Shown: piece after piece, positions 1 to 64,000 of the stretch | How positions within the stretch are numbered: position 1 is the first letter of the stretch | Layout of the letters: every line of letters starts with the position of its first letter | Assembly (NCBI RefSeq): GCF_028583425.1 | Contig: NC_072791.1 | Location: forward strand, 15,767,868-15,831,867 | Direction of reading: 5' to 3' | Length of the DNA stretch: 64,000 nt | From: Eublepharis macularius | Lineage: Eukaryota; Chordata; Lepidosauria; Squamata; Eublepharidae | Position numbers and translations under genes: made by a program | The notes under the pieces: model-generated | Database searches by the model: none | Seen by the model: the letters and a program-made list of their open reading frames with translations, nothing else | Told to the model about the DNA's origin: nothing

Positions 1-239
1 CAGTGCGTTAACACACAGCAAGCATCTGCTCATAGGGTGCTTGCATGTTGTGCCGTAATTGTGCTATAATAATTATTGACAACTGGATGATTTTGTCAAC
101 ACAGGAAAATCCAGTTGCAAGTAATTAATATAGAACGGCAATAATGCAGTATCCAGCCACGTCTAGATGCAACCATAGGATCCAGTGGATAGTCAAAACT
201 CCAAACGGGTCTTTTGAATTGGTTGTTTTTGTTGTTGTG

Positions 240-1630
240 CTGCAGCTGAAATTGCAGACCTATGACATCACTTGCTTCATAATCTCAACTGTGCAGAGGG
301 CAAGCTCATCTACATCCTCGGGAACAACGCTGACACCATCGTGAGAGAGACTGGCGAAGGAGGTGCAGTGGTTGTCATGAACGATTCTAATTAAAGCAAA
401 ACAGTCAAGAGGAATCAGTGTATAAACAGTCCGCTACAAAAAGAACACTGTGATAGAGGTCGGTAATTGCAAGAAGTTACAATACAAAAAGTATGTTCTT
501 ATCAATTATTATGTGCGTATTTTTATAAATAAATAATCCAGCGTACAATACGTACAATCCAGCCAACATACATGTACAAATCCCAGCCTCATTGTTACGT
601 AGTGTTATATGCAGGTAAATATAGCTCAAGTACAGTCAATTAAAACTTGAGCACATCATGTTAAGTCCAAACACAACAAGTATTCTAAAATCCTTTCCTT
701 TAATCTTCCTCCTTTCTTGACGAGCTTCTGGGTTATTACTCGTTTCGGAGTCTTCAGAAGAGGAATGAATACTTATAAATCATGCCGATATCTGAACAGT
801 CATAGAGCTAATAGTCACAACTTCTTGTATTTAGTGACCTTTATCACAGTGTTCTTTTTGTAGCTTGACAATTCCAATTAAAAACAGTAACCCAAGAGGG
901 CAGCACTCTAATCCCGACTTCTGCAGGACTGTTATTTTCAGACCCCGCTGAGCGATATGATAAGGAATTTCACAACATGTAGGAGAAACTTCCTCCCAGA
1001 ACACAGGGACACACCTTGGATACACCACAAGTACATGGATCAAACAGGAGTCTTCTGTTTGCTGGCCAAGGTCCACAACGTGGACATCACATTGTCTCAG
1101 GAATTGGTATCTTCACTGGTGGAGTGTCTGGCTCCATGAACTCTGTCCTACAGCTCCGTGCATTCAGCACTCCTAGTTATTTGCAGAATTCTTCAAATTT
1201 CCTGAGGAAAGTTCTGTCTGATGGTGAGCTTCGTAAAGGTACTATTCTGGCTACCACGGATCCACACTAAGAGGAAATAAACTTATTGGGAATGTCCACA
1301 ACTATCTCAAAGTTGGGGATGCTAGTATGCCAATGTATTAATGGCAAACTTGGAATTATGCTTCCTCTGTACCTGTCCCAAGTGCCTCTCCCTTATTTGA
1401 GATTCACTGATGATACTTTTATCCTCTGGACTCAGAATAAGAAGACCCTGGAGAAATTCCACGAGGACTTGAACTTCCACCCCATCACCAAAGTGAGCTT
1501 CGACCTATCCGTATACCAGATCCAGTTTCTGCTTAACAATATAATAACCATACAAACATCACTTTCTACCAGAAGCCTGCTGAGTGCTGCATTTCCCTCT
1601 ATGCTTCTAGCTACCCAAATACCACACAAT
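240..1630 (+). mobile_element. Penelope-like retroelement, decayed reverse transcriptase region
   Basis: Translations resemble Penelope/Neptune-type reverse transcriptases. An N-terminal stretch near 300-390 contains GGAVVVMNDS. A middle stretch near 1010-1260 contains HIVSGIG and SYLQNSSNFLRK, and a stretch near 1390-1520 contains the catalytic-type FTDDTFILW. Penelope-like elements are retroelements with a GIY-YIG endonuclease, distinct from LTR elements; no endonuclease domain was seen. The reading frame is degraded throughout and another inverted-arm element (433-864) interrupts it. A sequence near 2133-2157 recurs inside the palindromic insertion at 2701-2888, so the element's outer region may reach about 2250. 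This is an old fossil copy; the family name rests on remembered motifs. Confidence 0.75.
433..864. mobile_element. Inverted-arm element inserted in the Penelope-like remnant
   Basis: The left end GCTACAAAAAGAACACTGTG (433 on) is repeated in reverse complement at the right end (about 842-864), and the match continues inward for about 45 bases. The interior is AT-rich and carries, on the minus strand near 740-765, CTGAAGA then GAAAC, a hammerhead-like spacing seen in other palindromic elements here. Similar AATTAAA-containing sequence lies just outside both ends (381-411 and 869-900), possibly a flanking duplication. I infer a non-autonomous Penelope-like unit; a MITE is the alternative. Confidence 0.45.
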
Positions 1631-1631
1631 C

Positions 1632-2012
1632 CATTGTCCCCAACCTTTTTGAGCCTGCGGGTACCTTTGGAGTTCTGATATAGCATGGTGGGCTTAGCCA
1701 CAAAATGGCTGCCAGAGGAAGCAGAGCCAGCCACAAAATGGCTGCCAGAGGAAGCGGGGCCAGCTACAAAATGGCTGCCGCAGCTTACCTTCAGTCACAC
1801 AGTGAAGATCGTTGTGATGTGGTGGCAGCTCCAGCCAAAGCAATAGTTTCTTAGAAATCTACACAGCCAATCAAATTGCCAGTGGCCAGTCAGAAGACTT
1901 GCTGAGCAAAAGCCCCACCTGGTCCTGCCCACTATCTAAAAACACTTGGCAGCAGGAAAGATGTCAGCGGGCACCATGATGCCCATAGGCACCATATTAG
2001 AGGCCCATGGTT
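1632..2012 (+). mobile_element. Non-autonomous hAT-like DNA transposon
   Basis: The left end (TTGTCCCCAACCTTTTTGAG) resembles the widespread reptile hAT terminus that begins CAGTGGTCCCCAACC. Inside are three tandem copies of a unit containing CACAAAATGGCTGCC (1698-1770). The right end near 1970-2010 carries GGGCACCAT and a diverged terminus. There is no open frame. Confidence 0.5.
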
Positions 2013-2258
2013 TACAGCCAAGCTCTGTGGTTACAATGACATCTGCACCAAGCCTTCAAAGAGGGTTAAAGGCCTGAAGGAGTTACAGACATTCCTAAAA
2101 CTACAGTACCCCCCTGTCAAAATGAAGAGGCAGATTAACCAGTCTAGACAGGTACCTCGGACTCATACTTGACAGTCCTAGCAGGCAAAATGACAGAATA
2201 CTGCTGGGTGTCACCGACAGCTTACAGCCAAAAAATCTCGAGAAAGTTATGCTTCTGA

Positions 2259-2450
2259 CCTGGATAGCCCAGGCAAGCCGAATCTCGTCAGCTCTTGGAA
2301 GCTAAGCAGGGTTGGCCTTGGTTAGTAATTAGATGGGAGACCTCCCAAGAAGACCAGGTTGCAATGGCATATCACCTCTGTTAGTCCCTTTGTCTTGAAA
2401 ACCCCAGCAGGGGTTGCCAAGTAAGCTATAACTTGACGGCTCTTTCCACC
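2259..2450 (+). repeat. 5S-rRNA-derived SINE
   Basis: The head matches 5S rRNA internal sequence (GGAAGCTAAGCAGGGTTGG, then GATGGGAGACC). The tail has CCTTTGTCTTGAAAACCCC and ends near AACTTGACGGC, like the RTE/BovB-type tails of related SINEs. This is a retroposed SINE, not a functional 5S gene. Confidence 0.8.
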
Positions 2451-2611
2451 ACTACCATTTGTTATTTATACCCTGCATTTCTTCCTAGTGGGAGCCCAAA
2501 GCAGCTTACAACTGCCTCTCCTTTTTATCCCCACAGCAACAACCCTGTGAGGTGGGTTCAGCTGAGAGACAGTGACTGGCCCAAGGATACCCCTTAAGCA
2601 TCCATGGCAAC

Positions 2612-3023
2612 TAGGGTTGCCGGCCTCCAGGTGGTAGCTGGAGATCTCCCGGAATTACAATTGATCTCCAGGCAACACAGATCAGTTCCCCTAGAGAAAA
2701 TCAAGATGGGTAGCCGTGTTTTTCTGTAGCAGTAGAAAAGAGCAAGAGTCCAGTAGCACCTGTAAGACTAACACAATTTGTGGGAGGCTTTCGTGAGTCA
2801 GCTCACTTCTTCAGATAACATGTTAGTCTTATAGGTGCTACTGGACTCTTGCTCTTTTCTACTCCAGGGTACCTGTCTAGATTGGTTAAGAAAATGGTTG
2901 CTTTGAAGGGTGAACTTTATGGTATTACACTCCACTGAGGCTCCTCCCCTCTCCAAACTCCACCTTTTCCAGGCTCCACCCCCAAATCTCCAGGAATTCC
3001 TCAACCTGGGCCTGGCCACCTTA
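2612..3023 (+). mobile_element. hAT-like TIR element (TAGGGTTGCC family), itself interrupted
   Basis: It begins TAGGGTTGCCGGCCTCCAGG and ends in a diverged complement, GGCCACCTTA. It is flanked by the 8-bp duplication ATGGCAAC (2604-2611) and ATGACAAC (3024-3031); 8 bp is the hAT hallmark. It has no coding capacity. The family's body includes GATCAGTTCCCCTGGAGAAA, seen many times in this window. A palindromic element (2701-2888) sits inside it. Confidence 0.7.
2701..2888. mobile_element. Inverted-arm element, family 1 (Penelope-like tail)
   Basis: The arm GAGTCCAGTAGCACCTGTAA (from about 2747) is answered in reverse complement near 2820-2850, around a centre near 2795. AGAAAA occurs at both insertion edges, a probable short target duplication. 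The outer sequence TACCTGTCTAGATTGGTTAA recurs in reverse complement at 2133-2157, beside the Penelope-like remnant, which supports the family link. Confidence 0.6.
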
Positions 3024-3387
3024 ATGACAACGTGGGGATTCAAACCTGGGTCTTTCGAACATTAGCCTAACTCTCTGACCACTTTACCATGCTGGCTGTT
3101 GTATATCAGCATCGACAGCCTCTCCTGGAAGAATACTCTCTCAGAAGGTGGGGTGGGATTAAGGCCCGTCTTTGCTTACATGGAGCCTCCCAAACTGAAG
3201 CAATGCTCGCCTGCAACAGTGGCCCACCCAGCAGAGACAAAAAAAACCTGGGGGCTAGCCCCTGCAATCAATCTCAGAGAATACAGACTTTAAAAGTTTT
3301 ACTGTTTCGACATAAGACTTTCAAAGGAAGAGCCTAGCAAGAAGCTCCATTTTTTAGAAGCAGCAAAGCATTAAATACTATTGCCGG

Positions 3388-3646
3388 GAGCTAGTTTGGT
3401 GTAGTGGTTAAGAGCGGCAGGACTCTAATCTGGAGAGCCAGGTTTGATTCCCCTCTCCTCTGCTTAAAGCCAGCTGGGTGACCTTGGGTCGGTCACAGCT
3501 CTCTCAGAACTCTCTCAGCCCCACCCACCTCACAGGGTGACTGTTGTTGTGGGGATAGTAATGACATACTTTGTAAACCGCTCTGAGTGGACATTAAGTT
3601 GTCCTGAAGGGCAGTATAGAAATCAAATGTTATTATGATGTTATTA
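3388..3646 (+). repeat. tRNA-derived SINE, near full length
   Basis: Box A-like GTGTAGTGGTTAAGAGC and box B-like GGTTTGATTCC are followed by GTGACCTTGGGTCGGTCACA, the conserved body and a tail containing CTTTGTAAACCGCTCTGAGT. It ends in a TTATTATGATGTTATT run. Confidence 0.85.
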
Positions 3647-4364
3647 ACATGAGAGGAAGACCTCGGCCTCTCACCCTATTACTTGGCCCTCCAGGAACTC
3701 ATTGGCCAGCATTGCTTTTTTGTCCCTAAACTGCTGAGTTGGAACTTACTTGCAGATCTGATACTATCAGACTCTGACACAATAAGAACAGAGCTCCATT
3801 ACTGTCTCTCCTTACAAATTCACCCTAATTTGCTTTTTTTTTTAAAAAAAAAAAATCCTTTTTGGCTAAAATGAAGCGATTGAGTATGTTACACCGAGAG
3901 TTGGGATCCAAACCAACTCTGAGTGGGATCATTTACTGTTTTCAGTGGATCTTGTTTCCTTTTGTGCCCTAAAATTATTATAATACATATTGCCCTGGGA
4001 AACAAGTCTTTCTGGCCCTTCTTCGTAATAGCTCTCCTCTCCTGTACCTTGCATTGTAGTTTTGTGTGATACGTATCTCTGCCAACTGAATGGATCAAAG
4101 TACTTGATGCATCTGATGAGGTGGACTCTAGTTCACAAAACTTTACACATTTGTTAAAAGGGCCACGTGACTCTCCATTGTTTCACCATTTATTGAAGAG
4201 TCTTTAAGTCATTATTTCTCATTGTATTACCGGCTGGTGGAGCTTTCTGGGATTCCTTCCATCTAGAAGACAGACCATGGTTTTTGTTTTGCAACAGCCT
4301 AACATTCTGCTGTAGTAAATAAGCGCAATCATGCTTGTTTTGATGTTCTCCATGTGAACATCAC

Positions 4365-4365
4365 T

Positions 4366-4396
<31 letters not shown>

Positions 4397-4682
4397 TATG
4401 TGCTGTCAAGTCACCTCCAACCTATGGTGACCCTATGAATGAAAGACTTCCAAAACATCCTATTGTTAACAGACTTGCTCAGATCTTACAAACTGGAGGA
4501 TGTGGTTTCTTTTATGGAGTCAGCCATCTCGTCGTGGGTTGTCCTCTTTTTCTACTGTCTTCCACTTTTCCTAGCTTTATTGTCTTTTCCAATGAGTCTT
4601 GTGTCCTCATGATGTGACCAACGTATGATAGCCTCAGTTGTCATTTGAGCTTTTAGGTTGAATTCAGGCTTGATTTGATCTT
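4365..4682 (-). mobile_element. BovB (RTE) LINE 3' end
   Basis: On the minus strand this reads as the BovB 3' end: AAAGACAATAAAGCTAGGAA, CAAGATCTGAGCAAG and CATAGGTTGGAGGTGACTTG, ending in a (CA)n tail seen on + as (TG)n at 4369-4396. It is truncated at about 4682 where a second BovB tail begins. Confidence 0.8.
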
Positions 4683-4972
4683 GTGTGTGTGTGTGTTATG
4701 AGCCTTCAAGTCTCCTCTGACAACCTTATGAATGAAAGACCTCCAAAAGGTCCTGCCATTGACAGCTTTCCTCAGATCTTGCAAACTGGAGGCTTTGGCT
4801 TTTATCGAGTTTGGGTCTTCCTCTGTTCCTACTGCAGTCCACTTTTCCTTGCATTATTGCCTTTTCCACTGAGTCTGTCTTCTCACGATGCAACCAAAAT
4901 ACAATAGCCGCAGTTTTGTCATTTCAGCTTCTAGGGAAAATTCAGGCTTGAGGTGATCTAGAATCCACTTAT
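4683..4972 (-). mobile_element. BovB (RTE) LINE 3' end, second copy in tandem
   Basis: Same orientation and same 3' sequence as the preceding copy, again starting (on +) with a TG microsatellite, here TGTGTGTGTGTG, and continuing to GAATCCACTTAT near 4970. The junction falls inside the first copy's GATTTGATCT, as if one BovB had inserted into another. Confidence 0.75.
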
Positions 4973-5002
4973 AGAAAGTCACTCTGCTTTTTATTTTTTA
5001 TA

Positions 5003-5213
5003 CAGACGTAAAAAGTCCAGTAGCACCTTTACGATTAACCAACTTTATTGAGGCATAAGTTTTCGAGAACCACAGCTCTTTTCGTCAGATGCATCTCATC
5101 TGACGAAGAGAGCTGTGGTTTTCAAAAGCTTACGCCTCAGTAAAGTTGGTTAATCGTAAAGGTGCTACTGGACTTTTTTGCAGCTACAGACTAACACAAC
5201 TAACACCTCTGGA
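5003..5213. mobile_element. Inverted-arm element, family 1, symmetrical copy
   Basis: GTCCAGTAGCACCTTTACGA (from 5015) is mirrored by its complement at about 5152-5172. The centre is near 5095, where two CATCTGACGAA-type motifs meet. The right arm has CTGACGA and a hairpin but AAAA where GAAA is expected. Outer sequence GCAGCTACAGACTAACACA is typical of this family. Confidence 0.7.
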
Positions 5214-5267
5214 TCTTATTTTTCATAGAGGCTGTATCTCAGGGATATGCATGTAGAAAGTCCCTAA

Positions 5268-5412
5268 TTTAATCTCCAATTAAAAGGACTTGACAGTAGG
5301 TGATATAAAAGACCTCGAGCTGTGGCCCTAGATAGCCACTGCCAGTTACAGAAGAAAGGCCTGGCCTTGAGAGACCAAATGTCTGACTCTGTATAAAGCC
5401 ACTCTGTGTGTT
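5268..5412 (+). repeat. tRNA-derived SINE (second family), 5'-truncated
   Basis: Matches the body of the SINE whose full form is at 63150: GTAGGTGATATAAAAGACC, then GAGACCAAATGTCTGACTC. The tRNA head is missing. Confidence 0.55.
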
Positions 5413-5844
5413 CATATTAGTTTTACCATAACAGGTAATTACCTTTTTTGTAGAGCTGCAGTCATGCATTATATTTGATACAAAGGGCCTTTATTTACAG
5501 AAACATCACAGAATCAACAGCCCGTTCTCACACAGCAGTTGCTTCCTTTTAAACAACAGTTGCCAAGGTATATGTGGGTGAAATGTCTGTTTTATAGGAT
5601 TGCTTCCCTTCCATCCGCCTCTGCAAAACGCAAGGACGAGAAGCGTATGTTTGGCCCATGCAGAATTGTATTTCCAATTACACAGGTTCGCCACACAATT
5701 TTAGCCTTTGGGAGACTCGTTCCACATCTTTCCAACTCTCTGATGCTGTCATCATATAAGGGGATATCAGGATGATTTATTCCTTTGCAGTCCACCCCAT
5801 CCCGTCCATGGTTAGCAAACGAACGCATACATTTTTGTGTCCTT

Positions 5845-6068
5845 TTAATTAATTATGTTTTCATCCCAGTTTTCCTCAGAGGAGCTCCGCATGAATTAAA
5901 TCACTCTCGCCTCCTCAATTTTATCCTCACAACAACCCTGTGGGGTAGGCAAGGCTAACTGTGCGACAGGTCCGAGGTCACCCAGGGAGCTTCCATGGCA
6001 GAGTGGGAATTTGAACCTGGGTTTCCCAGATCACCCTAACTGCTACACCGTGCTAGCTCTCTTTGCAA
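5845..6068 (-). repeat. tRNA-derived SINE
   Basis: On + it reads CACAACAACCCTGTGGGG, GGTCACCCAGGGAGCTTCCA and GAATTTGAACCTGGG, then the head ending near GCTAGCTC: a reversed tRNA-headed SINE. Confidence 0.8.
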
Positions 6069-6439
6069 AGTTCAAGCTGGCACTTTGTTGAGCTGCAGGG
6101 CTTTCACAACTTGATTTGTTCTATGGACTGGCCCTTGAAGGTGTCTTTCTGAACTGTTCCAACCACCTGTCGAGACCATCTCATAAGAAGCAAGTAACAG
6201 GAACATATTACAATGCTCTATGGACTGTAATGGGTTTACTTAACATGTAATCATCTGATTGAAGCTGTGGAACTGGAATACATTTAACCAGGAAACAGAG
6301 TGGTGAAGGAAATGTTTTGTACTGTGTTGTTGTTCTATTGAAAATGGATAGAATGACATGTTTGTTTCTATTATAACCGTTAGTATACTGTGAGTTTTGC
6401 ACCTAGCACTTTCAGTAAGCACTTATAAAGTACATTATA

Positions 6440-7190
6440 TTGTTGTTGTTTTTAAATAGTTTTTTATTAGTTTTCTTAAAGGAATAGGGAAGGACAAGGG
6501 AAAAGGGAGGGAGGGAATATCAAATATATACCATATCGAGTTAGAATTCTACTTATCAATCATTTAACTGTGATTATCGGTAATACATTACAGTGGTGTC
6601 TTCATATAGTTACTACATTCAAGTCAGTATCCTTATTTTTTATCCATTCATAAAATGGTGTCCATGGGGCTGCAAAGTCTTCTTCTATTTGTCCTTTCAT
6701 TAATGAAGTTAGTTTGTCCATTTCTGTATTTTCCATTATCTTCGCTATCAGTTCTTCTTCTCGGGGTATTATTGCTCCTTTCCAGAAGGATGCCAATAGA
6801 GTTCTTGCTGCTGTTACTCCATGAATTATAAAATACTTGTGATCTCTTCCAATTTAACAAAAATATCTCAGGTTTAAAAGGGATTGTACATTGTAAAATT
6901 TGTTGTAGAAATTTGTTGTACATTGTAAAATCCAGAATTTGTGGACTTCTTTACATGTCCACCACATACGCTAAAACGTTCCTGTGTGTTTCACACATTT
7001 CCAACACTTGTTTGACATATTTTTATACTTTTTAGCTAGCCTATCTGGTGTCAAGTACCATCTATAAAACATCTTACACAGATTTTCTTTGAAAGCAACT
7101 GATTTAGTTATTTTAATATTAAGTTTTGTGACCATTTCGTTTTATACATTATATTGTTATTTGACGTCAGTCTTATTCCGGTGAGGTTTC
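6440..7190 (-). mobile_element. L1 LINE 3' end (ORF2 C-terminus)
   Basis: Minus-strand translation gives SFWKGAIIPREEELIAKIM and DKLTSLMKGQIEEDFAAPW, characteristic of the C-terminal part of reptile L1 ORF2 (6602-6850). A T-rich stretch at 6445-6480 is the reversed 3' end. The reading frame is not continuous, so the copy is dead and 5'-truncated near 7190. Confidence 0.7.
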
Positions 7191-7199
7191 CCTTTATAC

Positions 7200-8030
7200 T
7201 GTAGATAGATTTACTGTGACACTCCTCTATTTTTTGTCTCTTTGCAAGGGCACACTATACTAACAAAGCACTGGAAAACTAGGCTGTGGATAGGGGTTGG
7301 GCACAGAACATTTCTTCTGCCCTCCAGTGACAACAGCATGGCTTCTAAAACCATTGGAGGAATCCTTTCAATGACACACAAAAATCAAATGGTCCCACCA
7401 ACACAGTAAGGAGGTGGAGGTCATTTCAAGACATGGGGGACCCAAATCGTGCCAGCTCAACAGGTAGAGAGACAGTCCAGAAATTCCAGATGTGCACTTG
7501 GCTTGGGCAAGGAAGGCAAAGTCAAATGTTCAACTCTGCATGACCCCGGACTTTCTTTAAAGCAGACGGCTCCCTATGCAAAGTGGTATAGTTGGGATGC
7601 CAGATGGGCAGCCTTGGCAGGTGTTGCCACGGTGTGCTAACGGTGCATGTGTCAGGACCGGAGTGTGAGTTCATAGGGGATGCTGGCCATGCGCCATGTT
7701 GCCCTTGTCCATTTTTCTTCCTCGTCGTCGTCATGTTCAAAAAGGGGACTGTGCGCTCCCCCAAGTGTGCATTGGGCAATCTTAATAGTTGATATGCATA
7801 CAAGTTGTATATAATGGAGTTTTAAGGTGTAACCAAAAGGAGCAAATGGGGGAAATTCCCATCAACAATGCAGGGAAGGAGCAGGAATAACTGGTCAGTA
7901 ACTGGAACACAGTCTATCCTGTGCTGTCTGTACCGTTTTGATAGAGTCTAGGAACAAGTTGTTGGCAATGGGGAGAACCACATACATGCCTACTACTGTT
8001 ATGGTAACAGAAGAAACTATTGCACATTAT
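7200..8030. other. Unassigned intergenic stretch
   Basis: No gene, recognised repeat or conserved splice site seen. The short open frames on both strands near 7450-7800 are not similar to anything I know. Confidence 0.5.
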
Positions 8031-8034
8031 AGTA

Positions 8035-8197
8035 AAGAGTCCAGTAGCACCTTTAAGACTAACCAACTTTATTGCAGCATAAGCTTTCGAGAACCACAGC
8101 TCTCTTCGTCAGAGAGCTTAGTCTTACAGGTGCCACTGGACTCTTTACTATTTTGCAACTACAGATTAACATGGCTAACTCCTCTGGAGCTATTGCG
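8035..8197. mobile_element. Inverted-arm element, family 1, asymmetric
   Basis: A full left arm (minus sense: hairpin plus GAAAGCTTATGCT complement, 8038-8115) meets a short right arm, CTTACAGGTGCCACTGGACTC (8132-8150), followed by the typical outer sequence ACAGATTAACATGGCTAACTC. Confidence 0.65.
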
Positions 8198-8860
8198 CAT
8201 TATGCGTTTCTCACTGGGCAGCAACATGTTCCATGGCAACTTATCAGGTCCACCTTGCTCAAACGATGCCTCCCTGCTTCACACTGTGTGGTAACCCTTT
8301 CAAAAGCTTCCCTTACTGCCACTGGCTCGGGAGTGGGAAACAATGAGAGAAAGAAAAGATAATGCGTGCTGGGTTAAGAACAGCGAAGCTTATTTATGCA
8401 TAGAAATGAGAAGGTGCTGTTCTCCTTAATGCTGTTTCAAGAATTATGTGCGCACTACGTTATCAGGAAATTAACCCACTGCTTTTAAATTTGCAAGTTT
8501 GCTCTCTGTCCAGAACAATTATCTGTGTGCGTATTCTTTATAAATTAGGGGAAATTAAAATGAATTTATGAGGAGGCGGTGCACGTAAGAGGCTGGAAAT
8601 TCTTGTCCCTGCCGACCAAGTGCACCCGAGGACCATCTTTCACATACTTCTTCCACTCTTCCTCCAAAGATCTCAGGTCAGAGAACCTCGTTCTCCCATT
8701 CCCGTAAAGCTGAAGTCCAGTCTTGTACTCGCCGTAATTTCAGTGGTGGTCCTCTGCTTTGGATGCTGAGTTAAGAACCACTTGCACAGAGGAAGATTTT
8801 CAAACATATTTCGTCACACATACAAACTTTTTATATAGTCTGTCAATGTTGGTATGCCCT

Positions 8861-9072
8861 GAGCTGGATAGCCCAAGCGAGCCTGATCTCATCAGATCTC
8901 AGAAGCTAAGCAGAATCAGGCTTGGTTAGTAATTGAATGGGAGACCTCCAAAGAAGACCAGGGTTGCAGGGGCAGGCAATGGCAAACCACCTCTGTTCGT
9001 CTCTTGCCTTGAAAACTCCACCAGAGGTCACCATAAGTCAGCTATGACTTGACAGCACTTCCCACCACCAAA
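8861..9072 (+). repeat. 5S-rRNA-derived SINE, full length
   Basis: CTGATCTCATCAGATCTCAG and GAAGCTAAGCAGAATC form the 5S-like head, followed by GGCAAACCACCTCTG, CTTGCCTTGAAAAC and a tail CATAAGTCAGCTATGACTTG. Internal boxes look like a 5S-type pol III promoter. Confidence 0.85.
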
Positions 9073-9079
9073 AATTGGT

Positions 9080-10220
9080 CCAGACAAAATAGCATCTCAG
9101 TAAACTCAAAAGGCCGCCATTGTCCTGTACTGCAGATCTTTCAATCACTTTACAAATGGCTGGTCTGTTTATAGCCACCGTTTATGCAACCCAAAACCAT
9201 TCACAAAGGCAGGGACACCTGAAACAGGGCCTCGGAAGGTGACCTTAGCGGTCGGGTAGTTTCACACGGGAGTCGATAGTCCTTTAGGAATGCTGAACCC
9301 AAGTCATAAAATTTGCAATTTTAATTGCATGCAGGGCGGAGAAGTGTCCGTGTGCAGGTGTCTGGTGGGGAGGTCACACGCAAGGCTTGGTGTTGCAAAG
9401 GCAAGAACAGGAACGTAACAGTCCTTACCAGTCCTTTCCCTTCCCTTTGAACTCTAAAAAATGCCTAGTGTCATGTCTGCCTGCCTGCAGTACATGTCAT
9501 GGGTATGTTATGTGCAACCTATTAATCCTCTGACTTTATGGAGAGTTCTGAGTACCTTTCAATGGATATTATTTGTAAGTTCAGTGTGTTATCTCTGCTT
9601 TGAAGTTAAACAGTTTCACTTCTGTAGCCAATGGCCTTGAGGCCAGATGCAGCTTGTCTGGATTGTATCTTCCCTGAGAACAGGGACGATTTCATCCCCA
9701 ACTTGCTATTGTTGCCTACTGTAGTCTAAACTCTGATACTTTTTGTCTCTGGTGTTCGTGCCAGAATCTCAACGGGCTACTAACCTGGGGCGGGACTTTA
9801 ACCTATAACTAACCATGTTTTCCCTCTACATGTCACTTCTGCCAATTCCATCTGCACTAACTGACTTGGTGATGAGCTAATGTGTAAATTGTAGCCAGTA
9901 AGTGCTTTTAATATTTGTATCTTAATTATGCATACAATATAGCAGATGAAATGTATTTTACAAAAAAAATTTATTATAGTCCATTAGATAATGTTGCCTG
10001 TGAGGAAGTTATAATACAAAACCGGAATTGGAAAGACGCTGGCTGAAACCCGTAGGCTGATGGTTTGAACAGTCAGCTTCAGCTCTTCTGCTGGATAATG
10101 GACTTGGAGGTCACGTTCTTGATATCTGCATGAAATATGGAATATTGTTTAATGAACGACTCACCGGTTGGACTTTTGATGAGCATTGATTGATCCTGTT
10201 GATAATGACTGACTATTTAT
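9080..10220. other. Unassigned intergenic stretch
   Basis: No coding exon or clear repeat recognised. AT-rich sequence dominates after 9890. Confidence 0.45.
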
Positions 10221-10296
10221 TGTGAAGCGATTCATATTTATATTGTATATAGTTGGCTTTGTTGATTGTTGCGCTATATGTTCTCTTTGTCCTGCC

Positions 10297-10640
10297 AAGA
10301 TGTGGAACAAAGATGAAATTCACTTTCTGTTAGTGCTCACTGAAAACAGCGAAGGGGTGCGTCTGCTCATGAGCAGTTGTTCATCTCACAACAAACCTTG
10401 TTGGGAAGAAATCAAGAGGGACACGGAAGAAGCTAGCTACCGTCGGACGTCAAGCAGCTGCGATCCCGATGGAAGCGTATCAAGATGGACTTCTTCAGTC
10501 AGGGCATCAAGGCAGCAAGAAAAGAAGTCATGGTCATGAATCCACTGCCATTTTATAGAAAAGTTAGTTCTATTTGAAGCAACTGTGGGTCACCTGACCT
10601 CAAGCAACGGCAGCTGCCTGGTGAGTAGAGCATATGTTGT
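10297..10640 (+). pseudogene. Myb/SANT-like domain exon with broken frame, unrecognised gene
   Basis: From the ATG at 10300 one frame reads MWNKDEIHFLLVLTE and NKPCWEEIKRD, the first helices of a Myb/SANT-like (trihelix-type) DNA-binding domain. From about 10450 the match moves to another frame: VKQLRSRWKRIKMDFF and KAARKEVMVMNPLPFYRK, the third helix and the following helix. The shift falls near the codons for YRRT, consistent with loss of one base. A good donor, CTG|GTGAGTAG, follows at about 10621. Such domains occur in PIF/Harbinger Myb-like proteins and in host genes derived from them. This may be a decayed Harbinger protein, a broken host gene, or an intact exon with an assembly error. 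Downstream exons on the same strand could belong to it. Confidence 0.55.
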
Positions 10641-10829
10641 TAGCCAACTAAATCTGAGAGTGCTAATGTATTCTAGAGGCTTACCATGGTCCCACTTATG
10701 GCGAGCAATCTCCTGGTGATTTGCTCAGTTGCTCAGTGGGAGAAAAATAAAGGGGGAAAGGTTCCAGCCTTATTGTCAGCACATCACATCTGGATACAAC
10801 CCAGAAGTGACAGTGGGTAGCTCTAGGAA

Positions 10830-10902
10830 TCACCAGAAACTCTATGGTAAAACTATAGAGTTTTACCATACAGTTACTGTTGATTCCTAGAGTTATACCC
10901 AG
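10830..10902. repeat. Short imperfect palindrome
   Basis: CTCTAGGAATCACCAGAAAC is mirrored by GTTACTGTTGATTCCTAGAG about 70 bases on, with CTATGGTAAAAC / GTTTTACCATA in the centre. Probably a small MITE. Confidence 0.5.
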
Positions 10903-10999
10903 AAAATGACAAAGACATTACCTGTCCATCCCCAGCATCCCCAACCCACCTGCTGGTTGCCAGACTCAGCCTAACAACCGTATGTACTCATCCTTTCCC

Positions 11000-11218
11000 A
11001 GTGTATTTATTTACCTAACATATCTTTTTATCCTGCTGTTCCACTGGTGGACTCAGGGCAGTGTATGTGACTTTCCTGTCCTCATTTTATCCTCACAAGA
11101 ACCCTGTGAGGTAGATTAGGCTGAGAGAATGACTAGCTCAAGATGAGATTCATGGCCACATGGGGATTTAATCCTGGGTGTCCCAGATTCTAATATGACA
11201 CTAACCATTATCACGCAC
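11000..11218 (-). repeat. tRNA-derived SINE
   Basis: Reversed SINE: on + TTTTATCCTCACAAGAACCC, GTGAGGTAGATTAGGCTGAG and ATTTAATCCTGGGTGTCCC lead to a diverged tRNA-like head. Confidence 0.75.
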
Positions 11219-11447
11219 AGGCAGGCAGATCGCATGATGCTGCTTCTAACACAAACATGAAGCCCAGTCTGGAAACTGCCTTAATTAAGGTTAGGTTTAT
11301 TGCATTCAAAACACCAGTTGTTAATGATGAAAGTCAATAATATCGTTATCAATTTTTAAAGACACTATTTGTAGTTTTTATTTCCATAAAGTACGTAAAA
11401 GCAGGATGATAACTGGTCCTGGGGAGGCAGTGTTCCAATTAACTAAG

Positions 11448-12268
11448 GGACAAACTAGATGTGATGGTGTCCCTGGTTCCCGTCTGGGGACACTGCCCCC
11501 ATTTTAGAGCCTAATGCTGGCAATTAAAAAGTACGGCCCAATCCTGATTGGGCTGCAGCGAGCCAGGACAAGGTGCTCTTGTTTCCCTCCCCCTGTGCCT
11601 TTTCAAATGTCATGGGAAGTTTGGGGCGTTTTAATACTTTTTTTAAAGTAAAGGTTTTATTAAAAAGAGGATATGAATGACAGTAGAAAGTGCATAGAAA
11701 TGTAGACAAAGCACTGCATTGGAATTAGATTTAAACTACAACAGAAAAATATATTCAAAGTTTATAACAGCACAGCACAGCTAGATTATATAATAGCTCT
11801 CTTCCCCTCTCCTTAATTGCTTATCCCAAACTTTAATGTCAGTGATTTCTAATCAGTCATCTCTTCTAAATTTTATCTCTAGAATATAATTACCTTAATT
11901 TATCTTAGTTTTAACCTAACCTTAATTTATCTTAGTTTTAACCTAACCTAATAATCGAAGAAATCTTTCCATTTTTTCCAGAATTTTGATAGTGGTCTAT
12001 TGTGCACATTGGAAGTTAATTTAGCCATTGATGCATATTCGTACATCTTGTCTATCCACTTAGGCATGTGAGGGCACGAATCTCTTTTCCATTTTGTTGC
12101 ATATACTACTCTCGCGGCTGTCAACATATACTGGCATTTTAACACTTCGAAGAGCCCCTCATCCCACCATTTTGTGTGCCTGTAGGATTTTTATTTAGGC
12201 TCTAAAATGATGGCAGTCTCCCTGCGTCGGACCCAGGGATGCTATCACATTTAGTTTGACCCCCAACT
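11448..12268. mobile_element. TIR element interrupted by an L1 fragment
   Basis: GGACAAACTAGATGTGATGG at the left is answered at the right by the complement, CACATTTAGTTTGACCC. The similarity runs inward to CATTTTAGAGCC on the left and GGCTCTAAAATG on the right. AACTAA lies outside both ends, a possible target duplication. The original element would be only about 270 bp; an L1 piece occupies the middle. Confidence 0.55.
11632..12190 (-). mobile_element. L1 LINE 3' fragment
   Basis: Minus-strand translation near 11948-12145 reads LTAARVVYATKWKRDSCPHM and KWIDKMYEYASMAKLTS, an L1 ORF2 C-terminal pattern. The T-rich stretch at 11638-11662 is the reversed 3' end. Confidence 0.65.
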
Positions 12269-12269
12269 A

Positions 12270-12990
12270 ACCAATTTAAATGGAATGGGTTTATTTTAAC
12301 AACAAAATCAATATTATCAGCACCTACCAGACAAGCATTTCAGTCACCTTGATTCACCGTGGTTTTGTTTGCATTTTGTATTTTTAAAAGTAGATGTGAG
12401 AGATAATAAGGGAATGACTTAATTAGGTACGAGGGATAGCAGGCTGGCGTTGGGCGTGGGGGTAAGCTGCAGATGTCAGAGAGCACTTTAAATGCATCTC
12501 TAGTGGAGTAAGTGGTTGGGCCACCCCATATATACACCTATACATGCATACACACATGTAGGAGATTAATGTTTTTTCAGAAGAATCCCAGAAGGAATTG
12601 TGTCGAAAATTATTGTTTTTTAAAAATGGGTTTCTAAGCCAATTATTGAATCTTCTTAAATAGAAGTTTCTATATTTAGGCCCTGGAAATGAGTCCCAAG
12701 TTGAAAAGATATTTGCAGGTCAGTTATAAGTCTTTTTAAAAAAGAAAAACGAAACAAGAACTCTAACTCAAAAGTCACAGGCTTGTATTACACCACTCCG
12801 CTCAGCAAAGTACGATACCTTCCTCTAGCCAACGGAAGTGGCATTTCCACCGGTTGAAGAGCCACTTCCATTAGCGGAAGACTCCATAGGCTGAAGGCTT
12901 CAAAAGTTGCTAAGCAAAGTGGTGACATACAGGCCCTGCCATGGGAGTCTTAAAGGCCATTTTGAATGTTCTTGTCACAACTCATAAGTC
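12270..12990. other. Unassigned stretch before the acidic exon
   Basis: No gene or repeat recognised. Confidence 0.4.
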
Positions 12991-13042
12991 AGGCAATTGA
13001 TTCAGCAGTGTCATTCTCCTTCTCTTTTTTTGAAATATGCAG

Positions 13043-13264
13043 CCCAATATAAAGCGATGCCCCAAGAATACGGGAACGAAGGCCCATCCACCGAAAGTGA
13101 GGAGGAGGAGATGGAACTGACCCCAGAGAGTAATGGACCCGCTGGTTCTGGGAACGAGAGGGGTTGGGGATGTACGGCCACTGCGCACAGCATTTCCCAG
13201 CATGTCAGGGAATGAGTCCGCAGAAGGTGCCACTAGCCAAAGGGACTCTATTGTTGATCTTGCA
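13043..13264 (+). CDS. Possible host exon, acidic segment, unrecognised
   Basis: A pyrimidine-rich tract (CTCCTTCTCTTTTTTTG) and ATATGCAG precede 13043, and a strong donor, TTGCAG|GTAAGC, ends the stretch. One frame encodes EYGNEGPSTESEEEEMELTP, an acidic linker, and stops near 13215. In another frame the last part reads NESAEGATSQRDSIVDLA up to the donor. No single frame is open from acceptor to donor, so either an internal splice site is used (TTTCCCAGCATGTCAG at 13190-13208 is a candidate) or the exon is decayed. Acidic linkers are common after Myb/SANT domains, so it may continue the 10.3-kb piece. No function can be assigned. Confidence 0.35.
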
Positions 13265-13336
13265 GGTAAGCTGATATTGATGGGGGTGTGCGTGTAAAAT
13301 ACACTGTCTCAGACAAATAAGTTAAATCTAGACTCA

Positions 13337-13430
13337 ACAGTGCAGTCCTATGCAGATTTACCCAATCTGAGCCTGCTGGAATCAATGGGCTTAGACTGGA
13401 GTAACTTTGAATAGGATTGTACTGTAAGGA
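13337..13430. repeat. Palindromic repeat (CAGTGCAATCCTA family)
   Basis: ACAGTGCAGTCCTATGCAG is mirrored by GAATAGGATTGTACTGT, around AATCAATGGGCTTAGACTGG. This about 90-bp palindrome recurs at 46815, 50512, 52008, 52532, 59912 and 62028. Confidence 0.7.
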
Positions 13431-13831
13431 AAGCAAGCCGAAATGTTGTCATCCTGTCTGTCTTAAAGAATCAGGAAGCTTGTAACACATGACAACCTCA
13501 ATAGTGTTCGATTGTTCCTTTGAAATAAAATAATAATGATTCCACCCCTGTCCGAGCACCATACTTAGGCTGCCAGGACAGGGAAAAACCAATCTTTTGT
13601 TTATTATTTTATTTACTTAATTTATACACCTTTCTTGTTGAGACCCAAGCACATTACACAATTACGGTTCTATTTTGCCACTTTCTAGGAGCAGAAGAGC
13701 CTTCCTCTGCCAACAAATGGTAGTATCCAGTTTGTTGGTGTTAATACTATTACCATAAAGACCGTCTGCTAAGTGTGCTAAGACACTGTAGTTTCACCAA
13801 TGTAATGAAATTTGTGCTTTCTGTACACAGG

Positions 13832-14032
13832 CAAGTCAACACAATCATCTCGACTCTGAACCAAATGAACGAAAGAATTGATGCCATCACCAAAGACCTG
13901 GAGGAAATTAAGAGCACCGGGGATAAAAGGAAGAACTTAGCCTGGAAGAAAAATGTTATTGTTACACTTTTGTGGTGGTTTTTTGACTTTTATCTTTGCC
14001 CAACCAATAGTTATTTGCACAGATCATAAATT
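13832..14032 (+). CDS. Possible host exon, coiled coil with hydrophobic tail
   Basis: An acceptor (TTTCTGTACACAG, or GGCAAG four bases on) leads into a frame reading VNTIISTLNQMNERIDAIT and KDLEEIKSTGDKRKNL, a heptad pattern typical of a short coiled coil. With the AAG acceptor the frame joins the previous exon's GTAAGC donor. Reading on gives AWKKNVIVTLLWWFFDFYL and a stop at about 14029, so as a last exon it would add a hydrophobic C-terminus. A variant poly(A) signal, AGTAAA, lies near 14093. Not recognised as any known family. Confidence 0.4.
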
Positions 14033-14930
14033 CTTATTTGTTAGATGTTTGTGTGATTAACTCCCTTGAATTAATGTGTTTGCTGACATTCAGTAAAGAA
14101 TATTTTGAATGAAATATTAAGATCTCTTTCCTTGAAGTGAAATGAAAAGAATTAGACACGACGTCCTGTGGCCTGGCTGTGGGCATGCAGAACAGTCGGT
14201 AGGAATTGGTGGGAGAGTGTGGGTCTACTCCGAAGTCGTGGAAACCATGGGGGCTCTCTGTTCGCATTCTCGCAATTAAAATGGTTTTTAAAAAACACCA
14301 ATAGAAACACGGCATGCAAACATAACATCAGTTTTCAAAGAAAATAACCCACATGCGGTATCCACAGGATAGCAACACCATTGATTGTATTTGCAATTTT
14401 TTTGTCAAAATTGAAGACTTCTAATTCTGGCTAGTTGTGTTCCACTTGTAGGGGAGAGGAATACTTTTTCTGCAGCCACTGAATGCTGGCAGAGACGAGT
14501 CTGTCTGTGACAAAGGCAGCCAAAAAATATTAGTGGGAGAAGAGAGAGAAACATGATTTTAGATCGAAGGCAGAAGCCCTCAGAGTAGACTGGATTGTAA
14601 CCTAAACTAGGAGTTGGGCCAATTCTTTAGCCTAAAAGCTGCAACTAGGTCTCCGTTCACTTGTGAGAACTCTGAGTTTTTTGCATTTCTGATGCTGGTG
14701 GGTCCACATAATCACCTGCTCACCTGTATTCACATTTGGATGAATTGGAGGTGCTGAGGCACTGCCTGCTGTGGGTGGAATCCCCGACGTGACCTTTCTC
14801 CCTCTTCAACTGCTTTAGTGGCACTTCATTAAATTTATTACTTATTTAAAACATTTTTATGGTGCTTTTTCACACAGCTTAGGGTTCTCAAGGCAGGGAA
14901 CAATCAAAACCATTAAAAAGAGTATTCTTG
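14030..14930. other. Unassigned intergenic or intronic stretch
   Basis: No gene seen. A GTGCTTTTTCACACAGCTTA segment near 14863 resembles the reversed end of a LINE or SINE, too short to assign. Confidence 0.4.
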
Positions 14931-14934
14931 AATG

Positions 14935-16192
14935 CACGGTATGAAAATGGGTGGCGCTACGGGAACAGATGTCCACCCAACATCCTTTGGTGTATGGCGT
15001 CCCTCGGCAATTCTTTCCCCAATGCTATTTAACATCTATATGCACCCCCTTGCCCAGGTGGTCTGTAGCTTTGGGCTGGGTTGTCACCAGTATGCTGACG
15101 ATGGCCAGCTCTATCTGTTAATAGACAACCAGTTAGATGCTGCCCCGAACTCTTTGGCCTGGTGTTTGGATGCTGTGGCATAATTGTTGTGTCAGAGTCG
15201 CCTGAAGTTGAATCCCCAGAAGACGGGGGTTCTGTATCTGGGTCGTGGGGCGACGGAATTGGGAATCCGGCTCCCAGCCCTCGACGGAGTGCAGCTACAG
15301 CCTTCATCGACAGTGAAGAGCCTGGGTGTGCTCCTGGATGCCATATTTTCTACGGAGGCCCAGGTTTCAGCCCTTGCCAGATCTGCATTTTTTCATCTTC
15401 GGCAGGTCAGGCTACTGGCACCCTATCTCTCGCCCCAGGACCTAGCTTCTGTGATCCATGCAACGGTCACCTCTAGATTGGACTACTGCAACTCGCTCTA
15501 CGCTGGGCTGCCTGTGGCCTTGACCCGGAAATATCAGTTGGTCCAGAATGCGACAGCACACGTCCTTACGGGGACGCCATTTAGGGCTCACATCCACCCT
15601 GTACTACGCCAGCTACACTGGCTCCCAGTTGAGTTCCGAGTCCAGTTCAAGGTACTAGTCTTAGTGTTTAAAGCCTTTCACGGACTGGGACCTGCATACC
15701 TATGGGACCGCCCCTCCCACTATGCCCCCTGCAGGGCCTTGCACTCTGCGGATAAACAGCTTCTGGTGGTCCCCGGACCAAGGGACATTCGGCTGGTCTC
15801 AACTAGGGCCAGGGCCTTTTCTGCCCTGGCCCCGGCCTGGTGGAACGCGGAGAGCCAGGCCCTTTGGGACTTTTTACAGTTCCACAGGGCCTGCAAGATG
15901 GAGCTGTTCTGCCGGGCCTTTGACTAGGGGCCAGCTCTTGTCCCCTCTTCTTACCGCCACATCCTCCTTTTGCAGCCACCCTAGAGTTACATCATGGCGG
16001 TACGTGTGGTTGTGGTGACTAGTGGCCAGATTTGTTCGGTGGCACCTGGATTTTTATGCTGTTGATATAAATTGTGTATCAATATTGGGTTTTTATATTA
16101 TTTATGTTTTATTGTATTTTTAATAATATGTTTGTTGGAAGCCGCCCTGAGCCCGCTTGCAGGAAGGGCGTGGTATAAGTAGAATTAGATGG
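14935..16192 (+). mobile_element. L2-clade LINE, 3' half
   Basis: Reverse transcriptase sequence: PSAILSPMLFNIYMHPLAQ, then YADDGQLYLL (the YADD catalytic motif) in one frame, and from 15184 a 247-residue open stretch with LKLNPQKTGVLYLG, LDYCNSLYAGLP and LHWLPVEFRVQFKVLVLVF. These are typical of the L2 (Jockey superfamily) RT C-terminus. A stop and a frame change near 15180 separate the parts, so the copy is dead. The 3' end shows GAAGCCGCCCTGAGCCCG and ends in simple repeats, as in other L2 copies. Confidence 0.8.
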
Positions 16193-16222
16193 ATGGATGG
16201 AACGAACGAACGAACGAACGAA
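16190..16222 (+). repeat. (GATG)n / (GAAC)n microsatellite tail
   Basis: GATGGATGGATGG passes into five GAAC units directly after the L2 3' end; L2-type LINEs commonly end in such tails. Confidence 0.8.
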
Positions 16223-16356
16223 CATCTTGCTGGCCAATGCTTGAGTCCAGCAAGCCAAAGCTCCTTACAAATGGTTAAGCAGCTCAAGGGCTATAGGAAA
16301 AGCACTGGATGGGAGCCCTGGCTGGGATTTTCCCACCTCTGCCCTAGACCAAATGT

Positions 16357-16548
16357 GTGTATATGTACCATCAAGTTGCAATCGACTTATGGCAATCCCA
16401 GCAAAGGATTGTCAAGGCAAGTAAGAAGCAGAGGTGGTTTGCCAAAGCCTTCCTCTGCAGAATCTTCCTTGATGGTTGCCCATCCAAGTACTGACCTTGC
16501 TTAACTTCCAAGATCTGATGAGATCGGGCTATACCATGTTGCCTTCCC
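16357..16548 (-). repeat. 5S-rRNA-derived SINE
   Basis: Reversed copy: on + ACCATCAAGTTGCAATCGAC is the tail, and TTGCTTAACTTCCAAGATCT and GATGAGATCGGGCTATACCA give the 5S-like head. Confidence 0.75.
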
Positions 16549-16561
16549 TCCATGCTAGAGC

Positions 16562-16684
16562 ATGTGGTGGAGAGTGTCATCATAGCTGACTTATGGCGAC
16601 CCCTGGCAGGGTTTTCATGGCAAGAGACTGAAGTGGTTTACCCTTGTCTGCCCCTGCAACCCTGGTCTTCGTTGGAGGTGTAGT
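16562..16684 (-). repeat. 5S-rRNA-derived SINE, truncated
   Basis: The tail (CATAGCTGACTTATGGCGAC) and middle (GGTTTTCATGGCAAGAGAC) are present; the 5S head is lost at the junction with the next element at about 16685. Confidence 0.65.
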
Positions 16685-16702
16685 GTCAAACTCTGAGATC
16701 TC

Positions 16703-16808
16703 TTTCGGTGCTACACCTCTGAAGATGCCAGTCACAGCTGCTGGCAAAACGTCAGGAACTACAATGCCAAGACCTCGGCGTTACAGCCTGGAAAATCCAC
16801 AACAACCA
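16703..16808 (+). mobile_element. Inverted-arm element, family 2, single arm
   Basis: One arm only: CTGAAGATGCCAGTCACAGC, then a hairpin partner, AAAACGTCAGGAACTACAAT, and the end CCACAACAACCA. The same arm occurs twice, head to head, at 21610-21836 and 41081-41359. Confidence 0.65.
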
Positions 16809-16809
16809 T

Positions 16810-18655
16810 AGAAGAATGTTTCTCATTTAGAAATTAGTGTGGTCTAAGGGGATACCTTTTCTACCCTCTTCTTGGTGCCATCATATCAAGGAAATGGAGT
16901 CTTTCTACTCTCTCTAAAGAACATGTTTTCTTTCTTTCTTTTGCAATAAATACCAGCAAATTGCACCCTGCTTTCACTGCTGGGCAACCTTTATTTCCCA
17001 GACAGGCATGGAAGGTTTTAACATTTAACATGACCTGATTAACTTGGTTCTAATTAGCAGTTTTAGTTTTGAGGATGAATGGCAGGCCAAGTTATTTCTC
17101 TTTCACTGGCAGATTCAAATTGCTGGATGACATCTCAGACAATAAGGCAGGATATTTTGTGTTTCAAAAGAGGGAAGACTGCCCCCACCCCCCGTTATTG
17201 CTTTCATGCTTTCACACTCTAGAATTCTGGTTGTATTGCTTCAATTTGTAGATCTAATCCTATATCCAAATAGAATGTTTGTTCATCTGCCCTGATTTAC
17301 AGATTTTTTTAGTTTATTCTAGTTACTTTTCTGTAGTTATAATGCCCTGGACTTTATTGTGTATCCATCCCTGAAAATGCAAGCAGAACACAACAAGCCT
17401 ATCTCCTTTATCCTTCATGGTACAGTTTATGGTATCCCACCCAATAAGTGATGTTAATTTGAGTTATGTTCCTTGCAGATAAGTAGAAATCTGCAGATAC
17501 TGTGGAAACCTGCCTCCCATTAATCTCCTGGTACCCATATCCCTGTCTCCCCTTGGACATCTGTCCATTCCCATATCAATATTGCACCCTTAGCTTTGCT
17601 TGCCACTGCCTCCCTAACACCCTAGATTTCCAATCAATTTCAGAATTACATAGAACAATGCAATTCAAATTGAGACACGTACCAAGTGTCTGCAATAATC
17701 ACTCTTGTTGACATATCATGTACACACGTTTTAGTGTAAGGAAGACACCCCAAGAGGTGATGTGCATACAGGATACGAGACCGTAGAGGCGTATACGCCA
17801 TTGTGCATCCTTACAAAATAAGTTAAGGCTCTAATTGATCAGTCAGCGCTCATCTCTACTGATCCATACCTGTTGAGAGCTCCTTCCATCATCAACGAGG
17901 AAACGCGTTGTTCATATGTTTTTATCATCACATATAAAAATACTCATCCACTAAAATTTTGGGATCATTAGAATCAGTTAGGGTAATCTGTAACAGCAAT
18001 GTTTGTCATGTGTGTTTGTAACTCTGGCATGCAGTTCGAACCTTGTTAACATTACCCTTTTCTGTTATGTATTCATTGTAGTGTATTTTCTGGTCTGGAT
18101 GTTTTTGTAGCCATTCCCATAATGAAACCCCATTATTGAGCATAATTGTTGTTTGTCCTTCCCCAATATTGTGTCACATTCCCCAGTCATGTTGCCCGTG
18201 GGCTCCTCATACATATAAGAAAAGACTTGATTATAAAGGTTAACCCTTGTGGCGCTTATCTGCACTCTGGACATGCTCAGGACAGGCATTCCTGGGTCCA
18301 GAAGATAGACAGGTGTAACTATTTAGGTAACAGCTTATAAGAACCCATTTGAAAAAATATGTTCTTGTAGATAATTATGTAATGCTGTATATGCTCTTAC
18401 ATAAAATTGTCTTAGAAACCGTTCGAGTGAGAAAAAACCTTGTCTTCAAAGCATTGTGCTTATTCCAAAAGAAAATATTTCCTGTGAGTTTTTACCAATA
18501 CTCCCCCAAATTTCCATTTTTCCCAAGGGGGGGGAAACCTTTGAGATTACCCCCTTCCCATTCCCCCCCCCTCCAATTTGCTCATCTCTCTGTGTGAGTA
18601 AAGTCAAATTTTTGTGGTTAACAGTCCATGTGGTATCTGTGAGATGGCTATTGCT
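16810..18655. other. Unassigned AT-rich stretch
   Basis: No gene recognised. Short open frames are not conserved-looking. CATCATCAACGAGGAAACGC near 17890-17910 is mildly reminiscent of the Penelope-like arm motifs but too weak to call. Confidence 0.4.
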
Positions 18656-18658
18656 CCC

Positions 18659-19690
18659 TAGGGTTGCCAGCCTCCAGGTGGTGCCCCAAAAAAGGAGAGA
18701 GCCACGGAAAGAAGCAATCCAAAACAAAAAACCACAGCTGACTTACTATTACAGTTCTTAAAGATACAGTGAGAACAAATTCCACCTTCAAGGAACTTCT
18801 TTATACAACAAAATAGAATGGTCAGTCAGTAGCAGAAGGCAAAGATTGTTCACAGCAGCCAGCTAATAGCATCATACATTTCATACATTTCAAAGTGCAA
18901 TTGTGCCTGTAAACTTCTATTTTCAATTGCAAGTGCTAGCTTAAAAGAACATCCTGTTTCCATGTACGAGTTCATGAGCCTATGAGCGAGAGGCCGTTGA
19001 GCTTTGAAACTGATATGTGAAGATTTTCGATATTGTTCCTGGTAACTGCCATGAAGAAGGGGTAACGGAAACAGGATATTTCTCGCTAGCAAACCCGTTG
19101 CAGTTACTAATGATATGTGAATTGCATATACATTGATTGTTTACAAAACCTTGTATGTACATTGATGAATTTGCAGTCTGGATTATACTACATTTTGGAT
19201 TGAATATTGTATAGATTATTGTCTGGTAAGAAGGAATTGTTCTTTTAAGCTAGCACTTGCACTTTGAAAATAGAAGTTCACAGGCACAATTGCACTTTGA
19301 AATGTATGAAATGTATGATGCTATTAGCTGGCTGCTGTGAACAATCTTTGCCTTCTGCTATTGACGGACCATTCTATTTTGTTGTATAAAGAAGTTAGTT
19401 GAAGGCGGAATTTGTTCTCACTGTGTCTTTAAGAACTGTAATAGTAAGTCGGTCTCGGTTTTTTGTTTTGGTTTGGAGCCTCCGGGTGTTGGCTGGAGAC
19501 CTCCCAGAAGTACAACCAATCTCCAGGCCACAGAGATCAGTTCCCCTGGAGAAAATGGCTACTTTGGAGGGTGGACTCTATGGAATTATACCATGTCGAG
19601 GTCCTTTCCCTCCCCAAACCTCCCTTTCTCCAGGTTTCACCCCCTAGATCTCCAGGAATTTCCCAACTTGGAGATGGCAACTCTGTTGCT
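18659..19690 (+). mobile_element. hAT-like TIR element (TAGGGTTGCC family) split by a 795-bp insert
   Basis: The left end TAGGGTTGCCAGCCTCCAGG (18659) and the body from 19478 (GGCTGGAGACCTCCCAGAAG, CAGTTCCCCTGGAGAAAATG, ending near TTGGAGATGGCAACTCTG) form one element of about 240 bp once the insert at 18683-19477 is removed. Confidence 0.7.
18683..19477. mobile_element. Long inverted-arm element (family 3), probably Penelope-like
   Basis: About 230-base arms face each other: 18718-18955 (AACAAAAAACCACAGC, AGTGAGAACAAATTCC, GCTGGCTGCTGTGAACAATC complement) and 19225-19474. About 265 bases of unique spacer lie between. The spacer contains ATGAAGAAGGGG, GGAAACAGG and ATTTCTCG (19050-19085), an arrangement like the hammerhead-type motifs of the other families. 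The insert is bracketed by GCCTCCAGGTGGT (18670-18682) and GCCTCCGGGTGTT (19478-19490), 11 of 13 identical, a probable target-site duplication. No coding region is left. Confidence 0.6.
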
Positions 19691-19974
19691 CCCCTCAGTG
19701 AGGGTCTGGTGGAAGAGGTAGGATTTGCCCCTAAAACAACAGATTTCCCCATTAGGAGGGAGCGGTGCAATTTCACTTGCATGGGAGGAAGAAAACAGTC
19801 AAATACTGTACCTGCGCCCTGCCTTTTCGTGGCCCTGGCCCAGTCTTTTCACTTGCATGAAGATTGCTTCATCAAACGCTCCAGAATCAGGATGCTTCAC
19901 TAGGCAGTCTCTGTTCTCGGGTCAAAGCTCTGAAATTGTACCTGTATCTTTAACAGCTCCACAGCCGTGAAAAA

Positions 19975-20428
19975 TCATTTATTTATTCACTTACTGGTTT
20001 TATTTATATCCCGCCTTTCTCCCCTAATGGGACCTAAAGTAGCTTGTAATCTCCTCCTCTCCTCCATTTTATCCTCACAATAACCCTGTGAGGTTGATTA
20101 GGCTGAGAACGTGTGACTAGGCCAAGGGCACCCAGCTAGCTTCCATGTCAGAGCGGGGATTCAAACCAGAGTCTCTCAGGGCCATGCTACAAGTGATGAA
20201 TGACACAGGTTGGACACTTGTCAGCTTCCCTCAAGTTTTGATGGGAAATGTAGGCATCCTGGTCTTGCAGCTTGGCTCTCCGACTGCTGTCCAATGGACT
20301 TTTCAACTGTCACTTGTCCAATATTCCACAAAGCTGCCTACATTTCCCGCCAAAACTTGAGGGAAGCTGACAAGTGTCCAACCTGTGCCTTTTATCACTT
20401 GTAGTTTGGCCCTCAGATCCTAGTCCAG
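19975..20428 (-). repeat. tRNA-derived SINE split by a MITE
   Basis: On + TTTATATCCCGCCTTTCTCC, ATTTTATCCTCACAATAACC and GGGGATTCAAACCAGAGTCT lead to 20178. The head then resumes at 20413 (CAGATCCTAGTCCAGC). Removing the MITE restores a normal SINE. Confidence 0.8.
20179..20412. mobile_element. PIF/Harbinger-type MITE with long TIRs
   Basis: It begins GGGCCATGCTACAAGTGA and ends TCACTTGTAGTTTGGCCC. The inverted repeats extend about 85 bases (CAGCTTCCCTCAAGTTTTG answered by CAAAACTTGAGGGAAGCTG). It is flanked by TCA on both sides, a 3-bp TNA duplication typical of PIF/Harbinger. No open frame. Confidence 0.75.
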
Positions 20429-21345
20429 CTATACCACACTTCTCCGGCCCTATTGCCTTTTTATAACCTTGGCTATGGAGCAAGCAGGACTCTTCTTTTG
20501 CTTCATAGCCTGGAGCAGAGGAGAAGAGCGAAGGGGTCAGAAGCAGCTGTGTCTCCCTTCCCAGCTATTGGCTTCTTAAAAGAGACAGGCTGAATTTTCA
20601 GGATTGAAATTTGACAACTCTGCTCCGACATCTAACCAGAAATCCTGGGCTGGAGGTAGATGGGTTTAAGAGTGGCAGAAAGTGGGTGCATAGTCCTTCC
20701 TCTCCTCTATATACAAAAGGGGAACGTTCTAGAAAGAGTGGTTCAGCAGACTCTCTTAATGACTCTGTGTGATGTCCGCGGGTGCCACTTCCTTCCTCCC
20801 CAGAGGAAATCTTGGCTCATTGGAGTAGAACATGCTTAAAAGCCCCAGGAGGCATCATCATTGGTTCCACAGTGAGCACCCGTTCAGAAATAGCTACCCA
20901 CAGCCATCATTTTGTGATTTGTCCTGTCCCTAATGGCAGCCATTTTGTGACTGGTCCTGTCTCCCATGGCAGCCATGTTGTGGTGGCACCTGCTACGCTT
21001 TCTCAAAATTCCCAAAGTGCCCACAGGCTTAACATGATTGAACTTTTAGCCATATATATACATAATCCTGTTCTCAGCAGCCACTCAGACTGGTAGGTGT
21101 CCTCCGGCTAGTCTCTCTCAGCCATTGTGCAAACATCTGCTAGCTATTTGTGCCCACTGAGGAAATATCTTTAGATTTTAGCAAAAGAAAAGGTCATGTC
21201 CTCAGTCAACAGTTTAAACTTTTACACAGTACCTTGGCTATAATAACTCCTTCATATCAGTGATGGCAATGAAACACACCATCTGGTGTCTGGGTGTTTC
21301 AGGCCACATCATGTGTTGGCTGAAGATATGGTGAGCCTTTCTGGA

Positions 21346-21513
21346 TAGAGTTGCCAACTTTGACTTGGGATATTCCTGGAGACTTGAGGGCAGTACATAG
21401 AGAAGAACTTCCACTTTTCCAAGGCTGTGTTGTATACCGTAAAGTCTGTTCTCTGAAGCTGCTATTTTCTCCAGGGGAACTGATAATTCCCAGAGAACTC
21501 CAGCCCCCTGTCT
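21346..21513 (-). mobile_element. hAT-like TIR element (TAGGGTTGCC family), fragment
   Basis: Reversed copy: GAGTTGCCAACTTTGACTTG at the left and TTTTCTCCAGGGGAACTGAT near 21470. It is shortened at the BovB boundary. Confidence 0.55.
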
Positions 21514-22228
21514 GGTGTGTGTGTGTGTTAGGTGCCATCAAGTTGTCTCTGACCTGTGGTGACTCTGTGAATGAAAGACCTCCAGAATGTCCTATCATTA
21601 ACAGACTTGGTTGTTGTGGGTTTTCCGGGCTGTATTGCCGTGGTCTTGGCATTGTAGTTCCTGACGTTTTGCCAGCAGCTGTGGCTGGCATCTTCAGAGG
21701 TGTAGCACCAAAAGACAGAGATGCCAGCCACAGCTGCTGGCGAAACGTCAGGAACTACAATGCCAAGACCATGGCAATACAGCCCGGAAAACCCACAACA
21801 ACCATCATTCTCCGGCCGTGAAAGCCTTCGACAATACATTAACAGACTTGCTCAGATCTTGGGGAACATGGCTTCTTTTATTGAGTCCAACCATCTCAGT
21901 TTAGGTCTTCCTCTTTTCCTTCTGCCTTCCACTTTTCCTAGCATTATTGTTTTTTCCAGTGAGGCTTGTTTTCTCATGATGTGACCAAAGTACGATAGAC
22001 TCAGTTTTATCATTTTAGCTTCTAGGGAGAATTCAGGCTTGATTTGATCTAGAATCTACTTATTTGTCTTTTTGGCCATCCATAGTATCCACAAAACTCT
22101 CCTCCAGCACCACATTTCAAATGAATCCATTTTCTTCCTGTCAGCTTTCTTCACTGTCCAACTTTCACCTCCATACATAGTAATGGGGACTACTTAGTTT
22201 GGATTATCTTGATCCTGGCTTTAGCAAC
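21514..22228 (-). mobile_element. BovB (RTE) LINE 3' end, interrupted
   Basis: Reversed BovB: (TG)n tail at 21516-21530, CTCTGACCTGTGGTGACTCT, then after the insert AACAGACTTGCTCAGATCTT, TTCCTAGCATTATTGTTTTT, GATTTGATCTAGAATCTACT and on to about 22228. It is the longest BovB piece in the window. Confidence 0.8.
21610..21836. mobile_element. Inverted-arm element, family 2, with 14-bp target duplication
   Basis: GTTGTTGTGGGTTTTCCGGG starts one arm and its complement CCGGAAAACCCACAACAAC is in the other. The right arm continues to GCCTTCGACAATA, which the left arm lacks. CATTAACAGACTTG flanks it exactly on both sides (21596-21609 and 21837-21850). Each arm carries the hairpin GCCAGC...GCTGGC followed by GAAACGTCAGG (left-arm copy diverged). 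Confidence 0.8.
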
Positions 22229-22318
22229 CCTAAATTAGGACAGGCTGTTCCCTTGTCTGATTTCAGATCACATATGATTATTCTGCAGAGGGACTTGTAC
22301 TTCTACCCAGCTCCCTGA

Positions 22319-22435
22319 GGGTCTCACCACACGAGACAAAATATACTTGAATTACACGGATAATTCGAGTGTATTTTGTAATTCGAGTGTATTCGAGTGC
22401 AATTCGAGTGTACTTTGTCTCGTATGGTTTGACCC
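22319..22435. mobile_element. PIF/Harbinger-like MITE, 117 bp
   Basis: TIRs GGGTCTCACCACACGAGAC and GTCTCGTATGGTTTGACCC with TGA on both sides (22316-22318, 22436-22438). The centre has three AATTCGAGTGTA-like repeats. Confidence 0.7.
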
Positions 22436-22439
22436 TGAC

Positions 22440-23680
22440 TTTAGACAAGGAATGGGGATGAAATGGACTTGGTTTGCATGTGTTAAATAACCTAGGTTTA
22501 AGGTGTGTGCATGCCAAGAGCACAAACCCCTTTATTTAAAGGAAGAATGACTAGCTATCTATCACGGGGCTGTAGTTGTTAGGGAACATTTTCTTAAGGA
22601 TACAAAAAAACATTCATGCACACGACTGCGACTGCTTTGTAAATTAATGATAAGTATTTCCAAGAGGAAGCCTGTACTGCACATCTTACCCTCCTACTGA
22701 AATCTTGCCCCCATTGCGATCCGAAATGGCTGAAAGGCTTCATGCATAAGTATTACCCGCAGATGTACTGAATGGGTGGATCGCATGGGCTTAATGATTC
22801 ATTCTGCAGTTGCCATGGAAAGGCGAAGCAAGTCTATAAATAAGCATCCCCCTCATGCAATTCTATTTCGCTTTTGTAAAATGCAGCCCTTTCAGCAGTA
22901 TAGAACGTTTCTAAATAATGGTTTTTAATGGGCAGTGGAGAAGCACCCAACGGGACGTTCAGGCTGTGCGGCTGCACTTCAGAAACCAGAGAGTCACCAG
23001 AAAGAATGTCTAAGGATTTAGGAGCTGAACCAACTGAGCCACTGTGGCTGTTTATTTGCCGCCCTTGTTGGGCACACTATCCTGGGAAAGAAATGCTTGC
23101 AGAACTGACCGCATCACATGACAATTGTCAGCAGCTAAAAGCAAACAACAATAAACCACAAGGCAGCAGTAAAAGCAATAAAAGCAGCAGATACAGCTTT
23201 AAAATAGCAAACAAGATCTTCTGAAATGCAGTAAAGGAGTACTGCCACTGGAATTTGGTCCTGTGTGCTGAATTTGTGTGCCTTGTCTGTCGTTGAAGAG
23301 GCCCATCAAAGGCAACTGGGCAAGATGACTAAAGAGAGCCTCCACATTCAGAGGCAGTCCATCTCTAAATACCAATGCTAGGAGACAACATCAGATAGAA
23401 GCCTTGTGTCTGTGTCCTGTTTCTTGATCTTACAGGGGAACACTTTGGCCACTGTGAGGAAAAGGTTGCTGGACTGGATGGGCCATTGCCCTGAATCAGT
23501 AGGGCTTCCCTGATGTTCATACATTTTATTTATTTAAGAAACAAGAGTTCTGTAGGTTAATTACGTTCTAGGGAAAAAAACCTCCAACAATATTTGCAAT
23601 TTGCACTAACAAAATGTAGTGTGTTCCCTAAAGTAGAAATAGAGACAACACAGGGACAGCAACTGATAGGAAACAAAAGT
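22440..23680. other. Unassigned stretch in front of the CpG-rich palindrome
   Basis: No exon recognised. CTGGATGGGCCATTGCCCTG near 23475 resembles a LINE 3' end but is too short to classify. Confidence 0.4.
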
Positions 23681-23681
23681 A

Positions 23682-23885
23682 GAGCCGATTCCACACAGCT
23701 TACCTGAAGCCGGGACATTGCGGATCATGACGGAAAAAATGCGGAAGATCGCGTTTTCTTGCGCGAGTTTTGCGCGACGTCGCGCAAAACTCATGCGAGA
23801 AAACGCGATCTTCCGCATTTTTTCCAGCATGATCCGCAACGTTGCGCAACGTCCCAGCTTCAGGTAAGCCATGTGGAATCGCCCT
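23682..23885. mobile_element. CpG-rich near-perfect palindrome (MITE)
   Basis: The left end has CCGATTCCACACAGCTTACC and the right end has GGTAAGCCATGTGGAATCG. Arms of about 95 bases match almost throughout, meeting at TTTTGCGCGACGTCGCGCAAAA (23768-23789). CpG density is far above the flanks. The transcript would form a long hairpin. Confidence 0.7.
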
Positions 23886-24053
23886 AGAAGATAAGGATTA
23901 TCCTTGGTAAATGGAGAAAGTTGGTATTTATGTGCATGTAGCCCCTGGCTAAGTATGGGGTTTTTTTTTATTAAGCTATTTAATTCTTTGGACTATTTAT
24001 TGTGTGAACATAATTAGCATATTGCTTTCCCCCCCCTTGTTTTCTCCTTGCAG

Positions 24054-24205
24054 ATGCCCATAAAGCAATCGCATCCATGAAGCACCTCGTCATGTTTTAT
24101 AACAAAAAAGAACACCAGTGGAAAAAGGAAATTAAAGGCGAGAAGAAAGAATCCAGGAAGGATGTGAAAAATGTCTCAATCCGGTCGATAAGAAAAGCCT
24201 CTTGA
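24054..24205 (+). CDS. Lysine-rich terminal exon of an unrecognised gene
   Basis: A very strong acceptor (TTTCCCCCCCCTTGTTTTCTCCTTGCAG, 24026-24053) opens a phase-matched frame, xxAHKAIASMKHLVMFYNKKE then HQWKKEIKGEKKESRKDVK, ending SIRSIRKAS and TGA at 24203-24205. The 50-residue tail is basic and likely helical. Clean acceptor, continuous frame and stop favour a true last coding exon over chance. It lies 690 bases before the AKAP5 start on the same strand, so it may end an upstream gene (perhaps the coiled-coil gene at 13 kb) or be an alternative 5' exon of AKAP5. I do not recognise the protein. Confidence 0.5.
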
Positions 24206-24871
24206 GATGTCTTCTTTTGTTGCCTCGCTCAGAGAAAATCCTTGATTTGGAAAGTGTACTTATATATGCAAGTGGGTCTTGTCTCTTGAGGTCATCATGA
24301 ATGGAAAAGGGTCAGATCTCAAATCAATTTAAAACCATTAAAGTAGCAAGGTACTAATGAAAAACTATTGCTATTGCATCAAGGAGAAGATTAAAATGGA
24401 TGGTCGCAGACATTTTGCCGAGCCTTTGCCGTAAGATATGGGAGAAACAAAAAAGAACCTACTCTTAAAATTCCTTTGTTGAAAAAGTAAACAAAGAGAA
24501 CAGACTTAAGTCTTTCCGAAGAGATTTCCTTTTTTAAAATAAGACTGCTTCTGTCCATTCTGAGATCATGAAAAGGCTTTGCAAAGGGATAGTGTGTCAG
24601 GTGTTATAACGGCGTGTCTACACTACAGATATAAATGGGTTTAACAATGAATTCCTCTTCCCAGAGACCCCTGGAAACAGTGGTTCTGTCAACAGATGCT
24701 CCCTAACAGAGAAACCTCAGTACTTTTGGCAAACTGCAGTTCCCAGGATTCGGTGAGGAAAGCCAAGGCAATGAAGCTGGTATAAAATGGATATATTGGT
24801 GATGTAGAACTGTCCTAAGTGTGCCTTTTTTCTAAGAGGTTATCACCTGGAGAAACAAAGTTTAATTTTCA

Positions 24872-27660
24872 GAAACAAAAAATGCAAGTCCAAAGTATGG
24901 AGGAGTCCGCTAAAGAAATTCAGAGGGAGCGTATGCAGCCGTTAGAAGATCCAAAGAGAGAAAAAACCGTCCCTGCAAATGAGGGCCCAACCGAAAAGGC
25001 CTCTGTCTTTTGCTTTAAGAAAAGGAAGAAGCCCTGTATAGAGGGAATAGACAAAAACGGGGACCGTGAATCTGAATCACTAAACCAGCATTCCCGCACT
25101 GTGTTAAGCAGTGAGGCAGAGGAGTCAAAGCCATCTTGGACAACTGGAGGTGCCTGGTTGGCCTTCAAACGTCTTGTAACTCTGAGGAGGCGTTCCAAAT
25201 CTGCGTTGAAGAAAGACCCACAGCTAGACTCCCGGGTGCAAGTGGAGACCCGTGTCGAAGAGTCTAGCTTTCCACATTTGCCTAAGGAAAAGGCTAGTTC
25301 TGGGCTTAAAATTCCCTGCCTCAGGTTCTCCAGACGCAAGAAGAGGTCTGGTCATTCTGAAATAACAGAGGAACTAGACCAGGGCGAGAAAACAAATGAA
25401 ACAACAAGCCTTTTGAATAACAAAGCCCACAATGAGCCCGAGCGCTTAACGGTGGACAACTCAGTGAGCAATGTGCAGTCCTGTAGCAGAGCTCCTGAAG
25501 AGACTGAGGGTGGTGTGGAAATTACCCATGGAGACATGATTATCTCCACAGGAGAGAACACACTGGCGGTGGAGATGAGGCCATGCGCTGATCGATACAC
25601 AGACTGCCTCATTCAGTCAGAAATAATCCATTCTGAAACTGTGCTGGAAACTGAAGAGGAGAAGCAAATCTTCCAGCTACATCACGGAAGCCTGTATGGA
25701 AGTCCTGAAGAGGCGGAGAAGAAGGTAATGGACTTCACAGTTGAGATAGGGCCTCTTGTTGTGTGTCAAGACCTGCCAGGAGATGAATCTGAAGTCTTCG
25801 AAGTACAAGATACGAGTCCCAGGCACACCCAAGAGGTTGAGTTGGAAACATCTGAAAGGAACATTAAAATTGGGGAAGAGACTAATGATGCCGGGGAAAG
25901 ACATTCTGTGGAGGTCCTCCTTCACTGTAGCCCGTCAACGTTGGCAGATGAGGCTTTGAGCTTGCCAAACTGTTTTGCCGAGAAAGCAAAATCTGAAGAA
26001 AATAAATTACCTCATGGAGCGGGCATTGTTATTACTATCACTGAAGCTGAAGAATCCCAGGATGAAGAGGAGCTCAGCCTGGCCTGTGAATATTTCCCGT
26101 TTCCCAATACGAGCAAACAGAAAGGGAACAAAAAATCAAGCAAAGGTGTCGATTCTCGGGCGGGGAGCAGTGGTCGCAAGAAAGAAGGCGAATCTGATTC
26201 CCAGGTTCCCTCGCCCTTAGGCACCAACGATCAAGAGTGCTGGACTGCGGAGCAACACGAGTCACTGCTGATCGAAACGGCCGCTTCGCTTGTCAAGGCG
26301 GCCATTCAGTCATCCGTGGAACAACTTGTGAATGAAATGGCCTTGGAGCAGAATAAGCAAAACAGTTTCCTCTGATCGCAGAAGTTCTCTGGGTCTTCTG
26401 GACCGTTCCTGTCACGAGGTGACATTAGGCAACTGCCTCACGTGTTGGATTCTGAGTTCCAATAATGGGAGCAAATTATCTACTGATTAGATTGTTGCTG
26501 GTGGGGAGGGGAATTTCTGCCTCAGGTGCTAAAATTAATCGGTCTGACCCTGCCAGTATTTATGCTGTAGGAAGATTTAGGGAACTTGGCATGAAAGAGC
26601 AGAAACGGCCGTAATCTTTGGATGTTTGCCGTATCTGTCAGTAGCTTAATTTTGCATGTTAGTGAAATGGATGCATTTTGTCTGTCCAAAAATGGAATTT
26701 AAGAATGGGGGCTCATTGCTGCATGGTACCACATGCTGATGGTTTGTTCTGTACGGTAGATTTAGGAAAGCCAGTTGCTTCCCCCCATTCCCCTGACCAT
26801 CCATTTATTTTGCTTGCTGGAACCATCCAAACCATAGGCTGGTCTGCATCATCAAGTGGCTAGGCAGTCCTAAATCGGAATTGAATTTTCGGGTCCTCCA
26901 AAGATCAAACCGGGACTGAAATGGACAGTATCTGCTATCCCTGTAGAAAGTGGCATGAAAGCCCTGGAAGGGCTGAGAAGGCCTTGGAAGCGTTAGTTCA
27001 GCCAAGCAGCAGTTTGATTTGGAGAAGTGCAGCCTTCCACAGTGTTATTCTTTCAGGGTGTGCCGAAATGAGTAAGAGTTTCTCCAACTGAGAAGAAAGA
27101 CCTTGATCCAGGAAACGGGGTCTGTGTGCATAACCCTAATCCTTCCACGTGCCTCTCCGTGCACATTCTACATGCTCCACCCAGGCCCTTTTGAATCGGC
27201 TCTTGATGCAGATGGGAATATATTCCTCCCCACCAAAACATTTGGTATCACCCGTTGCTTATGCATGTTCTACAGCACAGCCAGTGTACTTCAGAGGAAG
27301 TCCCTGGACCTTGCTTGGAGTATAAAGCACTTAATGTTGTCCCAAACCACCAGGGCAAGAGAAACAGATGCTCGGAATGGAGTGTTCCTTCACCCAGCAG
27401 CATGTCCTGCATTCCAGTTACATAAACCAGCAGAGATACTTAGAAATGGAAGTGGTAATCTGCATAAGTTTGTAGGAGAGGATTCTGGGTACTGTGTGGG
27501 GATCTGCCTGGCGTACAGGCCCTATAAGGATATGTTCGTGCCGTAAGGCCAAGGCTGTTTCTGGCCCCACCCTGGAGTCGGTAATGTTAATTAGGGTGGG
27601 CCAGAGGGGTCCCTGTTGCTGGCACAATGATCACATCATGTTCTGAGAGTTAATAAAGTA
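24872..27660 (+). CDS. AKAP5: A-kinase anchoring protein 5 (coding exon, CDS 24897-26375)
   Basis: AKAP5 (AKAP79/150) is a membrane scaffold that tethers PKA, calcineurin and PKC near synaptic receptors and ion channels. I chose the ATG at 24897 because MEESAKEIQ aligns with the human start and leaves the right spacing to the first basic region; this gives 492 residues. The acceptor TTTAATTTTCAG at 24871 starts the exon. Membrane-targeting basic regions: A (residues 34-47, ASVFCFKKRKK), B (85-106, GGAWLAFKRLVTLRRR) and C (132-151, GLKIPCLRFSRRKKR). Cys39 and Cys141 match the known palmitoylated cysteines. A calcineurin PxIxIT-like site is at 376-382 (GIVITIT, Gly for Pro). The PKA RII-binding helix is at about 457-482 (LLIETAASLVKAAIQSSVEQ). 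Human AKAP5 is 427 residues; the acidic middle is longer here. An AATAAA at 27652 is a plausible poly(A) signal. Confidence 0.95.
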
Positions 27661-28075
27661 ACATGGAATGTATGCAACTGTTTCCTTTTTGTTTTCTAAT
27701 ACCTAGATTTGTTTTCAGAATCGTAGATGAAAAGCCATCTGTTGCCTTGCACAGAGGCTTAGTGAGGGCAGCAAGCCAGGCAGGCTGGTGACTTCATAGC
27801 TTCTAATTGGCTCTGATGTTATAGTTTTCCATGTGTCATGAAGTTTGTTTTGTTTAAAACATGTCTGAGCATTCAAAAACAGCCCTGGATCTATAAACAA
27901 TAAACACTAGTTATTTATAGTTTATAAATAGCTGTTTATAGTTATGTTATTGTTTATAGTTTATAGTTTAAATAAAGAATATTCTAAGTCAAAAACAGCC
28001 CTGTATCTGCATTCTGAATGGTACAGTCCTAGGAAGTCAAAGATTTTTCATGAGTGCTTATTAATCACTTCTTTG
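26376..28075 (+). other. AKAP5 3' UTR and downstream
   Basis: Repeat-poor sequence follows the stop. AATAAA at 27652-27657 is the best first poly(A) signal; a second lies near 27971 after TTTATAG-type AT-rich repeats (27905-27970). The 147-codon open stretch at 27103-27546 is taken as chance. Confidence 0.55.
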
Positions 28076-28077
28076 CA

Positions 28078-28450
28078 GAGGCTTTATTTATTTATTTATT
28101 TATATTCCGCCTTTCTCACTGAGACTCAAGGCGGATTACATAGTGTGAGATTAGTATAATCAGTGGCAAGGACAAGGGCAGGCAGTTCCATACAGTGTCA
28201 AGAACATTTCCATAAATGATGTCATGGGGTAAAAGAATGTAAGTTTACAAAGATATAGTATTAGCAAGGATCCAGTATGGGGTTGAGGAATTGCTGAAGC
28301 AGAACATAATCAATTCTAGGACTTACACTGAACAACATAAAGCACAGGTGAGATATAGGAGTACATATTTAAAGCAACAAATAATATGTAAGGCAACATA
28401 ATGGTGAAATCTATGGTTTCTGACTCGTTAGCGAGACATTTACGATCCCT
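28078..28450 (-). repeat. Unidentified interspersed repeat
   Basis: (TTTA)n, then TATATTCCGCCTTTCTCACT and GAGACTCAAGGCGGATTACA: the reversed 3' end of a common squamate interspersed repeat. The body to about 28450 is unclassified. Confidence 0.5.
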
Positions 28451-28904
28451 TTCCTAAGAAAGTGTTTTAATGAAGGATGAGCCTTTCTCATCACTGGTGG
28501 TAAAAATGCATTTTTCATTGAAATAAGTTGTCCATGGGTAAATTATAAATGTCACCACACACACAAACAATTATCTATTTATGTAATATATATATTTTAA
28601 GCTGCACTCTCAGTAGAGACTTCGTTGGCAAAATCAAAACAGTTAAAATGGCAAACAGTAGACAACATCGAGCAGAAAATTTAATCACATTTTTAAAGCA
28701 TAAAATTAAACTATAAAACTCACAGCAACACAAGCCACTAGAATAGCTGCGGTGCAGTGATTAAAATAAAGTCCCCCCCCGCCCCTTCCTTCACTTTTTT
28801 GTTTCTGCTTTTTTTTTCCTAACCTGGCCCTGAAAAAAATGCTGGAATTTTTAATGTCCTCTATTTTTTTTCTCATTGCATTGCTAGTTATTTATATGCA
28901 TGCA

Positions 28905-29050
28905 GAATTACCAGAGTTTGATCTCTGAAGTCTCCAGTGAAAAGGATCAAGTAGCAAGTGAGGTGAAAGACCTCCACCTGAGACCACGGAGAGCCACTGC
29001 CAGGCAGAACAGACAACATCCATTTTGATAGTCTAGTGGTCTGTAAAGGC
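28905..29050 (+). repeat. tRNA-derived SINE (second family), fragment
   Basis: Contains CTCCAGTGAAAAGGATCAAG, GTGAGGTGAAAGACCTCC and GAGAGCCACTGCCAG, the body of the family whose head is seen at 63150. Confidence 0.55.
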
Positions 29051-29059
29051 AGCTAAGAA

Positions 29060-29705
29060 GGGAATTAGGGCTCAGCAGAACTCCTGCTTTGCATGCAAAA
29101 GGGCCCAGGTTCAATGCCCAGCGTCTCCTGTGAAAAGACTCAGGTAGCAGGTGATGTGGAAGACCCCTTATTTGAGAGTCTCTCTTCATGAGACATCTGA
29201 CATGTGAAGACCACGTGTCAGGAGATGCAATGTTAGAAGGGAAGGGTAGTTTAAAAAGGCAGAGCCAGCGACAGGACAAAGGCTTTGCTATACACTGGAA
29301 CTGTGTGAAGGGGCTGTGAAATGCCAGAAAGGAAATGTCCATTATCTCCTCTCCAGGTCCAAGCCTGGCTCTGGAAGGCAGCTCCAGCCCATTTCCATTC
29401 CTGGCTGCCCTCTGGTAGCATGGGACACAGTTTTAGACTGGAGAGGTGAAATTGACAGAGCCTTCAGGGAGGAGGAGATGAAATTGACAAACCCTGAGAG
29501 GAGTGCTCTCCGCTTGCTCAGTCTTTTTAAACTACGCTTCTCAGCTAACATTGCACTTCCCTATACTTGATGAACACACACTGAGGTATCTCAGGTAGAA
29601 AGATTCTGAGCCACTGAAGAGCTGTCAGAATAGATAATACTGACCTTGCTAGACCAAGGGTCTGACTCAATATAAAGAAATCTTCAGACGTTCCCTTCTT
29701 ACAAC
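29060..29705 (+). repeat. tRNA-derived SINE (second family) split by a TIR element
   Basis: The head side, CATGCAAAAGGGCCCAGGTT (from 29092), runs to about 29190. The rest resumes near 29600 with AATAGATAATACTGACC and CAAGGGTCTGACTCAATAT. Confidence 0.6.
29197..29580. mobile_element. TIR element (GAGATGCAATGTTAG family)
   Basis: GGAGATGCAATGTTAGAAGG at the left is mirrored by CTCAGCTAACATTGCACTTC at the right. The body contains GAGGAGATGAAATTGACA. It is the same family as the element at 30640-31685. Confidence 0.55.
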
Positions 29706-29979
29706 ATATTTCACATTTAAAGGTCAATAGCCATTTCCTTAGGGAACTCATTGCCACAAGATAATGGTGTCTGCTTGCTTAGATGGTTTTAGAAGAGGAT
29801 TAGACACATTCATAGAAGATAGCCCATCAGTAGCCATGTTGGCTAACTGGAACCTCCATGCTACGAGGCAGCAAACCTCCAAATGCCAGTTGCCGGGACA
29901 CGGAGGGGGCATAACAGACTGTGGCCACCTCGCTCTTCCAGGAAACAGTACTGGACTAGAAGGTAAACCGGTCTGATTC

Positions 29980-30640
29980 TCCTGTCATCATACTAAGAGA
30001 TGAGGAAATATACTAACTGCACTGTTATACTGTTCTGCTAGACAGATCAGACCCTGTTCAGGTGAACAAAGTCAGCGTATTATTCCACAATACAGCTGGG
30101 GAGCTGGGGCTGAGAGGAGTGGCTTAACCGAGGCCACTGCAGAGCTCATGGCCGTCGTGGGATTCAAACCGGCAGAGTGCTGATTTGTTCTCTGCTAGAT
30201 CTGTGCCACTGTGCATCAGGAAGAAGTTTGAGTAGTGTGTGCGTAAATCACCCTAAAGAGACGGAGCTCAGTCATGAGTCTGTGTAGCCATTCGTCACCT
30301 GCCTTTTCAACTGTGTTGCAAGAACGGGGAAGTGCACAGTGGGCAGGCAGCAGCACAGCTTTGAAACCACCATTGGAGAACAGCTTATAAAGATGCACAT
30401 TCAAAGGAGGCAAAACCCAGCTGAACTGGCTGCCTACAATCAACTAATGCTTTGGTTCAAATGATTAGCAGGCGTCGGTGTGCTGGAACCATTTTGGTTT
30501 ATGCATATTAAGGACCAGGCAGTTTAGCATCCTTGGGTGGGGGTGGGGGTGTGTGGCTCAATGTTATAAACCTGTTTAGGATTGCCCTCTAGAAGACTCG
30601 TAGTGCGGGGGGGGGGCACAAAACCTGAGTTTATTCTAAG
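29980..30640. other. Intergenic stretch, partly SINE-like
   Basis: 30050-30180 (CACTGCAGAGCTCATGGCC, GTGGGATTCAAACC) resembles a reversed tRNA-SINE. The rest is unassigned. Confidence 0.35.
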
Positions 30641-31685
30641 ACAAAGAGTGTTTCTAGACAAGACACCTTACATGGGATGCTCAAGTGTAGGGAGATGCAA
30701 TGTTAGCCAGGAAGCGTCGTTTAAAAAGAGCTGGTACAGATCTTCACCTCCCCGAAGGATCTGTCAATTTCACCTCTCTATAGGAAGGTAGTTTAAAAAG
30801 ACAGCTGGTGGAGATCTTGGGTTATATCAAAGGGGCCATAGCGTCGAAATCTCAGGTGGTCATAGCCCCTCTCTATACTGCCTTGGTCAGGCCACACCTG
30901 GAGTACTGTGTGCAGTTCTGGAGGCCTCACTTCAAAAAGGATGTGGACAAAATTGAGAGGGTGCAGAGGAGAGCGACAAGGATGATCGGGGTCTGGAGAC
31001 TGAGCCCTACAAGGAAAGGCTGAGGGCCATGGGAATGTTCAGTTTGGAGAAGAGGAGATTGAGGGGGGACATGATTGCTCTCTTTAAATATTTGAAAGGC
31101 TGTCATTTGGAGGAGGGCAAGGAGCTGTTCCAGTTGGCAGCAGAGGGTAGGACCCAAAGCAATGGGCTTAAATTACATGCACAAAGGTACCAGCTGGATA
31201 TTAGGAAGAACTTTTTCGCGGTCAGAGTACTACAAAGGTGGAATCAGCTGCCTAGGGATGTGGTGAGCTCCCCCTCGCTGGCAGTTTTCAAGAAGAGGCT
31301 GGATGAATATTTGTCAGAGATGCTTTAGGCTGATCCTGCATTGGGCAGGGGGTTGGACTAGATGGTCTGTATGGCCCCTTCCAACTCTATGAATCAGTGA
31401 TCTTCACCTCCCCGAAGGCTCTGTCAATTTCACCTCTCTATAGGAGGGTAGTTTAAAAAGACATAGCTGGCAGAGATTGTTCCTCAGGGGGTTTGTTAAT
31501 TTCATCTCCTCCCCAAAGGCTATGTCAATTTCATCTCTCCTTCTGGGAGGCAAAAATGAAAATAACAAACTCTCTGAGGCACGATTTCCACCAGCTTTGT
31601 CTTTTTAAAATATGCTTCCCGGCTAACGTTGCTTCTCCCTACACTTGAGCATCCCCGTGTAAGATGTCTTGTGTTGAGATTCTCT
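30640..31685. mobile_element. TIR element containing a CR1 insertion
   Basis: The left CATGGGATGCTCAAGTGTAG and GAGATGCAATGTTAGCC are mirrored at the right by CTACACTTGAGCATCCCC and GGCTAACGTTGCTTC. Within it, a unit starting GATCTTCACCTCCCCGAAGG occurs on both sides of the CR1 (30742 and 31399). Confidence 0.6.
30815..31397 (+). mobile_element. CR1 LINE 3' end
   Basis: Translation gives [59 protein letters not shown] and LQRWNQLPRDVVSSPSL, the CR1 reverse-transcriptase C-terminus. The 3' part GGTTGGACTAGATGGTCTG and CCTTCCAACTCTATGAATC is the classical CR1 end. It is 5'-truncated, with one frame break near 31020. Confidence 0.9.
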
Positions 31686-31707
31686 GTGAAACAATGTAAA
31701 CCCTAAA

Positions 31708-31978
31708 TTACAAGTTTGCATGGAGAATGCCCCCAAGCCATAACTGACTTATAGCGACCCCTTGTGGGGTTTTCATGGCAAGAAACTAACAGAGGTGGTT
31801 TGCCACTGCCTGCCTCTACAACTCTGCTCTTCCCTGGAGGCATAATCTTAGTAATAACAACAACATTCGGTTTACATACCGCCCTTCAGGATGACTTAAC
31901 ACCCACTCAGAGCAGTTTACAAAGTATGTTACTATTATCCCCACAACAAAACACCCTGTGAGGTGGGTGGATTACTGA
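31708..31978 (-). repeat. 5S-derived SINE fragment and tRNA-SINE tail
   Basis: 31708-31850 (AACTGACTTATAGCGACCCC, GGTTTTCATGGCAAGAAAC) is a reversed 5S-SINE without head. 31853-31978 (CATACCGCCCTTCAGGATGA, CACTCAGAGCAGTTTACAAA) is a reversed tRNA-SINE tail. Confidence 0.65.
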
Positions 31979-31979
31979 T

Positions 31980-33055
31980 ATAAAACTTAAGCAAGTACTT
32001 ACCGTCAGCTTTGCATGGATTTAGCAGCAATGATTTAAATGGTTTTAGAGGGCATTTAGATTTGAGGAGATGTCTATCAACGGCTATTAGCCACGGTGGC
32101 TAATTGAAATCTCCACATACAGCCAGAGACCTGTTAGCAATTTTCAGAAAGTCACCACCCACCCCACTCTGATATGTCAGGGGTCAGTCTGGTGTGCTGA
32201 GACTGGCCTATGAGCATTCTGGTAGCAAGAGCTTTCCGAATTTCTACCATTCTTTTGCTGCAATTTTAGTCAAAGAAACCCTGAAGTATTGTTCAGCCTC
32301 ACTTAAACACCGTTTTTGAAAGCCTCTCTTCCACACCCCCTCTTCACGCTCTTCTGACATGTGTTTTAAAAATCCACTCAGACTCCAGTGAGTCACGCTG
32401 GGTCACAGAATGCCACAGAAGAAGGGTGGGTGGTACAGAGGAAGAAGGGAAAGCAGAGTGGGAAACAGGGAGGGGCAAGTTTCAAAGTTGTATAAGCACA
32501 CCTCTCAGCTTTTGGAAAGAATGACAGAGAGAAGCTCTCTCAGCGTTTGCTCACGTCGTAGCATCCTGCTATGCTTATTTTTTAAAACTTTAATAATATA
32601 ATATTTCACAGAGAATATTATTTTTACAGTAATTTGGCTCAATTATATTTTCATAATTGAAAAAGTAACAGGTGGCCTCACCAAAGCTGAGATTTACCCC
32701 AAACCAACCGACTTCACAGAAAAATGATACCCATTCTTTGAATTCATCACCACCGAGCTACAGCCAGAAACACAAATATATCATTCACTTATTTATTAAA
32801 GTATGCAGTCTGTCAAATAACACTACTCAAGATGACAAAAGGTGTCACCAACCAGAGACTGCCTAACCAAGCAAATAAAGTTTAACACAGTACAACACAG
32901 AATTCTGCCTCTCAAAACTCTCGAAGAAACTAAAATCACAACACACAAACAATTCTTATTGTAAATGTTAGACTTGATGCTGAGAAAAAGTTACGTGTTT
33001 ATTTATTTATTTATATATATATTATATATATTGTTAAAAAAATAAAGTTTAAAAA
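31980..33055. other. Unassigned AT-rich stretch
   Basis: No gene recognised. ATTTATTTATTTATATATAT near 33000-33030 is simple repeat next to the L1 3' end. Confidence 0.4.
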
Positions 33056-33059
33056 AATC

Positions 33060-34135
33060 AGTTGACATTTTCTCGATTAAAGGAGACCATTTTTCAGAAA
33101 AGTTTGTGATACTCAACCCCTGTCAAGGTATCCGAGATTTTTTGCAGTGCCAAATGTTCCCGTCTCTTGTTGTACCACTTAGTTAGAGATGGTAACTTGG
33201 GCTCTTTCCATTTGGAAGCTATCGCTGTTTTGGCTACTGAGAGGAGAATAGCTACGAGTTCTTGGCGAATTCTATGTATTTCTGAGTCGTGCCAGCGATT
33301 TAACAGAACAGTTATTGGATTTTTTAGAAACTTGTAGCCTGTGATAATTTGTATCTGACTAAAAATTTGGTGCCAAAATTTCTTAATCACTGGACAAGAC
33401 CACCAGCAATGTAGGAAGGTCCCTTGTTTTCCACAATGCTTCCAACGAAGTGATGAAACAGTAGGAGTTGCATGCAGGCCTGGCACATCCATAGAGGTGA
33501 TGCCGGCAGCCGCCTCAAGCGCTGAAGTCTGAAGGAGGTGCCGTGCTGGTCCCTGACAACCCCCCCCCCCCCAGCCCAGAAGCGGGCCGCGTCCCTGCTC
33601 GCGTCCCTGCTCGCCTCTCCACCTCTTTGCCACTGCTGCCTGCCTCGGCTCAGCTCCCGGTGAGCCGGGCGCCCAGGCAGCGCAGCAGTGAGTGGGGAAG
33701 CAGGCCGCCTCCCTGCCCCTTCGCCACTGCCGCCTGCCTCAGGTGAGGGGGACGCTCCTGCACGATGACGTCACAACTGATGTCATCACGCAGGACCGGA
33801 GCATGTGCACGCTTTGCATGCGTGCACAGCTCGAGGGGCGCAAGTAGGTATCTCGCCTCATGTGCCAGAAATTGCGTGATACAATTGATCTGGAGTCAAG
33901 TACCACCTAAAATGAACTTTGTAAGATTGTGATTGAATATTTAAAGATTTAGAGGTGTAGGTTTCTGAGCACCGTATTTTTTGCCATTGAGACTCTGATA
34001 TTTCAACTTTGCAATCTTTTTGCCCAGATTTTTGACATTTTAGCATATCTTTATCATCAGTTGAATTGAAATTGTGTATTGTTTCAAGACTGCTATGCCT
34101 ATTCATTGTTATGAGGTGCAACCAGGAAGCATGTG
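33060..34135 (-). mobile_element. L1 LINE 3' part, interrupted
   Basis: Minus-strand translation: WQKIRCSETYTSKSLNIQSQ and VHFRWYLTPDQLYHAIS (33870-34020), then after the insert WKHCGKQGTFLHCWWSCPV (Cys-rich L1 C-terminal pattern) and KTAIASKWKEPKLPSLTKWY, ending near 33094. The frame has decayed. Confidence 0.8.
33463..33875. mobile_element. GC-rich insertion within L1
   Basis: It splits the L1 frame. CTGGCACATCCATAGAGG at the left and the complement of CCTCATGTGCCAGAAA at the right suggest short TIRs. The body is CG-rich and holds GATGACGTCACAACTGATGTCATCACG (33761-33787), a CRE-like pair. Family not recognised. Confidence 0.45.
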
Positions 34136-34279
34136 GGACAGAGTGCCGCTGTCCAGGGGCGGGGGACAAACTGCCTGGGTTTACGCTGCTTCGCTTCGCC
34201 TTAAAATAATTCCCATTTTTGTGGGGTCCTTCCCACTGTGGCTCTTCTAGAGGACGATCCTAAGCAGGGGTACGCAGTT

Positions 34280-34650
34280 CTATTCAGCTGCCCTATTCTG
34301 ACCCAGGCCTTTGGCTTATCAAGGTCTGTTATGAGCGGCAGCTGCTCTCTGGGGTCTCAGGTGGACGAGACCTTTTCCATCACCAATGATCTGTTCCTTT
34401 TTCATTGGAGATGTCGAGGATTGAACCTGGGACCTTCCGCATGCAAAGCGGATGCTCTACCACTCAGCCAGTGCCCCTTCCTAGCTGCTTTATACTGAAC
34501 CAAACCATTGGTCTATCAAGATGGGTACTGTCTGTTCTGACCGGTAGAGGATCCTCAGGGTCTCAGGTGGGTCTTTCATGTCATCAGTTACCTGAGGCTG
34601 AAGACGCTGGTATTGAAGGACCTTCTGCGTGCAAAGCGCTGAGCTGCAGC
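34280..34650 (-). repeat. Two adjacent tRNA-derived SINEs (second family)
   Basis: First copy: GATTGAACCTGGGACCTTCC and GCATGCAAAGCGGATGCTCT, ending in the head CACTCAGCCAGTGCCCC at about 34480. Second copy: TTTATACTGAACCAAACCAT through CTTCTGCGTGCAAAGCGC. Confidence 0.7.
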
Positions 34651-35114
34651 CTCTTCCCACAACAATCCTGTGGAATGCTATACATATGAAACAGTCCGAT
34701 GTAGGCCGGTACCACCAGCCCCTGTGCTGGAATTGTTACTTAAAATACTGGCTTCATTAGCTCTCCTAGAACTAGGAATTATATGTTGTTTCGAGTCCCT
34801 CTTTCTCTCCTCGAGGAAACCTGCTCCACAGTCCATCACGAGTTTCAGAAATCTTTTGTTTTTGTGTCTGATCAGGATTACAAAACCAGGTGTGCCCTCA
34901 AGCACCTAGCGGGCTACAGCAGATGGCTCCCGAGTGCTGCATTCAGCATATCAGGCCAGGAGTTGTGTAGGCTTCCTTGGAAAGCGGCCGTTTCTTTGCA
35001 CTAACTTGTTTCTTCCCGTATGTACAGGTCGAGCAGGTAGCACAGAGTGGGGGCAGACAGTAAAAAAAAAAACCCAAGAGCACATAAGCAAATGATCGAG
35101 AACATAGCAATTGA

Positions 35115-35345
35115 GACAGTGTGGCTGGAGTGCCAGAGTAGAATCTGGAGGAGTCGGGTTCGAATCCCCACTCTGTCATGGAAGCTTGCTGGGTGACCTT
35201 GAGTCAGTCGCACACTGGCAGCCGAACCAACCTCACTAGGTTGTTGTTGTTGTTGTGAGGATAAAATGGAGGATGGGAGCATGTTGTAAGCTGCTTTGGA
35301 TTCCCAAAGGGGAGAAAAGCCGGGTATAAAATATCAAAATAAATA
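35115..35345 (+). repeat. tRNA-derived SINE
   Basis: GGGTTCGAATCCCCACTCTG (box B), GTGACCTTGAGTCAGTCG, GGTTGTTGTTGTTGTTGTGA and a TATAAAATATCAAAATAAAT end. Confidence 0.8.
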
Positions 35346-35684
35346 AAACGGCTGCAATTTAAAATACTTATTTGTTAAAATATTCCTTTCTTGCCTTAGC
35401 CTCCATATAGGACTTTTCAAGGTAGCTAACAATTTGGTCAAGAAAAAGATATACTAGAATCCAAAAAGAAATTTGTATCAATAATTGTTAAGCCAGCCAT
35501 TTAAAACAGTGGTAAAAATCCTAGCCGTCAACACTTGCTCTGATTCTACCCTTCCTCTAAGGAGCTCAGGATGATAAATTTGGCTCCCCGCTTTTCGACT
35601 ACGTGTGCATGTGCATACATATGCGTAAGAGGTTGCAACCAGTTCTAGCTCTCACACATGCATACCTTCCATGGAGATAGATGA

Positions 35685-35806
35685 AGATGGGTAGCTGTGT
35701 TTTGTCTGTCTGTAGCAGTAGAAAAGAGCAAGAGTCCAGTAGCACCTAAAATTCGTCAGTCATATAGGTGGTACTGGACTCTTGCTCTTTTCTCCAGCTA
35801 CAAGCA
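35685..35806. mobile_element. Inverted-arm element, family 1, shortened
   Basis: GAAAAGAGCAAGAGTCCAGT (35717 on) is mirrored by ACTGGACTCTTGCTCTTTTC (35774 on) with only about 35 bases between. The central motifs are lost. Confidence 0.65.
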
Positions 35807-36019
35807 TACCTGTATGACATACATGTTTTCAAACACCCAGAGCATCTATATTTTTAAGTGTCTATTTAACAACAAAATACTTAGCTCAATACCTAACACG
35901 TGACCAAGCCATCTAGGGTGCAACAGGGAAGAAGATATGAGCAGCAAATCCAAGTTTACCATCACATGATGAGTGAAAAGACGCCTACAGTGAGAAAGAT
36001 CACATTTGGTATAGGAAAA

Positions 36020-36255
36020 AAAATCAAAAAGAGTCCAGTAGCACCTTTAAGACTAACCAATTTTATTGTAGCATAAGCTTTCGAGAATCAAGTTCTCTTC
36101 GTCAGATGCATGATCCGAACTGGGGATCATGCATCTGACGAAGAGAACTTGATTATCGAAAGCTTATGCTACAATAAAATTGGTTAGTCTTAAAGGTGCT
36201 ACTGGACTCTTTTTGATTTTGTTACTACAGACTAACACGGCTAACTCCTCTGGTA
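36020..36255. mobile_element. Inverted-arm element, family 1, best-preserved copy
   Basis: Two nearly identical arms face each other about a centre near 36121. The minus-sense arm (36074-36105) reads CTGACGA, A, GAGAA, a 6-base loop, TTCTC, GAAA, then GCTTATGCTACA: a hammerhead-like core with stem II and a 2-bp stem III. The + arm (36135-36175) has the same core with one stem mismatch. Outer ends CAAAAAGAGTCCAGTAGC and GTGCTACTGGACTCTTTTTG match perfectly, followed by ACTAACACGGCTAACTCC. Confidence 0.75.
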
Positions 36256-36725
36256 TAGGAAAAAGTGTGCTTTTGCTGCCACCTTCTGGCCAATGAAGTG
36301 CTAAACACTTAGCAATGCTGTTAAATAAGTCTGTTTACTACTCATGCGTAGAGGCCATCTGTTCAGGGCCACATCAGGTGTTTTTCTTATCTGATCGGGA
36401 ACTCAAGTCTGCATCCAGACGTGAGCTTTCTGCTGCACCCTTCCCCTCGACCAGCTGAGTTAGCAGCCCTGTTCGCATGTTATAATGAACGTACGTACAG
36501 TACATGCTCCATGTATGCGCGGACATCTGTTTGTGTGAAAGAGCCCATGCATGTTCACCTTACAAATGAAGCCAGAGACATGGATCAATCTGGGGTTTAA
36601 ATCACATGTTCAGCTATATATGCACTGAATGTCACATGAAAATTACTTAACAGATGTATTTAAAAAATCAAGCATGCACTGTATGTATGTTGTATGTGTA
36701 TTCACTGTAACTTGTGAACAGCTGT

Positions 36726-36988
36726 GTATGTTATGTGCCGTCAAGTCGCCTCTGACCTATGCCAACCCTATGAGTGAAAGACCTCCAAAACATCCTATCA
36801 TTAACAGACTTGCTCAGATCCTGCAAACTGGAGGACGTGGCTTCCTTCATTGAGCCAAGCCATCTCGTTTTGGGTCTTCCTCTTTTCCTACTGCCTTCCA
36901 CTTTCCCTAGCATTATTGTCTTTTCCAAAGATTCATGTCTTTTCATGATGTGACCAAAGTACGATAGCCTTAGTCTAGCGAGGATCAA
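36726..36988 (-). mobile_element. BovB (RTE) LINE 3' end
   Basis: Minus-strand translation: KTIMLGKVEGSRKRGRPKTR, WLGSMKEATSSSLQDLSK and MFWRSFTHRVGIGQRRLDGT, the conserved C-terminus of the BovB reverse transcriptase ORF, with a stop following. Confidence 0.9.
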
Positions 36989-37716
36989 ACAAGACGTGGT
37001 TTTTTTAATGAGCTGGGTGCGAGTCCGGCACGAGCAGCAAAAATTGAGAAGCAACTCCCCCCACTTAGTCCTGTTTCTGCACAGGAAAATGGCTCCCCAG
37101 GCAGCAGCCCCCCCTCCCTCTGCAGTGGCATCTTGAGCCTCTTTGGGCTTTATTTTTTAACAGCCATTCCCCCCAGCTCTGGGAAACCTGGACCCAAATC
37201 TTTAAAAACTTGCAGGTCTAGTTTGGTCCTGAGAGGTGCCAAGAGCAGATGAGGAGAGGTTATGTGGCAGCAACATAGAGAATCACAGGGCAGCGCCGAT
37301 CTCCAGTCACATGGGGTGGACCAAACATGGAGACAGGCAAAACTCCTGCTCCAGGGAAAGAAGGAATTTCTACCATTGCTTCTTTTCTCATCCACTCACA
37401 ACAAGCTATGACCCAAATCCCCTCTTCTGCACAAGTTCACAGCATGGCAGGGCGGGGGAGCTATCCTTCGCCACCATCATCCTAGAGAATCAGGCTGTGG
37501 AAAGGATGGGGTGGGAACTGCAATCCAGGCAGAGAGAGTCGGATCTTTTCCCTGGACTACTCCTTTGGAGTGCACCTAGTCACCCTGGGTGGCTGCACAC
37601 AACTCAGCTAACCCTCGCTCAAGATGAGCAAGGGTGCTATAGCCCAATTAGGAGACCTTCTGGCAACCATTAGCAACTTTGAATTCGATGGACCATGGGT
37701 AATGCTATGTTTAAAG

Positions 37717-37928
37717 GTAGGATTACCAGTTCTGGGATGGAAAATTCCTGGGATTTGGCAGTGGAGACCGGGGGCCGGCAGAGTTTGTGGAGGGAGGTCA
37801 GCAGGTTGTGGTGCCGTAAACTCCACTATGTGAAGCTGACATGACTTCCAGGGGAACGGATTTTGCTAGTCTGGATATGTTGTAATTCCAGAACTCCAGG
37901 CTGCACCTGGAGGTTGGCGACTGCAATG
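37717..37928 (-). mobile_element. hAT-like TIR element (TAGGGTTGCC family)
   Basis: Reversed: AGGATTACCAGTTCTGGGAT, AATTCCTGGGATTTGGCAG and GCACCTGGAGGTTGGCGAC at the two ends; the centre is diverged. Confidence 0.55.
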
Positions 37929-38027
37929 GTGGGCTCTGAAAACCAGAGCAGAGTGTCTACCAGTGTCAAGAAAGGACCCAAGGGTGTATTGTGGGCTTCC
38001 CGGCATCTATTTGCTTCTTCAACACAA

Positions 38028-38192
38028 TTTCCAGAGTGTAAGCTTTTGAGAGTCAAAGCTCCCTTCTTCAGACGCAAGGGAGCGTTGACTCTCGAAAGCT
38101 TATACCTTGAACATCTTGTTGGTCTCTCAAGTGCCACTGGACTCCATCCCTGCTGTTCTACTGCAGATCAACATGGCTACCCACCTAAAATC
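38028..38192. mobile_element. Inverted-arm element, family 1 (CTCTCGAAAGCTT variant)
   Basis: AAGCTTTTGAGAGTCAAAGC faces GCGTTGACTCTCGAAAGCTT across CTTCTTCAGACGCAAG. The right side continues CATCTTGTTGGTCTCTCAAG, GTGCCACTGGACTCC and AGATCAACATGGCTACCC. Confidence 0.65.
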
Positions 38193-38289
38193 CTCAACAA
38201 AGCATTTCTTCCCCCAAATACTAAAGCAGGAAGTGCTTCAGAAGATCCAGAAGGGACCACTTTGTCAAGTGTGTTGCTGGATGTCTGGT

Positions 38290-39175
38290 TTTCACCTGGA
38301 CAGTCCGGTATTTTTGTGTACTGTTGGTTGGGGATAAAAGTTCTCCCAATACTGGACACCCGGCACCACTTCCCTCCACTTCCAGGCAATTTGCTTGCCC
38401 ACCCCAGCTCCCAACCTCCTGAGCACCGCTGCCAACCTGGGGAAGTGGCCAGTCTGCCTGGCCTCCTGTGGCTGTGCCACCGCCCGAATGTGGTGTCAGT
38501 GCAGTGACTACCGGTAGTGATGTCATTACGCCGGGGCGGGAGCATGTACGCATGAAAAGGGGAAAAAACTAAGCGCTGTTCCCCTCCCTCCTAGGGTCCA
38601 GTATTATTCCGAACCCCATCTGACACTATTCATCAAAAGATGGTTTGTCACTTTACAAAATTTTGGTTCTAGCTCCCATGGCAGTGGGGTTACCAGATCC
38701 CCCTAGCCTCCTGACAGGAGGTGGAAAACCTGGAGCTTACCTTTCCAGCCTTCCCATGATCCATCTCATGCTCGCCCACCATGACCACGTGATGACATCA
38801 CTTCCATGACGTGATGTCATTGCACAGGCATGGGACGTGCATGCAGTTCATTGCAGGCGGATTTTGGCCTGTAACGGACCAAAATCAGCCCACAGTAAAG
38901 TGAGGGAGTGCTCTCGGGGCATCGTGATGACATCACTCCCAGGAGTGATGTCATCGCACCACCACCCCGAGCGCGCCTGGGAGGTCCGTTCCTATTCCTC
39001 CCCCTCCAATGGCCAGGTGAGTGGCGGCAGAAGGTGAAAATGGGGAACCCTTCCACCCCCACCGGAGGAATGGGATCTCTACATGGCAGCCATTTTGAAT
39101 TTGCCCCCATTTTGTGGTGGCACCACAATCCACCCTCAAAGTTCTAAACGGGCTCAAAGGCTCAACAACACTGGA
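38290..39175. repeat. GC-rich repeats with CRE-like palindromes
   Basis: Two related GC-rich blocks (about 38290-38600 and 38690-39175). Each includes TGATGTCAT sites: TAGTGATGTCATTACG (38515), CGTGATGACATCACTTCC (38789) and CGTGATGACATCACTCCC (38924). GGTTACCAGATCCCCCTAGC at 38689 looks like a terminus. Class unknown. Confidence 0.45.
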
Positions 39176-39184
39176 GGGCTTTAG

Positions 39185-39352
39185 ACTAGGATCAGATCCC
39201 TCCTCTGCCATGAAACCTGCTGGGTGACCTTAGATCAGCCAGTTCAGTTTCTTTCAGCCTAACCTTCCTCACAGAACTGTTGAGAGGCGAAAAGGGAGAA
39301 CCACATACACTGCTCGGAGATCCTTGGAGGAAGGCAGATACGAAACCTGAGC
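39185..39352 (+). repeat. tRNA-derived SINE, 5'-truncated
   Basis: GCCATGAAACCTGCTGGGTG, ACCTTCCTCACAGAACTGTT and CACATACACTGCTCGGAGAT. Confidence 0.65.
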
Positions 39353-39354
39353 AG

Positions 39355-40320
39355 CCACACTTCTGCCGCTAGATTCAACATTTATGCATGGATGAAGCAA
39401 ATACGGAATAAAGGACACGATAAAGGGGACATTCTAAATCAGGTATCAGTTATAAATTCTAGAAGCCCGTTTGTCTCCAGGAATTAATATAAGCAATTGA
39501 TGGTACCTTTGTATGGAGGGGGAGACACACCCACCTTTTTTCGTTTACATAAAACCTTCCCTCCTTGGCAAGACAAAGGCCATTAATTTCAAATCATAGA
39601 TCTATGAGAAATGGGTTGACAGACCACCAGCTTGCAAAGAGTGATGGAAATAATATTTTTCATTGCCTCCTAACGGACCCTTGTGTCGACTTCATTTGCT
39701 TAAGCCCGCAAGAAGGTTGAAAAGGCTGCATGTTGAACGAGCCGTGTGACCATCGAACTAAAAAGTATGCACTGAAAAGCAAAACGCTGGAATTGGAAGA
39801 ATGAATATAAAGCACAAAGCGATCAAGTTCAAAAGTTTTTATTCTTCCATTGTTAACGAGGTGAAGGAGATGAACTCAAAACCTTTGGAGGCTGTTGGAT
39901 ACAATAGAACCTATGCTGATCTAATGGGTGGAAGGGACCAACTATTTTTTGCTATCTTAAATCTAAAAGCAAGAGCTAGAAACTAGCTAATATTAAATAA
40001 TTACCCATACAGGAAACATTAACACACTATCCCTTGACACTGAGGTTTGCTAGAGGAGTTTCCGCTGAAGCAACCAGTATACATGTATTGTGGAACTCTT
40101 CCCAGCTGAACCATAAAACTTCAGGCTGCAATGTACCGTTCAGCCTCCCTTCCTTTACTCCATACCCTCAATTGTCCTATCACTGATAGGCTACATTTTA
40201 TTATCAAGGGAATACACTCATAAAACTGTGATCACAAAGGGCCAAACTACACATTATGATTTGAAACAAGTCAGTCCGGGGTTTCCCAGCAGGAGTACTT
40301 GCTCTCCCCATGCTGTACTT
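39355..40320. other. Unassigned intergenic stretch
   Basis: No gene or repeat recognised. The short open frame at 39801-39986 is unlike any family I know. Confidence 0.4.
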
Positions 40321-40325
40321 GCGAG

Positions 40326-40525
40326 TAGGGGTGTGCAAGGCCAGCCTGATTCGGTAAACCCGATTCGGATTTACCTGAATCAGGAAATCAATTCGGTATT
40401 CGCGTTTTGGCTTTGTTCCGACTTGATTCGGCCATTGTTTTCAATGGGAAAACCTGCTTCCGGCTTTCCGGGAGTCGGGGGGGGGCATTTTCTGTCTGAA
40501 TCAAACCAAACTTGCATGTCGGACT
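40326..40525 (+). mobile_element. DNA transposon end (AGGGGTGTGCA family)
   Basis: AGGGGTGTGCAAGGCCAGC followed by repeated GATTCGG motifs and TTGTTTTCAATGGGAAAACC. This resembles a common vertebrate MITE terminus; the other end was not found. Confidence 0.4.
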
Positions 40526-40562
40526 ACGGTTGCCCCGGGCACCAGCAACCCTAGATCCGGCC

Positions 40563-40790
40563 CTGGCCTAACCTATCTCACAGAGTTGTGAGGATAAAAC
40601 GGAAAAGTGGAGAACGATATAACCCACTTTGGGTCCCCACTGGAGAGAAAGCCAGGGTGTAAATGAAGATAAATAAATAAAATGAGGTATGACTCGCAAA
40701 ATTCCATACCCTACCACAAATTTTGTTAGTCTTATAACTCTTGCTCTTTTCGACTGCTACAGACAAACATGGCTACCCATCCTGAAACAA
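40563..40790 (+). repeat. tRNA-SINE tail and family-1 arm fragment
   Basis: 40563-40685 (CCTAACCTATCTCACAGAGT, GGGTCCCCACTGGAGAGAAA) is a SINE tail. 40722-40786 (TTGTTAGTCTTATAACTCTT, GACAAACATGGCTACCC) is the outer part of a family-1 palindromic element. Confidence 0.6.
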
Positions 40791-41080
40791 AATTTAAAAA
40801 TTTTAAGGTGTCATTTGGTAAAAGAAACTTTAGTTGTCAATTACATAAGTTTTGTAATTGGTTTGATTAAATCTACATACAAATAAACTAGTTCTAAAAA
40901 TAATTTTTAGATTATGCAAGGGCGTCTTACAGAAGCATCTCCTTAAAAGAGGCATTCTCTCCAATGCGAGAGACGTGTGCGCCATCTCTCCAGACTACCT
41001 CATTCACCTGGCGAGCCTTTTCAATCAAGATTTTAAACCAATCAATGGAAATAAACAATAGGGTAAACGTTGTAACTGTA

Positions 41081-41359
41081 TTGTCGAAGGCTTTCACGGC
41101 CGGAGAACGATGGTTGTTGTGGGTTTTCCGGGCTGTATTGCCGTGGTCTTGGCATTGTAGTTCCTGACGTTTCGTCAGCAGCTGTGGCTGGCATCTTCAG
41201 AGGTGTAGCACCAAAGGATAGAGATCAGCGGTGACACTGAGAGATCTCTATCTTTTGGTGCTATACCTCTGAAGATGCCAGCCACAGCTGCTGGCGAAAC
41301 GTCAGGAACTACAATGCCAAGACCACGGCAATACAGCCCGGAAAACCCACAACAACCAT
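41081..41359. mobile_element. Inverted-arm element, family 2, with perfect 13-bp target duplication
   Basis: CGTTGTAACTGTA lies at both edges (41068-41080 and 41360-41372). The left arm begins TTGTCGAAGGCTTTCACGGC and runs inward through GGGTTTTCCGGGCTGTATTG. The right arm is its complement but stops at CACAACAACCAT. The centre (41215-41260) contains GATAGAGATCAGCGG and GAGATCTCTATC. Each arm carries CTGAAGAT, GCCAGC, loop, GCTGGC (or near it), GAAACGTC. No coding capacity. Confidence 0.85.
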
Positions 41360-41369
41360 CGTTGTAACT

Positions 41370-41920
41370 GTACTTAAACCAGTTTTAGAAACAGACACTG
41401 TAAACATCTTTCTAGTAACTGCTATTAAATGAAGAATCCGCTTTGAGAAGCTTACTGCATTCTTGTACCTTTACAAGCAATGAGAGTCCTCTTCTTCAAC
41501 CAGACATCTAAATACTTAACTTAAAAAAAACACCCTATAGGAGACATCTCTACGTACATGCCCTGTGGCTGAAACAGCTGGCTAGGGTCCACTTCAAGGA
41601 ATAATGCTGGGAGCACTCAACCTGTGGCGCGAACAAATGGAAGAGCATTATACCACAGCAGACCTCCGCTCCGCCTAACCCAGTGTGGTCTCTTCTGACC
41701 AACCGCGGCTTGGCAAGGCCTGAACCCAACATCTTTCTGCAAAACTGGCCCTTGTGATCCTTTTAACCAGAGATGCCAGGGGGTGAGCTTAGGGGCCTTT
41801 TGCATTCAAAGCATGTGCCCGAGCACTCGACACTCGTCACCTCTTCTCACACACACACATCACACAGGTTGCCTGGCTAGCATTTCACAGCAATGTGTTC
41901 TGGCACCAGGGGATGTACCC
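41370..41920. other. Intergenic stretch with a SINE trace
   Basis: 41785-41850 (CATTCAAAGCATGTGCCCGA) resembles a reversed second-family SINE head. The rest is unassigned. Confidence 0.35.
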
Positions 41921-41924
41921 ACAA

Positions 41925-42530
41925 GGTCGCGACTCAGCAGTAGAGCATCTGCTTGGCATGCAGAAGATCTCAGTTTCAATCCCCAGGGTCTCCTATCAAA
42001 AAGACCGAGCAGTAGGTGATGTGAAAGACCCCTGCCTGAGAGCTAAGCCTCAAATGACGCCAGGCATGTTTTTTTTTAATGTGTTCAAGATGCAATTTTA
42101 ACTGGGAACTGTAGTTGAAAACAGTGTTATGTCCCTAGCACAGGGGAGGCAGAGGAGGGGAAGAGCTTTTCAAAGACAGTTTTCAAAGACAGAGCCGCGT
42201 AGGATCACTGCGGGAGAGGAACTTTGCAATTGTTTTCTTGCAATCTCAATGGAAAGATGACCTACCAGCTCTTCCCCTCCCCTTCCTCATGCTAGAATAG
42301 GGTCCTATATTCCTCTCTCCATTGAGACTGCAAGAAAACAATTGCAAACTTCTTCTCCCCCAGCGATCCCGCACGGCTCTGTCTTTGAAAACTACAGTTC
42401 CCGACATATTAAAAAAATGTGTCTGGTGTCGCTTGTAGCTTAGCTCTCAGAGTTAGGATTGCTGATAACAGTCTGAGTAGATAATATTGACCTTAACGGA
42501 CCAAGACCCTGATTCAGTACAAGGCAGTTT
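41925..42530 (+). repeat. tRNA-derived SINE (second family) split by a long-TIR element
   Basis: The head is at 41937-41990 (AGTAGAGCATCTGCTTGGCA, GATCTCAGTTTCAATCCCC), running to CCCCTGCCTGA at about 42039. The rest resumes at about 42458 (CAGTCTGAGTAGATAATATT, CCCTGATTCAGTACAAGGC). Confidence 0.75.
42040..42457. mobile_element. Long-TIR DNA element (Harbinger-like)
   Basis: GAGAGCTAAGCCTCAAATGA at the left matches the complement of GCTTGTAGCTTAGCTCTC at the right. Inner arms match as GGGAACTGTAGTTGAAAAC / AAAACTACAGTTCCC, AGCCGCGTAGGATC and GCAATTGTTTTCTTGCA. The terminus resembles that of the 20179 MITE (AAGCTACAAGTGA). TGA/TCA edges hint at a TNA duplication. Confidence 0.6.
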
Positions 42531-42737
42531 CATAAGTTCGTACTTTATGATCTACCATGACTCAGAGCAGCCACGTACCCAGGTAGGTGGCTGATGTCCC
42601 TTCGGATGGGGCTTCCAACAGAGCTCTTTCAAAGTTCGAAAGAACAGACAACACCTTCGGCGCTACCATATGAGCCGTCAAGACGCATGCGTGAATTTCT
42701 CAGGTTGAAAGCATAAACGAGTCCGAGGATGGGGAAG

Positions 42738-43878
42738 CTATTCAACCAGTATGGTGTCAATGTTGTCTTGTGAGAGATCGGGGTCTAAGATGTTCTGGGA
42801 TTCTAAATGACTCTGAGCGACAGCGATGCTTTTCACCCCACTCTGCGTCCAACCGTCACCGTACGGCTGAAACTTTGCGGTTGCCGCGTTGCCAAGCCTC
42901 TGACATCGGCTGTATTTGAAGTGCTTCCCTTTGTGCAAATACATGTGTTCCAGCAGCTGGCTCTTCCGGAGAAACTTGTGGCCACAGACGGTGCAGCTAA
43001 CCTTTCTCTTCCGGGAAAAAGAAAAGTTGCAGTTCAACTCCATGGGCTCGGAGTCTTTGGAAACCAGAGACAGCTGACCAATGGGTAAGGCCTCCAAGTT
43101 GCTGCGGGAGGGAAGCTCCGACCGGCGCTCGTTCTCTTTCCGGAGGAAGGAGCCGAGGCGCTGGACTTCAGCGGCTTCACGGTTTTCGTTAAGCGGCTGG
43201 ACTTGGCTGAGGTCATTGCTTTCCAGGATCGAGGCTGGGACCCCAAACGGCAGGGACCCCGACACGTGAGTGAAGAGATGTTCCCGCAAAATGCCCCGGG
43301 ATTCAAAACGCTCCCCGCAGTACTGACATAAATGGGCTTTGGCGTTCGCTTTTGAAAACGCTGGAACCCCAATATCCGGGGAGGACGAGGTGTGGCTCTG
43401 GGACACCACAGGCTCCGGGTCAGCTGTCTCCTGCTTTATCGTCACCGGTTGCTTCGTTAGGTCCTCCGCAGGTTTGGCGGCCCCCTGAGCAGGAGGATGA
43501 GAAAGCTGCTGGTCCAACGAGCCGTCGTCCAGCCCAATCGCCAGAGAGAGCTGAAGCTGCGGGTGGTCACCCTGGCTAGCAGTTCGGCTGCTAAGACTCG
43601 CCAGGCTTTCTTTCATCTGAAGGGTCTCCTTGACCGTCTTGTGGGTGGTGGAGATCTGAATCCCGTACAGGTTTGAGGACTGCACAGTCTCCGGAGAGAA
43701 CATCTGGTTCATTTCGACCGCCAGGTGGGACAGGTAGTCCGCGTGCAGGAAGCGGATGCCTTCCTCCAGCCGGGAATGACTGACGGTTTGTTTGGGTCCT
43801 TTTCCAGTGTACATGATGTGGAGCAAATAGCTGAATATGTCAGGCTGGATGTCTGTTGGCTGAATCTTTATGCATTCA
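42738..43878 (-). CDS. ZBTB25: ZBTB25 last coding exon (zinc fingers)
   Basis: ZBTB25 is a nuclear BTB/POZ zinc-finger repressor. This exon starts after the acceptor (minus sense TTTGTTTCAAGCAG) at 43878 and completes a Ser codon split as AG|T. It encodes [20 protein letters not shown] (end of the BTB fold), then a long linker with [18 protein letters not shown] and the sumoylation-like VTIKQE. Two C2H2 fingers follow: residues 242-262 ([21 protein letters not shown]) and 353-373 ([21 protein letters not shown]). It ends NIDTILVE and TAG at 42740-42738, as in the human protein. With the first coding exon the product is 437 residues, against 435 in human. Confidence 0.97.
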
Positions 43879-44741
43879 CTGCTTGAAACAAAGACGAGAG
43901 TTAAGTAAGCACATCACACAGTACAACCTCATTCATCTAAAGGTGCCAATCGTAACACTGAACATGTTCAAAATCATCTTTTTTTTCTCTCCAGGGCCGA
44001 GTTCTGGAAAAAAAACCTCACTGTGAGCAGTACCAATTGGCTAGCGTCTGCGATTTCAAAAATCTACTTTCCTCCTAATCTCTGAATGACCTTTAATACA
44101 TCTTTTTTTAAAAAGGCAAAAAATGAATGTTCAGATTACTGGACATACATGAACCCCTTAAACAATATAATAAAGATAGCCAACCTGCCCGAAAGAAGCA
44201 AAAAAAAAAAAGGGCTGGATTAATGGCTGACCCAGTGTTCGCTTACTAAAATATACATCTATTATGAAAACGGCAAAGTTGAAAGCAAGGAACCAAATTA
44301 GACTTCACCTTAGGTTGCCCATCAGTCTTTACCCTAGACCGCCTATGGGAGAAGGTTTCGTCTAATTTTCAGGAACTGGACTGCCTTGCTGGATAATACC
44401 CAAAGTCCATCTCATTCATCATCTGGTACCTTTTGGGGGTGGGGAGGTTCTTCATGCCAACCAGCAGAGTATATATGACAGCGTATATCTGATCTCCCCC
44501 TGCCCCAGTTACTGCATACGGACAGTGTCCTTAAACTAACCTACGATTATCCAGAGGCATTTATGGAATTCCAGGCTTATGAAATACTGCTGGACCTCAG
44601 TTTAATAGACTGGGCATAAAGGTACTACCTAGCCTTCCTAAATCTGAAAAAAGAAGCTTGACTCATGAAAACTTAAACTCTGGAAATATCATTGGTCTTT
44701 AAGGTGGCTGAAATCTTGCTCTCCTAAATATGACCTCCTAG

Positions 44742-44930
44742 CAGGGCTTTTTTTTCTGGGAAAAGAGGTGGTGGAACTCAGTGGGTTGCCCTCAGAGAAT
44801 GTGGTCACATGGCTGGTGGCCCCGCCCCCTGAAGATCTGGAGATTAGGGGGCGGGGCCACCAGACATGTGACCATTTTCGAGAGGTTCCGGAACTCCGTT
44901 CCACCACGTTGCAGCTGAAAAAAAGCCCTG
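44742..44930. mobile_element. hAT-type MITE with perfect 8-bp duplication
   Basis: It begins CAGGGCTTTTTTTTCTGGG and ends TGAAAAAAAGCCCTG, with CCTCCTAG on both sides (44734-44741 and 44931-44938). The centre is palindromic around GTCACATGGCTGGTGGCCCC and GGGGCCACCAGACATGTGAC. Confidence 0.85.
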
Positions 44931-45069
44931 CCTCCTAGTATAACTTGGTTACCCTTCAGACGCTGGGTATTTTTGTTTTATTTGCTGATGTTCCAAGATT
45001 TTTTTAAGTCTCCCTGCATATCATGTTTAAGTGGGACTTTTTTCACATGAATATATAAATAACGCTGAA

Positions 45070-45280
45070 GAGAACTGGCATGGCATAGTGCTTAGTGTCA
45101 GACCAGGACATGGGAGAACCAGATTCGATTCCCTGTTCTGCCATGGAAGCCGGCTGGGAGACCCTGGGGCTGTAACACACTAACCTACCTCACAGGGTTG
45201 TTGGGAGATTAAAGTGCAAAGGGGAAGAACAATGTAATATTTTGAGTTTCCACTGGGAAGAAAGTTTACATATTAAAAAA
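45070..45280 (+). repeat. tRNA-derived SINE
   Basis: GGCATAGTGCTTAGTGTCAG (box A), AGATTCGATTCCCTG (box B) and ACCTACCTCACAGGGTTGTT. Confidence 0.8.
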
Positions 45281-46051
45281 AATTCTCATACTGCCAGCAA
45301 GACCATAGCCCACGTCCTAGTACAACGACCGCTTGATTAAGTTTTATTGCATCAACTGAGGACGGGTACCTAATCTTTGTTTAAACACCTCCAGTAAAGG
45401 AGAATCCACAATTCCCAAGATAGTCTGTTCCATCACTGAACAGATCTTACCATTGGGAAATTTTTCCTCAGACATGGTCAAAATCTATCTCCTTAATAAT
45501 TTCCCCACCCGTTAGTTCTTAATCTTGCCCTCAGGAAAAGGAGAGAATGCCTATCCACTTCTATGTGACAGATCATCAGATATTTAAAGATTATTATCAT
45601 CTTGACAACTAAGAATTCGAAGACACGCCCCCCCCCCCCAAACTTAGAGCCCATGTCAAAGAAGTAAAAATATATATTCCATCTCTGGTTGTGGGGCCTT
45701 CACTTCCTCTCTTAGAAGAGGACAGGAATCAGTTTTCAGAGATTCGTGTTTCTCACAAGGCCAAAATGCAGCTTTCCTGTTCTTCAAACTCAGCCCCACC
45801 ACATTATTTTGTTTTACACTCTAAAAATCGTGTGCCACTTCACTCGACTCAAATCCTGTTGTTTTACTAGGAATCTTTGCCATTAGACTCATATATTAAC
45901 ATTCAAATGTGATATTTTGTAATCCGTTTGCTGACTGACTGAACAGTCCCTCCCGTACCTGTTATCTGCCTTCAGTCCCAGTGTGAAAGGAGGGTTACGA
46001 AAGAAAATGAATAAATGTATTAACACCACCCGTCCTCCAGTGCTGCCTTAC

Positions 46052-46231
46052 CTCGTCTGGTGAATAAATATCATCTTAAAATAGTTGGAAAAAGCAGCCA
46101 GGACTGCTCTGTGAGCTTTGAAGTAGACGTCTCCAATGGCAACCGTGCAGTCGCAGAGAAAGCCAAACTCGCGCTGCATGTTGAGTTGCTGGAGGAGAAT
46201 CAAGCTATGGCTGGCCGTGTCCATCGTGGAT
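46052..46231 (-). CDS. ZBTB25: ZBTB25 first coding exon (BTB domain start)
   Basis: The start codon is at 46224-46222, seven bases inside the exon after the acceptor TTTTTTCCCCCTAG. The product [40 protein letters not shown] and [17 protein letters not shown] is almost identical to human ZBTB25 and is the first half of the BTB/POZ dimerisation domain, including the conserved CDCTVAIGD and [10 protein letters not shown] strand-helix. The exon ends with a split Ser codon before GTAAGG (46051). The phase fits the acceptor of the last exon at 43878 exactly. Confidence 0.97.
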
Positions 46232-46489
46232 CTAGGGGGAAAAAACAAGACCTCTTAAAGGCGGAGCTCATTTCAGCATCACAAATATCAAAAGGGGGCC
46301 TTGAATCTCCTCAACAGGTTTGCTCGCAAGCACAACGGACCTCAACACCCATCAAAAGGTCCCTGCTTCCCCCAGGCCTGTCTCTCCAAAGATATTTTAT
46401 TGCCAGCCCTGCAAAACTGATCAGCCCTCTTCTGCACTCACACACGCATATGCCGTAAAGCAAGTCCTACCGATGTTCTACCAAGGTCA

Positions 46490-46660
46490 GTACAGTTTAC
46501 TTGGACTGGCTGCAGCTCTCCTGGGTCTCAGACAAAGGACTTTCATGTTATCTACTAACCGATCCTTTTACCTGGAAATGCTGGAGACTGAACCTGGGAC
46601 CATCTGCAAGCAAAACAGATGTTTTTCCACTGAGCCACAGCCCCTCCCGGGCCTCTACGT
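46490..46660 (-). repeat. tRNA-derived SINE (second family)
   Basis: GACTGAACCTGGGACCATCT, GCAAGCAAAACAGATG and TTTCCACTGAGCCACAGCCC: a reversed tRNA-like head. Confidence 0.75.
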
Positions 46661-46814
46661 GGAATACTGACCGTTCAGATGTTTGTTTTTAATGGGAAAA
46701 AAGCCGCAAGCCATTATACCAAGATTAGACAATGGGCGCCTCATCAGCTCTTTGAACTTGGTCATCTTCCCAACCGTCTGTCCAGCAGGTGCAGAGATCT
46801 TTACACATAAACTT

Positions 46815-46870
46815 ACAGTGCAATCCTAAAAAGAGTTACTCCAGACTAAGTCTAGGATTGCACTGTTAGT
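46815..46870. repeat. Palindromic repeat (CAGTGCAATCCTA family), short
   Basis: CAGTGCAATCCTAAAAAGAG mirrored by GTCTAGGATTGCACTGTTAG. Confidence 0.7.
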
Positions 46871-46879
46871 GTGTGCTGC

Positions 46880-47830
46880 TCCATGGAGTGGGTAAGGATA
46901 TGTGGGCCACTAATGCACAGTATCTCTGGCACATCCAGAGCCACAACCATTACTCTCAAACCGCAGCTTCTCCTAAGTTCCATCCTACCAAAATCAGTTT
47001 GGGATAGTAAGGCAAGAGGGAGCAGATTTGGGACTTTCGATCCAACTCCATCACATCTTGACTGGCAGAAAGAAGAATCCACTTGCTTCCCCCACCAGGA
47101 AATCCATTCTGTATGCTTAGAGTTTCTCCCCACTGGAGGCTTTTCAATTTTAGAAAGTAGCACCAAAGACAGAAAGTCCACTGAATACAATCCATAAAAA
47201 CAATTTACAAATCTGGATTTTCATGCATCTCAGCCATAAACTTTCAAGCTCAGAGACTAACCTCAGAGCTGAATGCCATTTTATTGAAAATTATGAATAG
47301 ACACGCACCATTCTTAAAATACTAGGTGTGCGAGAAATTGAACTCTTCTTTTCAGGTTCCATTCACAGTTGGCAAGGTTGGTTCTTGCATAAAAGCAGGT
47401 TGCTTTAAGGGTACTGCTCTTTTTTTCTCTCTGATCAGGTGGGGAAAGGGACATTTCCAACCTGGACAATGGTGAATTCCCTCCTGGCCTCTTATGGCTG
47501 CTTTTTATAGCCAAATTATACACCTAGAGTTAATAGGAATGGTATTTCAGCATGCTGTACAATTTAGTCAGGCCTACCAAGCAAAGACAAACTTGGACCC
47601 ATTTTATTTGAAGTGGCACACATACGGCATATCTGCTTATTTATATCCCATGTTATCTTCTTAAGACCAAACTAGTTAATGAAGTAACAAGTTGCAAAGG
47701 AATAAAACAAAACAATTTGTCAGCAAGATAAAAATATACTGCACAACTGAAAACATGGGACAAGCACATCTGCAGTTTACACTACCAAACGCCTTTTGAA
47801 AGAAAAACACTGTACCTTTAAGGCAGAGGA
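46880..47830. other. ZBTB25 5' intron, unassigned
   Basis: No exon or repeat recognised between the SINE and the arm at 47838. Confidence 0.4.
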
Positions 47831-47837
47831 ATTAAAA

Positions 47838-47945
47838 AAAAATCAAGTCATGTGATGCCTTTTTATTAGGACTAATCAAACTGTCACAAAATAGCAAGCT
47901 TTTGAGTTCTTCAGAACGCTTCAACAGGCTGGTTGTTCCGGAACA
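47838..47945 (-). mobile_element. Single arm of a Penelope-like tail (another family)
   Basis: Minus sense: TTCTGAAGAACTCAAAAGCT, then GCTATTTTGTGACAGTTTGA, TTAGTCCTAATAAAAAGGC. The order (CTGAAGA, AAAGCTT, TTAGTC, AATAAA, GGC) parallels the family-1 arm although the sequence differs. Confidence 0.45.
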
Positions 47946-48077
47946 CAAGACAAAAGAGACCGAAAGGGGGAGACAGAAAAAGGTATTTCAAAGCATAATA
48001 TACAAGTTCCTTTTCTGCACTTTGTAGAGTCTTAAAATGAATATTTTATATTTTGTTTCTGGAATTTTGTTAGGGAC

Positions 48078-48372
48078 TAAGTCAGGTACTTAAGAGCCTC
48101 GTGGCACAGAGTGGAAAGCTGCAGTACTGCAGCCCAAGCTGTGCTAACGACCTGTGCTAACGAGCTGGATTCATATAGCCGGCTCAAGGCTGACTCAGCC
48201 TTCCATCCTTCCAAGGTTGGTAAAATGACTACCCAGTTTCCTGGGGGTAAAGTGTAGATGACTGGGGAAGGCAACGGCAAACCACCCTGTAAAAAGTCTG
48301 CCAAGAAAACGTTGTGATGCAATGTCCCCCATGGGTCAGTAGTGACCTGGTGCTTGCACCTTTACCTTTAAG
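48078..48372 (+). repeat. tRNA-derived SINE (third family), full length
   Basis: CTCGTGGCACAGAGTGGAAA and CTGCAGTACTGCAGCCCAAG head, CCGGCTCAAGGCTGACTCAG, CTGGGGAAGGCAACGGCAAA, CCCATGGGTCAGTAGTGACC and TTGCACCTTTACCTTTA. A known squamate SINE pattern. Confidence 0.75.
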
Positions 48373-48784
48373 TCAGGTACTTGCAGTCCCTCTCTGTCAG
48401 GGCTGTCCCACATCTGGCTGCTGGTCGAAATACCACATAATGGATTGCTCTCCAATTCAGGGGGGGGAACCCACATATGGAAAATCAGCACGTCAAGGAA
48501 AAGGTTAGGCTGCAGCCCCGAACCTCTAGCTTTCTGCAGGTAGGAATTAATGTGGTTCGCTGGAAAATTTCATCATGGGATCTCTATCTGCAACCTGAAG
48601 CGGCAGAGCCCAGATAGAGACCAGCAGACAAAATGAAAAATTAGGCCGTAGCCCCCCCCCCCTGAAAGAATTTGGGAGAGAATATACAGAAGGTACTTGC
48701 ATTGAAGAGAATATTCTATCCCACTAGCTCTTTCACGTCTGGAGTTTGGTTAGATCTTCCACTTACTTCTGCTGAGAGCTGCCA

Positions 48785-48845
48785 TCCCCATTGAGCTCAA
48801 TGGGGTTTACTTCTGAGCAAAAATGCTTAGGATTGTACTGTTAGT
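48785..48845. repeat. Palindromic repeat family, half copy
   Basis: CATTGAGCTCAATGGGGTTT, then GCTTAGGATTGTACTGTTAG. Confidence 0.55.
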
Positions 48846-49111
48846 TATTAATCTACTACTGAGAATCAAGGGTGACCTTCCTCAGGTTTATCAACAGGCC
48901 TGGAGAAAAATGTTTTATGCTTTTCATAAAAGGCTTAAGGTGTGAGAAAGGACAGCTAAAGCTTCTCATGGCGGGGAAGTAAATCGCATCACCTGGTCAA
49001 CAGCATCCCAGTAATCCCCTATTAATCCAATTAACCTATTAACATCCCATTAAGACCTCCCTTAAGGGGCCAGGCCATTTCCCCCCAGTATAGTTGGCAA
49101 CCTTACCTCCA

Positions 49112-49338
49112 TGCAAACAAGGGCTGCCAACTCCAGGTTGGAAAATTCCTGGAGATTTGGGGGGGTGGAGCCTGGAGGGGATGGGGTTTACAGAGGGGAG
49201 GGACCTCTGCAGGGTATGACGCCATAGAGCCCACCCACTCCAGTGCAGCCCTTTTCTCCAGAGACACTGATCTCTGTAGCCTGGAGATCAGCTGTAATTC
49301 TGGGAGATCTCAAGGATCCACCTGGAGGTTAACAGGAT
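49112..49338 (-). mobile_element. hAT-like TIR element (TAGGGTTGCC family)
   Basis: Reversed: AGGGCTGCCAACTCCAGGTT at the left, GCTGTAATTCTGGGAGATCT and CCACCTGGAGGTTAACAGGA at the right. Confidence 0.65.
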
Positions 49339-49339
49339 C

Positions 49340-49505
49340 TGAGTCCAGTGTGACCTCTAAGACCAATAATGCGTGAAAGCTTTCGAGAGTCAGCGCTCCC
49401 TTCTTCAAACTCTTGGGGTCTGAAGTTTGCACCCCGAAATCTTGTTGGTCTCCTAAGTGCCACTGGACTCAAACCCTGCTCTTCTACTGCAGACCAGCAC
49501 CTAAG
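49340..49505. mobile_element. Inverted-arm element, family 1 (CTCTCGAAAGCTT variant)
   Basis: GAGTCCAGTGTGACCTCTAA (49341) and GAAAGCTTTCGAGAGTCAGC face a right arm ATCTTGTTGGTCTCCTAAGT, GCCACTGGACTC. The right side's central part is diverged. Confidence 0.6.
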
Positions 49506-49729
49506 ACTCATTCTCTCTCTCTCTCACTCACCCACACACAAAACAGAGTTGCCGACATCCTGGACCAAAAAGTCCTGCTCCCTTATGATGAGTGCAAATG
49601 AGCAGTCGAGGCTTTTCACGGCACAGAAGTCAAGAGCGTCCCATTCAATCTCTATGAAAGGGGGTGGGCTTTTCCCCTCCAGGTTGTTGGCAACCGTCAA
49701 CCGCTCCCGGAGCATTCTGCACCTTGCAA

Positions 49730-50200
49730 ACGCCTCCAGCTTGCAGCCTCCCCCCGCCCCGGAGCTCGACCCGCGCTCGTGCAGCCAAGCTTCCCGCCGC
49801 CCCCTGCTGCGCGTCGGGGGGACGCGCGTCGCCGCGCCATCAATCAGCCCCGGCTTTGCAGCAGAGCGAGGCCGAGCGCAGCCCTACCTCCCGCCCCGGC
49901 TCCGATGCAAAACTGCCGCTTGCTCCGAGCCAGCCTCCCTTCGCCTCGCACAGAGACTCACGCAGAGACGCCCCGCCGGAGAGGTGGGCGCGCTTCGCAA
50001 CGGCCGGCTCTGCTCCTTGCCCGAGCGGCAGGCCTCGCGGCTCACGCAAGCGGCGCGACGGGGCAGGAGCGTGCACGCCGCCGCTTCCTGAGCGTGCGCG
50101 CGCACTGGCCTCCCCAGACCGAGGGAGGGAGGCTTACGCCCTGTGACGTCACGCAGGACTTTGCCGCTGCAAATGCTCTCCCCGCCCCCGCACGCTTGCA
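49730..50200 (-). promoter_or_regulatory. ZBTB25: CpG island and presumed ZBTB25 promoter/first exon
   Basis: Dense CpG sequence with no TATA box, placed 5' of the coding exons on the minus strand. A strong minus-sense donor, TCTGC|GTGAGTCTC, lies at 49961-49960, so a non-coding first exon of roughly 49962-50100 is likely; a weaker alternative donor (GGGAG|GTAGGG) is at 49887. The long open frames here come from GC-rich composition. Transcription start and exon limits are inferred. Confidence 0.65.
50144..50151. promoter_or_regulatory. Perfect CRE (CREB/ATF site)
   Basis: TGACGTCA inside GTGACGTCAC, just upstream of the presumed ZBTB25 start. GTGCGCGCGCAC at about 50094-50105 nearby resembles an NRF1 half-palindrome. 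Confidence 0.6.
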
Positions 50201-50511
50201 AAAGCTTTTCTTGCTTGCTTAGCTGTTTTGGGGACCGCGCACCTCTCAATAGGAGCAGGGGATCGACTGAGATTTATATTCCACCCCCCTTTTGCAGATG
50301 TTAAGTAGGCACGCCTTGCTTGTCTCCAAAGTTTGACCTCAGACTTGGTTCACACGTGCAAGGCGGAAGAATGGAGTTGCGCCCCCTTCAGTCTGCAAGG
50401 AAGGGATGCCGGCCTTGAATGCGCCTTTTTTAAAAAGAGAAAACCGGCACTGCAAAACTGGAGGATCTGAGTCCAGTGACACCTCAGATTTCCAGGGAAT
50501 GAGCCTTTGAC

Positions 50512-50720
50512 AGCGCAATCCTAAATAGAGTTACACCCGTCCAAACACATTGATTCCAGTAGGCTTAGACTGGCGTGACTCTGTTTAGGATTGCACAAAG
50601 CTCCCTTCTTCTGATACTTTCGAAAAGCTCTCAAAAGCTTTTACCCTGAAAATCTTGTTAGTCTCTAAGGCGCCACTGGACTCGAATCTTACTGCAGACC
50701 AACAAGGCTGCCCTTCTGAA
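50512..50720. repeat. Palindromic repeat followed by family-1 arm
   Basis: 50512-50597 is the CAGCGCAATCCTAAATAGAG / GTTTAGGATTGCAC palindrome. 50600-50715 has CTCCCTTCTTCTGATACTTT, AGCTCTCAAAAGCTTTTACC and ATCTTGTTAGTCTCTAAGGC, GCCACTGGACTC: one family-1 arm. Confidence 0.65.
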
Positions 50721-50807
50721 ACTATTAGCACAAGCAGGTCTTTGCCTGCTGTGCGTTAATTTCTGCTTGCAGGGAGTTTTCCATACAGAGCATACCCTGA
50801 TAAGCAA

Positions 50808-50893
50808 AATCAAGAGTCCAGTAACACCTTTAAGACTAACCAACTTTATTGTAGCATAAGCTTTCGAGAATCACAGTTCTGTTCGTCAGATGC
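50808..50893 (-). mobile_element. Family-1 arm, single
   Basis: AAGAGTCCAGTAACACCTTT, TTATTGTAGCATAAGCTTTC, GAGAATCACAGTTCTGTTCG and TCAGATG: the arm in minus sense, truncated before its partner. Confidence 0.7.
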
Positions 50894-51025
50894 CCTGATA
50901 AGCTAGTTCTTGAGAGAGAAGGAGATCCCCAGGCCAGCACTAAAAGGTTAGCGTGTAGAGTAAAATGATAGGAGGCTAAAGCCTTACCACTTGATTTGCC
51001 AACTGAAAGGGAAGAGTCTTTCCAG

Positions 51026-51459
51026 CAGGGCTCATTTCGAGGGGAACGCACAGGAACGCAGTTCCAGCAGTTCCCCAAAGAGGTCACATGTCAGGTGGCC
51101 CCACCCACCTGACATTTGGCCATTTTGGGCCTATTTCGGCCTGGATTGGGACTGAAATGGCCTAGATTGGGCCTCTGACGGGTGGTGGATCACTCTCCCG
51201 CTCATCAGTGGCTCAATCCTGACCATTTTGGGCCCCTTTTCAGCCATTTTCAACCCCTTTTTGCCATTTTGGGCCCAATTTCGGCCCTGAATGGCCAGGA
51301 TTGGGTCCAATACAGCCAGAATAGGTGATGTCAGGGGGTGTGGCATACGCAAATCAGTTATACTAATGACACACTTCCGGTGATGGCAAGAAGCGTGGCA
51401 TATGCTAATGAGTTATGCTAATGAGTTCCTCCAGCTCTTTTCCTACGAAATGGCCCCTG
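51026..51459. mobile_element. hAT-type MITE with perfect 8-bp duplication
   Basis: TIRs CAGGGCTCATTTCGAGGGG and CTACGAAATGGCCCCTG; CTTTCCAG on both sides (51018-51025 and 51460-51467). The body repeats CCATTTTGGGCC several times and ends TATGCTAATGAGTTATGCTA. Sibling of 54086-54465. Confidence 0.85.
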
Positions 51460-51499
51460 CTTTCCAGGTTTCCTGAGCCCAAGTTCATGAGGCAAAATA

Positions 51500-51592
51500 G
51501 TAAAGAGTCCAGTAGCACTGTTAAGACTACCCAACTTTATTGTAGCATAAGCTTTCGAGAACCACAGCTCTCCTCATCAGATGCATCGAGCT
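51500..51592 (-). mobile_element. Family-1 arm, single
   Basis: AGTAAAGAGTCCAGTAGCAC, TTTATTGTAGCATAAGCTTT, CGAGAACCACAGCTCTCC and TCATCAGATGCAT: minus-sense arm without partner. Confidence 0.7.
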
Positions 51593-51687
51593 CATGATGG
51601 TTTCTCTCTGGAGCTATTTCCCACCTCTCTTTCTGACCCTTCTAACATTTGAACGAAACCTGTAGAGTGCCAGGCAATGTACAAATA

Positions 51688-51892
51688 CGGTTGCCAATCT
51701 CCAGGTGGGGCCTGGTAATCTCCTGGAATTACCACTGAACTCCAGACAACACAGATCAGTTCCCCAGCAGAAAATGGCTGCTTTGGAGGGTGGGCTGTAT
51801 GCCATTACGTCCCACTGAAATCCATTGAAGCTCCACCTTAACATCTCCAGGTAGTTCCCAACAGAGAGTTGACAACCTTGTGTACAAACCAC
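51688..51892 (+). mobile_element. hAT-like TIR element (TAGGGTTGCC family)
   Basis: ACGGTTGCCAATCTCCAGG, AGATCAGTTCCCCAGCAGAA, AATGGCTGCTTTGGAGGG and CAACAGAGAGTTGACAACC: both ends present, diverged. Confidence 0.65.
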
Positions 51893-52007
51893 AAGTGACA
51901 CATCCTCGTGGGATTTACAATGAATGTTATTAAATGGACAGACAGGGAAAGTGATGTATAGAATGCATTAGGGTGGAAGGGGCACAGGCAGGGTTGGGGG
52001 TTTATAG

Positions 52008-52097
52008 TGCAATCCAAAGAAGAGTTACTGCAGCCTAAACCCACTGAAATCAATGGGCTTAGACTGGAGTAATTCCTTTTAGGATTGCACTGTCAGT
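52008..52097. repeat. Palindromic repeat (CAGTGCAATCCTA family)
   Basis: AGTGCAATCCAAAGAAGAGT, CTGAAATCAATGGGCTTAGA and TTTTAGGATTGCACTGTCAG. Confidence 0.75.
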
Positions 52098-52531
52098 CTT
52101 GCCGGAAAAGCTGCAGAAATTGGAGGTATTGATCTCTGAAAAAAAGCAAAATCTGAATGCATCCTTAGTTCAAACTGAGAGTTTATGATCTCCAATTGAT
52201 TTTTTTAAAAAGCCTCAGACAATAGTAGCATACTTAGAAACAGGCCAGATCAAAGAATACTTTGTCTGCACACAACAGAAATGCATGCTGTGACATCCCT
52301 GTTTGTTGTTTTTTATTCTTACCAGAATATCCTCCACTCGATCCAGAAGGTTGCCAGCAGCCGGGCCAAGACAAAAATTTTCTAGACCCCTCTTATGCCA
52401 TCCGCTCGACCCACTTGCGGACATCGTCACAAGTTGGGAAACAAAATACCCCCTTTCTAAAATGGCTTATGGCAATAAGCCTGCAGCACTCAACTTGCAG
52501 CTTAAGAAATCGGTCCAGGAAAAAGTCATTA

Positions 52532-52618
52532 TCAGTACAGTCCTAAATAATCCCCTTCCAAAAAACACTGAAGTCAATCAATTTAACTGGGTTTAACTCT
52601 ATTAAGGATTGCAGTGTG
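52532..52618. repeat. Palindromic repeat (CAGTGCAATCCTA family)
   Basis: AGTACAGTCCTAAATAATCC and CTATTAAGGATTGCAGTGTG bracket GAAGTCAATCAATTTAACTG. Confidence 0.55.
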
Positions 52619-52699
52619 TATTATTTTGCTGATTGTAAGACTAGGCCCCAAATCAATTAACTGCAAGGTGGAGATATGCTAATAATCTCACCCAGCGAG

Positions 52700-53000
52700 A
52701 CCCAGTAATGGTGTAGTGGTTTGTGTTGATCTAGGCTCTGGGAATTCAAATTCCCCCTCTGCCACGGAAGCTTGAGGGGGGACCTTGGACTAGTCACACA
52801 CTCTCAGCCTAACCTACCCCACAGGGTTGTTGTATGGATAAAATGGAGGGGGTAAGCTGCTTTGGATCCCCATCAGAGAGAAAGGGAGGTTATAAATGAA
52901 GCCAATAAATAAGTCCGTCTGCATCTGTTTATTTAATTAATACAATTTTTATTCTGCTCTCCCTGCAAGCAGGCTCAGAGCAGATCACAACATCCTACTA
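52700..53000 (+). repeat. tRNA-derived SINE followed by a reversed L2 end
   Basis: GGTGTAGTGGTTTGTGTTGA (box A), GAATTCAAATTCCCCC (box B), ACCTACCCCACAGGGTTGTT to 52912. Then TTTTTATTCTGCTCTCCCTG, CAAGCAGGCTCAGAGCAG (52945-52985) is a reversed L2 3' end. Confidence 0.75.
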
Positions 53001-53004
53001 AATA

Positions 53005-53925
53005 AAAGGCAAGCCGTATTAGCGATGATTCACTTTTTATCCTTGTGCAAGCACATTATTGATGACGCTGGCCATGAAGCTGCTGCAAAACCGCCAAGAG
53101 GGGGACTGCCGGATCGACAGCCTACGCACTCCTCCCCACATCTCAGCTGAGGGTCACTGAGAAGGCGGAAGCCCCAGCCACGCTGGACGCCTGTCCGCAC
53201 TTGCTTGGGAGGGGTCCCCGCCAGATCCTGTAGAGCTTATTCTCCCCTTCCTAAAGAAGTATGGCATCAATCCTGAAGGCAGTGTGCTCGGAGTAAGCTC
53301 TATTGACTAGCACGGGCCTTACGTCTGATTAGACCTCGATGACGGATTGTTACGTTTCATGAAAAAATAAGAAAATGATCAACCACAGTTTTCTAAAGCC
53401 CGTTGTATTTTTCCACACAATGAGCTTTGTTGCTAGTTATAAAACATACAACAAAATACAGAATAAAATTAAGCCGCAACACAGTATTTTTAGAACAGCC
53501 ACACACACTTATTGCACTGCCCACTCCGCCTAAACGACCCATGGGGCAGGCTGGCTAGTTGCAGATGGATACAGGATCTAGCTCAGACGAGAAGGGCTGG
53601 CTTTGTGGCCCAGGTGGGAGAAGAGCAGGCGAAACCACAACACGCTGAGCATTTTTGAGTCAACCAACACAGCAGGAAGCATCTGGGGGAAAGGCAGGTC
53701 ACAGATGTCTTTTGTCCGGGGCAACCTTCCTGCCGAGAGCACAGGAAGCCTTTGAGATTCTGCCGTGCACAGCTGTGTTGCTGCCAGGCATTGTTCTCTG
53801 CGGGGCTTGCTGGGGACCAACCCCTGGTGCCAAGACCTTGTGGGCCAGGCCGGCAGGAACCAACCGCGCTAGAGGTCCACAATTAGGTCTCTCTGGACGT
53901 GTCCCAGGCGGGTCTAAATGGCCAT
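53005..53925. other. Mostly unassigned, with a repeat start at 53365-53445
   Basis: 53365-53445 is the reverse of the ACTAGCAACAAAGCCCAT motif found at the right window edge (63789). The stretch 53560-53925 is GC-richer with open frames on both strands but no recognised protein. Confidence 0.4.
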
Positions 53926-54008
53926 GACACACTTTGTAAACAGCTCTGAGTGGGTGTTAAGTTGTCCTGAAGGGCGGTATATAAATTGAATGTTGTTTGT
54001 TATTGTTG
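53925..54008 (+). repeat. tRNA-SINE tail
   Basis: CACTTTGTAAACAGCTCTGA, AAGTTGTCCTGAAGGGCGGT and a TTGTTATTGTTGTTGTTA end; head absent. Confidence 0.75.
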
Positions 54009-54085
54009 TTGTTATTTTAATAGAACTTCAACTTGTTTCGTTGAAAGTACAGAGTAGACTCCATCGACTGATACATGCATGTATG

Positions 54086-54465
54086 CAGGGCTCATTTCGA
54101 GGGGGAAGGCACATGGACGCAGTTCCGGCAGTTCCCCAAACAGGTCACATGTCAGGTGGCCCCGCCCACCTGACTCTCAGCCATTTTGGGCCCGTTTCAG
54201 CCTGGATTGGGGCCAAAACGGCCCGAATCGGGCTTCTGATGGGTGATGCATCATTCTCCCGCTCATCAGCGGCCTGATCCTGACCATTTTGGGCCCCTTT
54301 TCAGCCATTTTCACCCCCTTTTTTTCCATTTTGGGCCAATTTCAGCCCTGAATGACCAGGATTGGGTCCAAAACAGCCAGAATAGGTGATGTCAGGGGGT
54401 GTGGCATATGCTAATGAGTGATGCTAATGAGTTCCTCCAGCTCTTTTTCTACGAAATGACCCCTG
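54086..54465. mobile_element. hAT-type MITE, sibling of 51026
   Basis: CAGGGCTCATTTCGAGGGG and CTACGAAATGACCCCTG; flanked by CATGTATG (54078-54085) and CATATATG (54466-54473). The body is closely similar to the 51026 copy with a deletion of about 50 bases near the right end. Confidence 0.85.
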
Positions 54466-54479
54466 CATATATGCACTGG

Positions 54480-54760
54480 GATTCTTGGGAGAAATGTTTT
54501 ATTCACTGGAATGCAAGCAGCGATGCTCAAGGTAGACTCCAGGCCAGGCTCATGTGGAAGGGCATTCCATAAATGAGGTGCCACCACAAAAAGAGCCCTG
54601 TCTCTACTTGCCACCCACCTCACCTCTGAAGACCGGGGCACAGAGAGAAGGACTTAAGGGAGATCTTAACTAGCGGTCTGGATAGTACAGGGAGACAGGC
54701 CTTGTTATGTATAATTCAAAAAATTCTGCAACGGGTTGAGGTTTCTAGAATGCACTGCTG
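54480..54760 (-). mobile_element. Possible LINE C-terminal fragment
   Basis: Minus translation RDRALFVVAPHLWNALPHEP resembles the C-terminal region of L2/CR1-type reverse transcriptases. Short and diverged. Confidence 0.4.
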
Positions 54761-54764
54761 CTTT

Positions 54765-55260
54765 AAATGATTCGGGGTAGACAATCACATGAACCACATC
54801 AAGAAATTTTACCATAGCTGGGTGTGTTTTTTTTAAGAACTGGTTCGTGTAGATAAAGCTTCCATTGCAATCCTACCCCACTAAAGTCATCATGAGTTTT
54901 GCATCTGAACATACAGAGGATAGGATAGTGTACAAGAGGTGTCCATGCTTTGGTGGCCAGCCAAACCTACCTTACAGGGTTGTTGTGAGAGTGAAGAACA
55001 ATGCACCTTCCATGGAAGGATGGATAAAAAAATGTACTAGGTAACCACATGGGCTTGCCTTCCTTTAGAAAGTCTGATTTGCTTAAAAGCATACATTTTA
55101 TTCCGCACCTATGTCTGTGCGTTTCCTTGTCCCAAATGCACACCGGTAGAAGACATCCATGTGCAATCTTACACTCCCACAACAACCAAGTCCAGATGGG
55201 TTGGCCACATTAGGGGAGCAATCCTAAGCGGGCCTACTCAGAAAGCAGACCCATTTTATT
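54765..55260. other. Unassigned intergenic stretch
   Basis: Only scraps: CTACCTTACAGGGTTGTTGT (54968) is a SINE fragment, and GCAATCCTAAGCGGGC (55219) is a palindrome-family fragment. Confidence 0.4.
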
Positions 55261-55261
55261 C

Positions 55262-55530
55262 AATAGAGCTAAATCAAGCCCTGAATTCTCCCTAGAAGCT
55301 AAAATCATGAAACTGAGGCTATTGTATTGTATGAGAAGCCAAGACTCCCTGGAAAAGACAATAATGCTAGGAAAGGTTGAAGAACCAAAATGAGATGGCT
55401 TGACTCAATAAAGGAAGCCACGGCCTCGAGTTTGCAAGATCTGAGTAAGGCTGTTAATGATAAGACATTTCAGAGGTCGTAATGTATGGGATCACCTATA
55501 CATTGGAAGTGACGTGATGGCACATAACAC
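55262..55530 (+). mobile_element. BovB (RTE) LINE 3' end
   Basis: AAAGACAATAATGCTAGGAA, GACTCAATAAAGGAAGCCAC, CAAGATCTGAGTAAGGCTG and GTGATGGCACATAACACACA at the end. Confidence 0.85.
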
Positions 55531-55711
55531 ACATGCACAACTCCCAGGAAATGTAGGATTGCCTTTGGAGCCTGCTGCAGCCAAAGCTCTTGAGGCCCCA
55601 TGAAGACTAACCCGTTTGCAGTTAACAATCTTAAGGAGAGCTGCAAAGATACCAGGCTTTCCCTGTTGAGTTGCCAGGGCCCCACCTTAGACTGAACATC
55701 GGCCTTAATAC

Positions 55712-56528
55712 TAGAACGGCCAACTCTCATTTGGGAAATCCCTGAAGATTTGGGGATAGAGCAGGATTTAGGAATGGGAAGGGCCACAGCAGGGTAGAAT
55801 GCCATAGAGGCCACCCCCCAAAGCAGACATTTCTTCCAGGGCAACTGATCTGCCGTCTGGATAGCAGATGTAACTATAGGATATGTCCAGGTGCCACCTG
55901 GAGGTTGGCAAACCTAGACGGACCTCAGTGGGGTTTAATCCCATTGAGTCTACCCTCCAGGGCAACTGATCTCTGACATCTGGAGAGCAGTTGTAATTCC
56001 AGTAAATGTCCAGATGCCACCTGGAAGTTGGCAAACATAGAGAGGATGGATAGGGTTGCCAGCTTCCAGGTGGTGACTGGAGATCTTCCAGAATCACAGT
56101 TGATCTCCAAGCCATAGAGATCAATTCCCTTGAAGAAAATGGCTGCTTTGGAGGGTGGACTCTATGGGATTATAACCTGTCCCTCCCCCAACCCAAATCC
56201 TGCCCTCTCCAGGCTCTAAACCTCAAATCTCCAGGAATTTTCCAACCTGGAGCTGGCAGCCCTAGGGAGGGCCCCCAGTGGGGTATGATGCCATTGAGCG
56301 CCCCCCACCCCTTCCAAATCAACCATTTCTTCCAGGGGAACTAATAGCGGTCTGGAGAGCAGAGATTCCTGGAGATCTCCAGGTCCCACCTGCAGGTTGG
56401 CCACCTTACTTTACCACCCACCCCCCTCCAAAGCAACCATTTCTTCCAGGGGAACCAATCTCTGCCGTCTGGAGAGCAGAGATTCCGGGAGATCTCCAGG
56501 TCCCACCTGGAGGTTGGCCACCTTTCTT
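55712..56528. mobile_element. Cluster of hAT-like TIR elements (TAGGGTTGCC family)
   Basis: At least five pieces. A reversed copy 55712-55920 ends CACCTGGAGGTTGGCAAACC. A second reversed partial ends GCCACCTGGAAGTTGGCAAA (56010-56035). A complete + copy 56052-56268 runs TAGGGTTGCCAGCTTCCAGG to GGAGCTGGCAGCCCTA. Two further reversed partials end TTGGCCACC at 56405 and 56523. The last two share TTTCTTCCAGGGGAACNAAT and a repeat period of about 118 bp, suggesting tandem duplication. Confidence 0.7.
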
Positions 56529-56539
56529 TCTACACATCA

Positions 56540-57560
56540 TCGTGCCACGAAAGAGCACGCGGGGGGACTCGCGCGCCACAATCAGGCCCGGGACGCGCCA
56601 CGAGTCCCCCTTCTTCTTTCCCCCCAACTCCAGGCATGCCCAGACCGAGCCCCGCGCACAGCGTGGGGAAGCCGCCGCTGCCGCCCGCCCCGTCTCGGCT
56701 GGGGACGCGCGGGGCAGGGGCGCTCCGAGGCCGAGGGGCCGGGGCAGCTGCGCGCCTGCCCGGGGCGAGCGGGGGGGCCTGGCGCCCGGGGGAAGCGACG
56801 GGGCCAGGGAGAGGCGCCCGCCCGCCCGCGCCGTGTCGCGCCATGCCATGCCAGGCCCGCGCATTGGCGGCGGCCGCCCCAGCCGCAGCCAGCAGGGCCA
56901 GCCAGGCGCCGCTCGCTGGCCGCCCGCCGGGGGGAGGGGTCCGGCTGATGCGGTCGCGGCGGAGCCGGAGCTGCCTGGCGCGGCGAGAGCAGCAGCAGGC
57001 GCGGCCGGGGGCGGAAGTCCTTTGTTGCAGCGCAGCGGCGGGAGGCGGCCGCGCCAGCGAGAGCGCCTGGGCCCCGCGCAGCCCCGGCTCGGCCCGGTGA
57101 GTGGCGGGCGGCGCGGCGGAGGAGAAGCCCCGGGCGCGGCGGCGGCGGCGGCGGGTGGGTCGGAGAGGGGCGCGCGGCCGAGGCCTGGGGGAGGCCGAGG
57201 GAAGAGGCCCGGGGAGGCTGGCGGAGGGCGGCCCGAGGAGCGGCGGGGCGCGCACGGCTCGGCTCGGCGGTGGAGCGCCCTGCCGGGGCGCGCGGGAGGA
57301 AAGGCGAAGGCGGCGCCAGCCCGGGCGGCCTGCTGGGTGGTTGGGCTGCCCGGCGGAGGCCCCTCCTCGCCGCGCTCGGCGGCTGCCGCTCCGGCCGTCC
57401 TCCTTCCTCCCTGGCCGGGCTGCGGCCATGTGCCTCACGCCATCCGCTCGCCGGAGCAGGCGGGGCGGGCGCCTCTGGCGCTGCAGGAGCGTCGCGGGGA
57501 GGGCGCCTGCGGACCCCCCTCCCCGACCCCCCTCCGGACCCGCTTCAGTGCCTTGGGCCA
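56540..57560 (+). promoter_or_regulatory. ZBTB1: CpG island: presumed ZBTB1 promoter and first exon
   Basis: About 1 kb of very CpG-dense DNA, TATA-less, with an ETS/GABPA-type site GGCGGAAGTCC (57010-57020). A canonical donor CGGCCCG|GTGAGTGG ends a likely non-coding first exon at 57096. In human, ZBTB1 lies just beyond ZBTB25 on the opposite strand, with its large coding exon well downstream; no ZBTB1 coding sequence is in this window, so it should start right of 64000. The gene name rests on synteny, not on protein sequence. Long open frames on both strands are compositional. Confidence 0.65.
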
Positions 57561-57985
57561 AATCCTGTTGGACAGGAGCTCCGCTAGTGTCGTGTAGCGG
57601 CTGAAGTGTGGGTCAGGCTCCGGGTTCGAATCCCCAGGGAAGCTTGAGCAAGTCACGCGCGCTCAGCCTGCAATCTCCCCGTCTCCAAAAAAGAAAAAAA
57701 CTATCCTCAGGACTCACTTTGGTGTTGGTTCAGTACCTTAAGTATTGAACCCACTTGGTGGTTGAGTTCAGTACCTTAAGACAGAGGAGCATCTAATGTG
57801 GCATAGTGGTTAGAGTGTGGGTCTAGGATCGTGGAGACTATCCTCCAGGGAAGCTTGGACAAGTCACGCACTCTCCTCCTGCAATCCCACCCCCCCAAAA
57901 AGCTATCCTCAGGACCCACTTTGATGTTGATTTAGTGCATTGGGTCCAGTACCTTTAGACAGGAGATCATCCAATGTGGTATATC
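57548..57985 (+). repeat. Tandem array of a SINE-containing unit
   Basis: A unit beginning CAGTRCCTT...GACAGGAG (57547, 57760, 57950) includes a tRNA-like head (GGGTTCGAATCCCC in unit 1), CAGGGAAGCTTGRGCAAGTC and the odd tail CTATCCTCAGGACYCACTTT. Two full units of about 205-215 bp and the start of a third are present. Confidence 0.6.
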
Positions 57986-57987
57986 AG

Positions 57988-58202
57988 CTAGAGCCAGTTT
58001 GGTGTGTGGTTAAGAGCAGCAGGACTCTAATCTGGAGAGCCGGGTTTGATTCCCCGCTCCTCTGCTTGAAGCCAGCTGGGTGACCTTGGGTCAGGCATAG
58101 CTTCTTGGAGCTCCCTCAGCCCCACTGTTGTGGGGATAATAAAAACACACTTTGGAAACTGCTCTGAGCTCTCATGAAGGGCAGTATATAAATGTTATTG
58201 TT
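57988..58202 (+). repeat. tRNA-derived SINE
   Basis: GCCAGTTTGGTGTGTGGTTA, CCGGGTTTGATTCCCCGCTC and GTGACCTTGGGTCAGGCATA, ending TATTGTTATTATTAG. Confidence 0.8.
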
Positions 58203-58388
58203 ATTATTAGAATGTGGGTCTAGGATCTAAGCGTCTCAGGTTTGAATCCCTGCCCCAACAGGGAAGCTTGGACAAGTCATACTCTCTCAGCCTAACCTTT
58301 TCCACAAGGGATAAAATGGAGGAGAGGAGAAGGGTGTAAGCCGCTTTGGGGAGAAAAGGCAGGGTATAAATAAAAGAAATAAATGAAT
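58203..58388 (+). repeat. tRNA-derived SINE (Sauria-type)
   Basis: GAATGTGGGTCTAGGATCTA, CAGGTTTGAATCCCTG, GGGAAGCTTGGACAAGTCAT and GGCAGGGTATAAATAAAAG. Confidence 0.8.
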
Positions 58389-58389
58389 T

Positions 58390-59160
58390 CTAAAATAGGC
58401 TGTGATGTGTCGTGACCTGGATAGGTTTTGAACTGGGACCAAGCCTGGGGTTCCACACACATCCCAGCGTTTACTACAGCCTACCCTGTAAGGGTATTGC
58501 TGTATAAAATAGGTTGTGTGAATAGGAACTAAAGCTCTCCCCATAGCAAGGAATCTTCTCAGTTTTTTCCTGCTAGTGCATCCTACTTGGGTGCTGTCCC
58601 ATTATGGCCTCTCCCTAGATTACAGCGCAGCCCCACAGATCTCTTCCTAGCCAGATCGAATGCTGTTTGACCCACTCTCTAGTGAAATGTGATCTAGGAA
58701 AGATTTGTCAGTTTCAGCAACGCCTTATCAGTTTCTTAAATATTATTGTGGTTTCACTGCTGTTGCAGGTCTGTGTCCTTTTGAAAGAAAGCAGCACACC
58801 TTCTTTTCTCAGAGTAGAAGCAAGGAAAAGAACCAAACGTACAATGCTGTCCTGGGTCTGGTGAAACCTAGGCTGCTTCCGACCTTGCCAGTTTCACCAG
58901 AGCTGTGGGGAAGCGGAAGGAAATGAAATTAGCAAGACTGGTCCCTCATAGTACTGTACCGAGAAGAGAGGTGTTGCAAAAATTCAACCCTGAGATGTTT
59001 TTTTGGCAAAGAAAGATGGGGGGGGACACCAAAAATTATATTTTATATAGTTATGTTGCGTGTCTTGGATGAATATGTTAAGGCTGTTACCTTAAGAACA
59101 CTTCTGGGAGCAAGCCCGGTTGAATAAAATGCATTTTTTGTGTCTTTCGCACATGCATAA
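58390..59160 (+). other. ZBTB1 intron 1, unassigned
   Basis: No repeat or exon recognised. Confidence 0.4.
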
Positions 59161-59164
59161 CAAC

Positions 59165-59515
59165 TGCCAGTTTGGTGTACTGGTTAAGAGCACGGGACTC
59201 TAATCTGGAGAGCCAGGTTTGATTCCCCACTCCTCCACTTGAAGCCAGCTGGGTGACTTTGAGTCAGTCACTTAAGAGAGGCAGGACTCTAATCTGGAGA
59301 GGCAGTTTGATTCCCCACTCCTCCACTTGAAACCAGCTGGGTGACCCTGGGTCAGTCACAGCTCTCTCAGAGCTCTCTCAGCCCCACCCACCTCACAGGG
59401 TGTTTTGTTGTGAGAATAAGAACAACATACTTTGTAAACCGCTCTGAGTGGGCATTAAGTTGTCCTGAAGGGCGGTACATTAATCGAATGTTGTTATTAT
59501 GGTTATTATAGAGAA
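59165..59515 (+). repeat. tRNA-derived SINE with duplicated head
   Basis: GGACTCTAATCTGGAGAG, GTTTGATTCCCCACTCCTCC and CCAGCTGGGTGACYYTG appear twice (59200-59271 and 59285-59356) before a single body and tail (CTCACAGGGTGTTTTG, CTTTGTAAACCGCTCTGAGT). Confidence 0.8.
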
Positions 59516-59911
59516 GATCAAAAGTGCTTTGAGGGGTGTTGTTGCAACGTTATGTTACGGTTACCAGCTTCACAGTTGACTGTAGCTTGTGATGCTGATT
59601 CGTGCCCATCATGTCTCCTTTCAAGTAGGCTCAGCAGCCTTGATTCTGCAGCAAAGCAGCGTACAGATGTTGTAAATGAAAATAAATAAAACCGCAGTCA
59701 ACCAGGCGCCACATTAAAAGTATAAGTTATTTATGAAGATTGCAGACGGCAGGTGCCATCTGAGAAAAGGCATTCCTCCTTCGCTGTTTTTGCCATGCAG
59801 GAATGCCTCTTCTTCAATGTGGCTTGCTCTGATGCTTGCAGCCAGCTTCGAAACTATTGTATGCAAATACATGCAAATGTAATCAAGCAGTTAAGACTCA
59901 TACCCTGACAC

Positions 59912-60001
59912 TGCAGTCCTAAGCGGAGCTGACACCCTGCTAAGTCCATCGAAATCAATGGGCTTAGAAGGGCACAATTCCATTTAGGATTACACTGCCA
60001 G
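59912..60001. repeat. Palindromic repeat (CAGTGCAATCCTA family)
   Basis: CACTGCAGTCCTAAGCGGAG, GAAATCAATGGGCTTAGAAG and CATTTAGGATTACACTGCCA. Confidence 0.7.
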
Positions 60002-60004
60002 TCA

Positions 60005-60930
60005 GCTAAGAGTTATATAATTAGGGTGACAGCTCCAGTGTTAGGGGAGGGGATAAAAAGACAGACGACTGAAGTCTCTTTTTAGTTCAACTTCTGCAGA
60101 ACTTTTGGCATCTCCTACAACTACCCTTTGGACAGCAGCTAGAGTTCAAAATGACCCCTCCCTCTGTTTACACAGTGGGGAGCAACCCTGTGCCCTGCTG
60201 GAAGTCAATACTAGGTTTTGAAATAGGCTGCGAGAGTCCAGTTGGTCATTTGGAGAACGTCCTGGGCAGGGGAGAAGCCTCAGGAATGTGGCACGTCGGT
60301 AAGGAACTAGCGGAAGAGAGAGGCTTAAAATGGCATTTGGAATGTATACGGCAGACTATGTATTATCCTCCTGACTCATGGCTTCAGCCCGTGCATTCTC
60401 TATCTACATATCCATTCGTTTTGTCTTGTTTCTTATGCTTATTGCTTTTTTTTTTTTACTGTGTGCATGCTGCCTTCCTGGTCCAGCAGACGTTTGAGGC
60501 ACCATACCATGACTGTAGTTTGTCTGTTGGTTAAAGTGTTGAGGCTTGACAGTCTGTGGTTTGTTTGCATTCAAATACCGAGTGACAGGTGGCTGCAACT
60601 TTTTTTTTCGGAGCTGTTCCTATCTGTTGGTTTCTAAAGCAAAGCTGTGACAACTGGCTGGGGTGTGTGTGTTGGATTTGCCAGTGATCTTTTGTTTACA
60701 AGGTTTACCCACGTTGTGTTTTTGGCACACAATGAGATTGTGTGAATTGCGTATGAATGCTTGTGATCTCCACCAGCCATCTAGTGTGCCTAGAGAACTC
60801 TTCCTTCACAAAGTCACTGCTCGTAGATAGGTTGGATAGCTGGTGGAGGTGGCAAGCATTCGTAAAAGAATTTTAAAAAAAAATTAGAAACGATTATATA
60901 TTTATTGATGTTTTTATCTGGTTTTAAATT
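60005..60930 (+). other. ZBTB1 intron 1, unassigned
   Basis: The 127-codon open frame at 60151-60534 resembles no family I know and lacks an obvious acceptor or donor; treated as chance. Confidence 0.4.
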
Positions 60931-60934
60931 AGTA

Positions 60935-61015
60935 TGTTTATGTATTTTATATATGTTGTATTCCACTCTGAGCCCGTTCGCAGGGAGAGCGGATTAGAAA
61001 TATAATTAATAATAT
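60935..61015 (+). mobile_element. L2 LINE 3' end, fragment
   Basis: TTCCACTCTGAGCCCGTTCG, CAGGGAGAGCGGATTAGAAA then AT-rich tail, as at 16140. Confidence 0.6.
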
Positions 61016-61017
61016 AT

Positions 61018-61225
61018 CTTGCTTTTCTGCCCGATTGGAATCCAGAGCAGCTTTTGATTTCATTCTCCCCTTCTCCACTTTATCCTCACTACAACAATCT
61101 TGCGAGGTAGGTTAGGAGATTGTGACAGGCCCAGGGTCACCTGGCTAGCTTCCATGGTAAAAGAGGGACTTGACCATGGTGGACCCAAGTCGTACTCCAG
61201 CACTCTAAATGCTATATTATACCAG
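61018..61225 (-). repeat. tRNA-derived SINE
   Basis: TTTATCCTCACTACAACAAT, GCCCAGGGTCACCTGGCTAG and CTCTAAATGCTATATTATAC (reversed head). Confidence 0.75.
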
Positions 61226-61227
61226 CT

Positions 61228-61445
61228 TCAGGTGGTGGTGGAGAGTGCTATCAACTCATAGCTGGCTTATGCTGACCCCTGGCAGGGTTTTCATGGCAAG
61301 AGACTAAGAGAGGTGGTTTGCTGTTGCCTACCTCTGCAACCCTGGTCTTCGCTGGAGGTCTCCCATCTAATTACGAACCAAGGCCAACCCTGCTTAGCTT
61401 CTGAAATCTAATGAGATCAGGCTCACCTGAGCTATCCAGATGAGA
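61228..61445 (-). repeat. 5S-rRNA-derived SINE, full length
   Basis: Reversed: CAGGGTTTTCATGGCAAGAG, GAGGTCTCCCATCTAATTAC, CCCTGCTTAGCTTCTGAAAT and GAGATCAGGCTCACCTGAGC. Confidence 0.85.
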
Positions 61446-61954
61446 GCTAGTTTCAGGTACCCCGAGGTGAATTCTGTTTCAACATAGGGGAACCTAGGTG
61501 TTTGTAGCATCCTGCCAAGTGGTGCCACGATTTGGTAACAGCAGATATCTTAGGGAAGACAGGATGAGATTCAGCCCAAGAGGCTAATGCAGGGAGATCA
61601 GCTCCACTAGGATGACTTCTTGCACCAATAGGCCAGACCTGGTCAGGTGGGACACCTCTACTTCAATAAGGCTTCCAGGTCAAGCTCACTCACTGGTTGG
61701 AACAAGTAGGAATTAGAAGCAAGTAGTCTGTGCTGATTCACAGAAGAGGAAGAAAAGCTTCCAGAAGTCCGATTTTTTTTAAAAAAAAATTTATCCAGTG
61801 AGTTTCAAACATAGTGCTATAAAATACATTTTTTTGTTCTGAAAATAAAAAAATGGGTATGCTTTGAAGTTGATTGACAAAGACCGAAAGAAGCATAAGC
61901 AAAATTGTAGAAACAGTTTTATAACATCACTTGAGTGTGACCGTATACATCCCA

Positions 61955-62148
61955 GGGGAAGAGCTGTGTTAGTTAGTTGTAGCGAAAATAAATGAATAAA
62001 TGAAAATCTTGTGGCACCTGATTGAGGATATGATCCTAAAGCACATCTGTTAGGGAGTAAATCACATTGAACTCAGTGGGACTTACTTCTGAGAATACAT
62101 ACTTATATACACACCCATTGACATGAATGGATTTAGAAGGATGTAGGG
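61955..62148. repeat. Arm fragment and palindrome-family repeat
   Basis: 61955-62025 (AGCTGTGTTAGTTAGTTGTA, AATCTTGTGGCACCTGA) is the outer part of a Penelope-like arm. 62028-62148 (AAAGCACATCTGTTAGGGAG, CCCATTGACATGAATGG) is a diverged palindrome-family copy. Confidence 0.5.
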
Positions 62149-62149
62149 G

Positions 62150-62370
62150 GTGTGTGTGCATAAAGTGCCATCAAGTCACTGCTGACTTATGGTGACTCCT
62201 GCTGGGGTTTTCAAGGCCAGAGACAAACAGAGGTGATTTGCCATTGCCTGTCTCTGTGTAGTGACTTTTGTCTTCCTTGGTGTTTCCCATTCAAGTAGTA
62301 TCCAGTGTAGACACTACTTAGTTTCCAAGATCTGAAGAGATTGGGCTAGCCTAGGCCATCCAGGTCTGTA
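62150..62370 (-). repeat. 5S-rRNA-derived SINE
   Basis: AAAGTGCCATCAAGTCACTG tail, GGGGTTTTCAAGGCCAGAG and TTAGTTTCCAAGATCTGAAG reversed head. Confidence 0.8.
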
Positions 62371-62371
62371 G

Positions 62372-63145
62372 CAGACTTGTTAGTCATTACAGGCCCGTAA
62401 GATTGCTTTTGTTTTGTTTTTGATAGTGTAGGTGTGCTAATTTTTATATATGTTGATTCATTTATATACGCTGATTGCGAGTCGTTTCACTTTTTAAACT
62501 GTGCATGCATTGATCTTTATAGTGGCATCTTTGGGGGGTGGGGAGGAACCAGCCAGCTTGAAACACGTTGGTAAATCTTTAAAAACAAACAAAACCTTAT
62601 GTTTCTTCCGCATATTTAGACAATAAAACTAGAGCACTGCCTGATTTTCCTGCTGCTGATAGATATACCTGATGTAAACTGCAGAAGCTTGATCCAACCA
62701 GCAGATGTTAGGCTGTCAGCCAAGCAAAAATTAGAAGGGCGGGCAGGGCCACCATGCGGTAAGAGTCTTGGGACCCTCCTCCTGCACCCAACCCACCCAA
62801 AGAATGTCAGTAGATAACATGCACATTTCAGTACATAGGACTGCAACATCACAAACATTTTGCATGCTTTAATGGGTAGTGTTGGAAGGTGATAAATTCA
62901 TGAGATGGGCAAATTGGTTTCTTGTTTGACTGTAAGCCGATATCCTGAAAGTCAGAGGGGAAAGGTTAGGGAGGCACGACTTTGTCTGCCCACTATTAGG
63001 CAATGAGAACCAATACATTGGGGCTCCTCAGTCTTGTGCGACCTAGAGCAATTTACTCCTTTGCAACCGCCCTCCTCTTCCCATCTTTGCACTTTGTGGC
63101 TACAATCCAAAAGCTTTCTGCAGTCTCTCAGTTGTAAGGACCGAT
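62372..63145 (+). other. ZBTB1 intron 1, unassigned
   Basis: No exon or repeat recognised. Confidence 0.4.
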
Positions 63146-63149
63146 ACCG

Positions 63150-63300
63150 GAGAGGGGCTGTGGCTGAGTGGTAGAGTATCAGCTTGGCATGCAGAAGGTC
63201 CCAGCTTCACCCCGTGGCATCTCCAGTTAAAAGGGTCCAGGTAGTAGATTCTGTGAAAGACACCTACTCTAGGCCCCAGAGAGCTGCCGCCAATATTTAA
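63150..63300 (+). repeat. tRNA-derived SINE (second family), with head
   Basis: GGGGCTGTGGCTGAGTGGTA and GAGTATCAGCTTGGCATGCA are an alanine-tRNA-like head; CAGCTTCACCCCGTGGCATC and AGTAGATTCTGTGAAAGACA follow. Confidence 0.8.
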
Positions 63301-63784
63301 CTACTTTAAATCCAATTATAATACTTATGGGTATTATAAGACTGGGTGGTGCATTTTAGCTCAGGACATAGTCAATAACTAGTAACTGCATACTGTTTAG
63401 AATGTGGAGGGTGAGGCCACAAATGAGCTCTGGGTTCCAACTGTCTTGGGAGGGGGGGGGAGATGAGGTGTGGAATGTTGTGAGCCCCAATCAGCCTGCA
63501 TATGCAAATGACCTTGAAAGGCTGGCCCAATCAGGGAAGAGTGGCTGAGCTGGCAGTGGGCGGGGGTGCAAGCAGGCAGCAGCCTGCCAGCCACTCAGGG
63601 AAGCAGTATCCCTTTGGGAAAACACATTTTACCCCTTTTTACCCCCTTAGAGGGCAAATTTCTTAAAATCCCTTCTTAGTGGGTTTTTGCATCATGAACG
63701 GAATGTTCTCCCCAAATTTCATGTTTCTAGGTCCTGGGGTTTGGGCTGTGCATTAATGAGTCAGTCAGGACTCTTGTCTTTATA

Positions 63785-64000
63785 TATATAGACTAGCAAC
63801 AAAGCCCATTGTGGGAAAAAATACAATGGGCTCTAGAAAGGGGCAGATGGGCATTGCCTCCTGCTTCATGCCTGATCCTGGCTGGGTAAAGGTGGGGAGT
63901 GGGAATTGCCACCTGCTCCACTCCTGATCCTGGCCAGGGGGAAGTCGGGGCAGGTATTGCCACCTGCTTTGCTCCTGATCCCAGCCAGGTGACAGTGTGG
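63785..64000 (+). repeat. Repeat start with about 52-bp minisatellite
   Basis: ACTAGCAACAAAGCCCATTG and GAAAAAATACAATGGGCTCT form the head. Then three units keyed on ATTGCCWCCTGCT (63853, 63905, 63956) and CTGATCCTGGC follow at about 52-base spacing, cut by the window end. Confidence 0.65.

Follow-up and report, generated by a model that had tools for sequence, protein, structure and literature searches.

The question raised by this locus is what the palindromes that recur in it are, and by what route they came to be inserted. Within a stretch of 64,000 nucleotides of the Eublepharis macularius genome, referred to here as the window, a palindrome at 36021-36250 appeared to contain the core of a hammerhead ribozyme in each arm, and the original prediction took such arms to be terminal-repeat units of Penelope-like elements (PLEs).

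Palindromic insertions in the window

The stretches 36017-36116 and 36124-36223 are 98% complementary and form a near-perfect inverted repeat. Along each arm (minus strand 36109-36071, plus strand 36131-36169) we confirmed the predicted order of CTGACGA, a single unpaired A, a stem II hairpin and GAAA, followed by GCTTATGC; GAAAGCTTATGC comes after the 5-bp hairpin. Two details had to be amended: the stem II loop is of 5 nt (CTTGA) rather than the 6 bases first given, and the 5-bp stem GAGAA/TTCTC ascribed to each arm holds for the left arm, while the right-arm hairpin has one mismatch (TTATC). Since a 14-bp duplication, TGGTATAGGAAAAA, flanks 36021-36250, the entire palindrome is one insertion. 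The coordinates of this and the other copies, named family 1 and family 2, are collected in Table 1, where sites 1 and 2 are the two reverse transcriptase (RT) start sites at which arms end, site 2 being reached through a tail.

Table 1. Palindrome arms, hammerhead-like motifs, duplications and related features in the window
Positions	Strand	Feature	Basis
36007-36020		Left target-site duplication, TGGTATAGGAAAAA	14-bp shared word; first bases ambiguous with element end
36021-36116	-	Left arm of head-to-head pair; its 3' end lies at start site 1 of the RT	Inverted repeat, family match and duplication
36071-36109	-	Hammerhead-like motif, left arm: stem I GCAU/AUGC, CUGACGA, unpaired A, stem II GAGAA/UUCUC, GAAAGCUU^ (predicted cut at ^)	Model R1; PAc register
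36124-36223	+	Right arm	Inverted-repeat search
36131-36169	+	Hammerhead-like motif, right arm; predicted cut between 36165 and 36166; stem II mismatch at 36155	Model R1
36224-36250	+	Tail: right arm continues to RT start site 2	Family match and duplication
36251-36264		Right target-site duplication, TGGTATAGGAAAAA	14-bp shared word
5010-5211		Head-to-head pair of family 1 with ends at site 1 (left) and site 2 (right); duplication TTATTTTTYATA, imperfect	Ends and duplication by eye
8034-8186		Head-to-head pair of family 1 with ends at site 1 (left) and site 2 (right); duplication CTATTGCRCATTAT	Duplication by eye
2711-2863		Older family-1 pair, A type; left arm with tail, right without; no duplication seen	By eye
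35704-35809		Older family-1 pair, internally deleted, without hammerhead core; left arm with tail	By eye
38020-38175		Family-1 pair, F type	Inverted repeat, family match and R1
49373-49412	-	Family-1 hammerhead-like arm, degenerate	R1
50805-50893	-	Family-1 single arm	Family match and R1
51493-51586	-	Family-1 single arm	Family match and R1
41081-41359		Head-to-head pair (L063) of family 2 (Poseidon-type) with ends at site 2 (left) and site 1 (right); 41068-41080 and 41360-41372 are the duplication CGTTGTAACTGTA	Family match and pair analysis
21610-21836		Head-to-head pair of family 2 with ends at site 1 (left) and site 2 (right); 21596-21609 and 21837-21850 are the duplication CATTAACAGACTTG	By eye; outside the 28 counted pairs
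16701-16809	+	Family-2 single arm, end at site 1	By eye
1271-1678	+	Remnant of a broken PLE reverse transcriptase (frame read from stop to stop)	57-column stretch 46% identical to L032 RT

The family-1 layout had been said to recur at other positions of the window, and a model of it, R1, matched at or near each of them, giving 14 matches at E<=1 in the window (including 5053, 5096, 8077, 38036, 38065, 49373, 50854 and 51545); such matches follow by construction, since the family-1 arms used to make R1 include several of the window's own. The minimal form predicted for family 2, CTGAAGA-T-GCCAGC...GCTGGC-GAAAC, was located at 16701-16809, 21608-21809 and 41106-41363. The arms are a genome repeat family and chance is not at issue; in one genome search the long matches were 96-100% identical. 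In the genome searches the best 40 of 437 to 2571 candidates were scored per query, and therefore young copies dominate the sample.

Other features lie in the same window. A 518-aa frame at 24819-26375 has a WSK motif (PF03832), and we take it by name to be AKAP5-like; a 391-aa frame at 42738-43913 has C2H2-like fingers by eye and no Pfam match at E<=0.001, and the neighbourhood of the two presumably resembles the AKAP5-ZBTB region. Rfam matches of 5S rRNA type at 8855-8974, 61329-61443, 2256-2370 and 16452-16554, two of them above the gathering score, are perhaps 5S-derived SINEs. A 247-aa frame at 15184-15927 is LINE-like by eye, with no Pfam match at E<=0.001, and two other long inverted repeats (23715-23842 and 18715-19475, 91% and 94% complementary) have no match to family 1 or 2.

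The arms are ends of two Penelope-like elements

The arms are the terminal (pLTR or ORF-start) regions of two PLEs. For family 1 this follows from a genomic copy, L032, in which an inverted arm, an RT (PF00078), a GIY-YIG domain (PF01541), a 3'UTR and a family-1 arm stand in this order. Pfam scores were 2e-11 for RVT_1 and 1.9e-5 for GIY-YIG, and one stop codon lies between the two frames. An RT together with a GIY-YIG endonuclease is the canonical make-up of PLEs as described in PMC11167929. Among the matches listed, the best RT relative is a protein of the leopard gecko, 94% identical across 84% of the query, and the 120 relatives listed include gecko, turtle, frog and invertebrate proteins, some of them with GIY-YIG. 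Family 1 is the 3' end of a PLE. Some genome copies of its arm reach further upstream, and genome copies present the PLE hallmarks of pLTRs, inverted copies and an optional tail, to which the pairs of both families add target-site duplications. The RT remnant in the window gave no match at E<=0.001 in a Pfam search.

Judged from its layout, family 2 corresponds to the beginning of the ORF in a Poseidon-type PLE and resembles PAc, the Poseidon element of Anolis carolinensis as described in PMC11167929. In both, the AUG lies at stem II and the motif inside the ORF start; GAAACGUC is found with the cut at ORF +29 and a CCU/AGG stem I; one base after CUGANGA is unpaired, which in PAc is the U of its AUG; and the start site is at about +111 to +118, with a tail of about 33 nt. 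For PAc, the RT start is given as 111-118 nt into the ORF (PMC11167929). Family-2 site 2 falls at ORF +115 to +119 and site 1 at about +83 to +89; site 1 would be the other start of PAc, given that the tail is described in PMC11167929 as the stretch between two starts. The reading of the arms as PLE terminal-repeat units with a hammerhead-type motif is thus borne out by L032 and by the match of family 2 to the start of PAc. Unlike PAc, family 1 has a motif that is not coding, a four-base stem I, AGCU in place of ACGU and no AUG at stem II.

A retrozyme, that is, short non-coding tandem repeats with a canonical type I motif, was also considered and rejected. Metazoan retrozymes, as presented in PMC7229834, are alike in their type I hammerheads, with dimer action in the amphibian ones, and differ in being short non-autonomous tandem repeats, whereas family 1 is joined to an RT and an endonuclease in L032. 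As a separate observation, the family-1 3'UTR (L015:1240-1330 and copies) holds an older captured head-to-head pair of hammerhead-like arms with the centre CAGATGCATCTG, and therefore palindromic insertions can join the element.

A minimal hammerhead in the PAc register

When placed in the PAc register, family 1 reads GAA-A15.1-NN-U16.1-H17^ (GAA-A15.1-G-C-U16.1-H17^), and its putative stem I pairs the four bases that follow the cut with the four that precede CUGANGA. This changes several points of the original prediction. The cut, formerly placed after UA (GCUUAUGCUA), is now predicted at GAAAGCUU^AUGC. The bulged A after CUGANGA had been called unusual, and PAc likewise has an unpaired base there (PMC11167929). 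Stem I, said not to be obvious, is present in this other register.

We aligned all 62 distinct sequences among 109 arms picked by a pattern that allowed one mismatch per block and favoured pairing in stem II and not in stem I. In this pattern-picked set, most columns of the CUGANGA and GAA core are at least 90% conserved. Stem II, favoured by the pattern, is paired in 94.2% of cells and 3 of its 5 pairs have changed on both sides, as had been anticipated if the stem covaries among copies; stem I is paired in 63.7% of cells, with 3 of its 4 pairs changed on both sides. A complete stem I was found in 19 of the 62 (GCAU/AUGC in 9, GUAU/AUAC in 7, and GCGU/AUGC, GUGU/ACAC and GUGU/GCGC in one each), and L082, from a separate arm listing, is a second GUGU/ACAC arm. 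Cells with a two-sided change numbered 71 against 23.1 in shuffles, none of 500 being as high, in a test that counts sequences and with shuffles that ignore relatedness. Sliding the partner lowered the paired cells from 80.6% to 21-54%. The number of pairs with a two-sided change (170 of 500 shuffles as high) and of pair types (71 of 500) did not exceed the shuffles. On these alignments, stem I and stem II covary, the compensatory steps representing few subfamily events. By subfamily, young arms have GCAU/AUGC, the A type has GUAU/AUAC with C as H17, and the F type is a mixture; many F-type arms are without stem I because the head-to-head junction adjoins it, as seen by eye.

A15.1-U16.1 and H17 are present in the family-1 subfamilies as GAAAGCUU or GAAAGCUC. 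The small stem III proposed earlier, GC-TTAT-GC, is present at 36021-36250 and is not conserved: its inner pair is standard in only 18 of the 62 distinct arms, for which reason we rejected it, and its outer pair is standard in 55 of the 62 without varying. Family 1 has no conserved stem III, and the self-complementary AGCU remains. This is consistent with other PLE hammerheads, which are described in the review PMC6155905 as minimal motifs without helix III located in terminal repeats; hammerheads with a short helix III act as dimers according to PMC7229834. Each arm would contain a minimal PLE-type hammerhead, with a stem I of four bases (family 1) or three (family 2) and a stem II hairpin after one unpaired base. 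Since self-complementary AGCU or ACGU replaces a stable stem III, it probably works as a dimer or with the help of protein. In vitro, the PAc hammerhead is reported to cleave only with its protein added (PMC11167929); for family 1, cleavage is a prediction.

No match to the Rfam hammerhead models was found in family 1, including in searches with 101 and 121 bases, nor in family 2. This covariance-model search had been named in advance as a check; its negative outcome stands, yet it does not discriminate, because family 2 also fails although its close relative PAc has tested as a hammerhead. Rfam matches of the palindrome to mir-5592 and other microRNAs lie far below the gathering score, and we rejected these readings. 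Single-arm folding returned the hammerhead layout in one of three representative arms, none clearly more stable than its shuffles (z of -1.04, -0.47 and 0.31), and such weak folds are in keeping with the lack of helix III and the dimer action described in PMC6155905 and PMC7229834. Perhaps the family-1 core is a dead relic, conserved only through the youth of the copies or through a role in RT binding. The missing Rfam match and the weak folds would agree with this, as would the report that PAc insertion in vitro is independent of hammerhead cleavage (PMC11167929). We consider a relic somewhat unlikely, given the two-sided changes of stems I and II between subfamilies and the core positions conserved mostly at 90% or more.

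The left arm of another locus (L008) starts exactly at the predicted cut, and that of L137 two bases on; L136 also has an arm that begins at or within a few bases of it. Arms beginning there look as if cleaved RNA were the template, in a small sample in which L135-L138 came from a query starting at the cut.

Resolved family-2 pairs end once at each start site

For family 2 we used a query that stops short of both start sites and analysed the best 40 loci (a first 30 and ten further places), a partner being counted only if it came to within 15 nt of site 1 or beyond. Among the first 30 loci, 22 had a head-to-head pair within the fetched flank and 8 did not. In all 22, one arm stops at site 1 and its partner at site 2; the site-2 arm is the left one in 15 pairs and the right one in 7. 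The ten further places gave six pairs, again all one-of-each and with site 2 always on the left, and four loci without a partner. The rule therefore holds for 28 of 28 resolved family-2 pairs from 40 loci, and the same site was never used twice. If each arm chose independently, one-of-each would be expected in at most half of pairs, however often either site is used, so that its occurrence in all 28 has a probability no higher than 2 to the power -28 (about 4e-9).

The unpaired arms of the 12 loci without a resolved partner end six at each site, and none of the inverted pieces in these loci ends away from sites 1 and 2. Inverted arms in L040 and L108 are cut by the fetched edge, and the arms of L040, L043, L045, L046, L054, L106, L107 and L112 pass the reference start, so that a partner may lie further off. 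L108:422-904 also holds a direct tandem of two family-2 arms: one stops at reference 365, and the one after it starts at 304.

Duplications of at least 9 bp were found around 20 of the first 22 family-2 pairs, and of 11-14 bp around all of the next six. Outside the selected stretch, both arms have rare variants in common in three cells (one variant in two pairs, another in one), a number reached in 9 of 20000 permutations; four single-arm variants occur in the same columns. The junctions vary, with 26 distinct arm-start pairs among the 28. In 13 of the 28, both arms start in the reference interval 285-325, at or near the self-complementary AGAGATCTCT.

Family 1 mostly agrees with the same rule, with exceptions. 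In a set of 30 loci (L001-L030) the right arm had been selected for the tail, and the left ends alone are informative; the set comprises 14 pairs, the other 16 loci being singles. In 12 of the 14 the partner ends at site 1, and the arm tables show L013 (two nested pairs) and L025 (identical to L034) to be one-of-each as well. L030, listed as a single, has a left arm that ends 11 nt short of site 1. From 20 unselected loci, six are one-of-each with duplications: the pairs L123, L131 (the outer left arm of which ends at site 1), L133 and L134, and two with left remnants, L120 (12 nt) and L124 (8 nt). The left arm of L130 runs into the tail and then off the fetched stretch. In L129 the left arm stops (at 441) about 35 nt short of site 1, L117 (749-791) and L121 (973-1005) contain short inverted pieces whose ends lie at neither of the two start sites, and no duplication was found in these three; no partner was seen in the other 10 of the 20. 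Four loci picked for truncated partners (L135-L138), with right arms selected for the tail, are one-of-each with duplications by eye. Differences between the arms of family-1 pairs are mostly private to one arm, the one shared change being a recurrent C-to-T at a CpG, and several pairs begin near ATGCAT.

A model for the origin of the palindromes

The palindromes are for the most part single insertions. In a set of 31 pairs (20 of family 2 and 11 of family 1) the duplications are of 9 to 16 bp, 23 of the 31 at 12-14; the set leaves out pairs below 9 bp and L012, and shared words may include a few arm bases. The target boundaries look symmetric, with AAC before and GTT after the duplicated stretch (middle A in 19 of 31 and middle T in 18 of 31, as raw counts), which would be expected for a dimeric nuclease. 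From the outward 3' ends and the duplications, it follows that the 3' ends of both strands would have primed cDNA across a staggered break with 3' overhangs. In vitro, the PAc protein is reported to cut both strands and to extend both (PMC11167929).

We propose that the endonuclease makes a staggered break with 3' overhangs of 12-14 nt, and that each 3' end may then prime reverse transcription at a start site of its own (site 1 for one end, site 2 for the other), probably on the same RNA. The two antisense cDNAs would afterwards be joined head-to-head, often near the self-complementary stretch just upstream of the hammerhead; this route is suggested since antisense cDNAs can pair only at self-complementary stretches. 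If one RNA serves both ends and each start site is used once, the one-of-each rule follows. We regard it as likely that the palindromes arise at integration by two-ended target-primed reverse transcription of PLE ends with minimal hammerheads, probably from one RNA. The full form of the proposal is that a single RNA provides the cDNA with which PLEs cap the two ends of one staggered break, that its two RT start sites are each used exactly once, that the tail marks which end used which site and that the palindrome at the pLTR start joins the cDNAs; for this we find the case for and against evenly balanced.

Head-to-head pairs with a palindrome at the junction would also result if one cDNA, or an antisense transcript, folded back on the pLTR-start palindrome and copied itself. 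Such self-priming was proposed for the inverted pLTRs of the Penelope elements of Adineta vaga by authors who favoured it, with an antisense template (PMC3846280), and the shared variants fit the copying of one molecule. A simple fold-back, however, predicts the same end site in both arms, and the different ends in 28 of 28 resolved family-2 pairs, together with the 26 distinct arm-start pairs, make it improbable; we rejected it as a general cause. That two independent insertions, or a recombination between copies, came to lie head-to-head by chance is more improbable still: nested insertions do occur (L013), but in family 2, 20 of the first 22 pairs and all of the next six each lie as a whole inside one duplication, which largely refutes separate insertions.

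A closer relative of our proposal keeps two-ended priming and takes the arms from two RNAs held by a protein dimer, each subunit being fixed to one start site. An AlphaFold2 prediction of a PAc dimer (PMC11167929), the symmetric-looking boundaries (again raw counts) and the few variants that family-1 arms have in common would all accord with it. The rare variants common to both arms in three family-2 pairs speak against two RNAs, unless these came from one source locus or the arms were converted, and we consider this version doubtful. Probably the two ends drew on a single RNA or a single source locus; alternatively, conversion between arms may have produced the shared variants.

Implications for PLE integration

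It is already in print that the terminal repeats of PLEs contain hammerheads, that pLTRs occur inverted and that one of these may have a tail (PMC6155905, PMC11167929, PMC3846280, PMC8969392); in the text of PMC8969392 at hand, inverted pLTRs and 3' extensions are mentioned only as peculiarities. The word hammerhead is absent from the main text of PMC3846280, and the text of PMC11167929 at hand describes neither head-to-head genomic pairs nor a one-of-each rule. In the passages covered of open-access papers on inverted, both-strand or head-to-head PLE copies we found no statement of the rule, and a text search of the literature for the tail sequence found nothing. The later steps of PLE integration are called yet to be validated in PMC11167929, and self-priming is left undecided in PMC3846280. 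The strict end rule, with one end per start site and one duplication around both, makes the question of PLE integration directly testable with purified Anolis protein. With the hammerhead register corrected, the cut site and the compensatory changes to be used in an assay are specified, and the Rfam hammerhead models miss the PLE-type class of motif.

In L1 twin priming, both strands of one break prime on the RNA and leave an inverted segment within one duplication, and the two segments are not known to overlap. Unlike this, both PLE arms here copy the same region from two fixed start sites. If it is true, the capping of both ends of a break from a single RNA and two sites would constitute a mode of integration that differs from both LINE target priming and L1 twin priming.
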